This document shows, piece after piece, positions 1-64,000 of a DNA stretch of 64,000 nucleotides (its first letter is position 1; each line of letters begins with the position of its first letter). Location: contig BGKB01000116.1 of the NCBI GenBank assembly GCA_003116975.1, positions 163,160-227,159 on the forward strand, in the 5' to 3' direction. The notes beneath the pieces are model-generated. The model searched no databases, was not told the origin of the DNA, and saw nothing but the letters and a program-made list of their open reading frames with translations. Source of the DNA: Aurantiochytrium sp. KH105 (lineage: Eukaryota > Sar > Bigyra > Thraustochytrida > Thraustochytriidae). The translations under genes and the position numbers were made by a program.

Positions 1-548
1 CGACGCGAACGGTCTCCGGCCGCGTCGAGTCCGCTGGGGCCGGCGGACGGACTGCCTCGAGTGCCTCGCGCTCATCGAGTCAAGCGTCGGCCCTCCAAGC
101 GAAAGCAGACGCGAAGCGGAGCGACAGGCCCGCACCCGGAGAGCGCGCGGCTGTCGCCTCTCCTCGAGGTGGGTGACCTCCGCTTTGCTACCCGAAAGAC
201 CGTCTTCCACACGCACCCTTCAAAGGAACAAACACAATCAATCACTCACTGTCAATCAACCAACCCACCAACCAACTAATTTTAACGTAAGACTGAATAA
301 AATCTCAACCCACGATGGCCTGCCGCCGCGATGGCAAGCGGCGGCAAGCCCAGTCGAGTGCAGTCGAGTCGAGCGATGCTTGATTCAACACCAAAATGTA
401 CTCGGTGGGTGCCAGCGACCATGCGTCCACCGGCCCCAGCCCCGCCCGATCCATCCCCCTCTGTCCTCCGTGGCGACCGCCGTCCGCGCCTGCGATCTTC
501 CGCACGACCTCCAAGAAACCAGGATGGAATCGGGCAGTGCGGCCGCAC

Positions 549-549
<1 letters not shown>

Positions 550-580
<31 letters not shown>
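550..580 (+). repeat. CTG triplet repeat, about 10 units
   Basis: Uninterrupted CTG triplets, seen directly. No convincing gene covers it, so it is annotated as a microsatellite only. Confidence 0.9.
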
Positions 581-1458
581 GTGCGCGAGACTTTGTGGCT
601 TCATCCCTCGGCAGCTGCACTGCAGCTGCTGCTACAGCAACCATCAGCGCCTGCGTTTTGCTAACTGTAAGTGACATAAACCGCGCCCAAAGTGAAGAGC
701 CCGTCCCGACCGTCCGCGCGAGCTCCCCAGCGCATCTGTGTCCGCCTTCCGCATCGCGACCGGGATACGCGGCTCGAGGCGACGCGAGGCGAGGGAAGCG
801 GCCGCGGAGACCACGTTTCTTCTTCTCTCCGAGCTTCTCTCCGCTCCTCGAGTCGACCGAGTCGACGGCGATGTCTCGTCTTGTCTCGCAAGAGCGACAG
901 CGACATGCAACACGCACCCACCCTCCGCCCCAGCATCGCTCGCTGCAGCCAGCCAGCTGCGACCGCGGCCGCGGCGCCCTCGAAGGATTCGAGTTGCGCC
1001 GAAGGCAGGCAGGGAGGAGGGAGCACGCGAGCGGCGCGTGCAGCGAGCGCTGTGGTCCAGAAAAAGAAGTCTCGCGGCCGGCGGGACTGGGGAAGAAGAG
1101 CCTGTTCGTGGGGTCAGTGCCAGCCCAGCCTCCAGGCCCGCGGCCGCCGAGATAGAATTCCAGCATTCCGCTGCCGAGCGACGGACGCCCGCCGGCCTGG
1201 CCAGAATGGGAGGCGACTGTTTTCCGGGTTTCATGGGTTTATGATGACTGACCTAAGCTAGACTTGGCCCCAAAGGCGATCTCGATGTGATGCATCTCGC
1301 CTGTGGCCACCGGTGCGGCCAATCCTGTGGTAAAAAGGCTCGAATGCAAACGGCCTCGGCGACGGCTTGCTTGCTCTCTTGCTTCGCTTTGCGGCCGAGA
1401 GGTAGGAGGGTCATCTCCGGGTGGGTGGGTGCAAGGGAGCGAGAGGCTGGATGTCTCC

Positions 1459-1497
1459 AGAGGGTGCCTGTAGAGGGTGCCTGTAGAGGGTGCCTGC
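1459..1497 (+). repeat. 13 bp tandem repeat, three copies
   Basis: The unit AGAGGGTGCCTGT occurs three times in direct succession, the last copy losing its final base. No gene is supported here. Confidence 0.85.
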
Positions 1498-1795
1498 TGC
1501 GGCCGCAGCAACCGCCACGTGTAGTCGCTCGTCGCGCGCAGCGCCGCAGGCGCAATTCAATGCACTTTGGAACGCAATCATCCGCAACTTCGCTTCGTTG
1601 CGTGCTCTCCCCAGCGACGCTCGCGACGAGGTTTTCACCCACCAGCCGAGTGACACTAACTTGCTGAGCTGGAGGTTGCGAGCGATCGATCGATCCGGCA
1701 CGACGGTTCCTCTCCTGCCCTGTTCTGTGCTGCTCTACACAGCTTGCTGCGGCTGATTGCTGGTGACGACCATCGTCACGAGCTGCACAGAAGGG

Positions 1796-1796
<1 letters not shown>

Positions 1797-1828
<32 letters not shown>
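1797..1828 (+). repeat. (AG)n microsatellite
   Basis: About 15 AG dinucleotides in a row, in non-coding sequence. Confidence 0.9.
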
Positions 1829-1830
<2 letters not shown>

Positions 1831-2143
1831 TGCCCCCCGCGGCCACTAGTCGGTACAAGGGAAGAGGTCGCGAGTGCGCATGGTCCGAGATTATTTAGGG
1901 CCTCGAGATGTGTCCCTGCAACCCGCTGCCGCGTACATCCCTTCCTCCCTCCCTCTCTCCCTCCCACCTACCTACCAACCGCAGCCGATGTCTGTGCTGA
2001 CAGGGTCTGCCGTCCGTCCGCCTACGAAAGCTCGTCTTGCTTTTCATTTGGTGATCGTGCAAAATCGAAGAACCTAACCCTTTGTAGACGCGATGAGTTA
2101 GGACAATCGATGGCGAAATATCCGCCAGCGCGGCCGTGGTCAT

Positions 2144-3217
2144 CTAGGGAAGCGGCTTTTGCGCCAAAAACCCGGAGTTGGCCTTCCATTGCGCCTCGTT
2201 GCGGCGACCCAAGTAGGCCTCCTTCTTCCAGATCGGGACGCGGGCCTTGAGGGTGTCGATGGCGAAGTGGCAGGCCTCGAGCGCCGCCGCGCGGTGCGCC
2301 GACGACACCGCAATCACGACGCTCGTGTCCTGTACGGGACTGTCGCCAATCTTGTGCTCGATGGCCATGTGCAGCACGTCAGGCCAACGTTCGCGCGTCT
2401 GCGCGCAAACCTTGTGCAGCTCCTTTGTCGCCATGCTTTCGTACGCCGAGTACTCGAGGTGCGTTACAATCTTGTCCTGGAAAGAATTACGAGTCGTCCC
2501 GGAAAAAGTCACAATGGCCCCAGCAAAAGGACTCGCGACCTTTGCGACGAGACCAGCAACGTCCAGAGAGGTTTCCACCAGCGCGCAATGCGTCTTGGGC
2601 TCTTCTGCTTTCAGCCGCTTCGAGGCCGAATAAAGCTTCTTCTGGGATTCCTTGGCGTCCTCCTCCTCGTCGGAGTCGCTTCCATCGTCCTCCAAGAAGA
2701 CGAAGCCATTCTCCTGCAGCCTGCGCTCTCTGCTGCTCGCAGGCGCCTCGTCTTCGTCCTCTTCTCCCTCCTCCTCCTCTTCCGCGGAATCCCCCTCGTC
2801 TTCATTCGCGCTCTTCTCGAAGCCTTGGTCGATATCTTTTGCATTGGTGACCTTCTTGTCCTCTGCGAGCTCATCGCCCTCGTCGGAGCGCTTGGCCCTT
2901 TTCTCGGCCATGGATGCCGCACCGTCCTCATCCTGGTCTAAGTCGGTTTTGGCTGCCCCATTCTCGGCTCCAGACTGCTTCTTACGCTTCTTGCTCTTGC
3001 GCTGCGACTTGCTCGAGGCCTGCGAAGCTGTCTCGCTCGCGCCAAGATCCTCTTCGCTCTTGTGCGCGGCGCGCAAGGTGTCCACCAGTCTGCAGACTTG
3101 GTACCCCGCCGCGAAGCCCGCCAGGAGCGCCACGCCCAGCGCCGGCACCAGCGAGGTCGCCGGCCACGCCGTCTTGTTGAGCGTCTGCGCTCCTCCTCCT
3201 CCACCCGCCTCCGCCAT
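2144..3217 (-). CDS. MOCS2B-like: MoaE-type molybdopterin synthase catalytic subunit with N-terminal membrane segment and acidic linker
   Basis: A 357-residue protein from the ATG at 3217; the frame is open further upstream but that part is low-complexity. Residues about 215-357 match MoaE/MOCS2B, including the family hallmark PIWKKE near the C-terminus with its conserved lysines. MoaE, with the small subunit MoaD, adds dithiolene sulfur to precursor Z to make molybdopterin. Unusual for the family (normally about 150-190 residues and soluble): an N-terminal hydrophobic stretch (about residues 19-40), a basic patch (SKRKKR-like) and about 120 very acidic, lysine-rich residues before the enzyme domain. 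The start is divergent to ATP synthase delta, 560 bp away. MoaE identity is firm; the N-terminal extension could be altered by an unseen intron. Confidence 0.88.
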   Translation of the reverse strand: MAEAGGGGGAQTLNKTAWPATSLVPALGVALLAGFAAGYQVCRLVDTLRAAHKSEEDLGASETASQASSKSQRKSKKRKKQSGAENGAAKTDLDQDEDGAASMAEKRAKRSDEGDELAEDKKVTNAKDIDQGFEKSANEDEGDSAEEEEEGEEDEDEAPASSRERRLQENGFVFLEDDGSDSDEEEDAKESQKKLYSASKRLKAEEPKTHCALVETSLDVAGLVAKVASPFAGAIVTFSGTTRNSFQDKIVTHLEYSAYESMATKELHKVCAQTRERWPDVLHMAIEHKIGDSPVQDTSVVIAVSSAHRAAALEACHFAIDTLKARVPIWKKEAYLGRRNEAQWKANSGFLAQKPLP

Positions 3218-3777
3218 GGCGCCTCCGCGCACGCCCGCTCGGGAGCCTCTGCGCGCGCTCTCCCTTCCTCTCGCGCTCTTGCTCGCTCGCCGCTCCTCCT
3301 CGGCCTCGCCTCTTCGCGCAATGCTTTCGCTTCTCGTCCTCGTCCTCGTCCTCGTCCTCCTTGCCCTTGTCCTTGTCCTCGTCCTCTCGTGGGATCCTCT
3401 GCGCCAAGGCGCCACGTACAGTATAGCGTTCCCGCCCGTCCCCGGCATTCGCACACCCCTCGCACACCCGTGTCCGCGCAGAGACGGGAACGCGCCCAGC
3501 CACTGCGCCTGGCCGCTGCTGGGTGGGTATCTCCCGATGCGCCTTAATTCCCGAGTCCGGGGCGGCTGCGAGAAGAGGCGGGTTAAGGCGGGCGGAGGGG
3601 CGGTGCGTGGCTGCACGGATAGGGCAAGGCAAGGAAGGGAGGGAAGGAGAGGAGGAGCGCGAGGAAGAGCGGCGCGCAGAGCGAGAAGAAGAGCAGCAGC
3701 GGCAGCAGCAGCAGCGAGCGCAGCGGCAGGAGGCAGCAGGCAGGCAGCAGCGGCAGCAGCTCTTTAGCAGCGGAAGG
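3218..3777. promoter_or_regulatory. Divergent promoter between MoaE and ATP synthase delta
   Basis: 560 bp separate two head-to-head start codons. The half next to the ATP synthase gene is purine-rich (AGG/CAG-rich), like a 5' untranslated region. No TATA box is obvious. That it is a shared promoter is inferred from gene orientation. Confidence 0.5.
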
Positions 3778-4314
3778 ATGATGCAGCGCGTGGTTAGCGG
3801 CGTCGCGGCGCGGCGCGTGGGCGCCAAGCTGGGCGCGCGGGCGCTCCACGCCTCGCCCACCGTGCGCATGATGGCCGAGCCCGAGGCCGCCGGCAGCACC
3901 AGCGTGAACCTGACGCTGGCGTCCGCGACCAAGCCGGTCAAGTCCAAGGAGCCCGTCTTCCTGGTCAACGTGCCGGGCATGACTGGTGAGTTTGGTGTCG
4001 CCGCCGAGCATGCCCCCGTGCTCTCGGAGCTCAAGCCTGGCGTCGTTCAGGTCACCAAGGCCGAGGGCGACGCCCCGGAGTCCTTCTTCGTCTCTGGCGG
4101 CCTCGCCTCCGTCCACGAGGACTCCTCCATGGACGTCTCCGCCGCCGAGATCTTCTCCCTTGACGAACTCGACGGATCCGTCGCACAGAAGCTCTACACC
4201 GAGGCCAAGAGGAAGCTCGACGGCGCCGCCGAGGGCTCGCAGGAGCAGGCTGTCGCCCAGATTGAGGTCGACGTCTACGAGGGCGTCTGCGTCGCGCTCG
4301 GCATCTCGGTCTAA
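3778..4314 (+). CDS. ATP5F1D: Mitochondrial F1 ATP synthase delta subunit (bacterial epsilon homologue)
   Basis: A 178-residue protein of the usual family length. Two ATGs lie back to back (3778, 3781). Residues 1-30 are rich in Arg/Ala/Val with no acids (MMQRVVSGVAARR...), a typical mitochondrial presequence. The rest fits the delta/epsilon beta-sandwich: a VNVPGMTGEFGV segment, then AEHAPVLSELKPGVV, FFVSGGLASV and a short C-terminal helical part. The subunit sits in the central stalk of F1 with gamma and epsilon and couples rotation to catalysis. A purine- and CAG-rich leader precedes the ATG. The frame is open about 85 codons upstream, but that translation is low-complexity and is not included. 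Confidence 0.93.
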   Translation: MMQRVVSGVAARRVGAKLGARALHASPTVRMMAEPEAAGSTSVNLTLASATKPVKSKEPVFLVNVPGMTGEFGVAAEHAPVLSELKPGVVQVTKAEGDAPESFFVSGGLASVHEDSSMDVSAAEIFSLDELDGSVAQKLYTEAKRKLDGAAEGSQEQAVAQIEVDVYEGVCVALGISV

Positions 4315-5076
4315 GCTTTGTCCTTCTAAGCTAGCCGTCCAACTGATCTCTCCCTCTTTTTTTCTTTTTTCCAAATCACCCTTTTCGCGTGTGCTCTCTA
4401 CCTTTCGACTCAGCGATCGACTTTGGGTCTTTCTCTCTTCCCTTCTCTTTCATTCCTCTCGTCTATCCCGCTTGCTTGCTTGCTCGCTCGCTTGCTTGTA
4501 ACACCTGTGAGCAAGTGAGAAAGTGAGACCTGCAGGCAGGCAAAGAGGAAGGGAAGAAGAGAGGGTTGAGTGAAGGCATCGACGTCGGCGATCCAAGATA
4601 CAAAGAGGACATCTCGTTAGGCCCGCTGTGCTCTTGTCTCGCGCGTCCTCGCGGTGAGTGCATGACCAACAGGATGGAGCGGGGCTGGCGGCTCAGAGAC
4701 GACGAGATCGACTTTCTTTTCCAATTTCTTCCATCGTCGATCGATGATGCCTGATCCTGCTCACGCGTGAGGCTCGCGAGGCAACTCAATCAACAATCGT
4801 GCACGCCTGACGGAACTATCCCTTTTTTTAGCTAAAATGACGCCACTATCTCTTACCATCTCCTCGGATCGGTCGATTGATCAATTGATTGATCAAATTT
4901 ATCATCATTCAATCAATGAATGAATCAATGTGTTTCGAGCGAAAGCGCAACTCTTCTTCGTCGCAGTGTCATCGCACTCATCTTGGCGCGCCGCTCAATC
5001 GCGAGAGATCTACATATCCCCAAGATGCTCTTTCTCTTTCTCCTGTCAATCTTTCCGTTCGTGTTGTTCATGTTAT
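4315..5076. other. Convergent intergenic spacer
   Basis: 762 bp between the 3' ends of ATP synthase delta and the MINDY gene. It is richer in A+T than the coding parts, with T/C-rich tracts after the delta stop and a run of overlapping ATTGATCAAT/ATCAATGAAT palindromic words around 4870-4930. No gene seen. Confidence 0.6.
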
Positions 5077-6237
5077 CTACATTACTACGCAGCCGCTTCC
5101 CTTTGAGGGCCCGGTGTTCGGGTTACCGGGACGCCCATTTCTGGCCTGCGCCCGTTGCTGCGCGCGTGGCGAACCTTGGTTTTGTCTCGAAGCCGCGCGC
5201 TCTTGTGCCGCAAGCTGTCGCGCGAGTTCTTCGTCGGCATCGATCCGACTGCCTCCCTGGTCTTCGAGCGTCTGACCCAAGTCGTTCGGATGTACATACT
5301 CGCTCGGTTGTCCAAACGAGGGCGACACCAATTCGGTATCACCGTCCACTGCATTCAAAAGCTCCCATCCAATCATCCCATTGTCGCGATACCCTTGGTC
5401 CGTCACGAGCGCATATAAATGACCTTCAATCTTGAACAACGTTGAAAAGTGGTTGTTGCGGAAAAAGACACACACTTCGCGCTCCTTGACCGTCTCGTGC
5501 AACTGCGTCAACGCCGTGAAGGTAAACTGCGAGGCAGTCTCCGAAAGGAAGCGCTCAATGATTTCTGCCTCTTGCAATGTCTGTACGAGCTCCTCGGATG
5601 ACGTCTGGCCATCCGATCCGGCCTCGCGCGCCGCAATAATGCGATCCATCGCCTGATTGTACGAAAGATTTGCAATGGCATCGTAAACTTCCGTGTCCTG
5701 CTGGTCCACCACCCAGCCGTGAAAGAGGTTCACACCCAAGAGGTCGAAGATCGCGACATGATTGTCGAATTCAAAGAGGGAAACGCCTCCGAATCGCACG
5801 TTCACGTCTAGACCGTACTGCAAAGTTGGCAAAATATCCATCATCTCTTGCATCGTATGCTGCATGTTCTCGTCTGCTCCAGAACCATTCTTCTCTACCA
5901 GCAAATTGGCGACCATTGCAATCAGGTTCTCGCTGCCAATCGAGCGTCGATCTTTGTGCATTTTAAGCGTCCCGCGCAACAGGAGCACGTTCACAAGCGC
6001 GATGAGCGGGCACGGCCCGTTCTCATTTTGCAGAACTACGCTCACCTCGCGGTTCAGAAACGCCATGCGCTTCACCTCGTGCACGAATCCATGGTCACCT
6101 GTCTTGTCTTCCACCTTGCCAGCCTCGCCCTCGCCCTCGCCCCCGCTTCCGCCAGGGGCGCCTGTCGTCGTCGTTGTCGTCGTCGTCGTCGATGTCGCCG
6201 CCGCTGTCGTCGCAGTCGCCGCGTCCATCTCCGCCAT
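5077..6237 (-). CDS. MINDY: MINDY-1/2 (FAM63) family K48-ubiquitin deubiquitinase with C-terminal CaaX box
   Basis: A 386-residue protein from the ATG at 6237. Residues about 50-330 form the MINDY catalytic core: QNENGPCPLIAL carries the oxyanion Gln (about 70) and nucleophile Cys (about 76), and FFRNNHFSTLF the catalytic His (about 263). These cysteine proteases trim long K48-linked ubiquitin chains. A DADEELARQLAAQE segment (about 333-347) resembles a MIU ubiquitin-binding motif, as in human MINDY-1/2. The last four residues are CVVM, a canonical farnesylation-type CaaX box, which suggests membrane attachment. The N-terminus has poly-Thr and Gly/Glu runs. The frame is open upstream of the ATG but repetitive and not included. 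Divergent to the gene at 6693. Confidence 0.93.
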   Translation of the reverse strand: MAEMDAATATTAAATSTTTTTTTTTGAPGGSGGEGEGEAGKVEDKTGDHGFVHEVKRMAFLNREVSVVLQNENGPCPLIALVNVLLLRGTLKMHKDRRSIGSENLIAMVANLLVEKNGSGADENMQHTMQEMMDILPTLQYGLDVNVRFGGVSLFEFDNHVAIFDLLGVNLFHGWVVDQQDTEVYDAIANLSYNQAMDRIIAAREAGSDGQTSSEELVQTLQEAEIIERFLSETASQFTFTALTQLHETVKEREVCVFFRNNHFSTLFKIEGHLYALVTDQGYRDNGMIGWELLNAVDGDTELVSPSFGQPSEYVHPNDLGQTLEDQGGSRIDADEELARQLAAQERAASRQNQGSPRAQQRAQARNGRPGNPNTGPSKGSGCVVM

Positions 6238-6652
6238 CTTACTTGGTTCTACCCTTCCTTGCACGGACGCCGCCGCTGGCGACGGGGAGTCCCGCGCCAG
6301 AAGGAGAAGGAGAAAGAGAAGGAGAAGGAGACGCACAGGGAGTCGCGCGGGGGTCCTGGCGTGCGTGTCACGGCGCAACGAGCGGCGAGGTCGCTCGCTC
6401 CAAGTCGGAGAGAGAGAGAAACAGGCTTTGCAAAGAGCAAAGAGCCTGCTCAACGAAAGCGAGCGCCTTTGTGCGACGCCCTTGTGCAAGGCGGGGAGGG
6501 CGAGGCAGGGCAAGGTAGAGAAAGAGCTCTTCGTGCTGGCAGAAGGTGCATGTGTACACGCGGAGACAAGACGAGCAGCGTGCCTCAGGCCGCGACGGGA
6601 CGGCGACAAGGCAACAAGCGCAGCCAGCCGTGCGGTGTTCTGCGCCGAGAGC

Positions 6653-6683
<31 letters not shown>

Positions 6684-6692
6684 AGAACAAGA
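6238..6692. promoter_or_regulatory. Divergent promoter between MINDY and the 437-residue orphan
   Basis: 455 bp between head-to-head starts. It holds a GAAGGA-type purine run (about 6300-6330) and a CAG run (6654-6679) just before the plus-strand ATG. Promoter function is inferred from orientation. Confidence 0.45.
6654..6679 (+). repeat. CAG triplet run in a 5' leader
   Basis: Eight to nine CAG units end about 14 bp before the ATG at 6693, so they probably lie in the 5' untranslated region. Confidence 0.85.
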
Positions 6693-8006
6693 ATGGAGGT
6701 GCTTGTCGTCGCCGGCGAGCAGCCGACAGGACTGCACTACGCCTTGACGCTGTGCCGCGCCAAGGAGCGCAGGCAAGTGCCGGAGAGCAAGGATGGCCGG
6801 CAAATCATCGTCAAGGTTCATGTCGTTGTAGACGGTCATGTCTCTGAACGAGCACGCGCAGTAGAGCGCGCTGGTGAAGACTTTGTCGTGGACGGCGACA
6901 AGGTGGATACGAAAGGTACGCTTTGCGTGCACCACGCTCAAGACTTTGACAAGGCAGACCTTGCCTGGGTTAAGCGTTGCAAGCCCTTCTTTCTCATGCC
7001 GAGGCCCTGGGAGGTCGCTCGCTGGACAGCGTGGGCGCGAGAACATGCGCAGCCCGGCACGGTCGTTGCCTGCATGCACCCGTGCCTGGACCATATTGGC
7101 AAAATCCTTGAGGTCTTTGACGAGAAGAGTCAAATTCCCATCCTCTTTGGAGCGCCCTTTTACGCAGCCTCTTTTCGCAATGGAGACAATGCCATTTGCG
7201 CATCAAGTCTTGGCTCAATTCTGCTTGCTCGCATTCCACGTGGAAAACAACATCTTTCCATGCAGACGCAGGCCATCGAAGCACCGGGCACACACAATCT
7301 CTGGTACTGCGACGATACGTACCGCAACAACTGGCTCTTCGGAACCTTTATGTGGCGTCTTTTCGACGCCTACGCAGCACTCTTGTTCGACCCTGCTCGG
7401 CCTCGCTCATTTCACGAGCAACTCGCCGCAGATGGTGGTCTTCACCGCCGGGCCTTGCTCGCCCTCTTTGATGAGGCCCTTGTTCTCATTCCAAAGAAGG
7501 ATCGCTCGCTCATTGAATTTGTTGGCTCGCCCCTCGCACTGAGCCTGTCTTCAACCCGCTTGCTTCTTCGCATGCCCGACCCAATCTTTAGCATGCTGCA
7601 GGGGCTGTGGCCCATGCTCACACTCACTGGCTTTGTCAGCTCTTGCAATGGTGTCCATCATGGCGATGCTGATGCGCTTCGGGCTGCCCCCTTTTTCAAC
7701 GGTTTTGTTGTCGAGCAGACCAAGAAACTCATCGCAGACGGCCTCGCGGGTGCGACCGAGCCAAGCTTTAACGCTTTTCTTGTGGAGCAGTCTTCCAAGG
7801 CACACAAGGCTACAGAGACCGCTGGCAAAATTCCTTTGCTTGCGCCCGCAGATATTGAGCCGCATCTGCAAAAGACGCCGCTGTTCTCGCTTCCCGTGGC
7901 GCTTTGCATCGTCCTCGCTGTGCTCGCGTGCATTTTTATCGTGCTCCCCGGCTGCTGCGCCGTTGCTCTCAATATCATTCTCCCCAACGAAGCCAAATTT
8001 CTCTAA
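6693..8006 (+). CDS. Unrecognised 437-residue protein with a C-terminal membrane segment
   Basis: I do not recognise this family. The ATG at 6693 opens a protein starting MEVLVVAGEQPTG, hydrophobic then glycine-containing like the first strand of a Rossmann fold, but no clear nucleotide-binding motif follows. The middle is globular and rich in Trp, Phe and Cys, with no low-complexity tracts. Near the C-terminus there is one long hydrophobic stretch (about residues 402-430, FSLPVALCIVLAVLACIFIV...) and a short tail, NEAKFL, as in a tail-anchored protein. FNGFVVEQ and FNAFLVEQ, about 30 residues apart, look like a short internal repeat. Codon use (GC-rich third positions) matches its neighbours, so it is very likely a real gene. 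Confidence 0.75.
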   Translation: MEVLVVAGEQPTGLHYALTLCRAKERRQVPESKDGRQIIVKVHVVVDGHVSERARAVERAGEDFVVDGDKVDTKGTLCVHHAQDFDKADLAWVKRCKPFFLMPRPWEVARWTAWAREHAQPGTVVACMHPCLDHIGKILEVFDEKSQIPILFGAPFYAASFRNGDNAICASSLGSILLARIPRGKQHLSMQTQAIEAPGTHNLWYCDDTYRNNWLFGTFMWRLFDAYAALLFDPARPRSFHEQLAADGGLHRRALLALFDEALVLIPKKDRSLIEFVGSPLALSLSSTRLLLRMPDPIFSMLQGLWPMLTLTGFVSSCNGVHHGDADALRAAPFFNGFVVEQTKKLIADGLAGATEPSFNAFLVEQSSKAHKATETAGKIPLLAPADIEPHLQKTPLFSLPVALCIVLAVLACIFIVLPGCCAVALNIILPNEAKFL

Positions 8007-9016
8007 TGGTTTCCTAGTGCACTAGACCTCTATCACCACTGCCACTGAGACTGGATAATGACAACAAAATTGATGCTGATAATGATGATTGAGAAGGAGT
8101 CGGGGGATGAATGGGACGTTGCATATGTGTCCCATCGTCCAAAAAAAAAAATCGGGGCGAATTGACCGCCTTTGGGGGGGAATGGGAAAAAGGAGGAGGT
8201 TTGCAGGCGTGCGTGAATGGCCTTGGACAAAGAAGAGCATGACAACACAAAGCCAGCGCAAGCATGCCCATCCAAGGCGGCCCATTGTCCTGTCTGATTT
8301 GCGGACAGACGAGGTCACGCGCTTTCGTCTCCAGGCCTCGGATGGATGTACGTATGAATGACCTGCGATTGCGGGTCACGATACAAATCTAGCGGCTCAT
8401 GAGTTCCATCGACCGCCCGCGCATCTGTCTGCTGCAGCCTGCTAGCCTGCATGCGTCTCGTTGTCAGTCAGCGAAAGCGCCTTTGTGTCTTGTCCCTCAT
8501 TTCGTCTTTCTTCGCGCAAGTAAGAAACCATAGAAAACGAACACTCTCCCAGCAGGACCGGCATTGGCTCGGAAACCACGCTGTCTTCTCACTCGCCGCC
8601 ATGGGTTGACGGAGAACGAGATGCTGGAAGCAGGAGTCGGCCGTCCTTGCGTCCGTAAAGGCGGATGGTAGAGGAGAAGGCGGCCAATGTCTCATGCTCG
8701 GGACCATCTGAAGGACAAGCAGCCATTGGCTTGGGTACAGCGGTGTGGTCCCACCCTGCCGAGCGTACAAGCGAGCGCCTTGTATGTGAATGTATTTATG
8801 GCATTCGTCTCCTCCGCGTAGCGAGCTGACCGCCACTGCCAAGGCAGACAGTGCTTACGCGAGAGCGACGTCAAGCAAAAAGCCAAGCCACGGAGTGGCA
8901 GGCAACCTTGCACGGTCGGGTAGCGGACCGCAATCCTCAGCAAATCAACGTCCGCAGGAGTAGCAGCAGCAACAGCGGTAACTTCAGAGCGCTTACGCAG
9001 CGGAATTTCGAGCACG
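8007..9016. other. Intergenic region upstream of the BAR gene
   Basis: 1 kb with no convincing frame; it is the 3' flank of the orphan gene and the promoter/leader of the BAR-domain gene. It has a run of ten A's and a run of eight G's near 8140-8180. A GTAAGAA word near 8520 and later CAG sites could mark a 5'-UTR intron, not testable here. Confidence 0.5.
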
Positions 9017-10876
9017 ATGGTGGCTGGGGCCGGCGGAACCGGCGCAAGCCATGGGAACGGAGCTGGCCACAACGCCAACAACGGAGGCGTCGTCACGACG
9101 CTGAAGAAGACCAAACGACGCACTACAGAGAAGATCTTGCAAAAGCTAGGCGCAAGCGAACCGGCGCATGACGACAAGGAATTCAATGAGTTGCATGGCG
9201 AGTTCGCCGACACGCACAAAGAAATTCTTTTGCTCTTGAGCAAGTTTCAGCTTTACGTAGAAGCCATTGAAAAATGGCAAAGATGCGGCGAGGCCCTTGC
9301 TAAAGAGGTGGGCAGCTTTGTCGCAAACGGGCAGGACCACGAGTGCGAGGCCCGCAAGGGCTTGGAGAAGGTGCACTCATGCTTTGCCGCAACGCAGGAT
9401 GAAATGAGCGCAATCTGTAGCAACCTCGTCGACAAGTGGAGCGTGCAGATTCTAAGCCCCCTGCGTGATGTGGCCTTTAAGCTCAATAACACCGTCAAGG
9501 ACAAGGTCGCCGAGCGCGCTGCGGACAAAATCGACTTTGATGTGTATCGGCGACGTGCCAAGTCGCTCGCGGGCCAAGCTGGGTCTAAAGGCGCAAAGCA
9601 GCGTGAAGCGCAAAAGAATTTTTCAAAGCTGAGCGCCACGCAACAGCGCTACGAAGAGAACAATGCCTTTTTGCTCGAACAGTTCCGACGCATGCGGGAG
9701 GAGCGCTCTCTCGTCGTGCTGCACGAGCTGGCACTCTCTGTCCACTTTCAGAATGAGTTCGTCAAGTCCATGCAACGCGTCTCACGCGAATGCTTTCAAG
9801 ACACCCTGGAGGCATACTTGCCCGACGAAGAAGTAGAAGGCTACGAGAAGCGCAGGAACCAATGGGTCGTCAAGGGTGGCACACAGGCTCAAAAGGCTGC
9901 AGGGTACGACACTGTCGGTGCCCTTGCCGAATCAGGCAAACATTTTGCAGGCAAAGGCCCGAAGCATTACGCACGGAATGCGCCAAGAGGCAAGCAAGTT
10001 TTTCTCAAGAATATTGGTCGACAGCTCTCGATGGAGCGCAAGCAGCCAACAGGGAAAAAGACCGACTTTGTCCTTCCCAACAAAGAGGAGCTCACTGACA
10101 TTAGTATTGTCTCTTACAAGAGCACATTGCCTCTCGAAGCTCCCGTCACGCCAGTGCATCTAAAGTCCAAGAGTTCGACGCAGGGAGGATTTCCTCTGCC
10201 CGATGACGCATCTACAACGGACCAGGACAGCGCTGCTGAAGACCAAGACGCCGGTAATGTGTCGCATGAAGATTCCGCTGGCGAGACGCATGAAGCAGAT
10301 CTTAGTGCAGTCGAGGAGGAAGATGATGTCAATTACTTGTCGTCCGCCAAGAGTGGTGCCTTGCACACCACGAGCTCAGAGCACACCATCGAAACCGTCG
10401 ACACGGATGACGACGACATGAACGATGAAGAAGGTGAAGGCGAGGAGGAAGCGATAGACGAGGCTGCCCAGGATCTCACCGACGAAGCTAAAATTGCCAA
10501 GGAGGGACGTGCAGAGAGCGTTGATAGCGAGAACCCCTCCTCCGATGCACAAGCGTCAGACCTGACCGCCACCAGTCTCCCAGACCCTGAGCAACAGTCG
10601 TCCAGCCTTCACGAGGAGGCAGACGCCGTTGACGGATCGCAGCAAGACGCGCAAATGAACGATAGGACTGGTGCTCATGACGAAGGTGAAGAAGACTATG
10701 AAGACGACTTTGAAGAGGCAGAGACAACGAGCTCTGTCGATGCAGCTGCGACCGGTGCGAGCCACTCCAGTACGCCAAGCGCAGATAAGAATATCGTCCG
10801 GGTGATGGACATTGATTGCATGATGGCCCCAGGATCGCAAGAAATTCCGTCGCAACACAACACGACAACAGCATGA
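9017..10876 (+). CDS. BAR-domain protein with long acidic C-terminal tail
   Basis: A 619-residue protein. Residues about 30-270 are helical and charged and read as an amphiphysin/Rvs-type BAR domain: EFNELHGEFADTHKEILLLLSKFQLYVEAIEKW, LSPLRDVAFKLNNTVKDKVAERA, KIDFDVYRRR and, later, QQRYEENNAFLLEQFRRMREER all fit its three-helix bundle. BAR dimers sense or induce membrane curvature in endocytosis and trafficking. The second half has no recognised domain; from about residue 390 it is highly acidic and Ser-rich (EEDDVNYLSS, DTDDDDMNDEEGEGEEE, EDYEDDFEEAE). There is no SH3 domain, unlike amphiphysin or Rvs167. It ends 115 bp from the convergent E3-like gene. Confidence 0.85.
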   Translation: MVAGAGGTGASHGNGAGHNANNGGVVTTLKKTKRRTTEKILQKLGASEPAHDDKEFNELHGEFADTHKEILLLLSKFQLYVEAIEKWQRCGEALAKEVGSFVANGQDHECEARKGLEKVHSCFAATQDEMSAICSNLVDKWSVQILSPLRDVAFKLNNTVKDKVAERAADKIDFDVYRRRAKSLAGQAGSKGAKQREAQKNFSKLSATQQRYEENNAFLLEQFRRMREERSLVVLHELALSVHFQNEFVKSMQRVSRECFQDTLEAYLPDEEVEGYEKRRNQWVVKGGTQAQKAAGYDTVGALAESGKHFAGKGPKHYARNAPRGKQVFLKNIGRQLSMERKQPTGKKTDFVLPNKEELTDISIVSYKSTLPLEAPVTPVHLKSKSSTQGGFPLPDDASTTDQDSAAEDQDAGNVSHEDSAGETHEADLSAVEEEDDVNYLSSAKSGALHTTSSEHTIETVDTDDDDMNDEEGEGEEEAIDEAAQDLTDEAKIAKEGRAESVDSENPSSDAQASDLTATSLPDPEQQSSSLHEEADAVDGSQQDAQMNDRTGAHDEGEEDYEDDFEEAETTSSVDAAATGASHSSTPSADKNIVRVMDIDCMMAPGSQEIPSQHNTTTA

Positions 10877-10991
10877 GAAGAGGAAGAAGGAGTTGGAGCA
10901 AGATCTCAACAAAAGTGCATGACATCATCGTTCTTCTTCTCGTTCTTGCAGAGAAACTAAATCAAAAAAGAAAACAAACAAAGACTTTGCA

Positions 10992-13790
10992 TCAATCGAG
11001 GACGAGAATTTCGTCACTCGAGACGGCCGCCTTCTTTCGTTTGGTCTTCCTCGTGGGCTTTGTCACGGGAAGTCTGATCGGGCCGAGGTCACCAATGAGC
11101 TCGGGAGTTAGCTTCTTGAAGAGGTCAGCCTGGACCTCTGGGGACTCGCTCTTCACGTAGTCCTTCCAGTAGGCCTCGAGCTGGCGCTTCTTTCGACGTC
11201 GTGTGGCTTCTTGAAACTGATCCATTGTGCCATAGTATCCCGCAGGCGCATTTCTGTTTGCATTAGCAGCCGCAAAGCGATGTGCATTTCTCCTGGAGCT
11301 TGCATCATTGTTCAGATTTGCAGAGCAATATGCGACATGGGCATGGGCATCTGCGCCCGTGTCAGTGAGACACCATCCACAAAAGGTACTTTTGGGCCGA
11401 CATCGCGTGCACGTGAGGGCAAAGCAGCCAGTGAATTCGCTAAAGGCGTGCCCGCCCTGCGGACACTTGAGCGTGAGAATATTTTCAGTAATGTGTGTAA
11501 AGTGCTTGTCCACTTTGGAGTTGTGCGACCCGGCACGTTGGATCTCGGCCTCCATCCGCTTGCGCTTGCGTTCCATATCGGACTGCATGGAGATGACGAC
11601 CTCTTCCTCGACGGAACGCTTGACAGCGGCAAGAAATTGCATGAGCGTTTCTTTGGAGACAAATTTGAGTACATCTGCAGAAGGAATGGGTGGCGCATCG
11701 CATGTAGGGTCATAACAAGGAATCTCGCCCTTGGCATCGCGCAACCGACTGTCGTTGCCTATCTCGGACACTGCCTTGACGTGCGACTCGAGGCAGGTTT
11801 TGCACATAAAGTGCCCCTTCGCGCACTGCGTGCCTTCGTCAAGAGGCGACGTGTCGCCACAGATATCGCAGTCGCGAGCAGGGATCAGAAGCGAGAGCGG
11901 CAGGCGGTCTATAAAAGGGTCAAGGTCCAACGCGGCAAACGCTTCTGGCCTGCAGATTTCGTCGAGAATGTTGATCCACCCTTGATCCACGAGAAGCTCC
12001 GGAAAGTGTTGGGTGGCCTGTGTCACAAGTTTCTGGCGCTCGTTCAAAATCCGCTCGATCAGCGGGCCCAATTTGTTCTGAGCCTGGGCTTTGAGCTCAC
12101 GTAATTTCTCGCGCTCCTCTTCAATGCTTAATTTGACGCTCTTGGCCGGCGTGCTGGAGGACGAGCTCGATGATGAAGAAGATGACGAGGACGAGGACGA
12201 GGATGAAACAGAAGTACGGTGGACGCCACCTGCGCTTTTGTGCACGTCATTCCCGCCATCGCCAATCTCAGACTCGTCATCGTACTGACTTGCGTGTTCC
12301 CGATGGCGAAGTTCTAGCTCGAGATCCTCCACTACTCTCTGTTGTTCTGTTACTTTGTGGTTGAGCGTTCGAAGCTCTTTGTACAAACTCTTGATTGCGC
12401 TGAGACTATAACGCGATCGCGAAGCTTCTTCAAAGGACTTGATTTCCTGTTCTTTCGTTGTCCAAGCCGTGCGCAGTTTTGTGGCTCGTCGCAAAAGCTG
12501 ACTGCAATATGCTTCGATGCGTCCAATTGCATCGCGCATGCTCTCCAGAGGAAGAGTGTCCAACAGGCCGGTTCCCGTACTGACCTTTTTCAGCGCGGTC
12601 AACTCAGTATCAATGGCCTCATTGAGCTCGCCTATGAGCGCGATGACCTCTGGAGACACTTCCGAGGCTTCAGAGGAAAAGAAAATGTGCGAGAATAAGC
12701 CTTCCTGCGCCTTGACCTTGGCCATGAGGTTGTCCGTGTTTAGTCGGAGCGCCTTAAAGTCGTTCTGGCCATCCCAAACACGTTTCTGGTGCAACACCCA
12801 GCTGCTGAGGTCCATGCATCCACGAAAGGACTTCGTTTGTACGTTTCTGGGCAGATCCGCTTTCTTGCCATGCACGGACACGGCGGCGTCAGCAAGGGCC
12901 GTCCCGAGGTCGCGCAATTCTTTGATGGCATCTTCGAGCTTTGAGGCCATATCATCTACGCTGTCGAAATCTGTTCGATTCGTTTCGATGACGTCTCGAA
13001 GTTGAATCAACACCTCTCCACGTGCCGCATTGCGCTCCTTTACAAGTGCTCGGACGCGGTCGCGTTCGTCACTTCGAGAATCATTCTGCGAATTCCCCCT
13101 GTCGTTTCTGTCTTCTGCCGGGTCTTCGGAGTCGCTCCCCTCGCTGCCGAACAGGATGGGGTCATTGTCGGACTCTCCGATATCACTTCTGTCGCTGCCT
13201 CCAGAAGGGCTGTCCTTGTTTTTGATGCGTTGTTGAATCTGTGCATAGCGCTTCATATCTACATCGGCCTGATGAAGAGCAGCGTCAAGTTTCTCTGCCT
13301 TTTCTGCTCCAGGTTCTAGCGCATTGATCTCGGACAAATGTTTCTCGCAGGCCTGCCATAGACTTGCATTGACCTTGCAACCTTCAGGAAATGGTCCTTG
13401 CTGTCGGACACGACATCTGAGTCCGCGCAAGCGAGCAAAGGCTGCCATGGCCTTGGCTAGGTCAATCTGGGCTTCGTCTTGGGCAGATAACTCCCACTCG
13501 CGTTCGTCATAGGCACGCACAGCATTTCTGGCCAAATAGTCGCGTTCTTGCAGCAATCTGTCGCGTTGTTTGATGAGCGCGCGCCTCGACGGCCCCAACG
13601 ACGACGACGAGGATGATGAAGACTGTAACCCGGACGTCGAAGCTGAAGAATCGAAAGGGAAATCTGACACGCTGGCATTCTCTTGCTTGACTTTGAAGGT
13701 GTTGTCGCCGCCGGCGGCGTTGTCGTCGTCATCAAGACAGACCAGCGAGTCGTGGGGCACGCCGCCTGCGAGGTCGATGACCTCGCCCAT
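10992..13790 (-). CDS. RING/IBR (RBR-like) E3 ubiquitin ligase candidate with terminal SUMO-interaction-like motifs
   Basis: A 932-residue protein from the ATG at 13790, the first in the open frame. Near residues 635-705 is a RING-like cluster (CDICGD...CAKGHFMCKTCLESH...CYDPTC). About 70-130 residues on is an IBR-like cluster (LKCPQGGHAF, GCFALTCTRC, FCGWCLTDTGADAHAHVAYC). RBR ligases take ubiquitin from an E2 and pass it through a cysteine in the second RING; the last cluster would be where to look for it. The N-terminal half is coiled-coil-like and charged, with a poly-Ser run of about 18. It begins MGEVIDL, a SUMO-interacting consensus, and ends EILVLD, a second hydrophobic-acidic SIM-like motif. 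The far C-terminus is basic (KPTRKTKRKK), like a nuclear signal. Confidence 0.85.
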   Translation of the reverse strand: MGEVIDLAGGVPHDSLVCLDDDDNAAGGDNTFKVKQENASVSDFPFDSSASTSGLQSSSSSSSSLGPSRRALIKQRDRLLQERDYLARNAVRAYDEREWELSAQDEAQIDLAKAMAAFARLRGLRCRVRQQGPFPEGCKVNASLWQACEKHLSEINALEPGAEKAEKLDAALHQADVDMKRYAQIQQRIKNKDSPSGGSDRSDIGESDNDPILFGSEGSDSEDPAEDRNDRGNSQNDSRSDERDRVRALVKERNAARGEVLIQLRDVIETNRTDFDSVDDMASKLEDAIKELRDLGTALADAAVSVHGKKADLPRNVQTKSFRGCMDLSSWVLHQKRVWDGQNDFKALRLNTDNLMAKVKAQEGLFSHIFFSSEASEVSPEVIALIGELNEAIDTELTALKKVSTGTGLLDTLPLESMRDAIGRIEAYCSQLLRRATKLRTAWTTKEQEIKSFEEASRSRYSLSAIKSLYKELRTLNHKVTEQQRVVEDLELELRHREHASQYDDESEIGDGGNDVHKSAGGVHRTSVSSSSSSSSSSSSSSSSSSTPAKSVKLSIEEEREKLRELKAQAQNKLGPLIERILNERQKLVTQATQHFPELLVDQGWINILDEICRPEAFAALDLDPFIDRLPLSLLIPARDCDICGDTSPLDEGTQCAKGHFMCKTCLESHVKAVSEIGNDSRLRDAKGEIPCYDPTCDAPPIPSADVLKFVSKETLMQFLAAVKRSVEEEVVISMQSDMERKRKRMEAEIQRAGSHNSKVDKHFTHITENILTLKCPQGGHAFSEFTGCFALTCTRCRPKSTFCGWCLTDTGADAHAHVAYCSANLNNDASSRRNAHRFAAANANRNAPAGYYGTMDQFQEATRRRKKRQLEAYWKDYVKSESPEVQADLFKKLTPELIGDLGPIRLPVTKPTRKTKRKKAAVSSDEILVLD

Positions 13791-14440
13791 CCTTCTGCCT
13801 GTGTTTATATGACTTGCGGCGCTGCTCGAGGTGGTGGTGCTGGTGCGCAAGCTTTGCTCTCCTTCTCTCAAAGGCGGTAAAGGCGGAGACGGTGGAGGCG
13901 AAGGCGAAGGCGAAGGCGAAGGCGACGGGGCCCTCTCGTCGGAGGTTGAGTTGCCGATTTTGCTGGGCCACGCTGGGCGTCTCCGCTTTCGGCCTGCCCA
14001 GAGGAAAAGCGCAAGCGCCGCACGGGCCGCTGCGTACCGAGTGCGGCTCCTACCGCGGGCCCGCGTTGTCTGTCAACGTGCGCACGCTGCTGCGATTGCC
14101 GGTCTGCGGACGACAACCTCTCCCCCTTTCTTTTCTTTCTCTCTTTCCCTTCCCTTCCCTGTCTCTCTCTGCTAGTAGAGACGCTCTCGCCCCGCTCTTG
14201 CCGCATTCTCTACTTGCCGCTTGCCCTTTCTCCACTTGCTCAGCGCTATAGTTCCCTTTCGGGACGGGGACCCCTGCGTTTCTCCGAAACCCGAGACTCG
14301 GAGGAAATCGTGTCATGCGAGCGCTTTGAGAGCGCCGCGCTCTCCCGATGAGCGTGTGCAGAATCATGATAAGTGATGTAGTAACATGCAGGAGATCAGC
14401 ACGACGGTCAGTCACCGGGTGAGAGGGAGCAGTCTGTGAT

Positions 14441-14491
14441 CCGGCCAGCCAGCCAGCCAGCCAGCCAGCTAGCCAGCCAGCAAGCAAGCCT
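14441..14491 (+). repeat. (CCAG)n / (CAAG)n microsatellite
   Basis: About ten tetranucleotide units of CCAG with one change, running into CAAG units. Confidence 0.85.
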
Positions 14492-15077
14492 GAGGCGTGA
14501 GATTCATCTTGGATGGACTTGCAGAAGCGGCCTCGTCGCGCGATTTGCATTGACCAACAACAGCGTGAAGCAGAAAACGACACCATTCAGGGAAACACTT
14601 ATCATTATAAAAAGAAGGATTAAGACTTGATCTGGTCCTAGGCAACAGGGATGCCTTGGCGTTCTATAGAAGTGGACTTGTCTCATCTGGTGACGGCCAC
14701 GCAGACAGTTGTTGGTGCATAGTTTGTTTAATTTAGGGAAAACCCTTGTGATTAGAAGTTTGGCTCTAGTAACCCGCAGTATACTACAGTCCTGCGTGAA
14801 TTGCAAGGCTCTCATTGAATTGGGGTAGACCCCCCAGAAAAGACGTTTTCGCGGAGCAATGGCTGATGCGTGGCGCATGTGAGTGAGTCAATTTGTCCAA
14901 GCATACGTACACGACCTAACATAAGTCTTCACAGCCCCTGCTGATTCAATTTCCGCTCAGAAATCGTAAACAAATACATCTCTCACAATCTCAGGTTGAG
15001 CAAGGCGACGTCGCTCGCGACAAAATCGGAGGTACAGAACAATTTTTATACACGTTTGCTTTCATGCGATGTCGGCT

Positions 15078-15230
15078 CTATAGTAGGGTTTCGTCATGTT
15101 CTGCCGCTCGCGCCGCCGCCTCAAGCTCTCGCTCCGTCGGATATACTCGGCGATTTTGCCAGAGCACCACGCCACTGAAGGAGAGCACCACGATCGCAGC
15201 TGCAAAACCCAAATGCAGGCACGATGTCAT
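15078..15230 (-). CDS. Candidate 50-residue single-pass membrane micropeptide
   Basis: An uninterrupted frame from ATG (15230) to TAG (15078). It starts MTSCLHLGFAAAIVVLSFSG, a strong hydrophobic helix (about residues 7-24) followed by WQNRRVYPTERELEAAARAA and HDETLL, a basic flank and then a charged helical tail. This is the layout of small inner-mitochondrial or ER subunits. Third codon positions are GC-rich like real genes here, while the flanking DNA is A+T-richer. It could equally be the last exon of a longer gene, since TTTTGCAG just inside it could act as a splice acceptor. I do not recognise a family. Confidence 0.4.
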   Translation of the reverse strand: MTSCLHLGFAAAIVVLSFSGVVLWQNRRVYPTERELEAAARAAEHDETLL

Positions 15231-15599
15231 GGCCCCTTTCGCATGTCTCCCACACCTTTATCGATCGCCACTTTCATGGCCCTCATCTCTAACGTACTCG
15301 ATTAAGCAGGCATTTGAAAAATTAACAAGAAGCGCCCTTTGCGATTGTCATCCATCGCTCGAAACTGTCTTTGATTACATTTTTAGTTTGCCAACTACGC
15401 TTTGCAATTCTTCATCTGGTCTACGATTTGAGGGTTTGCTCAACGCGTGCGCTTGGCAATCATCTTTCGGGCTTGTGCAATTGGGATCTGCTGGCCGTGC
15501 CGCTTACTCTCTCTTCTCCCTCTCCAAAGCAACGACAATGAACACAAAAGAGGCTTGAGCGAGTGGCCATGAGCGCGCTTGCATCACTCGCCCTCTGCG

Positions 15600-16660
15600 A
15601 CATGAGACCTTTGCCACTGGCGCCAGCACGCCTTGCGTCCTCAAACCGCAGGCCTCAGAAGTGAACAGCACGCTGGCGGGATCGACATGTTTCGATCCGT
15701 CAAGCAGTCGATGCCTATGTTTCTGCCAAAACTTGGATGTAGGTGTGTTCACTGCTCTGCAATTGGCATCTCATTGTTTGCGCAAGGAAGCTCTCTGCAC
15801 TTGCAGCTCACGTCTTTCAGTCTCTCGGTCCCTAAAAACTGAAGGTGATGGGAAGTATAAACGAGAACGTGATCCTTCGAGCATCGAGGTGCTAGTAAAG
15901 AAGGCAAGATGTGCGGCCGTGTACCCTCACCTGACCCCTAGTTTGCGCAAGGGCGTATTCGCGACTTGCGGCTCGTGTCTTTCACAGGTAATCCTTGGAA
16001 ACTGTAACATGTAAGTTCTGATGTGAGAAAGTAGAACGAGAATGGATCGTTTTCGGATCGAGGCCTGCGACACCTGCTGCTGCCGTGGTCCCAGTCAACA
16101 AGAGTTCATTAGAGCGACCGTGAACTCCCTTGTTGCGCAAAGGCACTTGGAGTGCTTGCGACGCGTGTCTTTCACGCCTTGGATAGGCAAACGTAGGCCA
16201 TGAATGTGGAAGAGTGAAAATGTGTTGCAAGAAAGAGTCACGCAAAGCTAGGTGCACCTATCGATGTCTGGGTGGCATGTCTGGGCCCATCTACAAAACG
16301 CTTGAATGTGTGGGTGTGCCCATGCACAGCTCTTTGCTTGCGCAAGAGGGTTCATATGGCTTGCGACGCAGGTCTTTCAGTCTCCGAAAACTGTTGGTCA
16401 TGCATGAGTGGGAGAACGAGAATGAATCGTTCTCGGATCGCCAATTGACAGGCTTAGTACTCGATGGATGCCTGCCTCGATGTTTCTTGCAAATGATTGG
16501 ATACGTGGTGGCTGTGTGCTTGATTTGCGTGCCATCAATGTTTGCGTAAGGGCATTCCAGTGATTTGCGCCAGGTTTGGACTTTGAAGCGGACAGAGAAA
16601 CCCTGTTGTCTGGTCATCTTCATGAACAACGGAACCAAAACGGATCCGTCACGGATCGCT
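15600..16660 (+). repeat. Degenerate tandem array, unit about 165-205 bp
   Basis: Five diverged units are marked by a TTGCGCAA palindrome at 15778, 15943, 16133, 16338 and (as TTGCGTAA) 16542. Most are followed by a CTTGCG-ACG-GTCTTTCA segment and, in several units, by a GAACGAGAATG-ATCGTT-TCGGATCG segment. Sequence before unit 1 (around 15700-15775) resembles that between units 4 and 5, so the array probably starts near 15600. No coding frame is shared between units. Confidence 0.65.
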
Positions 16661-18980
16661 GATCCATCTGGGCTATTTGCCCGCAATACTTGTACACATG
16701 CAGCTGTACCCCTACACCACAAGCTTGCTGGCGCATTCACTGGGTGGTAGGATTACAAGCCGCTTTGAATCGTCGTATCGAAAAGCAAACGAATATTTGT
16801 TCAAAAAATTGTTTGAGAAGAGCTCTATCTAGTATGAAGCAGCCTGCCGCTCATGACTCAATAGCCCTGCTGTAGCTGATGAACCTCAAGGTTGGGCCAT
16901 TTATGGGCCAAGAGAGTTGCATGCGGCCGAGAAGACGTTACCTTTGCAGTCCAGGTTTGATCCAAGACGTTCGTATTGCTCCGATGTTGTTCGACGTAAT
17001 TCTGTCGGATCAGAGGTTGTGTAAACGGGATGCAGAGCTTGGACCTTGGTGGTCTAGATTTGGCCTAAGGCCTTATCTGTTGATACTCACTGTAAGAGAG
17101 AATCTGTGCTTATCTGGACTTGGAGAGTGATGCACATTGAGAAGCCATTCATTGCGAACCGTCGCTTTGGACTTTGCTGTATTCTCGCTTCAGCACACGG
17201 ATAAGCATCTCAAAGAAAAGTAATTCTGTTCCGTGAGCGAATCTCTAGAACGAACTGTAAAGGATCTTTACAGTGTGCGAAGGAGTGCTGACAAATGCAT
17301 AAGGTCTCCTGTTCTTTTCGAAAAAGACAGCACAATTCTGCTGCTGATGACCTTTTCGGCACGCATAGAATCACTTCACATCATGGTCAAAGGATTGTAG
17401 GCTGAGCAAATTCGCTGGCTCAGGTCCTTTTCTTTGTGCAAACTGAGTTTTTTGCGAAGCAGCATCCAGTGGATATTGACCTTGAAGAGCGAGAATGCGT
17501 CGGACGTCTGCTCCGTGCGATGATGCGTCGCACGCTAATAATTCAACCTGGTTGCGGATCGCATGATCTTTCTGTGCTGACGCGCCCCGTTTTCGTTTGG
17601 TTTCTTTGTTTGCAGGGGAAATGCTCATTGTTTTTGGAATTCTCGAGCGTCGGGAAATCCCTATAAATTTCCAGGGTGCACTCAAAAGGTGCACTGCGGT
17701 TGCGGTGGCGGCAAGCAAGCACGTTTTCGTGTGCACGCGCCTTTGATCTGTCTTGGCCCGAAGACAAATCGTCTTGCTCGGTCCGCGTGAACACTTCCGT
17801 CCCTGGCGTGTGCCCTCTCGGACGCTTCTTGTCCTTCTCACTCGTGAGCATGCAGTCTCTCATGAGCTCGATCATCGTTATCGAACGTGCGTGACGGAGA
17901 GTGCCTGCGTGTGCATGAGTGCCCCGCGCCTTCCTACGAGCACGCGCGCGCGTGTGTGCATGCAGGCGTGGCGCACGTAAAGTCCGCCAGCACCTGCATC
18001 AGCTGCAGCAGCAACTGGGGCAGCAGCGCGTCGGCGAGCGTGCACCCGGCTTCTTTTGCGCCGTCGACCGGGACGGTCGCTGCTCTGCTCTGCCGCGTGC
18101 AGTGCAGTGCAGATCAGTGCAGTGCAGCGCTGTGCAGAGCAATGCAAACGGATGCAGCGTGCGTTGTCGCTATACAAAGAATCTTCCTCGCGCTCGCGAC
18201 ATCTGCACTGGGGCCTCTAGTTGCCGCCTTTCCCACTCATTTCCTGCCCCTGCTCGGAGCGCCCCGCAGCGGCCGTCCCAACCACCACCGGGCCACATTC
18301 TCAACTCCAAATGGGAAAAGCAATTGCACTGCAACAAACGACTTGAAAAAGATTAACAGACGAACAAACGAACAAACAGAACAACCAAAACCAACCACCC
18401 GCGCCCGCTCGATTGGCTGCGGCGTGCCCGCGTCTGCGCGCCCGTGCCCTTGGCCCTCTTGGTTATAACAAGTAAGCTATCCCTCGCCTACGCTGGCCCT
18501 CACGCCGCGCGCTCCTCCCGCACGGCGTCGACGCGGCGTCGAGGCGAGCCGGGCCGGGCCGGGCCGGGCCTCAGGGCCGCGGCCAAGATCGGCGGCGACG
18601 TTGATGTTGATGATGGATGGTGATGATGCATGCATGGCGCATTCACGTGCCTCCTTCTCTCCGCCACCAGGGCCACTTGCAAAGAACTGCAACCAAGGGC
18701 AGCTGGAACGCGACCGCGAATGACTGACATGTGAATGAATGAAAGAACGATGTCTAAAATGAAAGAAAAAAACCGCCGCTCGTGCCGCCGCCGCCTCGCG
18801 CGCTCGATCCGTGCAGCCCATGCCACTGCCCGTGGCTGTGGCGGGCGGGATGTATGTACGCCCGGAGGCTCCCGCTCTCGGCCGCGCCGCAGCCGGCGTG
18901 GCGCATCGAGGCGTAGGCGACGGACACGCGCGACCGACTCCCGCGTTCTCCGGCGGGAAAAGAAGCATTATCTAACTGTG

Positions 18981-19003
18981 CTGCAGCAGCAGCAGCAGCA
19001 GCA
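18981..19003 (+). repeat. CAG triplet run
   Basis: Seven CAG units in GC-rich non-coding DNA. Confidence 0.8.
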
Positions 19004-19075
19004 GCGCGTGCACGTGCTCGCGCGCACACACTCTCATACTCACTGTCACACACACGCGTAAAATTATAGGCTACA

Positions 19076-19107
19076 ATCGATCGATCGATCGATCGATCGA
19101 TCGATCG
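19076..19107 (+). repeat. (TCGA)n microsatellite
   Basis: Eight self-complementary TCGA tetramers in a row, able to form a perfect hairpin. Confidence 0.9.
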
Positions 19108-20351
19108 TCGCTGGGCCTCGGCCCCCCTTCCTCTCTCTCTGCACGCACGAGCAAGCAACCGCGACTGGCACGTTGCGCACCGCCACGCCGGGCGGGACGG
19201 AGGGAGACCTTCGCGGTCGAGTGTCGCTCGAGTTTGTTTGGGCCACGCGCGAATGAACGGAGTGGTGGATAAGTAACTAACAGTAACAAAGAAGAAGAAA
19301 AGCAAGTATGAATACTATGTGCAAGCGAGAGACGAGCAACTGCAAGCAGGAAGAGGCCCGCCCACCCGCCGTCGACCTGACCGCTGGTCGGTGCTCGACC
19401 GGGCTGGCTCCGCGTCGCCCGCCGCCGCCTCTGCCTCCGTCTCTGCCCCGTATCCGCGTCCGTCCGCGCCGCGCGCTGCTCGACAACGTGGTGTCCGCGA
19501 CGCCTTGAACGAGCGAACGCAAGGCCCAACTCGGCAAGACCCGACCCGAGCTGCGATGACCTGACATCATCTTCATCATCACCATCATCGTGCCCCGCCA
19601 CGCAAGACCTCGGGTCACCCCTCCCCACCCCACCCACCCTCTGCGTGCGGTGCGCTGCGTTAGGGCGGCCTCGCACGCGCCCGCGCGAGGCCGAGGCCGG
19701 CGCCGAGTCCTGGTCCCGGTCGCCGCCGCCGGGGCGCGCGGCGCGAAGTGCGCGGCGCGGGTCCCCGCCCGCCCCTGCCGCGCCCCGCTTCTCCCGCGGA
19801 CGGCCTGCGATTGCCGCCCCTCCCGCCCTTTGCCGCCGCTCCTGGTGAATGTTGGATTGCCTCCCAGAATGGGGGCACTTTTTTCACACCGCGCGGAAAG
19901 GGAGAAAGGGGAAAAAGGAGGGAAAGGATCGGGTAGATCACCGGGACTTAAGAAGTCTCCACTGGCGCAAGTTCTTGAAATTTTAATTTGAATAAAAAAT
20001 GTTCAATTCCTCATGTATTTCAATATCAAAGGAAACGTATTCAAAAAAATTCACGTGATTTTATGGGAGGGGACACATGGCTTATGTACCTCGATTCTAC
20101 TCAGTGGACCTCACATAATAGCTGGTGAGTTCTCCCGCAGACCTCTCAGAGCGTCCCCAGTGGATTGTGCCGTGGCAAATTGTAATGAATGACTCAAAAC
20201 CACTCGTTACACTCGTCACAACTTAGTTTGCTTCTCTCGTCACCTCCACTGACGGAGGTCGCAGGTAGTGGAGCGCGGATCGGCGGCGGTTGGTATGGCG
20301 GCGGCGGCGCGGCAGGAGAGGAAAAAAAGCCATGCCAAACCATTCGCGGCG

Positions 20352-20711
20352 TCAGCCTTTCTGCTTGGTTGCAGCGTGAGCTGCATCGACGTAACGCAGC
20401 TGCAGATGGACGGACGAAGAAGCGGCGCGCTTCACGCACGAGCGGGGGGGCGCGATGCTTGTGAAGACGAAGCCGTCGAAGAGCCCTACCCTACCGCACA
20501 ACGAAGCCCTCACGACGATCAGGCTAGCGAGGCGGGCGAGGCGAGCGACGCAGACATACACGAACCAATAGAAGAAGGCGTCGTCGCGCTCCGTAAAAAG
20601 TCCATACGAACCGCAGAGAAGGATCGGNTCCCATGACAAGAGCTGTGCCCAGTAAAAGACAGAGGGAATTTCAACGGATAAATATTTTAACAAGATCGTG
20701 TATTTTTTCAT
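20352..20711 (-). CDS. Weak candidate: membrane-protein-like frame across the ambiguous base
   Basis: A 119-codon frame from an ATG at 20711 reads as hydrophobic and aromatic (SVFYWAQLLSW, PILLCGSYGLF, FFYWFVYVCVARLARLASL), unlike the Arg/Ser shadows nearby. The single N at 20629 lies in its codon after SW and leaves Asp or Glu. The last third is basic and Ser/Ala-rich. It may be one exon or a relic of a polytopic membrane protein, or chance. No family recognised. Confidence 0.2.
   Translation of the reverse strand: MKKYTILLKYLSVEIPSVFYWAQLLSWXPILLCGSYGLFTERDDAFFYWFVYVCVARLARLASLIVVRASLCGRVGLFDGFVFTSIAPPRSCVKRAASSSVHLQLRYVDAAHAATKQKG
20629..20629. other. Ambiguous base (N)
   Basis: The only non-ACGT symbol in the window. 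It lies at a change in composition between the repeat-rich GC block and the thymidine phosphorylase promoter, so assembly there deserves caution. Confidence 0.95.
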
Positions 20712-21514
20712 TCATTGAAATGGTCTAAAGTTCGCACGTGGCGCCGCGACCGCAGATCGTTAAGTACTCTTAGTGTCTCACTATTGAGTACCCCCAAAGT
20801 AATGGTCTATACGAATGGAGCACTTACCCGCTCCTGCCGCGGTGTGCGGCTCCTGCCTGCCGCGCGCGGTGCGTGCACTGCAGCCCCCGCGAGCCCGCGC
20901 TGCGAGGCTCGCGCGGCCAGCCCCCGCCCGGCTGCGACGGCCCGAGCCGAGCCGAGCCGAGCCGAGAAGAAGCGAGCGGCGGCGAGCGGGAAGCGCGCGG
21001 ACCGCTCGCGGCGGCGGCTGCGAGGACTCGGAAGCAGCTGCTGCTGCTGCTGCGGACAGCCAGAAGAAAGCAGCAGCGAAGAACTCGGCGCGCGAAGGGG
21101 AACAAAAGCTCGCGACGAAACAAACAACTTGTTGGTGGTGTGGACGGACGGGCGGCTTTGGATTACGGCCGTTCGCTGTTTCGCTGGTGGCTGGGCTGGG
21201 CTGGCTTGGTGTTGCGTGTTGATACTACTATACACAAGCAGCATCTCCTTCCTTGCCTGGTGGCAAAAGCAAACAGGAGCAAGAGCAAGAGCAACAGCTA
21301 TTCTAGCAGTCCCCGGGTCGTCCCGCGAGGAAGACGGAAAGAAACCCGGCGCTAACGAGCCCGCTCGCTCGCTCGCCCGCTCAGCCGCCCGCCCTCCCGC
21401 GTCTCCCCGCGTGGCGTGCGCAGGCCTCCGCCCGCTTCCTCGCGGCTTGGCCGGCCTGGCCCGGCCCGGCTTGGCTTGGCTTCGATCGCGAGGCCTTGCT
21501 TGCTTTCCGTCTCC

Positions 21515-21572
21515 TTTCCATTCCATTCCATTCCATTCCATTCCATTCCATTCCATTCCGCATTCCATTCCG
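21515..21572 (+). repeat. (CCATT)n pentanucleotide microsatellite
   Basis: About ten CCATT units with one GC-containing interruption near the end. It lies some 600 bp upstream of the thymidine phosphorylase start. Confidence 0.9.
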
Positions 21573-22134
21573 CGCGGCAGACCCATCCAGATCGCCAAAG
21601 CAAGCGAGGCCTCTCCGGCGCCTGCACGAACGCCAGAGCCTCCCGGCGACGCGACGCGACGCGACGCGACGCGAGCACGGGCGCGGACCGCGCGGGCGCG
21701 GGCGGAGGGCGGCGCGCGGGGCGGCGCGAGGGAGGGAGCCGCGCGAGGGCGGCGCCGCGTCTGATTCGATCCGCCGCGCCAGGACCCGGCGGAGGCGAGG
21801 CGAGGCGAGGCGAGGCGAACAGAACGTACGAGGAGCCGCCGGACTCGTGCTGCGAGGACCACTACTACTACGGCTGCGGCAGGAGGGCGGAGCGCGAGCG
21901 GAGAGCGACCTGCTCGCGGCAGGTTGCGGAGCGTCCCGCGCGGCCTCGTGGCGCCGCGCGAAGAGGCCTCGTCGCCGGAGACTTGCTTGCGAAGCCGACC
22001 AGCGATAAGCGAGCTACAGCTCACAAATAGGGTGCGGACGGACGTACGCTCGCTCGCACGCTCGCACGCTCGCACGCTCCGTGCGTTTGTTTATACCTGC
22101 GTCTCCGGGCAGGCGTACGCGCGCAGACTTGAAG

Positions 22135-23841
22135 ATGACCCTCAGCGGACTCGCGCGCACGCGCCGCGCCGTGTGGACGCTCACGCAGCGCCGCGGCAAG
22201 GCCACCGCGCAGGCCCAAGCGCAAGCGCACACCCAGGCGCTCGGAGGCGCCACCGCCTCCTCGTCCTCGTCCGTGAGGAGCCAGAATGACGCCCTGTCCG
22301 GCAACGCCGTGGGCGCCGACGAAGAGGAGCGCTCCCAGCGCCTTCTGCGCCGCAACACGAGCATCCCCGGCTTCTCGCCGTCGGAGCTCATTGTGAAAAA
22401 GAGAAACGGACGCCGCCTCTCCCGCGAGGAGATCGACTGGTTTATCCAAGGCTTCCACCGCGGCGACATTGAGGACTACCAAATGAGCGCGCTCCTCATG
22501 ACCATCGCCATCAAGGGCATGTCCAACCAGGAGGCCTCCGACCTCACGCTTAGCATGGTGCGCACAGGGTCCACCGCGAACCTCGCCAGCATCCGCCCCG
22601 ACATGCCCAAGATCGACAAACACTCCACCGGCGGCGTCGGCGACTCAACCTCGCTCATCCTCGCGCCGCTCATGGCCTCCATGGGCGTCGTCGTCCCTAT
22701 TCTCAGCGGACGCACCCTCGGCCACACCGGTGGCACCCTTGACAAGATCGACTCCATCCCCGGCTGCCACACTACGCTCAGCAACGAAGAGTTCATGGAG
22801 GTTCTCGAACGCACCGGCGCTGCCTTTGCCAGTCCCGACGCCACCGGCTTTGCGCCCGTCGACAGCTCCATCTACTCGCTCCGTGATGTTTCCGGCAGCG
22901 TTGACTCGATCGCGCTTGTCGCCTCGAGCGTCATGTCCAAAAAGCTCGCCGCGAATCCCGACGCCCTTCTTCTCGACGTCAAGCGCGGCCGCGGCGCCTT
23001 TTTCAACAACCTCAACGATACAGCCTCCCTTGCCTCCATGATGTGCTCCATCGGCGAAGACGCCGGCATCCACACGATGGCCCTCATCACCTGCATGGAC
23101 CACGTCCTCGGCGGTTCCGTAGGCAACTGGCTCGAGGTCCAGGAGGCTGTTCGCATCCTTGCCGCCTCCAAGCACGACGTCGGCGCCGATCCTCGCTTCG
23201 AGACCTCGGATGAGGCCCTCAGCGATCTCCGCGACCTCGCTCTTTCCGAGGCCGCTGTCATGCTCGGTCTCGCAGGCAAGGCTGGATCCTTCCGCGAGGG
23301 CTTTGAGATGGCCCGCGACAAGCTCGAAACGGGCGCGGTGCTGGACAAGCTCGCCGAAATTGTTGCCGCCCAGGACGGCGACCCGCGCGTGCTCTTCAAC
23401 CTTTCCGCCGCCACCCCGCCCCTGTACACGCAGACGCTATACGCCGAGGAAGATGTCGTCATCCAGGATGTGAATGCGCGGGACATTGGCAACGCCGCCA
23501 CGCTCCTCGGTGCGGGACGCACGTTTGCAGGCGACGCCATTGACGCACATGCGGGCATTTGTATCCACGCCAAGGTTGGCGAGGTCGTGCGTCGTGGTGA
23601 ACCGGTTTTTACCGCCATGGTGCGTGACCCCACCGTCACGCCCCCCTCTGGAAACCCCGACACAGACTATCTCTTTCTCGGCGGCGAGCGCGAGTACCGT
23701 CTTCGTCTCAGTCGTGGTTTCGACCTCGCTTGCCGTGGCGTTGTTCTGGCGCAGAATAGGCCCGAGAACCATGTCCAGCCCGCCCCGCTCATTGAGTACC
23801 TCGTCGACGCCAGAGGCGTGCAGCCTTTCAAGAACCTCTGA
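22135..23841 (+). CDS. TYMP-like: Thymidine/pyrimidine-nucleoside phosphorylase with mitochondrial-type leader
   Basis: A 568-residue protein from the ATG at 22135. Its first ~35 residues (MTLSGLARTRRAVWTLTQRR...) are basic, hydroxylated and acid-free, as in a mitochondrial presequence; a Ser/Gln-rich linker follows. From about residue 80 it is collinear with the DeoA/TYMP family: helical N-terminal lobe (ELIVKKRNGRRLSREEI), the phosphate loop KHSTGGVGD (about 161-169), the family signature SGRTLGHTGGTLDKIDSIPG (about 190), and a C-terminal domain (GDAIDAHAGI, then a VGEVVRRGEP segment). The enzyme splits thymidine and phosphate into thymine and deoxyribose-1-phosphate for nucleoside salvage. 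Catalytic-lobe motifs are intact. The frame extends 18 codons upstream without an ATG. Confidence 0.93.
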   Translation: MTLSGLARTRRAVWTLTQRRGKATAQAQAQAHTQALGGATASSSSSVRSQNDALSGNAVGADEEERSQRLLRRNTSIPGFSPSELIVKKRNGRRLSREEIDWFIQGFHRGDIEDYQMSALLMTIAIKGMSNQEASDLTLSMVRTGSTANLASIRPDMPKIDKHSTGGVGDSTSLILAPLMASMGVVVPILSGRTLGHTGGTLDKIDSIPGCHTTLSNEEFMEVLERTGAAFASPDATGFAPVDSSIYSLRDVSGSVDSIALVASSVMSKKLAANPDALLLDVKRGRGAFFNNLNDTASLASMMCSIGEDAGIHTMALITCMDHVLGGSVGNWLEVQEAVRILAASKHDVGADPRFETSDEALSDLRDLALSEAAVMLGLAGKAGSFREGFEMARDKLETGAVLDKLAEIVAAQDGDPRVLFNLSAATPPLYTQTLYAEEDVVIQDVNARDIGNAATLLGAGRTFAGDAIDAHAGICIHAKVGEVVRRGEPVFTAMVRDPTVTPPSGNPDTDYLFLGGEREYRLRLSRGFDLACRGVVLAQNRPENHVQPAPLIEYLVDARGVQPFKNL

Positions 23842-24782
23842 GCGCGGACGATGGGCAGGCAGGCCGGCCGGCCGGCCGCCTGCGGCCGCTCAATTCTTCT
23901 TTCACCGCGCACTGCACTGTTGCATCGTGCAGATCTGACCTGACACATTCTTACTTGGCCTGGCTCCATGACGAGCGAGCGAGACTGCCCTCGACCCTGA
24001 CGCTCTTAACGCGTGCGGCGGTCCAGGCCAATGACTTTTGGCTAGATACAAGCCTACGTGAATGACGACCCACGCGTGTCATTTGTTTTCCTCCCATTCA
24101 AGGAAAAATTGGAAAATTAAGAGACACGCCATGTGCTCGTCGCGATCCAACGACATCAACACTATGACGAGAGGAGGCCCATTCCAAATTCCATCTCCCC
24201 GAAACGCACCCCCCCCCCCCCCCCCCCCCTCCTCACCATTGATTGGAATGGAACATCTTCGCTGGCCACGTGTTGAAAACTGAGATTGTACGATCAATCT
24301 CGAGTTCAACCCGAACCAAAAAACAAAACCTCCTCGATGAAGACTAGAACTTTTGACGATAAAACTCACCTCTCCCTCTCATTCCTTGCTCGCTCTTCTC
24401 CAACTCCTTGAGAACCTTTCGAGCTCTCAGTCTCGAGGTCCTCAATCGTCTTGAGCGACCAAGCAGAGTACAAAGAAGAACAACAACAGCGTATAAATGC
24501 CTTCCTGCCGAGATCTCCGACTGTCGCAATGCTGACTCTTTTTCACTCGTGGGACACTATACCCGACCGGCGCCCTCATAAAAACACGTCCAAACAAAAT
24601 AGCCATGTAAGATTAGCTTACGTAGTACTACGGTACTGTACCGTGTGCCAGCACGTGCACGCGCGCTGGTCCTGCAAAGCACCGCTCTGCTTATTCACTG
24701 TAAAGGCAACCTAAACTGCTTTGGTGCTCGTGCGGCGGCGGCAGCGGCGGTGCGAAGCTCGAGCGAGGCAGCAGTCGCCACA
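23842..24782. other. Intergenic region with poly-C tract
   Basis: 941 bp holding the 3' flank of thymidine phosphorylase and the promoter of the 990-residue gene. It contains 21 consecutive C's (24209-24229) and a small perfect hairpin, CGGTAC-T-GTACCG (24631-24643). No gene seen. Confidence 0.6.
24209..24229 (+). repeat. Homopolymer of 21 C
   Basis: Counted directly. It is the longest G/C homopolymer in the window and its exact length may be unreliable. Confidence 0.85.
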
Positions 24783-27755
24783 ATGGCGTCGCGCTTCTGC
24801 GCAGCTCTTCTTCCCGGCCGACGTCGCGGACAAAGCGAGCAGGGAGAGCTCGCGAGCGAGCGCGTAGCCCACAATGCTGCTAGGCACATGCGTGGAGCAG
24901 AAGGTACGGGCCACGACGCGGACCTTGACGACTTTGACGACGAGGACATCTACGAGGACGAGGTCGATGAGGACGATGATGCCCTCCTCGATTCCCACGA
25001 CGAAAATGAAGACGAGGACCTCGAAGACGAGTCCCTCTCCGTACTGGAAAAACAGGAAAGTGGTGAACAGGCACGTCTGCGACAGCAAGCGCTCGCCTCC
25101 TATGAAGACGTCATCCTCAGTGGCCGTAACGCCGATGCCCACGGTCAGGAACTCAGCTTTCAGGACTCCTTCAATCGTCGTGCCACCGCCTCTCCTCTTC
25201 AACTGGACCGAAGCAACAGTGGCGAGGATTTGGAGCAGCGTACGGCCAAGGCCAACGCTGCGCGCGATCTCTTTTTCCTTGCGCAAGAAGGCGATGCATC
25301 CGCGGCTTTGGAGCTCCGACGGGGCGACAGAGCGCCGAGCTCCGCTTCTTGGTCCCATCGCCGCAGCCAGCGCCGTCGTTCGGCTAGCGGACGCCATGAG
25401 AATGCAGAGACCCCAGACAGCTTCAATTACGTGCTCATGGAAAGAGCAATCGAAGCAAGTTTACGCGAGCTATCGCTGCGCGCCACGGAGGGTCTCTCGC
25501 AGCAGGAACGCGTTGCAGCAGATCACGAGCGAGAGGCCATTGAAGTCATGTCGAGGCAATTCCTGGGCGATCAGGCCGACATGCTTCGAACTGCGCGCCG
25601 CGAGTGCAAACGTCTTGCCCCACAACTACGTCAGCACATGTCTACCGTGGCAAAGGAGCTCAATCGTAAATTGCGCGAGAATCTTGGTCACGGCGCGGGA
25701 AGGCGAGGCGCTGCTTCCAATGGTTTTGCAGCTGATGACCAAGAACAGTACGAGACTGCCGTGAGCAAGCTGAAAAAGGAACTTGCCATTCTCACACGGC
25801 ACTTGAGCCAGATTCGAGTGGAGCAACACTTTCCGCGCTGCATGATGTGGAAACTCAAGGTTGATGCTGGAGATGGGACCTTTATCGGCATGCGCGATCT
25901 TGAAATTGGCGAAATCAAGGCAGATTATTACATCTCCACCGTCAAGTCCAAACCGGGCCACATTCGCATGGAGGTTAACAACATCGTGGCCAACCTCGGC
26001 ATTCAGGAACTTTCCATTCGAGGCGCGAATACTAAAGCCCGCATCCTCGGCGGCCTACTCACGCCGACGATCACCCGCCTCGACCTGGACGTGCGCGGCT
26101 CTTGGATTCTCGAGCTCAAGTTCTCGCAGGGCTCGGACCATCGCCAGCATCGTCAGCGGGACCAGCGTGCTGGACAACAATCGCCGCAGGCTCGCTGGGA
26201 GGAAGTCAAGGAGCGTTCTACCTTTAACCTTACGCTGACGCGCAAGGTGACAGGGTTGACTACCATTCGCCTTCCTCAGAGCTTTCTGCAGACGCTCTCC
26301 AAGCTCCTCATCCCAAAGCTTGTCACAGGCGCCATCAAGACCATTCTGCCCATCGAGCTCGGCCTCCTGCTCCGCGAGCACGATAATGCTGTGTCCGTCA
26401 AAGGCAGCATCAACATTGCTGGTGACATGTCACCGCAGACCTGGCGCGAGCCGCTCGTGGGACCCACGGCTGCCGCGGCGCGAGCGCGGGCCAGTCTCGG
26501 CATATCGCAATCGGAAGCCATCATGCTCGACTACATTTGTCGAGGCTCTCGCGCTGCAGCTGCAGGTTTCAAGAACAAAGCTATCTCCTTGGGCCGACTC
26601 TTCAAGTGGCGGCTCAAGTATGCCACTTATCGTGTCGACGAGCTTCAGGAGATGCTCGATCTGATTCAACGCGATGCAAGTGCCACGCTCCCGCGCGGCT
26701 GGCTTGCGCAGCTCGTCCTCTTTGTAACTTTGCTCGCAAAGAAGCCGCTCAACGTGCGTCTTGCCCTGACAAGCGTCGACATGGACATCAACCTGTCCCG
26801 CACCGTGGATGCAGCTCTTGACGCGTACATGACCTACTTTGCGCAAAGTGTAGCTGGCGCGCGCGCACAAAAGGCACGTATTGCTGCGCGACAGCACTTT
26901 GAAGAGGCGCAACAGCGCGTGGCAGCCATTCGAAAACTCATGCGCGACTTCGTCACGCCTCTTGTTGAGCCACGTGTCGAGGGAAACATCACAGGTCTCT
27001 TTATGGGCGGCATCAACGCGGGACTCAGCGCGCTTACCCTGCGAAACGTGATCGCCAGCCTGCGCATGCCTGCGCATTTTCTCTTTCGCCCCATCATCCC
27101 GCGCAATCTTGAGGAGTTAACCATCGAAATTGAGGGACTGGCCGGCCCTCGAGATGGTGAGTACACTGTCAAGTTGCGCATGGATGACCTCGATGGCGAA
27201 GCCTCTCTCACCCTTCGTGACGTTCATCTTGATCTTTTTCGCGCCGGATCTGAGCCTGGCGCCATTGTCTTTGAAGCAACGGAGGCTCGCGCGTCGATGA
27301 TGCTCAAGATGCTCGATCAAATCCTCTATGCGGCAAGTCAGCAAGTTCAGGTGAGCGACGGAATCGATGCAGATGCGGTCGGTCAGGATCCGGGCGCGTT
27401 TGTGCTCGCTGGCACAGCTCCGCTCGTGGAAAGAGTTGAGGCCATTTTGAGCATCTCTCGCGCCTTTGATGCCGACACTGGCGGTGCGAGGGAGGATGCT
27501 CCTTCTGAAGCCGCGCACGACGACGCAGACGAAGCGCGCGAGACCAAGGCGACCTTTCTACCAGACTTTGTGCTCAACGACGCCAACGACCTTCGTGCCG
27601 ATGTGAGTGACATCCACGTTGTCATTGTCAAGGAGAACGACTCTCGGCGCGCGCGTGAAAAGGTACTTCGTCTACAACTTCATGCCCAAAGCGAAAAGGC
27701 TTTGCAGATCTCCATTCGAGCAAACATGCGTGACATGCTCGATCTGTACCAATGA
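24783..27755 (+). CDS. Large protein of unknown function, possibly a TULIP-type lipid-binding protein
   Basis: A 990-residue protein from the ATG at 24783. Residues about 40-90 are extremely acidic (DDFDDEDIYEDEVDEDDDA). A charged helical part follows (to about 350), then an extended beta-rich part: MMWKLKVDAGDGTFIGMRDLEIGEIKADYYIST, IRMEVNNIVANLGIQELSIRG and LDLDVRGSWILELKF. Next come amphipathic helices (LPQSFLQTLSKLLIPKLVTGAIKTILPIELGLLL) and a second beta-rich half with IEGNITGLFMGGINAGL-like and EELTIEIEGLAGPRDGEYTVKLRMDDLDGEASLTLRDV-like strands. Long strands packed on a hydrophobic helix recall BPI/SMP (TULIP) lipid-transfer folds, but this is a fold-level impression. There is no signal peptide or clear transmembrane segment. 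It ends 207 bp from the convergent fucosyltransferase-like gene. Confidence 0.7.
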   Translation: MASRFCAALLPGRRRGQSEQGELASERVAHNAARHMRGAEGTGHDADLDDFDDEDIYEDEVDEDDDALLDSHDENEDEDLEDESLSVLEKQESGEQARLRQQALASYEDVILSGRNADAHGQELSFQDSFNRRATASPLQLDRSNSGEDLEQRTAKANAARDLFFLAQEGDASAALELRRGDRAPSSASWSHRRSQRRRSASGRHENAETPDSFNYVLMERAIEASLRELSLRATEGLSQQERVAADHEREAIEVMSRQFLGDQADMLRTARRECKRLAPQLRQHMSTVAKELNRKLRENLGHGAGRRGAASNGFAADDQEQYETAVSKLKKELAILTRHLSQIRVEQHFPRCMMWKLKVDAGDGTFIGMRDLEIGEIKADYYISTVKSKPGHIRMEVNNIVANLGIQELSIRGANTKARILGGLLTPTITRLDLDVRGSWILELKFSQGSDHRQHRQRDQRAGQQSPQARWEEVKERSTFNLTLTRKVTGLTTIRLPQSFLQTLSKLLIPKLVTGAIKTILPIELGLLLREHDNAVSVKGSINIAGDMSPQTWREPLVGPTAAAARARASLGISQSEAIMLDYICRGSRAAAAGFKNKAISLGRLFKWRLKYATYRVDELQEMLDLIQRDASATLPRGWLAQLVLFVTLLAKKPLNVRLALTSVDMDINLSRTVDAALDAYMTYFAQSVAGARAQKARIAARQHFEEAQQRVAAIRKLMRDFVTPLVEPRVEGNITGLFMGGINAGLSALTLRNVIASLRMPAHFLFRPIIPRNLEELTIEIEGLAGPRDGEYTVKLRMDDLDGEASLTLRDVHLDLFRAGSEPGAIVFEATEARASMMLKMLDQILYAASQQVQVSDGIDADAVGQDPGAFVLAGTAPLVERVEAILSISRAFDADTGGAREDAPSEAAHDDADEARETKATFLPDFVLNDANDLRADVSDIHVVIVKENDSRRAREKVLRLQLHAQSEKALQISIRANMRDMLDLYQ

Positions 27756-27962
27756 GTATTAGTTTTGGCGAATATGCGAGTGCCACTTTGATTCTCTTCC
27801 CTGCCTTTTTTGCGGAATGAGCCAAGCATCTTGTCACGTCCTCAGTGTTCGCGAAAGCCCTGCTCCATTCGAATTCTGAGGCGAATTCCTTTTCATATTT
27901 CTTATAACAATGCGTGTGGTGAACGCGTGTGAAAAGTATATTTGTTGAAGGTATAACTCTCT

Positions 27963-29816
27963 CTAATTGTCGCGCTCTCCGTATGCCCGTAGAGAGGCGG
28001 AAAGCTTGTCGTCCTCATCGCCATCTGTTCCCTCTTGGCCTTGTTGTTGTTGTTCGGCTTCTGCAGGTTCCTCCTGTGCATTGACTTCCTCCTGCACATC
28101 GGCTTGTGGCATCTCAGACCCATCAGACTTGACACTGTCGGCGTCTGTGGAGGCAGCTCCATTCCTAAACTCATCGTCATCGTCGTCATCGTCGAGTGCG
28201 TTTTCCGCTGCGAGTGCGGCGGCCTCGTCCTCCTGGCGAGCCTTGTTTCGGGCGTCCTCCTCTTCGTCGCGCGGATCGTCGGCGCGCAGTCTGACCTTGC
28301 TCTCGACATCAATGTAGCCACTCCAGCGAATGAGCAAGTTGAGGCCGTTTGCCACGATCGAGGGATCGATCTCAGGGATGGTGTTGATGAGGTTGCCGCG
28401 CTGTGCAGCGATGGTCTTGGAAAAGGTGGAAACCGAGGTCCCCACGAAAATCTGAGAGCGAGCGCAAATGAGCTGCTCGACGAGACCGAACATGTCGCTG
28501 GCGACCTTGGGGTTATTGGGCAGCCGATTCTTAAAGTCGAGCAGCGCCGACGCTGTTCGCGGGTGGTTTGCGAGGTCGCGGGCAAAGAGAAGCTTGTCAA
28601 AGTAGCCAAAGGGACTAAAGTATGTGTTGAGCGACCCGTCGAGGCGGCGCGAGGGCTGGTCTGTGGCAACGTAAACGGCCGAGCCTTTGCTAAAGCCTGC
28701 CTCTTTGCCACGACGCACGTATGCGCGCGCGTCTTTGCTTTTAGTGAGAGCCAGTTTCCGGTAATCACCGAGGCGCAGATGCACCGCATTGAAGTAGCCT
28801 CCGTCGAGGGCTTCATTGGCGATATGCTTGGAGAGCCCGCGAAGGTAGGCCGTGTAGCGAATGCTATTGATGACCCAGTCCTCCTGCCAGTGTCGGGTGT
28901 AAAAGGGACCAATGTAGATGAGGATGCGGCCCTGGTAGTTGCGAATACGCTGTTCGTGCTCACGGACGCCGCGATCGACGATCCAAGACAGCGGTGTTCC
29001 GATCTGGAAGATCCAGGCCTTGGGCGTCCGGCCGCCGACGCGCAAGTTCCCGACCCTCTTCCGGCGATAGTCGTGAAGCGTCATGTTGAGCGGAATTAGC
29101 GGGACGCCGGTCTGCTTTTCGAGGTAGTCAAAGTCCACGAGCTGATCCATGGGCACGAGCGAGTTGAGTGTATTTTTCAGGTAGTTTCTGGCAAAGTTTG
29201 TGTGTGGTCCCGCCATGGGCACAAGAAGGGCACGGTTGGCTTGTTTGCAGAGCACAATGGCCGCGATGAGACAGCGCAGCTGGTTATTGTAGCCCCCGCT
29301 CGGCGAGTAGCTAAAGCCCTTGAGTTCCTTGGGCAAGTAGTTGTACGGGCGCGAGGTGGATCGCGGTAGTCGCGAGCGGAACATGAGCGGTTTGGTAAGG
29401 ATGAGCTTGTGGAAGTCATCCCAAGGCGAGCTGCCTCCGCCCTCGCTGTTTGCGGAGAGCGCTGCCGCAAAGACGTCCGAGTAGTCTGGAGTGTCATCCT
29501 CGGGGTCGAGCGACGCAGCCTCGAGATCATTTGCCTCTGCGAATCCGTCTCTGTCAAATTCGGCAACAATTTGCGATTGGCCGTCCCCGCCTCCTGCTAT
29601 CGGCATGGACAAGGCCTCGTACTGTGCATATTGAACGAGCACGAGGACGACCCAGAAGGCGCACACGAGCAGGATTTGTTTACTCCATTTCGTTCGCACG
29701 TTGCTCAGCCATGCAACGAAATCGCCGCGCTTGACATCTGCGCTCCCGCCCTGCGCAGTGCCCAAGTTGCTGCCGCCGGGAGACAGGACCCTGTTGCTGC
29801 TTGCCGTGCGAAGCAT
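27963..29816 (-). CDS. O-fucosyltransferase-like type II membrane glycosyltransferase
   Basis: A 617-residue protein from the first ATG (29816). A basic cytoplasmic tail is followed by one signal-anchor (about residues 47-64, QILLVCAFWVVLVLVQYAQY), typical of a Golgi type II enzyme. The lumenal part has the fold signatures of the GDP-fucose O-fucosyltransferase/GT-B group: GGYNNQLRCLIAAIVLCKQA (about 170), the donor-site HLRLGDY (about 344), VYVATDQPSRR and, near the end, FVGTSVSTFSKTIAAQRG. Members transfer fucose from GDP-fucose to proteins or glycans; the acceptor cannot be told. The C-terminal ~90 residues are acidic and Gln-rich. Divergent, at 2.1 kb, from the JmjC gene. Confidence 0.82.
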   Translation of the reverse strand: MLRTASSNRVLSPGGSNLGTAQGGSADVKRGDFVAWLSNVRTKWSKQILLVCAFWVVLVLVQYAQYEALSMPIAGGGDGQSQIVAEFDRDGFAEANDLEAASLDPEDDTPDYSDVFAAALSANSEGGGSSPWDDFHKLILTKPLMFRSRLPRSTSRPYNYLPKELKGFSYSPSGGYNNQLRCLIAAIVLCKQANRALLVPMAGPHTNFARNYLKNTLNSLVPMDQLVDFDYLEKQTGVPLIPLNMTLHDYRRKRVGNLRVGGRTPKAWIFQIGTPLSWIVDRGVREHEQRIRNYQGRILIYIGPFYTRHWQEDWVINSIRYTAYLRGLSKHIANEALDGGYFNAVHLRLGDYRKLALTKSKDARAYVRRGKEAGFSKGSAVYVATDQPSRRLDGSLNTYFSPFGYFDKLLFARDLANHPRTASALLDFKNRLPNNPKVASDMFGLVEQLICARSQIFVGTSVSTFSKTIAAQRGNLINTIPEIDPSIVANGLNLLIRWSGYIDVESKVRLRADDPRDEEEDARNKARQEDEAAALAAENALDDDDDDDEFRNGAASTDADSVKSDGSEMPQADVQEEVNAQEEPAEAEQQQQGQEGTDGDEDDKLSASLRAYGERDN

Positions 29817-30390
29817 GGGTCGCGACGCCGGCTCCACGCACGGGTTTCTCGCTTTTTGCGGCGCGACAGGCGATGCCGCGCAAGCAAGCAAGCAAGCAAG
29901 CAAGCACGCAAGTCACGTCCTTTCTGCTCCGAGGACAGAGCCAAGCTTGCGGCGCGCGCTGCGTCTGTGCTTTGCACGTCAGGTCTCCGGAGCGCGCGTG
30001 CGAGGGACCTCGCGAGCGCGCACGCCGAGAGCAGCTTTGCCCGTCTCTTTCTTTCTATCGAAGTCGATGCAATGAATGAATACAAGACGTAAAATAAAAA
30101 GGGTGGTACTAAAAACAAAACAAAAAACGCTGACAGTGAGTTGCTCAACCAATCAACAGAATCCACTTCGGCGAGGAGACAGATCGTCAGAAAAAGACAG
30201 TCACGAACCAAAGTTGGACACGTATTTGCGGCTGAAAAGCTCTCCCAAGGTCGCGTTCGGAGCCAGCCACAATGGCCACCAGCCACACCACACCATGAGA
30301 GAAACGAGCGCGAGGAGGCGCGTTCGGAGCCACCCAGCCTTCTTGGCCAGATGATGGTCGCTAGGCTACAACTGAAGGCCTACTCCAGCT

Positions 30391-30474
<84 letters not shown>

Positions 30475-31908
30475 TTCTTCGGTTTGAATTTACTGTTAGC
30501 AGGAATCAACCATGATGTCAACCATGATGATTATGATGAAGAAGCGTTTCCGTGTCCGTCCAATCATCTGTCGTTCTGCAGCAGCAGCATCAGCATCAGC
30601 AGCAGCATCAGTCACAGAAGGCATGGTGGGCCTCGGCGAGCAATCTACCGCTTGCTCATCCAGGCCCTCGCCGCCTCACACGCTCGTTTCGTTCCGTTTC
30701 GTCTCGACCCGAACTTGCAGATGACGACTCCAAAACGGTTACACCTTCCTTCTCGCTCGCTCAGCACAGCTCGTCATTTTGACGGACGGGGCTCCATTGA
30801 CCAGCCGTGAGCTCTTGTTCCTCCTGCACAATCATCGTCAGCCAGCCGCGGCTGCGGCACGGCTGTCTGTCTGCCTGTGCCTGCGGCCCCAAAGAAAAAG
30901 ACGGCATTCACATTTACTGATTCTGTCAACCCGGGTGCCGCTGGCACGCCGGTGGCATTCTGCCTTCGGTGGTGGGTCCGAGCCGGCGTCAGTCACGCTT
31001 GCTCGTCCACCGTCTCCCTCTCCTTTCCACCGAGCGCCCCCGCCCAGCACAGCACGCAGGCGGGCGCCCTTCTGCGTGGCGCGTAACTCCGTCAGCTGCA
31101 GCTCCGTCCGGCCGCCTTCCCTCGCCCGCCGCTCGTCCCGCGCCGCCGCGTCGTCTCCATCTCCTCTGCTCCTCTCCTCTCCTCGCAACGAGCAAACCAC
31201 CCAGCGCCGCGGCATCGACGAGCCTCGACGTGCCTCGCTCGACCTCGCTCGTCCCCCCTCCGCTCGCAGCCGAGCCGCGGCCGGCCGCAGAAACCGCTGC
31301 GTGCACGCCGCGGCAGCCGCGCCGCGCCAGCGCGAAGCAGAGGCAGCCGCAGCTGCGTCCGGACCGCGGTTAGCGAGGCCGCCCGGACGCCTGCCTGGCT
31401 GCTTAGCTAACCACCTCGCGACAGCGATAGCGGAAGGCCGGAGAGAGAGGGAGGGAGGGAGGGAGAGAGCGCGCGTGATCGAGGCGAGGGGGACAAGCAG
31501 CAGCAGCAGGGAGGGCCGTCGCGGGCGTCGGCAAAAACTGAAGAGCCCGGCCGCAGGAGAGAGCAGAGCAGAGCGAGGCGAGGCGGCGCAGGGCGGGCGC
31601 GGCGCGAGGCCGGCGGGAGGAGAGTCCAGGTGGACCGCTGGCGGGGCCAAGCCGGCCGGCGGGGAGGACTGCGCGTGTCCATCTTCGTTTGGCGAGCCGT
31701 GGACAGACGTGCGTCCACGATCTGTACGGCTTCTGGAGAGCTAGATCCAGGCCGAGTCCAGCCGGCGAGGCGAGGCGAGGCGAGGCGAGGCGAAGCAAAG
31801 CGACAAGCCGTCCGGAGGCGCAGCAGGCGACCGAGGAGGCGAGCGGCGTAGAGCAGAGCAGAGCACAGCAGAACAGAGCACAGCAGAGCAGAACACAGAG
31901 CAAGCACC
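29817..31908. other. Divergent intergenic region with CTTT microsatellite
   Basis: 2.1 kb between the starts of the fucosyltransferase-like and first JmjC genes. Long frames here are low-complexity. It holds a CAAG run (29881-29907), a CTTT tract (about 30389-30478), a GGCGA run (about 31765-31795) and, just before the ATG, an AGAGCAGAGCACAGCAGA-type purine leader. No gene supported. Confidence 0.6.
30389..30478 (+). repeat. (CTTT)n microsatellite, about 90 bp
   Basis: More than twenty CTTT units, nearly perfect. It is the longest simple repeat in the window. Confidence 0.95.
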
Positions 31909-33559
31909 ATGGGCAACAAGAGAGCGGCCCTGACGGGAGACCGCACCAAGTGGATCAAGGCGAGCGTGGCGGCCTTCGTGCTGTGCTACTGCCTGCTGCT
32001 GGGTTTGCAGGCGCAGTCCGAGTGGCTGGAAAAGGCCGCCAACACCGATAACGTGCACTCGAAATCGAGCCTGCTCCCCTCCGAGGGCGAGTACCCGGAC
32101 CAGGACGACGTGCCCACGGATGGAGAGTCGCAAGGAGTTATCTCCGAGGATGAGTCGCGGCTCCTCGAAAAGGAGCGCGCCCACGAGACCGGCAACGGCG
32201 ACACCGCGGGAGATGAAACCATCGGCGTCCCCGTTCCCGAACTTGGCGGCCTTATCATCCAAAATGGCGAGGAGTACATGAACGCGCCCTACATGGAGGT
32301 TCCTCCGGCACCAGCGGACAAGTCCGTGTACAAGCAGCTCTGGCCTTTGCAACGCATGCACGACAAGTACTTTACCACGTACCCGCACCGCAGATCCATC
32401 CCGCGTCTCGGACAGCGTATCTCGCGCAAGCAGTTTCACGAGGTTTTTCGCAAGCGCAGCATCCCCGTCATCATTCCCTTCCAGTACATTCGCCATCTCG
32501 GCTTTGCCACCCAGGGCCACACGCTGCAAGAGCTGCGCGAAATGTTCCCCTTTGAGCCCACCGAGTCGAAACAGTCTGCCATCAAGCGCAAGGAGTTCCA
32601 TGTGAATGGAGCCTGGGGCATCAAGGGCAAGGACAAGTCAATCCCTTGGGAGCGCGCCATCTGGAAGCTCGAGCAAGAGGCCCCCGTGCTCATGAACGGG
32701 CCCAATCTCAGCTTGCGTAATATCCCGCGCAACATGAAGCTTCAGAATCAACAGCTCGCCGAATGGAACGTCTCTTACCCTCCTTTTCTGCGCAAAAAGG
32801 ACTTTCAGCCCCCGACAATGTGGTTTGGTACCTCGAGCTCCGATACCGTAAGTTTGTTCTGCGCATAGTTTCCGCCGTATCTAGCTCGCTTCTTCGAAAA
32901 AAGAGGAAAAGCCTGCTCGACTTGCACCGCACAATCACATGCTAATGCTAACAACGAGACCACTTCACATACACGTACAGAAACTCCATGCGGACTGCTG
33001 CGATAACTGGGTCAGCCAGATCATGGGCACCAAGCGCTGGTACATTGCGCCGCCCTCGGATACGCCGAAACTCCTGCCCGTGCACTGCTCGGGCAAGAAC
33101 AAGGGACTCTGCTGGTCGTCGCTGCTCATGCCAATGCGCGATGTCCTTCCTCGCCTTCGGCCCATTCGGGACAGTCTTGAATCCATCGAAATCGCTGTCA
33201 AGGCAGGCGAAATGCTTTATTTGGTACGTTAACTCGTTGTCTCGGTCTTTTCCCGCGGTCAACCTTGCAAAACAGAAAGGAGAGTATTCTGGACTAACGA
33301 AAAGAGTCGATGGTTATCTTGTGCGACGACACACCGATACGACAACTCTGTTTGCACTGCACAGCCAGGAGGGTGGTACCATCATATTCGAAACGACGGT
33401 CCGACGATCATGGTAAACTTTTGGTCCTGGGGCTGTCCAAACAACCAACTTGCTGTCGATAAGGACCCTTCGCGCCCGGATCGACCAGACTTCAAGGGGC
33501 AGAACTGTGCAAAGGAAGCAAAGGAGATCGAAGATTTCATCTACGGAAGTGAACTGTAA
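31909..33559 (+). CDS. JmjC/cupin-like Fe(II)/2-oxoglutarate dioxygenase, type II membrane form, three exons (paralogue A)
   Basis: Exons 31909-32847, 32981-33223 and 33365-33559 join in frame (458 residues, TAA stop). Both introns are phase 0, GT...AG, 133 and 141 bp, each with a CTAAC branch-like motif. A signal-anchor lies at about residues 17-34 (IKASVAAFVLCYCLLLGL), then an acidic stem. From about 130 it is collinear with paralogue B: RSIPRLGQRISRKQFHEVFRKRSIPVIIPFQYIRHLG, KLHADCCDNWVSQIMGTKRW and PGGWYHHIRNDGPTIMVNFW. The HxD pair (H316, D318) and distal His (H400) complete the metal triad of JmjC hydroxylases/demethylases. With the domain after a signal-anchor it should face the ER/Golgi lumen. 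Substrate unknown. Confidence 0.85.
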
Positions 33560-34234
33560 ATCTTTGCACGATGAAAACAAAGGAAGAAGAAAAGACACAC
33601 ACGTTACGCCAGACCAAGAAAAAAAGAAAGAAAAGAAGATAAAATACAAGAAACGAACCGAAACACACACGCATCTACCTCTAGCCTACATTCGCCTATT
33701 GGCAGTCTTCCATCGCCGTGGAAAGCTTGATCGGACCTTATTTTAATGTTTCCTTACTTGCCTATAAAAGAAAGTAAATCAGACATTCAAAAGCGCCATC
33801 ACCATTTATTATGTCTTGTGCCATAGTGAGAAAAAGGCATTTGGTGGGGGACTACTTTCAAAAACAGAGTTCATTTCGAAAGGTGAAAATCCCATCTTCA
33901 CAACGCAACTCAATCTCATCTTCGCATCGCAACTCGATCTCATCTCCACATCGTAACTCAATCTCATCTCCACATCGTAACCCAATCTCATCTTCGCATC
34001 GCAACTCAATTTTCCGCTAACTCTTTTCCTCCCAGAGCCTTTTTCGTACGCCAATTCTCATAAGTTTGAGGGAAGGCACGCAGAAACACTTCTTCATCTC
34101 GATACCCTCAACCCCACCTCACACAAGCCATCCCTTTGCATCGAAATCAAACAGAACTTTCCATCCAGTGGCAAATTGTAAAGCACAAGATCATTCATTG
34201 TCTTTCGTTTTTTCTTCTCTTCTTCGTAACCGGC
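33560..34234. other. Convergent spacer between the two JmjC genes
   Basis: 675 bp with A+T-rich 3' flanks and a five-copy 24 bp minisatellite in the middle. Because 24 is a multiple of three, frames stay open on both strands (a plus-strand 69-codon frame from 33811 reads repeats of NSISSSHR). I take these as by-products of the repeat, not as genes. Confidence 0.55.
33889..34008 (+). repeat. 24 bp minisatellite, five copies
   Basis: Consensus ATCTCATCTTCGCATCGCAA plus CTCA, at 33889, 33913, 33937, 33961 and 33985. The first and last units lie at the edges and the middle units differ by a few C/T changes. Seen directly. Confidence 0.92.
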
Positions 34235-35994
34235 CTAGTCTTGATAAACGAAGGCATCGTAGTCCTTGGCGCGCTCATCGCACTTGTGGAAATCAGGTCG
34301 ATCCGTGCGCAGCGGATCCAAGTCGAGCGCAATTTGGCTATTTGCGCAACCAATGGCCCAAAAGTTGACCCTGTGCAGCGAGCAGAAAAACGAAAATGAA
34401 ACGAAACGAAACGAAATAAAGGAGCAGAGTCAGTGACATGAACCTATACAGGGCCACATGAAAAGGCTGCAAAAAACTTACATAATGGTCGGGCCCCGGT
34501 TACTGATCATGTGCCACCAGCCTGCCGGCAGGTAGAGCATCTCGCCCGCATTTACGTCGACGTCAATGTATTCAAGCTTTTCCTTCATTGCGCGCTCCTT
34601 TGGCGTGAGGTTCTTGCGAAAGGGAAACTTGAGCGGTGACCAGCACAATGCAGTGTGCTTGCCGACACAGGCGTTGGGCCAGAGCTTGCGGCTATCCGTG
34701 GGTGGCGCGATGAACCACCGCTTGGTACCCTGCACGTGGCTGACCCAGTTATCGCAGCAGTCATGGTGCATTTTCTGTTCATCGTGTAAGCACAAAGCGA
34801 TACGTTAGTGGCCTGTCATCAGAAGCAAAGATGGACAACAAACGACAAAAGGATATACAAAGCACTTACCGTGTCCGCAGAGGTGGTGCCCATCCACATG
34901 GTCGGGGGCTGGAACTCCGAGGAGGGGAGAAAGGGCGGGTAGCTGATGTTGAACTTGGCAAGCTCGCTGGCGGGCAGCTTCATGTTACGCGGGATGTTGC
35001 GGTTGCCGGTGCCACTTGCGCCGTACACAATCTTGGTATCCTGCTCAAGCTTCCACAGGGCTGGGCCAAAGTCTACGTCCCGCTTACCCTTGTACAAACC
35101 CTGCTGGTTGTACTCTTGGCGCATGAGCGCGGTTTTCTTGGCAATTTTAGGCTCGTACGGAAACTCCTTGCGAAGATCCTTGAGCGTCCACCCTTTGGTG
35201 AGCACGCCCAGGTGGCGCATGTACTTGAAAGGGATGATGACAGGCGTGCTCGTCTTGCGAAAGATTTCGTGGAATTGCTGCCGCGTGATCGGCTGTCCGA
35301 TGCGCGGGATGTAGCGTTTGTGCGAATGTTTGCGGTAGAAATCCTCGTGCATTTCAAGCTGGGGCCACATTTTCTTGTACAGCGTTTTGGGCTCAATGGG
35401 CTTCTCCGGGACAACAATATCGGGCGCCTCCATGTACTTGTCGCCGTCAATGATGTAGAGTCCGCCAAGGCTCTCCACCGGAATACCTTCCCAGTCCTCG
35501 CGATGCTCTTCGCCGCTGTGAGCGCGCTCAATCTCCTCCTCGGCCATTTCTTCGAGATGGAGCTCTTCTGGCGAAAGCGGCTCCGGCGCGGCGCCACCTT
35601 CATCATTGTTGGGCACCTCGTCGTCCTGAATCGGATACGCGCCATTCAGAGCCTCCTCGGCGGCGAGCTCGGCTTCCGACGAGAGCGCATTGACATCTCC
35701 CGCGGACTCTTCGTCTGCATCGTCCGTCGTAGATTGCCGCAGCTGCGCCTGCTGCGCATCGGGAGTGCCCAGCTTGCCGAGTTCCTGGTCCCGACCCTGG
35801 AGCAACGACCCGGAGTTTGCGTCGCTGCCGTTCCTGCTGCTTGCAAGCGAGAAGACCAAAAGGACCACCAGCACTGCGATGACCACGTCCTTGACGGCGG
35901 GCTTCCAGCCGGCCTTCTTCTTGCCCTTGCTGTCGCCGCCGCCCAGGAGGCTCTCGCCGCGGTCGAAGCCGGTCACGCCCCGTGCCCGGAGCAT
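34235..35994 (-). CDS. JmjC/cupin-like Fe(II)/2-oxoglutarate dioxygenase, type II membrane form, three exons (paralogue B)
   Basis: On the minus strand exons are 35994-34870, 34774-34482 and 34370-34235, giving 517 residues. Intron 1 (95 bp, phase 0) sits at exactly the position of intron 1 in paralogue A. Intron 2 (111 bp, phase 2) splits the Met codon before VNFW, where A is continuous; A instead has an intron after EMLYL. A basic N-terminus (KGKKKAGWKPAVKD) leads into a signal-anchor (about 37-50, VVIAVLVVLLVFSL) and a long acidic stem (to about 200). The dioxygenase part has MHHDCCDNWVSHVQGTKRWF (H378, D380) and LPAGWWHM (H463), so the iron triad is intact. The start is the first ATG in an open, Ala-rich frame. 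Convergent with A. Confidence 0.85.
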
Positions 35995-38106
35995 CGTGTT
36001 TTTGCCGTCCGTTCGATCCCCGCCCGTGGGGGCACCGGCCCGCCAACCTCCGCGCGCGGCGCCCTCCTGCGTGCGCCCCGCGCCTCCCGCCTCGCCCGCC
36101 GCTGCCGCCGCCGCTGCCGCGCGTCCCGAGCTCTCTCTCGCGCGCCGTCCCTGCTGCTGCACGAACGGAGTTTGCTCGCTTGCTTGCGTGCTTGCCCTGC
36201 TTGCTCTGCTCTGCTTCGCCAGTAGTGACTAACTACCTTATTATTGCCTACCCAAAGGGGAGAGGGAAAAGAGCGTCCGTGATCGCCGGGACGCGGGCCG
36301 CGTGTCCCGATGGCGCCCCGCCTCTTCTACAGTCCGAGGCGGATGGGTCCGGTGAGGGAGGCGAGGGAGCGCAAGAGCCGCGGCGGAGTGCGCGAAGAAG
36401 CGTCCGCAGCTTTGGCTGCCAAGGGTGCTGCCACCGCTGGCCGCTCCGGGGAAGGGGTTTGGGAGGAGGACTGGGTGGGCGGGTGGACGGGGGAGGCGAT
36501 CATTGCCTGGTTCGCTGCGAGCCGCGGCTCCGAGCGTCGCGGCGAATTTCGAGAGCGGTTGGTCGCACGAAGGTGCAGCTGCAGCTGCAGCGCGCAGTGA
36601 CAGTCGTTCGAGAGAGGTGTCGAGCGCGAGGCGTGGTTATTACCAGGAGCCGGCCTGCGCTCGACGCAGCGAGACAGATGATGATCAGAAAGAGGAGGGC
36701 TGACCGAAATGCTGTCTTTCATGATGCGCCCGCCTCCTAGCGTCCCAACGTACCACCCCTCCCACTCGATCAGTTACCTACTACTCTTGTTCTTTTCTTT
36801 TTTCAAAAACAAGGGCCGTCAGCCAGACAGTAGCCAGACGTGAGGCTATCTATCTATGAGCGAGTCAAATTGGTGTTGCGTGGATCTTGCAGTGTAGTGC
36901 AAATCGTGTATTCGGTGGCCAACAGTCGCACATAGGGCCTGTGATTTCTCTGTGGCTGAGATTTCGACGACAACGACAGAGAATGGAACTATGCATGTAC
37001 TAGAGGTCTGAAGAGGACCTGTCTCATTGCTTTGCTCCCTGCCTTTCATGTCCAAGTTCCTGCGAGTATCTTTGACAGCACCACTTGCCCAAGAAGAACC
37101 TAAGAGAAGAATAAGACAGAAGCACAACGTACGCGTCGATCCCATCGATCGCTAAATTGGCGTGGCTCAGCTTTACACTGTTTCACCGACCACAACGAAT
37201 AAGTGCCTGGGTTATATCCTCATTTGCAGACCCTTTCTGGCGCTAGGCCTAGAAAACAATGTCGTCCTCGTAGAATGAATGCCCTTTCATTGCATTGCCT
37301 TTCCGGCTGAGACTTGAAGTTTGACGCAACCCTTTCACAACTTGTGTCCGTGTGACGAGGGCCATGAGCTCCCCCTTCGTCAATCATCAGATCGCAGTTC
37401 TTGCCAAGCCTTAAAATTCGTCGAAGCTCGAGAACCCGAGCGTTATAGAGGACGCCATCCATCTCCTCCACGGCGAGGAAGGAAATTCCCACACGAATTT
37501 TAATGCTTGCCGCCCAATGAGCCAGCAACCAATCTTATCCCCGTGCCGTGCCATCAAAGAACAAACGCCCGATGCGTCTCCCGGCCGCGCACTGCAGACG
37601 AGCAGGTCTTTGTACGCCTTGGCGCTCACACCTCGGCCGTCCGTCCACCATGGCAAGGCCGCGCGCATCCGGGGCTTGCCGACGGCAGAAAGTGAAAAGA
37701 AAGCAGGAAAGCGCGGGAAAGCAGAGAGGCCAAGAAAGCGCCTCTCGAACTCGGCCCTTGCTTGCTCGCTCGCTAGTATACTTGGCAAATCCTGGAGGCC
37801 GAGGCGTGCGCTGCGCGGCGACTGCGCGCGCGTGCGGCGCGGGTCGGCTGCGCTGCGCGGCGTGCGTGCGGCGTGGCGGCAGCGTGAGCGAGCGGCCGCG
37901 CCCGAGTCCGGCGGCATCGCGGGCAGCCGCGGCCGGCCGGGCGGTCGGAGACGAGGGGAAAGCGGTGGCGAAGGAAAGGCACGGCTTCGCGAATCTACGG
38001 CTCGCGCGAGACGCGCGCGTCTCTCGCGGAGGCAGGCCGCGGAGAGGCCGCGGCGCGAGAGCAGAGAGAAACGGCGCCGCGAGGCGCGAAAAACCTTCGC
38101 GCCCCC
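35995..38106. other. Intergenic region upstream of paralogue B and the kinase gene
   Basis: 2.1 kb. The two ends are GC-rich promoter-like DNA with low-complexity frames; the middle (about 36770-37520) is A+T-richer and contains the weak secreted-peptide candidate. A second minus-strand frame (about 37220-37510, containing GISFLAVEEMDGVLYNARVL) looks somewhat protein-like but has no good ATG. Confidence 0.5.
36846..37145 (-). CDS. Weak candidate: small secreted protein
   Basis: A 99-codon frame from an ATG at 37145. It begins MGSTRTLCFCLILLLGSSWA, an excellent signal-peptide pattern (basic n-region, long hydrophobic core, small residues before a likely cleavage after Ala/Gly). The mature part has an NET glycosylation sequon, three cysteines and no low complexity, but no family I know. 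A GATATAAC word lies about 80 bp upstream. The frame has less GC-biased codons than its neighbours, so it may be chance. Confidence 0.3.
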   Translation of the reverse strand: MGSTRTLCFCLILLLGSSWASGAVKDTRRNLDMKGREQSNETGPLQTSSTCIVPFSVVVVEISATEKSQALCATVGHRIHDLHYTARSTQHQFDSLIDR

Positions 38107-41100
38107 ATGGACCTGGCTTCGGGCGCGATCAACTGGTCCCCGAAGGGCGCCGCGGGATGGAGCCCTCTGCACTTGGCCGCCGCGTGCGGCGACATGAAGC
38201 GCCTCGTGACGCTGCTGGACTGCATCAAGGAGGAAGAGGATGAGAACAAGAGCGGCGACGAACGCCCCGGCCGCAGGCGACCCCTGCAATCAGAAGACAG
38301 AAGTAGTAGCCAACCCGGCAACCGCCTCGAAGCGCGGGCCTCGAGCGGCGACCGCGCCTTTCACGTCGCGCTCCGCAATGGCCAGGTCCTTGCGGCGCGC
38401 GAGCTGGCCCGCGCAGGATGCGACGTGCACGCCAAAGGCAAAGACGGCGAAACTGCTGCGCACATTTGCGCCTTGATGGACATGGCGGAGGAGCTCACGT
38501 GGATGATCCGCTCGCATAAGCTGGACCCGACTGTCACAACCGACCGCGGCGAGACCGTGATCCACTGTGCGAGTCGCGAATGCAGGATAAGCTTTTTGCA
38601 GTGGGCCACGCGCGAATCCTTTTGCACACCAGAATTCTTTTGCCAGGTCGACAAACTCGGACAGACCTGTGCGCACTACGCTGCCCGGAACGGTATTCGG
38701 ACAGGGGTAAAGTGGGTTCTCGACTTCCTAGACTCGCTCGAGAAAAAAGACCCAGAATTTGACGTGCTTCTCGGCATTCCTTGTAACAATCAAGGCAAAG
38801 ATCCCTGCGCCTTGGCGCGCAGTGAAGGTCATTACATGTGCGCAGAACTTTTGGACGAATATAAGAAGACCAAGTCAAGGGATCGCAAGTTCCGCAAACA
38901 AGCCCTGAAGCGTATGTTCGATGCTGCGCGGAGAAACAATCTCAAATCCGTGCAGACGCTTCACAAGAAACACTCGCGACACTTTGATATCCTTGCGGCC
39001 CGCAATCCTCGTTCGGGCAACTGTGCAATATTCGAAGCGGCCGCAGCCGGCAGCACTGAGATCGTGAGGTGGATCCTCGATCGTGCTGCGCGTGATGACT
39101 TTTCATATATTGAGGTGACGAACCCGCGCACGGGAGAAAGCTTGCTTCACAAGGCTGCTGCCTCGGGAAACGCCAGACTCGTCGAGCTCCTCTTGGACCG
39201 GGGATTTGATTCAGAAGCTACAGATGATAAAGGAGCGAAGCCGCTTGAGTTGGTCTCCGCTCACGATGCGGAGGCGATGGAACTTCTCAAAAGGGCGACC
39301 GATAGACAAGAGTCCAAAATGAAGGAGGCGGAGGGTTTGAGTTCCTCGGACGCGAGTGCTCCTGGGGGGGCGCAAGGTGGGCCAGGTGCGGGGGGCGCCG
39401 GCTCGCGAGTCGCCGAGGGATCCACAATGAAAGCTCGGAAACCTGAGCATTCTTCGTCCCAATCTTCGATCCAGTCTCGTCTTGAGGAAAAGCTTTCTCA
39501 TTTGAAGGACTGGCTTGCAGACTTGGACATGGAGGACTGGCTCGACAAAATGTGCGAAGAGGGCTTTGACTCTCTTGAGCGAGCGCAACTCATTAACGAG
39601 GAGGATCTCGCTGATTGGGGAATGAAAAAGGGGTACCGTCGCTCATTCTTGCGCGCGCTCGAGTCTCTTCGCACCGATGACGCTGAACCCGATACCACCA
39701 CCGACGCCATCTCGGAGCCTCCTAGCCCGGCAGCAGCTGCCGCGACTGCCAATGGGAGTGGCGCAAGCAGCACTCTTGCTGCAACATCGACGACGTCATC
39801 GACGGCCTCGACTTCGCCCTTGTCTTCGTCCTCATCGCTGCTCCCTCCTTCGTCCGCGCCATCCAACAAACCTTCGTACACCGCCCTGCAGCCATTGCTT
39901 TATGACGAGATGCTCAACGACTTGCGTGAGGGCGACGAGGTCACCATTGATGGATTCACGGCAGGCAACAAGTACGCCCGGGGTCAGCCTAGGCGGTATG
40001 TTTTACGTAGAAGTGGACCCGTGTACGAGTGCACATGCCCCGAGTGGAAGCTAAATCAAGGGCCGCGAGAGGCCCGAACCTGCGATCACCTCAAGGAGTT
40101 TCGCGGCGAGCAGGCAGAGCTTCGTCGCATCGATTTGCAGCGTATGCGCATGTTCCAAATGCAATCGCTTCAAAATGAAATTCGCAATCGCGTGGCACGG
40201 AACAAGATCACGCGCTCGTTTACAGTAAGTGGGATTTCCTCGGGTTCGGATTCCAAGGTGAGCTCGGGCGAATCGGCACACTCGGGATCGAACCGTTTGA
40301 ACCCATCAAGGTCGCTAGGCAAACCATTAGCGCGCTCCCAGTCTGTGTCGGGCTCAGTCATATCGCGCGAGTCGCTCCAGGAGTCTGTCGGCGTGCCCTC
40401 GCACCAGATTTTGGCCTACGAGGAGTTGACCTTTGGGCAAATTATTGGCGAGGGCTCCTTTGGCGTTGTGCGTGCGGCCGAGTGGCGCGGTATGCTGGTC
40501 GCGGTCAAGGAGCTCCGCGGAAACGAAAAGCTCATGTTGGCGGGCTCGAACCCAAGTGGGGTCGAGATCGACACGGCGCTTCTGGGGGGTGATCATGCCG
40601 GTGTTGGCGCTGGCGGTGCCAAGGCGGGCGAGGTCGAGGGTGAGAACAATGGCAATCCGTCTGGTCTCGCGCGCGGGGCTTCGTGTTCGTCCGAGGAGTG
40701 GGATCTGAAGCACGAGGCGGCCATGATGTCTCGCGTCAGCAACCACGAGAACATCGTTCCCTTTGTCGGGGTGCTGCTAACTCCGCGGCCCTGTGTAGTT
40801 ACCAAGCTCATGCGTGGCGGGTCGGTGGAAGACATGCTTGTGGTTCCCGGTCCTTTGTACAAACGTAAGACTATCCCGGAGGCGCGCATTTTGCAAATGC
40901 TCGTCGACGCTGCCGCAGGAGTGCTGCATCTTCACTCGGAGGGAGTCATTCATCGCGACATTGCCTCGCGCAATCTCTTGGTCGACGAAAATTTGCGCGT
41001 CAAGGTTGCCGACTTTGGTTTTGCGAGGATCAAGGAAATCAATCGCTCCAAGGGCTACACTTCTCAGCACGTGGGGCCTATCAAGTGGATGGCGCCGGAA

Positions 41101-41469
41101 GCCATGCGATATCGTCGATTTTCCGAACAAACGGACGTCTTTTCATTCGGAGTGACTCTCTTCGAGGTCCTCGTCGGCAAGCGTCCTTGGGAGGGTATCG
41201 AAAGCATGGACGTGGTGTACCGGATTTGCGACGGTGAGCGCCAGCTCGTTCCTGACGAGGTGGAGTGCAACCAGGCGCTTCGCGATCTCGTCAAGCGTTG
41301 TCAACGTCACGGGCCCGAGGAGCGTCCTGTCATGAAGGAGGTCCACCGTATTCTTGCCTCGGTCTTGCAGACCTCGCAGACACCTCCGCCAAAGCCTCCG
41401 ACATCATCTGCATCTCACACCCCGTCAGCGGCGTCTCAAGGCAGAAATTACGTTCCTTTTCACTCCTAG
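38107..41469 (+). CDS. Ankyrin-SAM-SWIM-kinase protein (TKL/tyrosine-kinase-like)
   Basis: A single-exon 1120-residue protein. Residues about 10-400 hold ankyrin repeats (GWSPLHLAAACGD, DGETAAHICALMD, GETVIHCASRE, GQTCAHYAARNG, GESLLHKAAASGNARLVELLLDRG). A SAM-like domain follows (about 468-522, LEDWLDKMCEEGF-type, then LINEEDLADWGMKKGYRRSFLRAL). After a Ser/Ala linker comes a SWIM-type zinc motif (about 640-660, CTCPEWKLN...CDH, i.e. CxCx(n)CxH). A full kinase domain lies from about 773: GEGSFGVV, VAVKEL, HRDIASRN (about 948), VADFGFA, PIKWMAPEA. HRDxAxRN plus KWMAPE is tyrosine-kinase-like. The kinase N-lobe has a ~55-residue Gly/Ala insert after the catalytic Lys. All catalytic residues are present. 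Confidence 0.9.
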   Translation: MDLASGAINWSPKGAAGWSPLHLAAACGDMKRLVTLLDCIKEEEDENKSGDERPGRRRPLQSEDRSSSQPGNRLEARASSGDRAFHVALRNGQVLAARELARAGCDVHAKGKDGETAAHICALMDMAEELTWMIRSHKLDPTVTTDRGETVIHCASRECRISFLQWATRESFCTPEFFCQVDKLGQTCAHYAARNGIRTGVKWVLDFLDSLEKKDPEFDVLLGIPCNNQGKDPCALARSEGHYMCAELLDEYKKTKSRDRKFRKQALKRMFDAARRNNLKSVQTLHKKHSRHFDILAARNPRSGNCAIFEAAAAGSTEIVRWILDRAARDDFSYIEVTNPRTGESLLHKAAASGNARLVELLLDRGFDSEATDDKGAKPLELVSAHDAEAMELLKRATDRQESKMKEAEGLSSSDASAPGGAQGGPGAGGAGSRVAEGSTMKARKPEHSSSQSSIQSRLEEKLSHLKDWLADLDMEDWLDKMCEEGFDSLERAQLINEEDLADWGMKKGYRRSFLRALESLRTDDAEPDTTTDAISEPPSPAAAAATANGSGASSTLAATSTTSSTASTSPLSSSSSLLPPSSAPSNKPSYTALQPLLYDEMLNDLREGDEVTIDGFTAGNKYARGQPRRYVLRRSGPVYECTCPEWKLNQGPREARTCDHLKEFRGEQAELRRIDLQRMRMFQMQSLQNEIRNRVARNKITRSFTVSGISSGSDSKVSSGESAHSGSNRLNPSRSLGKPLARSQSVSGSVISRESLQESVGVPSHQILAYEELTFGQIIGEGSFGVVRAAEWRGMLVAVKELRGNEKLMLAGSNPSGVEIDTALLGGDHAGVGAGGAKAGEVEGENNGNPSGLARGASCSSEEWDLKHEAAMMSRVSNHENIVPFVGVLLTPRPCVVTKLMRGGSVEDMLVVPGPLYKRKTIPEARILQMLVDAAAGVLHLHSEGVIHRDIASRNLLVDENLRVKVADFGFARIKEINRSKGYTSQHVGPIKWMAPEAMRYRRFSEQTDVFSFGVTLFEVLVGKRPWEGIESMDVVYRICDGERQLVPDEVECNQALRDLVKRCQRHGPEERPVMKEVHRILASVLQTSQTPPPKPPTSSASHTPSAASQGRNYVPFHS

Positions 41470-42407
41470 CCTGGCTTGTAGTCGGCGCTGTGCCCACCTT
41501 TCTGTCTGTCTACTTTTCATAATCACCCTGATTGTGAGCCAATTTGATTTATCTTCATGTCACGTAGTTTTACACTAGAGAGGCCCCAATCGCAGTAGCT
41601 GCAGCAGACGGCCGGCTCTACCTGTGGTCGCGCGTTACCAACCATGGCGATCGCTCTTGCTTTAGATGTTGATTGGCGCTGAAAATTCACCCAAATCCTT
41701 GACTTGCTGCATTCCATCTCTCGAGACGTTCGATGTTCCGAGCTTTTGCAGCCAGCATCAGCATCAGCATCAGCAACTGTATGATTTTCTCTTCCACGTC
41801 TGCTCATCATTTCGAATTCCTGACAACAGCCCGCTGCCGGTGGTAGGCAGCCGTGCTGCTCCCGATACATGCATGTGTGCAGCAACCGCATGCAGTTCAC
41901 ACGCCGCCCACATCCATCGCAGATGCACCAAAAGTGCCCCTCCTCGCGGCGTCCTGCCGTTTCGCGGCCGCACCTCCACACAGTCAGTACACAGTGAAGA
42001 GCTGTGGACACGGTCAGAAGCCCAGGAGGGCGCGGCTGCGGGAAGGCTTGCGTGAGCACGTGCCGCGCTGCGGGTGCGCGGTGGCGCGATGGCGCGAGGG
42101 AGGCGGCGATGCTTTCCGCGCCGCGCTCACGCCCTCGCTCCCTCTCCGTCCCTCGCTCCCTCCCCGCGCCTCGCTCCCTCGAGCTCGCCCGCCCGCTTTC
42201 TCGCGCCCGCGGGCGAGCTCAGATCAGACTCCGTCCGCGCAGCACCCAGGTTCGCGAGGCTTTTGCAGGAGGGCAGGGAGGGAGGGGTTCGATCGGTCGC
42301 ACGATTGTTAGGCAAAGACCAGCGCCGGCAGCGCGAAGAAACACCGCGAGAGCGGCGGCGAGAAAGAGCAGCTGCACTGACTGCGAAGGCGAACAGACCT
42401 CTAACGC
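41470..42407. other. Intergenic region upstream of the RND gene
   Basis: 938 bp with the 3' flank of the kinase gene and the GC-rich promoter/leader of the RND gene. It contains a short CAGCAT repeat near 41755. No gene seen. Confidence 0.55.
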
Positions 42408-45239
42408 ATGCTGGGCGGCGCGCGCAAGCCCGGCAGGGACGAGACGCCGCAGGGACGCGACGCTCGCGCGGGTTCGGACGGAGACGGCGGAGAGAGGGGC
42501 GCCGGGACGGCGACGCTGACAGAGACGATGAGCGCGCAGGAAGGGAAGGACGGCGCGCCGCGCAAGAGCGGGTGCCTCGAGAAGGTCAGCTCGGTCATCA
42601 GCAGCACGCTCGCGGGCGCCTTCAAGAGACTCGGCCACATGGTCGGCATGCGCCCGATTCTGACCATCCTCATCTCGATCGTCATGCTCGCTATCTTTGG
42701 ATATGGGTTCGCGAACTTTGAGTCCGGCGACGACCAAGGCGCCTTTGTGCCGCAAGGCACCGAGGCGCTCGCCAACCGCGCTGATATTATCGAGTACTAT
42801 GGCCAATCGCCTCGCTTCAACAGCTTCATGCAGAAACCCTCAGACAACGGCAACATCCTCGACAAGGAGAACATGGTTGCCGCCTTAACGTTTTACTCGG
42901 AAATGTACGAAATCTCCGTGACGGCCCTCAACGAAGACCTCGAGGAGGAGACTTTCACGCTTGAGGATCTCTGCGTGCAGATCCCGACCGGCCCCACAAC
43001 CTCTGTGTGCCTCTTTAGTTCTGTTTTCAGCGCATACGCGAACAACCTGACCACTTTGGAGGAGGACGACAACATCCCACAAACGCTCAACGACACCTTT
43101 TCTCGCGACGATCTCGAACTCTACGTGGGCGGAGTCGAGTACGATGCGTCGACGGGCCTCCCGGTAAGCGCTAAAGTGCTGCGATCGACTCTTTTCTTGG
43201 AAAAGAACCCCATCGATGTCACCCCGAACGATGACAGCTCCGACACGGAGGAACCCGCCGCGACTGCCTGGGAAGAGGCTGTTGTGGAGCTCGCCAATGA
43301 CTTTGCGGACGCTCAGCCTGTCGAGGTGTATCCCTTCAACGGCTGGGCCGTTAGCGATCAAGTCGGTGGCGAAATTGTTGGGGATGTCATGTATCAGGGC
43401 ATCAGCTACTTCATCATCATCATCTACATCGTTGTGGTGCTTCAAAACACTTGCGATCGCGTGAGAAGCAGCATTGCCCTTGCTCTTCTTGGCATTCTCA
43501 CCATTGGTCTTGCCATTATCTGTGGCTTCGGCTTTAGCCAGCTGCTCGGCTTCACCTACGGACGCACGCACACCGTTCTCGTGTTCATCATCCTTGGTAT
43601 CGGCGCAGACGGCATTTTCATTGTCACGAACTCCTTTCGTCGCGCTAGTGGTGAGGACGGCATCCCCAACCGCGCCGCGCAAGCACTCGAGCACGCAGGT
43701 GTCAGCATCACCGTCAGCAGTCTCACCAACGTGGTCGCATTTGCGCTTGGATCTCTCACTGTCATCCCTGACCTGAGCTCCTTTTGCAAGTACGCAGCGC
43801 TCACCTTTTTCTTCCTTTGGATCTTTCTCCCCACCTTTTTCATGGCGTGCCTCGTGCTCAACGAGCGCCGTGTTACGGGTGGCCGTCTGGATCTCCTCTG
43901 CTGCTTCAAGGACTGCCGCGACCCTGAATCGGGCGAGACTGCAAAGGGCACGACATTTAAGCAGACGTGGCTGTCGACCTTTTTGCAAAACAAGCTTTCG
44001 TGGCTGATCATGCAAAATTGGTTCCGCTTTCCTGTGATTCTCCTGGCACTCGGCTTTGCTGCGTATTGTGGATACAATATCACGAAACTCACGGTGGAGT
44101 CGACTTCGGAGAACTTTATCCCCGATGACTCGTACCTCAAGTCTTTTACCAATGCGCAGGCCAGATACTTTGGCGGTGAGGATACGAGTGTGTACGTCGT
44201 GACGGAAGATATGGACTACTACGCCAATCGGGCGGAGGTTGTCGCGTTCCCGGACCAATTCCGCTTTCCATCAACGTACGAGACCCAGGCACCGTATATT
44301 CGGCCGACATTCGATTCCTGGATTGAGGACTTTATGGCTGCCATGGCTTCGCCGCCTGCGACGCTTACAATTGACGCTGGCGAGGTCGAGGCTGATGCGG
44401 AGCTCGATAACGCGCCCTTCCCAACCTCCTCCGATCTCTTTTACAAGTACCTGCGTCTGTGGCTTGACGATGACTTTGGAACCGGTGCAGCCTACGCAGA
44501 TGACATTATCTTCACGGACAGCTCTCGGTCGCAGATTGTGCGGGCGCGCATCCAGATGTACCACGTGCCCATTGGTAGCTTTCAGGACGACGGGCTTTTC
44601 CAGGAGGATGCCTACGAGGTTGTCAACGCCGTCGAAAAAATGTACGAGATCTGCGACGCGGCGTCCTTTGAAGCTTACGCGTGGGGTTCCGAGTACACGG
44701 ATGGGTGGGCCAGCTACGCCGTGGTGGCGCAGGAGCTTCAACAGAACGTTCTGCTCGCGCTGGCGGCTGTCTTTGTGATGATCTTCCTGTTCATTGGCCA
44801 TCCTTTGGCATCGACGCTTGTCTTCATCTGTGTTTCGATTTCGATCGTGGAGCTTCTTGGTCTGCAGACACTGATGGGGCTCAGCATTGACACCACCTCT
44901 GTTGTGCTCTTTGTGCTTTCTGTTGGTGTAGCTGTTGACTACTCGGCGCACATCGGCTATGCTTACATGACGTTTGCGGGTTCTGCAGAGGAGCGTCTTC
45001 GGGGAATGCTTGGCGATGTAGCCGTGCCTGTGCTGCACGGTGCCATGTCGACCTTTTTGGCGGTGCTCATGCAAGCGTTTTCTTCGAGCTACGTCTTTCG
45101 TGTTGTTTTTCAGGATTTTGCTGTCATCGTTAGCGCAGCCACTCTCAATGGACTTATCCTCTTGCCCATTCTTCTTTACACCTTCAATCCTCCGGCCTAT
45201 CCGTCTGCAAAGAGCGTTGACGCTGCAATGACTCCCTGA
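42408..45239 (+). CDS. Patched/Dispatched-like RND-superfamily membrane protein with sterol-sensing-like domain
   Basis: A 943-residue protein with the duplicated 12-helix RND plan. TM1 is at about residues 83-105; a large exoplasmic loop follows. Helices 2-6 (about 330-490) look like a sterol-sensing domain (YFIIIIYIVVVLQ, ALLGILTIGLAIICGFGFSQLLG, VFIILGIGADGIFIVTNSF). TM7 lies at about 535-555, then the second loop and helices 8-12 (about 783-930), including LSVGVAVDYSAHIGYAYM. GxxxD motifs in both TM4 and TM10 are the ion-relay signature of Patched, Dispatched and NPC1 relatives. Such proteins move sterols or lipidated cargo using an ion gradient. The N-terminal ~50 residues are hydrophilic and the C-terminus is very short. 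Cargo unknown. Confidence 0.88.
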   Translation: MLGGARKPGRDETPQGRDARAGSDGDGGERGAGTATLTETMSAQEGKDGAPRKSGCLEKVSSVISSTLAGAFKRLGHMVGMRPILTILISIVMLAIFGYGFANFESGDDQGAFVPQGTEALANRADIIEYYGQSPRFNSFMQKPSDNGNILDKENMVAALTFYSEMYEISVTALNEDLEEETFTLEDLCVQIPTGPTTSVCLFSSVFSAYANNLTTLEEDDNIPQTLNDTFSRDDLELYVGGVEYDASTGLPVSAKVLRSTLFLEKNPIDVTPNDDSSDTEEPAATAWEEAVVELANDFADAQPVEVYPFNGWAVSDQVGGEIVGDVMYQGISYFIIIIYIVVVLQNTCDRVRSSIALALLGILTIGLAIICGFGFSQLLGFTYGRTHTVLVFIILGIGADGIFIVTNSFRRASGEDGIPNRAAQALEHAGVSITVSSLTNVVAFALGSLTVIPDLSSFCKYAALTFFFLWIFLPTFFMACLVLNERRVTGGRLDLLCCFKDCRDPESGETAKGTTFKQTWLSTFLQNKLSWLIMQNWFRFPVILLALGFAAYCGYNITKLTVESTSENFIPDDSYLKSFTNAQARYFGGEDTSVYVVTEDMDYYANRAEVVAFPDQFRFPSTYETQAPYIRPTFDSWIEDFMAAMASPPATLTIDAGEVEADAELDNAPFPTSSDLFYKYLRLWLDDDFGTGAAYADDIIFTDSSRSQIVRARIQMYHVPIGSFQDDGLFQEDAYEVVNAVEKMYEICDAASFEAYAWGSEYTDGWASYAVVAQELQQNVLLALAAVFVMIFLFIGHPLASTLVFICVSISIVELLGLQTLMGLSIDTTSVVLFVLSVGVAVDYSAHIGYAYMTFAGSAEERLRGMLGDVAVPVLHGAMSTFLAVLMQAFSSSYVFRVVFQDFAVIVSAATLNGLILLPILLYTFNPPAYPSAKSVDAAMTP

Positions 45240-45960
45240 GAGCCTGCCTGCCTGCCCGCCTGCCTTCATGCTGTAATGGCTTTTCTCTCTTTCTAGCCTC
45301 TTTTGTTTTTCTCATTTGTCAATCGATGAATTTTCTACGACTTTACTGTTTTCTAAAATGAGTCATTTTCTTTGCAAGTCATGGGGCCAATGACTCCGGT
45401 CTCGGGTGTTGCATGACTGTGCGTAATGTAGAAGGTTGGCCTCCGCCGGCGAATTCATTCATTATTGAGCCGCTTTACATACTCTTTATGTTCCCCACCA
45501 AGTCGACATTTTGCTTGCACCCTCGCCATCGCTAACCTACTGCGCTTGCCAACCAACTCTGCTGCACTGACGATTGACCGCCATTTCATCAGCGGCCACG
45601 GCAGCGACCCGTCGGGGGCTCCGCAAGTGTTGGGCGCAGGCGAGTTCGCGAAGCATGGGATACCTCGTCGCCGCGCAAAGTCCGCCATCCGCATTTCACA
45701 AGTGAAGAATAGGCTTCCACAAGTGGGCAATGGGCGGCCGGAAGAAGGCAGCCCCGTCGCCGACCGAGGCTCCGAGGCCGAGAGGCGCGCGGCAAAGCTG
45801 CAACGCATCGCCGCTGGCACGCGCGGGAGCGGCGCGGCGCCTAGGCCGGCAGACCGACAACCAGGCGGAGGAGAGCGAGACATCTACCCGCGAGCGAGAG
45901 TTTGCTTGGAGAGCAACGGCAAGCCGGGCCGCAGCTGCCAGGCAAAGTCTCGAGCTCACC
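45240..45960. other. Intergenic region upstream of NMD3
   Basis: 721 bp: an initial CCTGCCTGCCTG-type run (45241-45264), an A+T-richer middle, and a GC-rich leader before NMD3. An open frame runs about 77 codons upstream of the NMD3 ATG but is Arg/Ala-rich and not conserved-looking. Confidence 0.55.
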
Positions 45961-47631
45961 ATGGCTGGCGTCGGGAAGCCGGCGCTCCCGGACATCGCGT
46001 GCTGCATGTGCGGCGTGAGCATCCAGCCGAACGATGTGAACATGTGCTTGCAATGCCTCAAGGACCGCGTGGACGTGACAGAAGGCATCTCCAAGCAAGA
46101 GGTTATTTGGTCATGCAGTGGGTGCGGCAAAGTCAAGTCCGAGGAAGGCCGCTGGCTGGCCTGCGAACCCGAGTCCGCCGAGCTCCTCGCACTGTGTCTC
46201 AAGGCCGTGCACGGGCTCGGCAAGGGTAAGGGCAAGGGCCAGAAGAATGGAGCTCACTTTGTCGACGCAAGCTGGATCTGGACCGAGCCACACTCGCGCC
46301 GCTTGCGCATTCGCATCACCGTCGAGAAGGAAGTCTTCAATGGTGCCGTAGTGCGCCAGCGCTTCGAGGTCGAGTTCATTGTCAAGACAAGACTGTGTAC
46401 CTCGTGCGTCAAGGAGACCACCGATCAGCAATGGACGACCGTGGTTCAGGTCAGACAGCAGGTTTCGCACAAGCGCACTCTACTCAATCTCGAAAATCGA
46501 CTTTTGCAAGGCGGTGGGGCGCGGGGCGCGCTCGACGTGATCCCCGTGTCCACGGGCATTGACTTTTACTTTGCCAACAAGACTCTTGGCAACAAATTCA
46601 GCGACTTCGTTATGTCGGCTGTGCCTGCGCGTCGAAAGGAGAGCAAGAGTCTTCAGGGCGCTGATTTGCGGAGCAACACGTACAACTATCGCCATAGTAT
46701 TGCCATCGAGGTGGTCCCCATTTGCAAGCACGACTTTGTCATTTTGCCACACAAACTGCAGCACTCGCTCTTTGGCGGCAAGTCTGCGGCTGTTCTGTGC
46801 TACAGCGTCACGCGAACGCTCAATTTGATCGACCCATACACGGGCGCCCGTGCCAAGCTGCAAGACGTCAAATATTGGCCGAACGCGTTTCGCCCCATCG
46901 CAACGTCGCGCAATTTTACTGAGTTCACCGTCCTCGACGTTCAACCGCTGAGCTACGGCGGGGCAGACTCTGGCGACGGCGAAGGTCCTCCGATCTGCGA
47001 GGTTGAGGTCGCGCGCATGGCAGACTTTGGTGTCAACGATGAGCGCTTCACGGTGAATTCCCATATTGGCATGCGCCTCGAAGCCGGTGACACTGTCCTT
47101 GGTTACGATTTTTCGAGCCACAATCTCAGCGATGATCTCACAGCCCCGCTCAAGGGTCGCGAGCTCGAGCCCATCGTGCTCGTGCAAAAATACGTCGAGA
47201 AAACCCGGAAGCCTCGCCACCGCAAGCCCCGCAAGGCAAAGGGCAAGGTGTCGAGTACTGAGGCCGATGCAGACATTGTCGATGGCGAAAATGCTGGAGA
47301 CGCTGCTGGTGCAGACGGCACGGCGCAAGAGAACGACGTTGAGGCCGAATTTTTGGATGGTGACGATGTCAACGGAGAAGGTGGCGAAGCGGACGAATAT
47401 GATTTCGAGGATGAGGGAGACAGCGCAGACGACGATGGGATCGACTTTGGCGATGAAGATGAGGAGGATCTCATCGAGGACGACGAGGATGAAATGGCTT
47501 CAGACGGACAAGACGAGACACAAGGTAGTGCTGGTGAGCCTCCAAGTAAACCATCATCGAGCGAAAATATCTCGACGCAGGACGCAGAGCTCGCAAAAGC
47601 AGCTGAAGACAAGTTGCATGTATCGGAATAA
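45961..47631 (+). CDS. NMD3: 60S ribosomal export protein NMD3
   Basis: A 556-residue protein from the ATG at 45961. The N-terminal zinc part is diagnostic: CCMCGVSIQPNDVNMCLQCL, DVTEGISKQ, then WSCSGCGK, WLACEPESAELLALCLK. Middle parts also match (NGAHFVDASWIWTEPHSRRL, FEVEFIVKTRLCTSC, GIDFYFANK, NTYNYRHSIAIEVVPICKHD). NMD3 loads late in the nucleus onto the large ribosomal subunit and bridges it to the exportin CRM1. The C-terminal ~150 residues hold a basic stretch (RKPRHRKPRKAKGK) then a long acidic run, the area that in other species carries import and export signals; hydrophobic export-like spacing is not obvious here. It ends only 35 bp from the convergent polymerase gene. Confidence 0.95.
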   Translation: MAGVGKPALPDIACCMCGVSIQPNDVNMCLQCLKDRVDVTEGISKQEVIWSCSGCGKVKSEEGRWLACEPESAELLALCLKAVHGLGKGKGKGQKNGAHFVDASWIWTEPHSRRLRIRITVEKEVFNGAVVRQRFEVEFIVKTRLCTSCVKETTDQQWTTVVQVRQQVSHKRTLLNLENRLLQGGGARGALDVIPVSTGIDFYFANKTLGNKFSDFVMSAVPARRKESKSLQGADLRSNTYNYRHSIAIEVVPICKHDFVILPHKLQHSLFGGKSAAVLCYSVTRTLNLIDPYTGARAKLQDVKYWPNAFRPIATSRNFTEFTVLDVQPLSYGGADSGDGEGPPICEVEVARMADFGVNDERFTVNSHIGMRLEAGDTVLGYDFSSHNLSDDLTAPLKGRELEPIVLVQKYVEKTRKPRHRKPRKAKGKVSSTEADADIVDGENAGDAAGADGTAQENDVEAEFLDGDDVNGEGGEADEYDFEDEGDSADDDGIDFGDEDEEDLIEDDEDEMASDGQDETQGSAGEPPSKPSSSENISTQDAELAKAAEDKLHVSE

Positions 47632-47666
47632 AAAGAGTACATTTCAATTTTATGTTACTACAATCG

Positions 47667-49217
47667 CTATTGGAAATAAGACGTTATTTTGGATCGCTTT
47701 ACTGGCCGGGAAGATGGCTTTGCTGCTCGACAAGGCAGCTTTGCATCCTCAGCTTTTGCAGGTGGAGGTGAATCACCCTCGTCACAGAGATCGATTACGT
47801 CCGATCCGAGGGTCTCTGCTGCCCGCGGAAGTGTTTTACGGGGTGGAGCGCGCGATGCTGGACCTTGCGGTGGAGGCGCTGCTGGCGTTTGTTCGGGTCT
47901 TCCAGAGTTGGATGGCTTTGCGAAGAACTGCTTGATTCCCCGTTGCTGATGCGTGTTTGTGGACAAAGTGTGGAAATCTGCAATTGCCAAGTTGATTCGA
48001 CTCAGTAGAAATGAGGGCGAGGGGAGACAACCGCGCAAGAGGCCCTGGGCGCATCGGTGTAGCGCATCCACATTGGCGAACACGCACTCGTCCACTTTGC
48101 ATTGCTTTGATACATGACGACGGCCTCGTCTTCTATACGCCTCGTGTTCTGCACGGTTTGCAAACGATTGACTGTCGCGCGTCTCGCTGCCAATCTTGTC
48201 TGTGATGCTCACGCGGAGAGTGTGAGCCACTTGATTGTGTTTTTCACGACGCTCGCGCACAAAGTCCATGATACGAGTGCAGAGGACGCGAAGTCTCGCA
48301 TTTGCCGACTCCCACGTGTCGGGATGTGGAAGCGAGGTTTCCTCTTGGGAAATTGTCTTGGCTTGCTCTGAGGGCCGAATCGGGCGCTCGTCGATTCCGC
48401 GGACAACCTTGAAGACGAAGTCGGCCTGCGAGGCATTACCGAGCGCCCGCGTGAGACGATCGAGCGGAACATCTCGAATTTGCGCGCAAGTCAGTGCATA
48501 GGGACTATCGACAACGCTTGGATCGGAGAGTGCCGCATGAATTTGGCGCAGCATGGACCGTCCAAGACCTTGAACCCGACCCGCCGGAAGATCTGACATG
48601 TACGTGCAAAGTGCGTCGGGGAGAATAATGGACTGCTGATTGGGCTTGTGCAGCTCTGCTGCAAGCTTGGCGCTTGTCTTGCACGTTCCGACGCCGGCGC
48701 AGGACCGAAACTGCAGTTCTTGCAAAAGAGCGTCGCGCATTTCTTGGGCGATGACGGAAGCCTGGGCGAGACGAGCGCGAGTGACACGGTCGAGAGTGTC
48801 TTCCTCCCCAAGAAGATGGCCAACAAAGTCAAGCTGAGAAGCCTCATACGCGCCTACTCGCGTGTCGACGAGCGCCGAGACGTCAACAAAGGACTCGTCC
48901 ATGCCCTTGCGCTCCACCGGACATCCGAATCGCGTCAACACGGCCGCAATCTCCTCGCTTGCTTCCCTGAACGGCCGGAGGTCGCTCCCGTCCACAATGA
49001 CGAGCTCGGGGCATCGCTGCTTCGAGTCCTCGAGGGACATGAGCTTGCTCACGCCGTGCGCGCGCGCCTCATAGTTGCACGTGACCGTGATGTACTTTTG
49101 CCGCACGGCCAGAGGCTTCCCGCGCAGCTCGGGACGCAGCCTCTCCAGGGCCTGCGCGTAGAAGCAGTCGAGGTCCACGCAGACGACCTCGCGCGCGGCC
49201 CGCGGCCCGCGCGGCAT
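47667..49217 (-). CDS. POLI: Y-family translesion DNA polymerase, iota type
   Basis: A 516-residue protein from the ATG at 49217. The palm carries the metal ligands in VCVDLDCFYAQ (D15) and GMDESFVDVS (D107, E108). QKYITVTCNYEARAHGVSKL, followed by CPELVIVDGSDLRPFREAS, is the pattern of polymerase iota rather than eta, kappa or Rev1. A helix-hairpin-helix thumb part (AGVGTCKTSAKLAAEL, VQGLGRSMLRQI) and little-finger domain follow. The tail has a consensus PCNA-binding box, QRGIKQFF (425-432), a SUMO-interaction-like DVIDL (473-477) and, at the extreme end, KITSYF, a second PIP-like motif. No ubiquitin-binding UBM is evident. The enzyme bypasses DNA lesions. Divergent from the transporter gene. 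Confidence 0.92.
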   Translation of the reverse strand: MPRGPRAAREVVCVDLDCFYAQALERLRPELRGKPLAVRQKYITVTCNYEARAHGVSKLMSLEDSKQRCPELVIVDGSDLRPFREASEEIAAVLTRFGCPVERKGMDESFVDVSALVDTRVGAYEASQLDFVGHLLGEEDTLDRVTRARLAQASVIAQEMRDALLQELQFRSCAGVGTCKTSAKLAAELHKPNQQSIILPDALCTYMSDLPAGRVQGLGRSMLRQIHAALSDPSVVDSPYALTCAQIRDVPLDRLTRALGNASQADFVFKVVRGIDERPIRPSEQAKTISQEETSLPHPDTWESANARLRVLCTRIMDFVRERREKHNQVAHTLRVSITDKIGSETRDSQSFANRAEHEAYRRRGRRHVSKQCKVDECVFANVDALHRCAQGLLRGCLPSPSFLLSRINLAIADFHTLSTNTHQQRGIKQFFAKPSNSGRPEQTPAAPPPQGPASRAPPRKTLPRAAETLGSDVIDLCDEGDSPPPAKAEDAKLPCRAAKPSSRPVKRSKITSYFQ

Positions 49218-49631
49218 GCTGCCGGCTGCGGTCTGCGCGAGCTCTGGGCCTGCTTTGGCTTTGCTTGCCCGGCCAGCCCATCATCATCCAGCACCGTAAT
49301 AAACACGACCATGCGAGACCACGCAGGAAAGCGAGCAGCAAAAGCAAAACGCAGGAGCCCGGAAGCAAGGCGGACGAGGCAACCGCGCCGCGCAGGGCGA
49401 CTCGCGAGCGGCGGCCACGCTGCGCCGGCGCCGGGCTCGACGCGGGGCGTGGCGGCCTCGCGCGCCGGGCGTCCTCTCCCGGGGAGACGGCGGCGAGCGG
49501 CGTGAGAGACCCGAGCCGATTTCGGTCGGCGGGTCGCAAGCCACACCGCGCCGCCTCGAGACCAGCGTGCGCGCGTGTACCAAGAGCGCACGCCCGCGTT
49601 TGTGGAGGGCGGGGCGCAAAAGGCGCGACAG
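49218..49631. promoter_or_regulatory. Divergent promoter between POLI and the MFS transporter
   Basis: 414 bp between head-to-head starts. It is GC-rich with no evident TATA box. Shared use is inferred from orientation. Confidence 0.45.
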
Positions 49632-51305
49632 ATGAGACAAGGGAGAGTCGCAGAGTACGGCCCTGTGCAAATGGAGCTCACACGGACGAACGGTGCCCCG
49701 AGAGACGGCCCTCGCGCGTCTCAGCGAGACGAGCTTGACGAGCTTGACGATGAGCATCGCGTTTTTGACATGGACGAGGCCATGACAATCATCGGCTTTG
49801 GACCATTCCAGTACCAAGGCATTGCCGTGGCCGGCCTCTTACTCAGTGTTGACGCCATGGAAATGATGCTCCTTTCCTTTTTAGGACCAAGCGTCCGCTG
49901 CGAGTTTGGCATTTCCAAAGAGGAGGAAGCTCTCCTCACAACTGTTGTCTTTATTGGCGCCATGCTGGGCGCCTATGTCTGTGGCGTGCTTGCAGATCGC
50001 TTTGGACGGCGATATTGCCTCAAGTGGCTTTCAACGCTCACATTCATACTTGGATTTGCATCGGCCTTTGCGCCAGACTTTTCGTCACTCGTTGTCATTC
50101 GCGGAGTCATGGGCATTTGCCTCGGAGGATCGAGCGTTGGCTTTTCGTACCTCTTGGAACTGTTGCCCACAAAGTCTCGAGGACGCTGGGGCATCCTCAT
50201 CGAGCTTTTCTGGACTCTCGGCACCATGCTGGAAGCTGGCCTTGCTTGGATCATCTTTGACACACAGCAGAGCCCTGGAGCATGGCGAACCTTGCTGATT
50301 GCGTCATCTGTGCCGGTTTTAATCGCGGCCCTGTGCTTTTTGTGCAACGCAGTACCTCAATCACCGCGTTTTCTGGCGACAAATGGCCAGGTCGACGCTG
50401 CGTACCAGGTTCTCTGCCGAGCAGCACAACGCAATGGGAAAACGCTTCCTGCAAACGGCAGTTTGCGTGATTCCCATGGCAGCGACAGTGGCCACGGCGG
50501 CATGGGTAACCCTCTACAGGTGTTCAAGATTCTTCGCGTGCTTTTTTCGCGTACGTTTCGCGTTTTGACTCTCTTTCTTTGGTTCATTTGGTTCACAAAT
50601 GCGTTCTCGTACTATGGTCTCGTTCTCATGACTACATCTCTTGCTGTAGAGCACGACACCGCCACCAACTCGGACGAGGTAGAGCTTTATTGCGATCCGG
50701 TTACGCAGTCTCCCTTTGAGACGTCAAACGCCTTTGTATCTGTCTTTGTGGCCACGGCCGCGGAACTTCCGGGCGTTCTTTTTGCCGCGTATGTTGTCGA
50801 TACGCTTGGACGCAAATCATCGCAAAGCATCTGCTTTGGAGGCACTTGTATTGCTCTGGTTGCGATGTTTGCTTTGCCCATTTCTTCCACGACTGACACC
50901 ATTTGCCTTTTCTTTGGAAGAGCACTCATCGAGGCTGCCTTTGTACTCACCTATGTGTACACGCCAGAAGTGTATCCAACAACAATCCGCACCACTGCAT
51001 TTGGGCTTGCAAATGCCTTTAGTCGTGTTGGCGGCATGGTTGCCCCCTTTATTGGCCAAGACCTCGTTGAGCGAGGTGACCGCGAGATGGCCATTATGAT
51101 TTTTGCTGTATTTACGGGGTTTGCTGTCCTGGCAGCAATCCTGCTTCCCGTCGAGACAAAAGGGGTCGCTCTGGCGGACACTCCGGAGGATGTTGATACA
51201 CGCATGGGCAAGATCGATCCGATCATGGAGGATGAAGATGAGCAAGCACGGAGAGTGAGAGTCGAGAGCGACTATGAGCGTGAGCAGGATCTTACGATCA
51301 CCTGA
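49632..51305 (+). CDS. MFS transporter, SV2/SLC22-like
   Basis: A 557-residue protein from the first ATG (49632); the frame is open 19 codons upstream without one. The N-terminal ~50 residues are hydrophilic with a DELDELDDEH acid patch. About twelve transmembrane helices follow. Motif A is present between TM2 and TM3 as GVLADRFGRRY (about residue 119-129), the TM6/loop motif as PQSPRFLATNG, and a second-half DTLGRKSSQ matches the repeated motif A. LLSVDAMEMMLLSFLGPSVRCEFG in TM1 and TYVYTPEVYPTTIRTTAFGLANAFSRVGG in TM10 are typical of the SV2/SLC22 and bacterial-type organic solute branch. Transport substrate cannot be told; niacin, aromatic acids or organic ions are all in this group. The C-terminal tail is charged. 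Confidence 0.88.
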   Translation: MRQGRVAEYGPVQMELTRTNGAPRDGPRASQRDELDELDDEHRVFDMDEAMTIIGFGPFQYQGIAVAGLLLSVDAMEMMLLSFLGPSVRCEFGISKEEEALLTTVVFIGAMLGAYVCGVLADRFGRRYCLKWLSTLTFILGFASAFAPDFSSLVVIRGVMGICLGGSSVGFSYLLELLPTKSRGRWGILIELFWTLGTMLEAGLAWIIFDTQQSPGAWRTLLIASSVPVLIAALCFLCNAVPQSPRFLATNGQVDAAYQVLCRAAQRNGKTLPANGSLRDSHGSDSGHGGMGNPLQVFKILRVLFSRTFRVLTLFLWFIWFTNAFSYYGLVLMTTSLAVEHDTATNSDEVELYCDPVTQSPFETSNAFVSVFVATAAELPGVLFAAYVVDTLGRKSSQSICFGGTCIALVAMFALPISSTTDTICLFFGRALIEAAFVLTYVYTPEVYPTTIRTTAFGLANAFSRVGGMVAPFIGQDLVERGDREMAIMIFAVFTGFAVLAAILLPVETKGVALADTPEDVDTRMGKIDPIMEDEDEQARRVRVESDYEREQDLTIT

Positions 51306-51440
51306 TTGATATTTTGAACATGATGTGATTGCTTGACCAGCCTCATCGATGCAAGTGAAGACTTTGTTAATCTCTCCAGTCTCGGATCCCTTTTCCAAAC
51401 CATGTTATACTGAGATAAGATAAACCATTTCTTTGATTGA

Positions 51441-51647
51441 ACTTTATACTCGCAGCCGCCAAATCAGTCTTTCATCTAAATCTCAATCAAAAACACTTTT
51501 CAGAATCTCAAACTTTAGTATAGTAATCTGGACATGGAAACCTAGCTTTGCGCTCAATTTCATAACACGCGGTGTAGATCTGATCATGCCAGACGGATAA
51601 CGTGAGCAGAGATTTCGTCCCAATTTCGTCCCGTTTTATGTGGCTAG
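51441..51647 (+). repeat. Direct repeat, copy 1
   Basis: Begins ACTTTATACTCGCAGCCGCC and ends TTTTATGTGGCTAG. It matches copy 2 almost base for base; similarity continues past a 4 bp gap into GGGCTA. Confidence 0.93.
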
Positions 51648-51790
51648 CCAGGGCTAAAAGACACTGAGCTTCGGCAGCCTGAAGAGCACCGGCGTCGCCA
51701 GGCTAGGATAGAGAACCTCAATTTTCTAATTTCGCGCGGGACTTGCCAAACTTCGACACGGAGTTTCTCCATGACACTATCCCTGGCTAA

Positions 51791-51878
51791 ATTTCGTCCC
51801 GTTTTTCGGGACGAAATCATCGGCGAAATAGTTTTGCCGAAACGGGGTGTAGTCTCGGCCCGAAAAACGGGACGAAAT
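51791..51878. repeat. Perfect 20 bp inverted repeat with nested hairpins
   Basis: Left arm ATTTCGTCCCGTTTTTCGGG (51791-51810) is the exact reverse complement of 51859-51878. In addition the left arm plus the next bases (51791-51817) is itself a hairpin, an 11 bp stem around TTTTT. Strong cruciform potential. Confidence 0.92.
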
Positions 51879-52393
51879 ATCTAAAAATCAGAAAAGTCAT
51901 TGAAAGAAATACCCCAGATCAAATTTAAATCTCGCGCGTTGGCATGCTTATTCCCACGATACCCCTCCGTCGCCATGCAAGTTTTCGGGGAGATTCATCC
52001 GGTAGACATGATCAAGCATGATCTGCAAAGTGGGTACTTGTTGGCATTGTAGCGGGAGCCTAACCACCGCTCTTCGTTGATAGCTGCGACGGCTGCATAG
52101 CCTTACCTTGGCGTCGCGTTGCGACGCGCAACGACGAGATCACCCAGCAGACGTGCCGCAGCTGTTCTCGCATCATCCTTCTTCGCGCTGTGGTCGGCAG
52201 CGCAAGTTCGTCCACGCCATGACGCACGCCTTTGAGGATGGTGACGTGCGAGCGCCGCAGCAATAAATTCTCCGAGCGCAACGCAATTCTTAAATTTAGT
52301 ACACGAAACTCCAGTAAGAGGGTCTTAGTCATATTAGCCTTAATTAATTTCGTCCCGTTTTTCGGGACGAGACCTATTCTGACCAAATAGACC

Positions 52394-52601
52394 ACTTTAT
52401 ACTCGCAGCCGCCAAGTCAGTCTTTCATCTAAATCTCAATCAAAAACACTTTTCAGAATCTCAAACTTTAGTATAGTAATCTAGACATGGAAACCTAGCT
52501 TTGCGCTCAATTTCATAACACGCGGTGTAGATCTGATCATGCCCAGACGGATAACGTGAGCAGAGATTTCGTCCCAATTTCGTCCCGTTTTATGTGGCTA
52601 G
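52394..52601 (+). repeat. Direct repeat, copy 2
   Basis: Same start and end as copy 1; differs by AAGTCAG for AAATCAG, CTAGACA for CTGGACA, and one extra C in GCCCAGACGG. It is followed by a run of A's after GGGCTATAG. Confidence 0.93.
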
Positions 52602-52648
52602 GGCTATAGAAAAAAAAATCAATTATTGTTTTTGCAAAAGTCGTGGGT

Positions 52649-55318
52649 TCAACCTTGATTTTGTGTGACATAGTGAATAAGCTCCTCCACCTCTTCGTGA
52701 AGGACGCCGTGGTATGCAAGGACGCGGTTGAGTTCAGCTTCATTATGCTGGTAACGCTGGAGTTCTTGCAAAAACTGCTCTGGCGGAATCCGGAGCCGAC
52801 TCACAACCGCTGGTGGCCTGCGACCGGCCGCGGATGACGGATATCCCCCTGGAGGAGGGCCATGTTGCTGATAGCCTTGTTGATGGTGCTGGCGCTGATG
52901 ATGCTGTGAGGGCGGTGGCATCGGAGGCGCCGGTGGCAAGGGTACCGGTTGATGCTGTTGCAAACGGCCGTCGTTATACATGCCGTGACCCTGATTCCGT
53001 CGATGGTTATCAAAACGATCGCGTCCACGATCCCGGTCGCGGTCACGATCCCGATCCCGATCCCGATCACGATCATAAGCGCCGCCGCCACCGCCGCCGC
53101 CAGGAGCACTCCTGCGCATCGGCGGAGGGTTGTCACGGATCTGACTAACTCTTTCCTTGTCAAAATCGCCATGTACGATCTGCTTTGCCTTTTGTTGCGA
53201 GGTACCTGTGCGACGGTTTTCGCCCACTTCAACCCGAAAGACGACAATATCTCCGCGGTCAAGCTTTTGCTCGCCATCCTTGCCATAACCAAGAAGAATG
53301 TCATAGCGTTGGGCAAAGAGATCCGGGTAGCTTGGATCGTGAGGCTTGATGAAGCCAAAACCTTTGCTTTCGTCGAACATCTTCACGACGCCCGTGAGGC
53401 GTGGTTCTGGCAGCGTGGCCAAGTCCACCTTGGTGCCCTCGTTACTGCTTTGATGCTGCGAGTTTGTAGGGGCGCTTGTGCTTGGCCCTGGTCCACTAGG
53501 CCCGCTTGGAGCAGCCGGGGCACTGGTACTGGTTCCTACACGAAGCGCGCCACCGCCAATGGCGCCGTCCGCGCCCATGTTTTCTCGTTGACCAGCCATG
53601 GCCGGGTCGCGCTTTTCCAAAATGCCACCACTCATGACGCGCACGTAACTGTCCATGTCAAAGTCAGCAGAGTAATTTGCTCCGTCATTAAAGGTGTAAA
53701 AGACCTTTGGCGGTACGCTGGGAGGGATAGCCTGTTCTTTGGCCGCATCAAGTCCGATGGCACCACTGAGTCCTGGGATCTCCTTTGTTGCACAGTCTCT
53801 ACGAAGCTGAAATGGAGAGAGCGTCTCGTCAAAAAACTTTTTGCCATGATTTAGCACCTGATCGAACTGGAGCTCGCCCGGCTTGGTCGCCCGCTTGAGT
53901 TCCTCCACCTCCAGCTTGCTCGCCTCCTCGGACTCCTTTTGTTCAATAAAACTCTCGTACTCTTGAAAGGTAGGGGGCGCATTGTTCGTTTCGCGGAGAA
54001 TGTCGAGCTCGTCGACGCAACGCAAATAACCTTTGTAGAGCACAAGTTCCTCCATACCGGGACGCATCCGGCTCCAGAACTTTGCTGTGCGATCCTGACT
54101 GCCCGTGCACAAGAGGTTGCCAGCGGGACTCCAGTCCATGGTCCAGATGGACCCCTCGTGCGCGGCAGGGACCGTGGCTTGTACTTTGGCTTCCTTGTCT
54201 GGGCCATGGATGAGCCAAAAGAGCATGCAGCCATCATACCCTCCAGACACGAGAACTTGCTCGTGCTGTGGGTGCCATGCCAGCGAATAGACCTCGGTAT
54301 TGTGCCCAGGCAGCGTGTAGAGGCAAGGGTCCGCCTTGCGCAGCATGCGAATATCATAGACGCGAACCGTCTTGTCGCGACTCGCAGTCGCAAACCAGTT
54401 GCCGTTGATTGGGTTCCAGCGCGCGGCAGAGACAGCATTGTTGTGACCAAGAAGCGTGCAGAGCTCCTTGCCAGAGCGCGGGTTCCAGAGTTTGATCTGC
54501 TTGTCGCGCGAGCCGGTGACGACGAGCGACTTGAACGGGTGCCACTGCGCGGTCTTGACCTCGAAGCCGTGGCCGCGGAGAGTCAGCTCCTCGCGAACGG
54601 TCGCAAAGTCCCAAAGCTTGACCTGCACATCATCTGAGCAACTGACAAATTTGAGGTCAGTCGGGCTAAAGCTCACCTCGCGCACGGCGCCATCGTGCGC
54701 GGCAATCGTTTGCTCCTTGCGCATTTGCGGATTCCAATATTTGATGGCGCCGTCCATGTCGCCCGTCAGTAGATAGTCGCCGTTACGTGTCCAGGTCATG
54801 GTTCGCACGACGCTCTCGCTTGAGATGGTACTGTCTGCGATGAACCCGAAGCTACTCCAGAGCATGAACTCGCATTTTTGAGATGCGGTAATGAGGCGTC
54901 GCCCATCAGGGCTCCATTTGACGGCAAAGATCGGGTATCGTGTCCGCGCAAGACTGGTGTGGCAGTATCGAGACGCGAGACCGACTTCGGGCTGATCGAG
55001 ATGCTCGCTAGGAGGCAGCACGAATCGCTTGTATGTGAGGCTGGGCTGCAGGTACGAGCGGTCGCGCCAGTCGTTCTGTCGCTTGAACACGCGGTCTTCG
55101 GTGAGCATTTGCGTTATCCCGCACCCAATATCCAGATACGCACGATCCGAGCGCATCTGAGGCTCGACGAGCATGTTCTCGTCTTCGTCCTCTTGCTGAT
55201 GCTGTTGTTGGTCCTGCTCGTGATCATCGCGGCCGCCGCGGCCGCGCCGCCCGTTCTCGTCTCGACCGTTCATGCGCACGTCACCGTCATGGTCCTCGTC
55301 GTCCTCGAGGCGGCCCAT
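52649..55318 (-). CDS. WDR33-like: WDR33/Pfs2/FY-type polyadenylation factor with an added cold-shock domain
   Basis: An 889-residue single-exon protein from the ATG at 55318. After an acidic Gln-rich N-terminus, residues about 75-125 carry the family lead-in (RVFKRQNDWRDRSYLQPSLTYKRFVLPP), then seven WD40 repeats (to about 425) such as FAVKWSPDGRRLITASQ and HDGAVREVSFSPTDLKFVSCSDDVQVKLWD. In the cleavage and polyadenylation complex the WDR33 propeller helps read AAUAAA in pre-mRNA. About residue 640-712 is a cold-shock domain (LTGVVKMFDESKGFGFIKP with the GFGFI RNA-binding core, then DIVVFRVEVGENRRTG). It is followed by an Arg-Asp dipeptide repeat (about 745-765), a Gln/His/Pro-rich part and a helical C-terminus (PPEQFLQELQRYQ). 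The cold-shock module is not known to me in this family. Confidence 0.9.
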   Translation of the reverse strand: MGRLEDDEDHDGDVRMNGRDENGRRGRGGRDDHEQDQQQHQQEDEDENMLVEPQMRSDRAYLDIGCGITQMLTEDRVFKRQNDWRDRSYLQPSLTYKRFVLPPSEHLDQPEVGLASRYCHTSLARTRYPIFAVKWSPDGRRLITASQKCEFMLWSSFGFIADSTISSESVVRTMTWTRNGDYLLTGDMDGAIKYWNPQMRKEQTIAAHDGAVREVSFSPTDLKFVSCSDDVQVKLWDFATVREELTLRGHGFEVKTAQWHPFKSLVVTGSRDKQIKLWNPRSGKELCTLLGHNNAVSAARWNPINGNWFATASRDKTVRVYDIRMLRKADPCLYTLPGHNTEVYSLAWHPQHEQVLVSGGYDGCMLFWLIHGPDKEAKVQATVPAAHEGSIWTMDWSPAGNLLCTGSQDRTAKFWSRMRPGMEELVLYKGYLRCVDELDILRETNNAPPTFQEYESFIEQKESEEASKLEVEELKRATKPGELQFDQVLNHGKKFFDETLSPFQLRRDCATKEIPGLSGAIGLDAAKEQAIPPSVPPKVFYTFNDGANYSADFDMDSYVRVMSGGILEKRDPAMAGQRENMGADGAIGGGALRVGTSTSAPAAPSGPSGPGPSTSAPTNSQHQSSNEGTKVDLATLPEPRLTGVVKMFDESKGFGFIKPHDPSYPDLFAQRYDILLGYGKDGEQKLDRGDIVVFRVEVGENRRTGTSQQKAKQIVHGDFDKERVSQIRDNPPPMRRSAPGGGGGGGAYDRDRDRDRDRDRDRDRGRDRFDNHRRNQGHGMYNDGRLQQHQPVPLPPAPPMPPPSQHHQRQHHQQGYQQHGPPPGGYPSSAAGRRPPAVVSRLRIPPEQFLQELQRYQHNEAELNRVLAYHGVLHEEVEELIHYVTQNQG

Positions 55319-56393
55319 GCTGCCTCGCTCGGCGGACGGCTGACGGCGGCCGGCGCTCAGCTCAGCTCAGCTCAGCTCAGCTCGGCGCCGGTAGCCAAGG
55401 TCGGCCCCGCGTCCGCGCGGTGCCGCCCGCAACTCGAGCGCTGCTTGCTGCCGCGCGCAGCCCTGGTCTTTCGGGCTTTCTAGGTTTCCAGCAAGATCAT
55501 CCATCACCAGTGATGGAATGAACTTCGGAAATGATTTGATTTGATTTATTTTTTCCCCCTTCGTTTTGATAGGGTCTCCCACCTCGCAAACTCGCAAGCG
55601 ACGCTCGGGGGCACGTCTCAAGAGTCGATCGAGGGCAAGTCTTTCGGAATTCAAGAGGTACAGTCGCTAGCAGTGGTAGAAGAGTCTGCTCTCGGCCCAG
55701 GTCTAACCAGAAATGAACAAAGAGAATGTATAAGACTGCAATCAACAGCTGTCTCAAGGACAAGTTTTACCTCATATCATAGAAAGCTCTACACCATCGT
55801 CATCTAATTTCACGTAGAAGGCCACTTTCTGGTCGTGAGAAATCCCTTGCAGCCAAATGTCTTGTCATCATAAAGAATCCCGAGGAGCTGTGATCAATTG
55901 TTGCGACCAGTGCAGATTGCGACCAGCCGGATGTGTTCCTGCGCATCGTACTTGCGGTATTGGCGTCGTAAGCCAGTCGTTTCGACTGCGCTGTGCTGCT
56001 CCGTGTGTGCTGCAAAGACGACCGACGCATACAGGCAAGTCGAAGCGTATGTGATCATTCGGCAATGGAAAGACTTCATGCAAAAGTCGCAATGGGCGCA
56101 CGACAGAGTTAGAAAGGCTTCGGGTTCAAGACGAGGAAGATAAGGCGAGGGCGAGCGTGGACGTTTGTGATCAAGAGCGACCTCACCTGACCACTGACGT
56201 TCCTTCGCTGCGCTTCTTTGCAGACTACTATACACTTGCCTTGAGAACAAGGAACCTTGCAGTGCAGTCAGTGCCAACGCTCACGAACGGGTCTTTTCCT
56301 TTTATCTTCGATAAGGTGCCTCGGACCATACCAGAAGCAAAACTGCACGAAGAGGAAAGGCGCAGACTGCCGGCCGAGTTAGCTCACGCGGAG
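55319..56393. other. Divergent intergenic region before the first SDR
   Basis: 1.07 kb. A (CTCAG)n run (about 55357-55382) lies just upstream of the WDR33-like start. The remainder is mixed in composition; a frame is open upstream of the SDR ATG (from about 56157) but contains no ATG before 56394. No gene seen. Confidence 0.55.
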
Positions 56394-57476
56394 ATGAAGC
56401 CACGGATGACCTTGCTCTCGTGTGCCGCGATCGTGGCGCTGGTGGTCGTGGTCGTTTCGGTTGCGATTAACCTGTCCTTCGATGCCAAGCTCCGCAAGTA
56501 TTGGCCGGTGCCGGAGTGGTCAGTAGAGGACATCCCCCCCCTCGAAGGCCAGACCGCGCTCGTCACCGGCGCAAACACGGGTCTTGGCTACGCGACCTCG
56601 CTCGAACTTCTCAAGCATGGAGCCAAGGTGATTGTGGCAACTCGCTCCGAGAAGAAAGGGATTGACACAGTCAAGCGCCTTCAGGCCGAACCCGACCTGC
56701 CCGCCAAGTACCGCGAGAACGCCATTGCGCCCAAGGTGGCCCTGGAGCTCTCGTCCTTGAAATCTGTGGCGGAATTCGCCGAGTACATCAAGGACACGGA
56801 ACCACAGCTCAACATGCTCATCAACAATGCTGGCCTGAATCCTTTGAACTTTTCGCTCTCTGAGGACGGCTACGAGCTCCGATTTGCCGTGAACCACATG
56901 GCACACTATGCGCTCACGCTTGCACTTGTGCCTCTGCTCGAGGCTGGAGCACCAGCGCGGGTTGTCGTAGTATCTTCGCTCGGTCATCAATTTGCTGCAA
57001 AGGACTGCTTTGACTTTAGCACGCTCAACGATGAGAGCAAGTACGAGATGATGCCGGCGTATGGTCGCAGCAAACTGGCCAACATTCTCTTTGCTCGTTC
57101 TCTCGCCAGGAAAGTCAAGGACAAGCAGATCTATGTCAACAGCGCCCACCCTGGCTTTGTGGCCACTGACTTTGGTCGTGAGTTAGTCGATATGGCTGCT
57201 GAATACATGTCGCGCGAGAACGCGGAGTCGCTCGCCAAGTCTGTCTTTGGAGCGTTCGCCATGTCTCCCCAAGACGGAGCTACAACGCAGCTCTTTTTGG
57301 CCATGCCCGAGGTTGCGGAGCGCAACATCACCGGTGAGTATTATGTTCCCATGGCTCGCAAGCATGACTCGCATTTTTTCGCTCTTGCTGGTGGCGCAAG
57401 TCCGGAAGCTTTGGACGACGAACTGGCTGAGAAGCTCTGGCAGTGGACCGCCAAGGAGACGGGCATCGACCTCTAA
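56394..57476 (+). CDS. Short-chain dehydrogenase/reductase, retinol-dehydrogenase-like (SDR copy 1)
   Basis: A 360-residue protein from the ATG at 56394; 56406 is also possible and aligns better with copy 2. An N-terminal membrane anchor (about 8-26, LLSCAAIVALVVVVVSVAI) is followed by the SDR core: cofactor motif TGANTGLG (about 56-63), an arginine soon after (VIVATRSEKK) favouring NADP(H), LINNAG, the Ser strand (VVVVSSLGH) and the active-site YGRSK (about 222-226). The layout matches membrane-bound retinol dehydrogenase/RDH11-14 or WW-domain oxidoreductase relatives, which reduce or oxidise retinoid, steroid or lipid carbonyls. Substrate unknown. It forms a tandem pair with the gene at 58859; the first 63 residues of the core (GQTALV to AIAPK) are identical in both. 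Confidence 0.9.
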   Translation: MKPRMTLLSCAAIVALVVVVVSVAINLSFDAKLRKYWPVPEWSVEDIPPLEGQTALVTGANTGLGYATSLELLKHGAKVIVATRSEKKGIDTVKRLQAEPDLPAKYRENAIAPKVALELSSLKSVAEFAEYIKDTEPQLNMLINNAGLNPLNFSLSEDGYELRFAVNHMAHYALTLALVPLLEAGAPARVVVVSSLGHQFAAKDCFDFSTLNDESKYEMMPAYGRSKLANILFARSLARKVKDKQIYVNSAHPGFVATDFGRELVDMAAEYMSRENAESLAKSVFGAFAMSPQDGATTQLFLAMPEVAERNITGEYYVPMARKHDSHFFALAGGASPEALDDELAEKLWQWTAKETGIDL

Positions 57477-58858
57477 GCTGATTGCACCAGTCTGTTGCTT
57501 ATTTCTTCTCATCCGTGAAAACGTATACGATCATAATGCACGCGTAGCTACAAAGCAGCTCCAACTGCTGCAGGCGCTTTAGGGAACCCGAGTCGGGTCA
57601 AGGCAGGTTACTAGAACAAACGCAGGTTATTCATCATGCGGCATCATCGACCAACCTTCCAGCTAGTTATACATGCAAAAGGTAGAAGCCAATGAATTTG
57701 CAATCAGTTTGATGGATTGCTGTCTCAAAGTCGAGAAGGCATGCATGTCAAATCCAAATCCTCGCGCAGCACTGCTGCTCACTGTGTCCATCCGCATCAA
57801 AGTTCTTCGGATAGTTCCCATTTCTCTTGTTTGTCTTTGCCTTGTTTGCGACACTTTCTTTCGTTCCCGCCTTGGTCTCTCGCCTTGGATGCCGCCCACA
57901 CGTACGTCGTCGTTTTTTGGGGGGGGGTGAGGGGTGAATGAACCCATCTATAGATGCACGATCTTGCGTTCTCAGCGCTGCTGCGACAGCTATCGCTGCT
58001 GCTAGCCACGGCTGGCCGATCCTCACCACCAGAATCCATCCATCGTCCCCCGCGCATGGCGTAGAGGTCTGCTTTCGGGGTGATCCTTGTTATGCTTCTT
58101 TTCTTCTTTTCTTCGCTCCATGGTCGAAGTTTGTCGTCCACCAGCGACAACCCTTTGCGCCGCAATTCTCCGCCTGCGGCTGGCCGCTGCCGCCGTCTCG
58201 GGCTCCTCCGCGTGGCGGATAAACATCGCACAAACACCTCTCTTCCGGGGCGGGCCCGGGTCGAACAGCGAATGTTCTCGCTGTGTCGTGCATTCGTAGC
58301 GTTCCTTCGCCGCCGATGACGCTTCTGACGGGAAGCCTGGTGGGTGGGTACCTACACTGCGGTATGTATGCATGCATGCGAGCCGAGCCGAACCCAGCGG
58401 CAGCCGACATGCTGTTGTTGGTGTTGGCGGCGGGTGCGTCCAGACAGGCAGCCACGGCCGGGTGGCCACCTGTGATCAGATTGGCACGACAAGGCAGCGC
58501 CTGCGAGGCGTGGATCTCGTCTCGATCTCATCCCGACTTCTTCTCTTTGACAGATAGATGGATAGTGGATCTCGTCCTCCTCGCTGGCGATGGTCAGCAG
58601 GCCTGTGTTAGGCTTGCTACCGATTACTACTAACGTCGAATCAAAAACTCGGCGCGAAGCTTTGCCGCATCGAGGGCGTCGCCGTTCGTCAGCAGCCGCA
58701 GCGCAAACAGATAGATCGATAGACCGGCAGACCTGAAACTGCGAGGCGGCAGCGCGCGTAAGACAGCGAGCGAAGAGCGCAAGCGACTGCGACTGCGACT
58801 GCGAGAGCGAGAGCGACTGCGAGGCGAAGCAAACGGAGTGAAGAGAAGGAAAGAAAAG
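57477..58858. other. Intergenic region between the SDR pair
   Basis: 1.38 kb with no convincing frame. It has a run of nine G's near 57918 and, just before the second ATG, a purine-rich leader of GCGACT/GCGAGA units (about 58770-58855). It shows no obvious similarity to the region upstream of SDR copy 1, so the duplication seems not to have included the promoter, or it has diverged. Confidence 0.5.
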
Positions 58859-59917
58859 ATGGTGCCCTGCGCCGCAATTGTGGCGGTGGTCGTCGTGATC
58901 GCGACCGTCGCCAGCAACCTCGCCTTCGATGCCAAGCTTCGCATGTACTGGCCAGTGCCAGAGTGGTCGATCGAGGACATTCCTTCCCTCGATGGCCAGA
59001 CCGCGCTCGTCACCGGCGCCAACACCGGTCTCGGCTACGCGACCTCGCTCGAGCTTCTCAAGCACGGCGCCAAGGTGATTGTGGCAACTCGATCTGAGAA
59101 GAAGGGCATCGACACCGTCAAGCGCCTTCAGGCCGAGCCCGATCTGCCCGCCAAGTACCGCGAGAACGCCATCGCGCCCAAGGCCGCGCTGGAGCTGTCG
59201 TCGCTCGACTCCGTCGCCGAATTTGCAGAGTACATCAAGGAGACGGAGTCGGATCTCGACATGCTCATCGACAATGCTGGCATCATGATGACCCCCTATG
59301 GCCTCACCAAGGACGGCTACGAGCAGCAGTTCGGCGTCAACCACATTGGTCACTACGCGCTCACGCTGAGGCTGGTGCCTCTGCTCAAGGCTGGATCGCG
59401 TGTCGTTGTGCTGTCCTCGCTCGGACACAACTTTGCCGAAGACGATTGCTTTGACTTTGACAAGCTCAATGACGAATCCAAGTACGATCCCACGGCTGCC
59501 TACGGTCGCAGCAAGTTGTCCAACATTCTTTTTGCCCGATCGCTTGCTATGAAACTCAAGGACAAGCAGATTTACGTCAACAGCGCTCACCCTGGCTTTG
59601 TCGCCACTGACCTCGCGCGTTACCTCATCGACAAGGCGGCCAAGTTCGTGCCACGCAAGTACGTTGAAACCCTCATCAAGACCACGTTCGGCGCGTATGC
59701 TATGTCTCCTCGGGAGGGCGCCACCACCCAGCTCTTTTTGGCAATGCCGGAGATTGCGGAGCGCAAGATCACTGGCGAGTACTACGTGCCAACGGCTCGC
59801 AAGCATGACTCGCACCCTTTTGCCTTTGCTGGAGGTATGAGCTCCACTGCGCAGGACGATGAGATCGCCGAGAAGCTCTGGAAGTGGACCGCAAAGGAGA
59901 CTGGTCTTGACCTTTGA
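58859..59917 (+). CDS. Short-chain dehydrogenase/reductase, retinol-dehydrogenase-like (SDR copy 2)
   Basis: A 352-residue protein from the ATG at 58859 (MVPCAAIV...). Membrane anchor about residues 4-22, cofactor motif TGANTGLG (about 52-59), VIVATRSEKK, Ser strand (VVVLSSLGHNF) and YGRSK (about 215-219), all as in copy 1. One difference in a motif: the usual NNAG is DNAG here (about 138-141). The C-terminal half is also closely alike (QIYVNSAHPGFVATD, GATTQLFLAMPE, KHDSH), with most changes in the variable loops, e.g. after NAG (IMMTPYGLTKDG against LNPLNFSLSEDG), which usually shape the substrate pocket. Nucleotide differences are mostly at third positions, so the pair is not a recent copy. 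Confidence 0.9.
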   Translation: MVPCAAIVAVVVVIATVASNLAFDAKLRMYWPVPEWSIEDIPSLDGQTALVTGANTGLGYATSLELLKHGAKVIVATRSEKKGIDTVKRLQAEPDLPAKYRENAIAPKAALELSSLDSVAEFAEYIKETESDLDMLIDNAGIMMTPYGLTKDGYEQQFGVNHIGHYALTLRLVPLLKAGSRVVVLSSLGHNFAEDDCFDFDKLNDESKYDPTAAYGRSKLSNILFARSLAMKLKDKQIYVNSAHPGFVATDLARYLIDKAAKFVPRKYVETLIKTTFGAYAMSPREGATTQLFLAMPEIAERKITGEYYVPTARKHDSHPFAFAGGMSSTAQDDEIAEKLWKWTAKETGLDL

Positions 59918-60322
59918 AGAAAAAGGTGTATTGATATGGTATAAACGCTCAAGCAAAGATTGAACGGCGCGTACACGCTCGCCTCTTGCCTTGTTTTCTC
60001 TGTTCCTTTCCTTTTTGTGATCTCGAATTTTCTATTATCTTTTTACAATCCAGTAGGGAGTCTGAGGGCAGATTCGAATCGCGCGAGTTGCTGCTGACCG
60101 AAAAGCAAGATTTATTCGAGCTTCCCCCCACGTGTGGACCGGTTTCGCCGACGGCCGAAACGCGAATTGATCCTCACTTTGGTGTCGGAGTAACCTAGTG
60201 GTCGTTAGTCTGTTTCCCTTGAGATGTGTTCGAGATCGAATTGTATCAAAGGTGACCGAAAAGCGGAGATGTTTGAAAATTATGAACGAGAAAGAGGGTT
60301 TTTCTGGAGCTACTGCGGCCTC
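59918..60322. other. Convergent spacer after SDR copy 2
   Basis: 405 bp between convergent stops, A+T-richer than the genes; T/C-rich near 60000. No RNA gene found on inspection. Confidence 0.55.
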
Positions 60323-63300
60323 TCAATGAGGACGAATGCAAGCTTCTTGGGCCACAACAAGTGGCGCAGGGTCTTGACCTTTGTGCGCAAGCCAGTCGTC
60401 CAGGGGGGGGGAGTCTGCACCGCCATGCGCCGAATTAAAATAATACACAATGTTCGGATCACTGGACGACGAAAGGATGCGTACAATCACCCACAATCGT
60501 GTACTTCCATGCACAACCCTGCGGAGCTGGATCGTTGCATCGCGGTTTGAGCGAAACGCAGCCACACCGTCCGCGACTCCGTGCTGCTCAAATCGTCCGT
60601 GCACAACAAGCGACCCCGCATCCGTCACAACCATGGCTTGTTTGTACCTATCCTTGATTCGATGCGCCACACGAAGTTCCTTCTTCGTGAGGGACTTGTC
60701 GAGGCCCTTGGCGCCCTCCGTTTCTTCTCCGCTGTCCTCCTGTGGAACCTCTTCGTCTTCATCCTCCTCATCCTCCTCGTCCTCCTGGGATACCCAGGTG
60801 AGCCGTGGGCTGGCTACGTACCTCGAATTTGTGGCCTTCCAGCCAAGTTTAGGCGGAACGAGCGAGTGGCCATTCGCCTTGTTCACGTAAATGAGATCAG
60901 GGAGACCACCTTGGCCTTGGGCGCGCAAAACTGCCCACATGGTGCCTTTACGAATGCGCTCCACGATATACCACTCGTCTGAGGAGGTCGACTCTAGCGC
61001 ATAAGCAAGAGTCGAGGAACCTGTCGCCGAAGTCTCCGAAACGCGCGAGCAACGGTACGTCCCTCTTGCCTCATGCAATCCGCACTCGTGCAGACGGACC
61101 GCTACAATTTGGCTCAGCTCTTTGAGCGTGTAACTTGCCTTTGCAATATTTAACAGCATGTGCCTTCGATATGCACTTTGAATAATGCGTGCTGCGCGGT
61201 CCATTTGTTTGTCGAATGCCGATGGATCGGCGTTACTCATTCCAAGACTCGTCAGGCTAATCTGGGAAGTCAAGACTCGCTTCATGCGCTGCTTCTCCGA
61301 AGCATTTTGTAGCACGAACAAAGGTAATGGAAGCGATCCGTGCGTTCCACGAGACCACCCGGCGTTGGCATCTGGGTTTGAGGTGTCCGGTGGCTGGTCC
61401 AGTTCCGCCTTGCTTACATAGAATACTTTAATGTCTTCGACGCTTGGACTGTCTTTGTTTGCCAGCTGCCGCGCCACTGTCCAAAGACATTTTCCTCCAA
61501 GATACATGACACGTCGGATCGTATACATGAAGCGCCCCGTCGCATCCCGTTTCACGTACATGGGTACCCCGTTCGAAACTCCAGCAACAACGTAGAGACC
61601 ATTGACTTCGGGCGATCCTGCATCGACCACGCGAATGCTTGCCTTGTTTCGGCATTGCTGTTCGAGAAGCTCGACCTCCGCTTCAATTTCTGCTTCTTCC
61701 TCACTCTTGGCACCTTCGACGCTTGTCGAGGAACTCTGCAGCGAGAGCGATGGCAATGGGGCCAACTCCCTCGTCTCTGCGAGCATCGCTGTCCATCCTT
61801 GGCGCGGGGGAAACAGGGTTATTGTCGAATTCGCATATAATGTGGCAACCTCGCCACCATCTCGGTTGACTCTTCGCAAAGCCCACGTTCGATTTGAGCG
61901 CTCAATCAAGAAGTCCGCATCCTGATTGCTGGATCTCGAAAGCACGTATTTGGCCGTACCCTCGTCGGTCCCGGTCCCCATGAGCTCGTATGTTCCCTTG
62001 CAAGCCTCGAAGCCGCAGTCGACAACCTCGATCCGCCCCAAGCGCATTGTGTGCAGCGTCTTGATCGAGGCGCTTCGCACAAGTGCGATTCCTAATGCCG
62101 CAAAGCGTTTTTGTGCCATAAAGCGGCGAAAGTGCTTTTGAACGGCAATGCAGCTTTTCTCCACGCGGACGAGCCGCTCACGCTGGACTCGGCGGTAAAA
62201 GTTTTGCAAGGTGCGCACGGCCCGTACCATCTTTTTACTCCGATGCGCAAGAGCAAACCGTCGCAACAGCGCACCTCTTTCGCGAGCAAACGATTTCCGA
62301 ACCATGCACTGGATTCGTGTTGCGGCCACATGTTGTTGCTCGTTGACGCGAATGCGCACATGGGTGCATTGGAATGATACGGTGCCCTTATCTTGTGTCT
62401 GCTCGGGATCTTCCTCGAGACCGACAACCCTCGTCCATACGGGAACTGAGGTTACTGCCGTTTGAGTCGATAACGTCGGCGCCGCTCGTCGTGTCACGGT
62501 AAGTCGGGATTCTTGCCGCGGAAAAGGGCTTTTCCCAGCCGCAACCGCCGCCCGCACCTCTTCGCTTGTGCCATAGATTTTAGATGCGGTCCTAAGTCTT
62601 TCGCGCAATCGGAGAGAATTTCTGGCAGCAGAGGGCGGAGCCCCAGGGTGTGTCTTGGGCACATAGCCGGACTTCTTTTTTCTGGCTTTGGCATTTCTAA
62701 GGCAGGCCAAGATCAGCTCACGCTGATGCCATGTGCAATCGAGCCAGCTCCCTTCGTCAAAGAGAAGAGCGACCTGAGCAAACGCAGGCCAAAGTCGCTG
62801 GGCGTCAATATAGAGCTGCTGCACGAGTTTACGTGTCGCACGTAGGCGGGTATTTTGCCGCACGTCAACGTGTAAGAGTGTCCTGTTTTGCGTCAAGGAC
62901 CGATGCAGCGCTTCCCAGACGTTCCGAGTGAGGTCGCACTCCTTCAAGTTGAGCTGCTCAATGCTCGTATTGAATCGCAAAGCACGCGCAAGAGCAATTA
63001 ATGCCCCATGCCCAACACGATTGCCCTGGAGATTGAGCGTGGTGAGACGGCAATGGCTGGCTACGAGCTGGGCGATAAATCCCATTTCAACGCTCTTCAA
63101 GCGATGCTTTGTGAAGTCGCGATGAAGTGACAAGTCCGTCCCCTGGCAGAGCCTGACGACAACCTTTTGCGGTTGCTGCAAGGCCCAGGCTCCAAGAGCC
63201 GTCCCAGACTTTTCGGTGAGCGCCGCATTGCCTGCGAGATCAATCTCGGCAACGGTGCACGCCCGACCTGCGCTTTGAAGGGCCTTGACAAGCTGAGCGA

Positions 63301-63652
63301 CGCCGTCATCAGTCAGATTCTGGCGCCGAAGAATGAGTTTCGAGACGCGCGTCACAAGGGCGCCAAGCGGCAACGATGCGAGTCCGGCGTCTCCAAGCTC
63401 GTTTTCGTCCAGTACGATGGAGTAAACGGGCACGTTCTCCTCAAACAGCCCTCGGAGAATACCGACTTCATCGTTCTCTAGACGCCTTTGTTGCACCTCG
63501 AAGCAAAAGCGCGAGTGTGCTTGCCTCGCGGTGCGTCTCAGGTGCTGCGGTTTGGTTTTTGTGGCTGTCGCGCTCGACGCCCTTGTCGGCGGACGCGGCC
63601 GTCTTCTATGTGTAGTGGCCATCTCTCTCGTTTTTCCTCGACCCAGAGGCAT
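60323..63652 (-). CDS. LRR-IQ protein with four copies of an 80-90 residue module
   Basis: 1109 residues from the first ATG (63652; a second is at 63622). The basic N-terminus is followed by ribonuclease-inhibitor-type leucine-rich repeats (about 75-290; e.g. VSKLILRRQNLTDDGVAQLVKAL, LTTLNLQGNRVGHGALIALARAL, IEQLNLKECDLT). Three IQ-like motifs lie at about 450-530 (AATRIQCMVRKSFARER, ...TLQNFYRRVQRER, ...VQKHFRRFMAQKR) and a fourth at about 815 (ARIIQSAYRRH); these bind calmodulin in other proteins. Four related modules begin near 539, 671, 852 and 1007, each with a V-x-x-(C/A)G...G-x-Y/F start, a central I/L-x-R and W, then Y and PP..W. An acidic stretch lies at about 960-985. LRR-IQ proteins are often flagellar or cytoskeletal; role here unknown. 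Confidence 0.85.
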   Translation of the reverse strand: MPLGRGKTREMATTHRRRPRPPTRASSATATKTKPQHLRRTARQAHSRFCFEVQQRRLENDEVGILRGLFEENVPVYSIVLDENELGDAGLASLPLGALVTRVSKLILRRQNLTDDGVAQLVKALQSAGRACTVAEIDLAGNAALTEKSGTALGAWALQQPQKVVVRLCQGTDLSLHRDFTKHRLKSVEMGFIAQLVASHCRLTTLNLQGNRVGHGALIALARALRFNTSIEQLNLKECDLTRNVWEALHRSLTQNRTLLHVDVRQNTRLRATRKLVQQLYIDAQRLWPAFAQVALLFDEGSWLDCTWHQRELILACLRNAKARKKKSGYVPKTHPGAPPSAARNSLRLRERLRTASKIYGTSEEVRAAVAAGKSPFPRQESRLTVTRRAAPTLSTQTAVTSVPVWTRVVGLEEDPEQTQDKGTVSFQCTHVRIRVNEQQHVAATRIQCMVRKSFARERGALLRRFALAHRSKKMVRAVRTLQNFYRRVQRERLVRVEKSCIAVQKHFRRFMAQKRFAALGIALVRSASIKTLHTMRLGRIEVVDCGFEACKGTYELMGTGTDEGTAKYVLSRSSNQDADFLIERSNRTWALRRVNRDGGEVATLYANSTITLFPPRQGWTAMLAETRELAPLPSLSLQSSSTSVEGAKSEEEAEIEAEVELLEQQCRNKASIRVVDAGSPEVNGLYVVAGVSNGVPMYVKRDATGRFMYTIRRVMYLGGKCLWTVARQLANKDSPSVEDIKVFYVSKAELDQPPDTSNPDANAGWSRGTHGSLPLPLFVLQNASEKQRMKRVLTSQISLTSLGMSNADPSAFDKQMDRAARIIQSAYRRHMLLNIAKASYTLKELSQIVAVRLHECGLHEARGTYRCSRVSETSATGSSTLAYALESTSSDEWYIVERIRKGTMWAVLRAQGQGGLPDLIYVNKANGHSLVPPKLGWKATNSRYVASPRLTWVSQEDEEDEEDEDEEVPQEDSGEETEGAKGLDKSLTKKELRVAHRIKDRYKQAMVVTDAGSLVVHGRFEQHGVADGVAAFRSNRDATIQLRRVVHGSTRLWVIVRILSSSSDPNIVYYFNSAHGGADSPPLDDWLAHKGQDPAPLVVAQEACIRPH

Positions 63653-64000
63653 GGGCGCGCGGTGCTGCTCTGCTGCTTCGTCAGCGCGCACAACGCAGCG
63701 CGACGCAACGCAGCGCGACGCAACGCAGCGCGACGTAACGCAGCGCGAGGCGAGGCGAGGCGAGGCGAGGCGGTCTGCCTCTTACCACGAGCGGCGCTGG
63801 CATTCAATGGATAGATGGGCGCGGGGCTCGAGTCATTCAAGCTAGCTGGTTCGCACGGTGTGCGCTGACGCAGTCCGCGCTCCCACACTCGCTTGATCCA
63901 CGGTGATCAAAACAAGGGTGACTGATGAATGCAAAGGCCTAGCATTCAGATAAGAGGGTCCTAAGTAATACGGTGTGTGCTCGTTTATTAACACGGAGTT
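63653..64000. other. Right-end region, leader of the LRR-IQ gene
   Basis: 348 bp. A run of ACGCAGCGCG and GGCGA units (about 63690-63770) lies upstream of the LRR-IQ start. The rest shows no gene. Confidence 0.55.

Follow-up and report, generated by a model that had tools for sequence, protein, structure and literature searches.

The locus analysed here raises the question of whether ankyrin repeats, a SAM domain, a SWIM-type zinc domain and a complete protein kinase are united in a single protein of Aurantiochytrium sp. KH105, and, if so, what type of kinase it is and what the other domains may contribute. An earlier note, made from the letters of the window alone (the window being the whole stretch of 64,000 nucleotides that was analysed), had proposed exactly these domains in this order. 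The list and the order both held, with Pfam recognising the ankyrin repeats, the kinase and the isolated SAM segment, and a profile of 82 members recognising the zinc domain, here SWIM-like.

Table 1. Features of the ankyrin-SAM-SWIM-like-kinase gene, in positions of the window
Feature	Position	Strand	Basis
Whole open frame, 1120 aa	38107..41469	+	ATG start, single terminal stop; haplotype comparison
Ankyrin-repeat region, residues about 15-400	38149..39306	+	PF12796; bounds by eye round the Pfam stretches
SAM domain, residues 466-522	39502..39672	+	SAM_1 on isolated segment; likeness to the C15/C247 SAM domain
Ligase-type SWIM-like zinc domain, residues 601-676	39907..40134	+	82-member bacterial/viral profile; predicted structure
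CxCx14CxH motif, residues 642-661	40030..40089	+	Sequence
Long predicted helix directly after the zinc motif, residues 668-707	40108..40227	+	Model residues 75-114
Kinase domain, residues about 772-1083	40420..41355	+	PF07714; PDB alignments for the start of the N-lobe
Low-complexity insert between beta3 and helix C, residues about 807-860	40525..40686	+	Bounds by eye
Catalytic loop HRDIASRN, residues 949-956	40951..40974	+	Sequence
Tyr984, activation loop	41056..41058	+	Sequence; alignments with known kinases
Subdomain VIII GPIKWMAPE, residues 990-998	41074..41100	+	Sequence; WMAPE from 994

The assembly (76 Mb in 367 contigs) holds the locus twice, on the contig of the window (C116) and on C44, and we read the two copies as haplotypes. 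They were the only full-length matches in the genome among the 41 scored of 1389 candidates, the remaining matches, at 25-36% identity, being confined to the kinase region; the gene is apparently single-copy. The same assembly contains a match to a PfaA-type PUFA synthase (930 bits, E 1.4e-278) which lies below the family cut-off of 1010 and fits a thraustochytrid; this model also matches 11 of 14 control genomes, none of them over the cut-off.

The kinase domain was matched by PF07714 with an E value of 1.5e-57 in a Pfam search of the whole protein. The catalytic residues are in place, with AVK at 799 supplying the catalytic lysine, HRD at 949, DFG at 969 and the APE motif, as expected of the complete kinase that had been described, and the N-lobe insert that had been reported with it was also found, with two amino-acid differences between the haplotypes. 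Both of the marks by which tyrosine kinases are recognised are present, namely the catalytic loop HRDIASRN and a proline as the second residue of subdomain VIII, in agreement with the tyrosine-kinase-like character first suggested for this sequence. In the available text of a study of Phytophthora kinases, these marks are given as HRD(I/L)AARN together with the subdomain VIII proline (PMC3019232). The loop of the window kinase is one residue off that published form and fits the pattern HRD(I/L)AxRN. Among 25 other kinase stretches, haplotype copies included, none had the proline (23 read GT and two GS), and the loop read HRDxKxxN in 16, the loop pattern being unmatched in nine.

Such motifs might also have been reached by convergence in a serine/threonine or dual-specificity kinase of the TKL group, with SAM and ankyrin as a scaffold, and we regard this as an alternative whose probability is clearly below even. 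The two marks, both of the tyrosine-kinase type and both in the substrate region, argue against it, as does a comparison of the kinase domain alone with PDB, in which all 60 of the matches listed, of 1869, were tyrosine kinases. When the whole protein was compared with PDB, the TKL kinase CTR1 scored 115.1 bits against 117.9 for the best Src chain. Of the 14 best matches of L117, another kinase of the genome used as a control, 13 were TKL kinases (CTR1, MLT/MAP3K20, roco4, MAP3K9 and MAP3K12), and most of the rows below these were ABL. In a kinase tree of 22 rows, with five tyrosine kinases and two TKL kinases as references, the window kinase and a second kinase of the genome (C15, see below) fell on the tyrosine-kinase side, but with weak support (76/80, not starred), which favours the TKL alternative, and the five animal-type tyrosine kinases formed a supported group (96/89) without the window kinase. 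The TKL alternative also gains from the activation loop, where Tyr984 coincides with the loop tyrosine in a single alignment of the four listed (that with the SRC-ABL ancestor) and is displaced by one residue against EGFR and by three against Src and ITK; because the offset varies between alignments, the equivalence of Tyr984 to the loop tyrosine is uncertain. Ankyrin and SAM domains, moreover, are reported on Phytophthora kinases, TKL kinases among them, and convergence is described as possible in the available text of the same study (PMC3019232). We nevertheless read the window kinase as tyrosine-type, its group being unproven.

The codon pattern for HRDxAxRN occurs seven times in the genome, and the kinases among these occurrences are the window gene and the C15/C247 gene (L130), each in two haplotypes. 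The C15 protein has a SAM domain (SAM_1, E 4.5e-7) followed by a kinase with HRDIAARN and the subdomain VIII proline, and thus has the SAM-then-kinase order in common with the window protein, the two kinases being 37% identical in a two-sequence alignment. It differs in that Pfam found neither ankyrin nor SWIM in it, while upstream it has a weak formin-type Drf_GBD match (E 6.8e-6, below cut-off). Compared with PDB, 58 of the 60 matches listed for the C15 kinase were tyrosine kinases, with CTR1 at ranks 3 and 4, and there is no tyrosine between its DFG and APE. A sister relationship of the window and C15 kinases was neither supported nor rejected in the 22-row tree (p-AU 0.479). As the C15 kinase has a SAM domain and no SWIM was found with it, the two genes probably share a SAM-kinase core to which the zinc domain was added in the window gene. 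The genome also encodes SH2 domains (four frames in each haplotype, 10 matches in all) and classical tyrosine phosphatase domains (16 matches, two genes strong), so that, together with the HRDxAxRN kinases, candidate writers, readers and erasers of phosphotyrosine are all present.

Pfam analysis of the whole protein identified the ankyrin repeats with PF12796 (E 3.9e-25) in four stretches, the best at residues 272-373. The SAM domain gave a weaker signal. PF07647 alone matched in the whole protein, at E 0.021 and below its cut-off. SAM_1, for which the cut-off is 23 bits, matched the isolated segment with 25.3 bits (E 2e-5), and SAM_2 did so with 20.8 bits against 20.5. A single comparison with the SAM domain of the C15/C247 kinase gave 30% identity over 67 amino acids (E 9e-12). 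Since the window SAM was absent among the 73 matches at E <= 0.01 in a genome-wide SAM_1 scan, it appears divergent, and we take it as real but divergent and weak.

The zinc domain had been noted as a SWIM motif, and this stood in part. The CxCx14CxH motif is present, and a profile built from 82 bacterial and viral domains, with the window left out and the search space set at one million, matched the window protein at residues 601-676 with 53.5 bits (domain E 8.4e-13). In contrast, the Pfam SWIM model PF04434 gave no match over its cut-off with either the whole protein or the isolated segment, and the domain is therefore termed SWIM-like. The silence of PF04434 on the window says little, because the same model matched only two of 23 ligase-type relatives even at E <= 0.1; the domain draws attention to a SWIM-like subfamily most of whose members escape Pfam's model. 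Against the 60.4 bits of the real segment, shuffles with Cys and His held fixed reached at most 19.8 bits (1907 listed of 2000), and plain shuffles at most 5.2 bits (1543 listed of 2000). A reverse search with one bacterial zinc domain against the whole genome returned two matches at E <= 10, which were the two haplotypes of the window gene (E 4.0e-9). A SWIM domain is defined by two strands and then a helix round the ligands. The structure model, which begins at residue 594 and was made with aligned relatives supplied, had a mean pLDDT of 83.5 and block values of 92-93 over model residues 41-80, and predicted strands at model residues 37-43 and 46-49 and helices at 52-56 and 67-73. The predicted structure thus has the strand-strand-helix arrangement of SWIM, the zinc geometry being not visible in the model, and the domain is a candidate for zinc binding.

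The relatives of this domain were found in DNA ligases. Among phage records, tblastn listed three matches, one of which, at E 1e-3, lay in an uncultured phage of 485 kb, where an ATP-dependent DNA ligase follows a SWIM-like domain at the N-terminus of the frame. A search from this phage domain found two further viral contigs, a third locus being the same phage (100% match), and 80 bacterial loci were kept of 122 confirmed, mostly Planctomycetes, Myxococcota and Verrucomicrobia by their titles. A ligase motif follows the zinc domain in 78 of the 82 profile frames, and two of the other four break off after the zinc domain; the domain is therefore of the DNA-ligase type, and the DNA-linked kinship that had been proposed for the motif is borne out. 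Pfam found ligase domains in all eight frames scanned from this set (picked partly for length), with WGR, PARP or BRCT in five of the eight. These three modules are associated with DNA breaks. In a second scan of viral sequences, the ligase motif was present in 19 of the 20 loci obtained, two of the contigs being already in the first set.

This kinship suggests an alternative in which the zinc domain would bind structured nucleic acid or the ends of DNA so as to localise or activate the kinase, which would then be coupled to nucleic acids or DNA damage. The ligases that follow the relatives, by motif and by Pfam, and the break-linked modules beside them speak for such coupling, which is compatible with either reading of the kinase group. 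The window domain is 36-46% identical to 22 relatives in alignment. Its differences from them argue the other way: several residues invariant in the relatives have changed, with Asp at a position between Cys 3 and the His of the zinc motif where Lys is conserved and Leu instead of the conserved Asn after a Trp, and nine residues are inserted; these changes cast doubt on a simple carry-over of function. The SWIM domain of MEKK1, furthermore, is a c-Jun substrate receptor according to the title of a reference in PMC13072407. We consider coupling to nucleic acids or DNA damage unlikely. Most speculative, and in our judgement improbable, is the combined proposal that a zinc domain of prokaryotic DNA-ligase lineage was set between the SAM and kinase domains of an already existing SAM tyrosine kinase, so that structured nucleic acid or DNA ends would drive SAM clustering and in turn phosphotyrosine signalling in a non-animal lineage.

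That all these parts belong to one gene was supported by comparison of the haplotypes. As had been claimed, a single uninterrupted frame encodes the 1120 amino acids, and both haplotypes keep it. Over the whole frame the pair differs by 59 synonymous and 19 non-synonymous changes (dN/dS 0.10), SAM and SWIM being identical in amino acids, and the frame has one indel, of 15 bases and in-frame, in 3363 aligned bases, against 29 indels upstream (26 not multiples of three, 2003 aligned bases) and five downstream (two not multiples of three, 934 aligned bases in a stretch of 938). The low dN/dS and the indel-poor frame between indel-rich flanks support one uninterrupted coding exon from about the ATG named in Table 1, and with it the frame as one coding unit under purifying selection. 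An artefact, be it two fused genes (such as one for ankyrin and SAM and another for the kinase) or a hidden intron, might be read from the Ser/Ala-rich linkers on both sides of the zinc domain, from the weak constraint in the ankyrin-SAM linker (the least constrained part, dN/dS 0.47 on three synonymous and four non-synonymous changes) and from the place of the only indel in the SWIM-kinase linker, but is very improbable given that every linker stays in one frame in both haplotypes, that the flanks carry so many more indels, and that the linkers from SAM to SWIM and from SWIM to kinase have dN/dS values of 0.04 and 0.12.

Our preferred explanation, to which we give an even chance, is a non-receptor, tyrosine-type kinase that is clustered by its SAM domain and picks its partners through the ankyrin and SWIM-like parts. 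The ankyrin array and the zinc domain would choose partners or a site, and SAM-SAM contacts would cluster the protein, whereupon the kinase domains may phosphorylate one another in the activation loop, with Tyr984 as the candidate. The activated kinase would then phosphorylate tyrosines on its partners, to be recognised by SH2 proteins and cleared again by tyrosine phosphatases, for both of which the genome encodes domains. Kinase activity, tyrosine specificity, SAM clustering, zinc binding and the choice of a binding partner by the SWIM-like domain are here what we infer. This explanation is favoured by the single constrained frame, the two tyrosine-kinase marks, the PDB matches, the C15 SAM-kinase and the SH2 and phosphatase domains. 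It is weakened by the support in the tree, by CTR1 close behind Src and by the varying fit of Tyr984, and further by the C15 loop without a tyrosine, the undecided sisterhood and the weak SAM domain.

The original observation is thus confirmed and sharpened: the zinc motif is of a ligase-type SWIM-like kind, and two genes for SAM tyrosine-type kinases were found in the genome, this one among them. To our knowledge, few activating inputs of non-animal tyrosine kinases are known. A kinase joined to a zinc domain which, in these searches, was otherwise seen in DNA ligases offers a concrete, testable phosphotyrosine input in protists, within a small candidate set of two HRDxAxRN kinase genes found, SH2 domains and tyrosine phosphatases, and makes the window gene an unusual case for testing how tyrosine signalling works beyond the animals.

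SAM and kinase also occur in one protein in ZAK/MLT and the Eph receptors, where the kinase precedes the SAM domain and where we know of no ankyrin or SWIM. Apart from animals and their close relatives, few lineages have been reported to possess tyrosine kinases. Acanthamoeba, with 22, is described as a protist with a full phosphotyrosine set (PMC4053784), and the stramenopile Phytophthora infestans has two putative tyrosine kinases in its genome, PITG_02400 and PITG_02529 (PMC3019232). The loop and the subdomain VIII proline of the latter pair broadly resemble those of the window kinase; PITG_02529 has transmembrane domains, unlike the window protein, and the available text mentions no SAM, ankyrin or SWIM for either (PMC3019232). 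The order ankyrin-SAM-SWIM-kinase was not found reported in the open-access literature, among the matches listed. A precedent for pairing a SWIM zinc domain with a kinase is MAP3K1 (MEKK1), which is, however, a Ser/Thr MAP3K with RING/PHD and TOG domains, different from the window protein in order and kinase group, and for which the available text mentions neither ankyrin nor SAM (PMC13072407); Pfam found no RING/PHD or TOG match in the window protein at E <= 1. With the SWIM ATP-dependent DNA ligases of Planctomycetes, Myxococcota, Verrucomicrobia and large phages, finally, the window protein has the zinc domain itself in common: there a ligase follows it, whereas in the window protein, in which Pfam matched no ligase domain, its place is taken by the kinase.

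A SWIM protein distinct from the kinase gene is encoded elsewhere in the genome (loci L001 and L002), and it passed the Pfam SWIM model PF04434 with 26.5 bits against a cut-off of 19.6. The genome's second kinase gene with an HRDxAxRN-type loop (HRDIAARN), read on two haplotypes, follows the domain order SAM then kinase, and a weak match to Drf_GBD was found upstream in the C15 copy. A tandem SH2 pair within a single frame was also observed in this protist genome. In the window, the kinase gene is adjoined by the NPC1-like gene, and NMD3 by the polymerase match on the opposite strand.

Coordinates of features in the window and in its genome assembly (G000; C, contigs; L, loci)
Feature	Location	Strand	Remark
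Separate SWIM protein	C13:729114-729182 (L001); C197:87921-87989 (L002)		PF04434 match
SAM-kinase gene	L130:42-4703 (C15)		HRDIAARN; other haplotype C247
SH2 matches, two in tandem	C193:81463-81981; C43:424690-425208		one 768-aa frame
Sterol-sensing/Patched protein (NPC1-like)	window 42408-45239	+	
NMD3	window 45730-47631	+	
Y-family (IMS) DNA polymerase match	window 47667-49217	-	

Certain ATP-dependent DNA ligases of bacteria and large phages carry a SWIM-like domain at their N-terminal side (loci L013-L092 and L141-L160), in some cases together with WGR, PARP or BRCT, and this ligase-associated domain was mostly missed by the Pfam SWIM model, which matched 2 of 23 (E <= 0.1).
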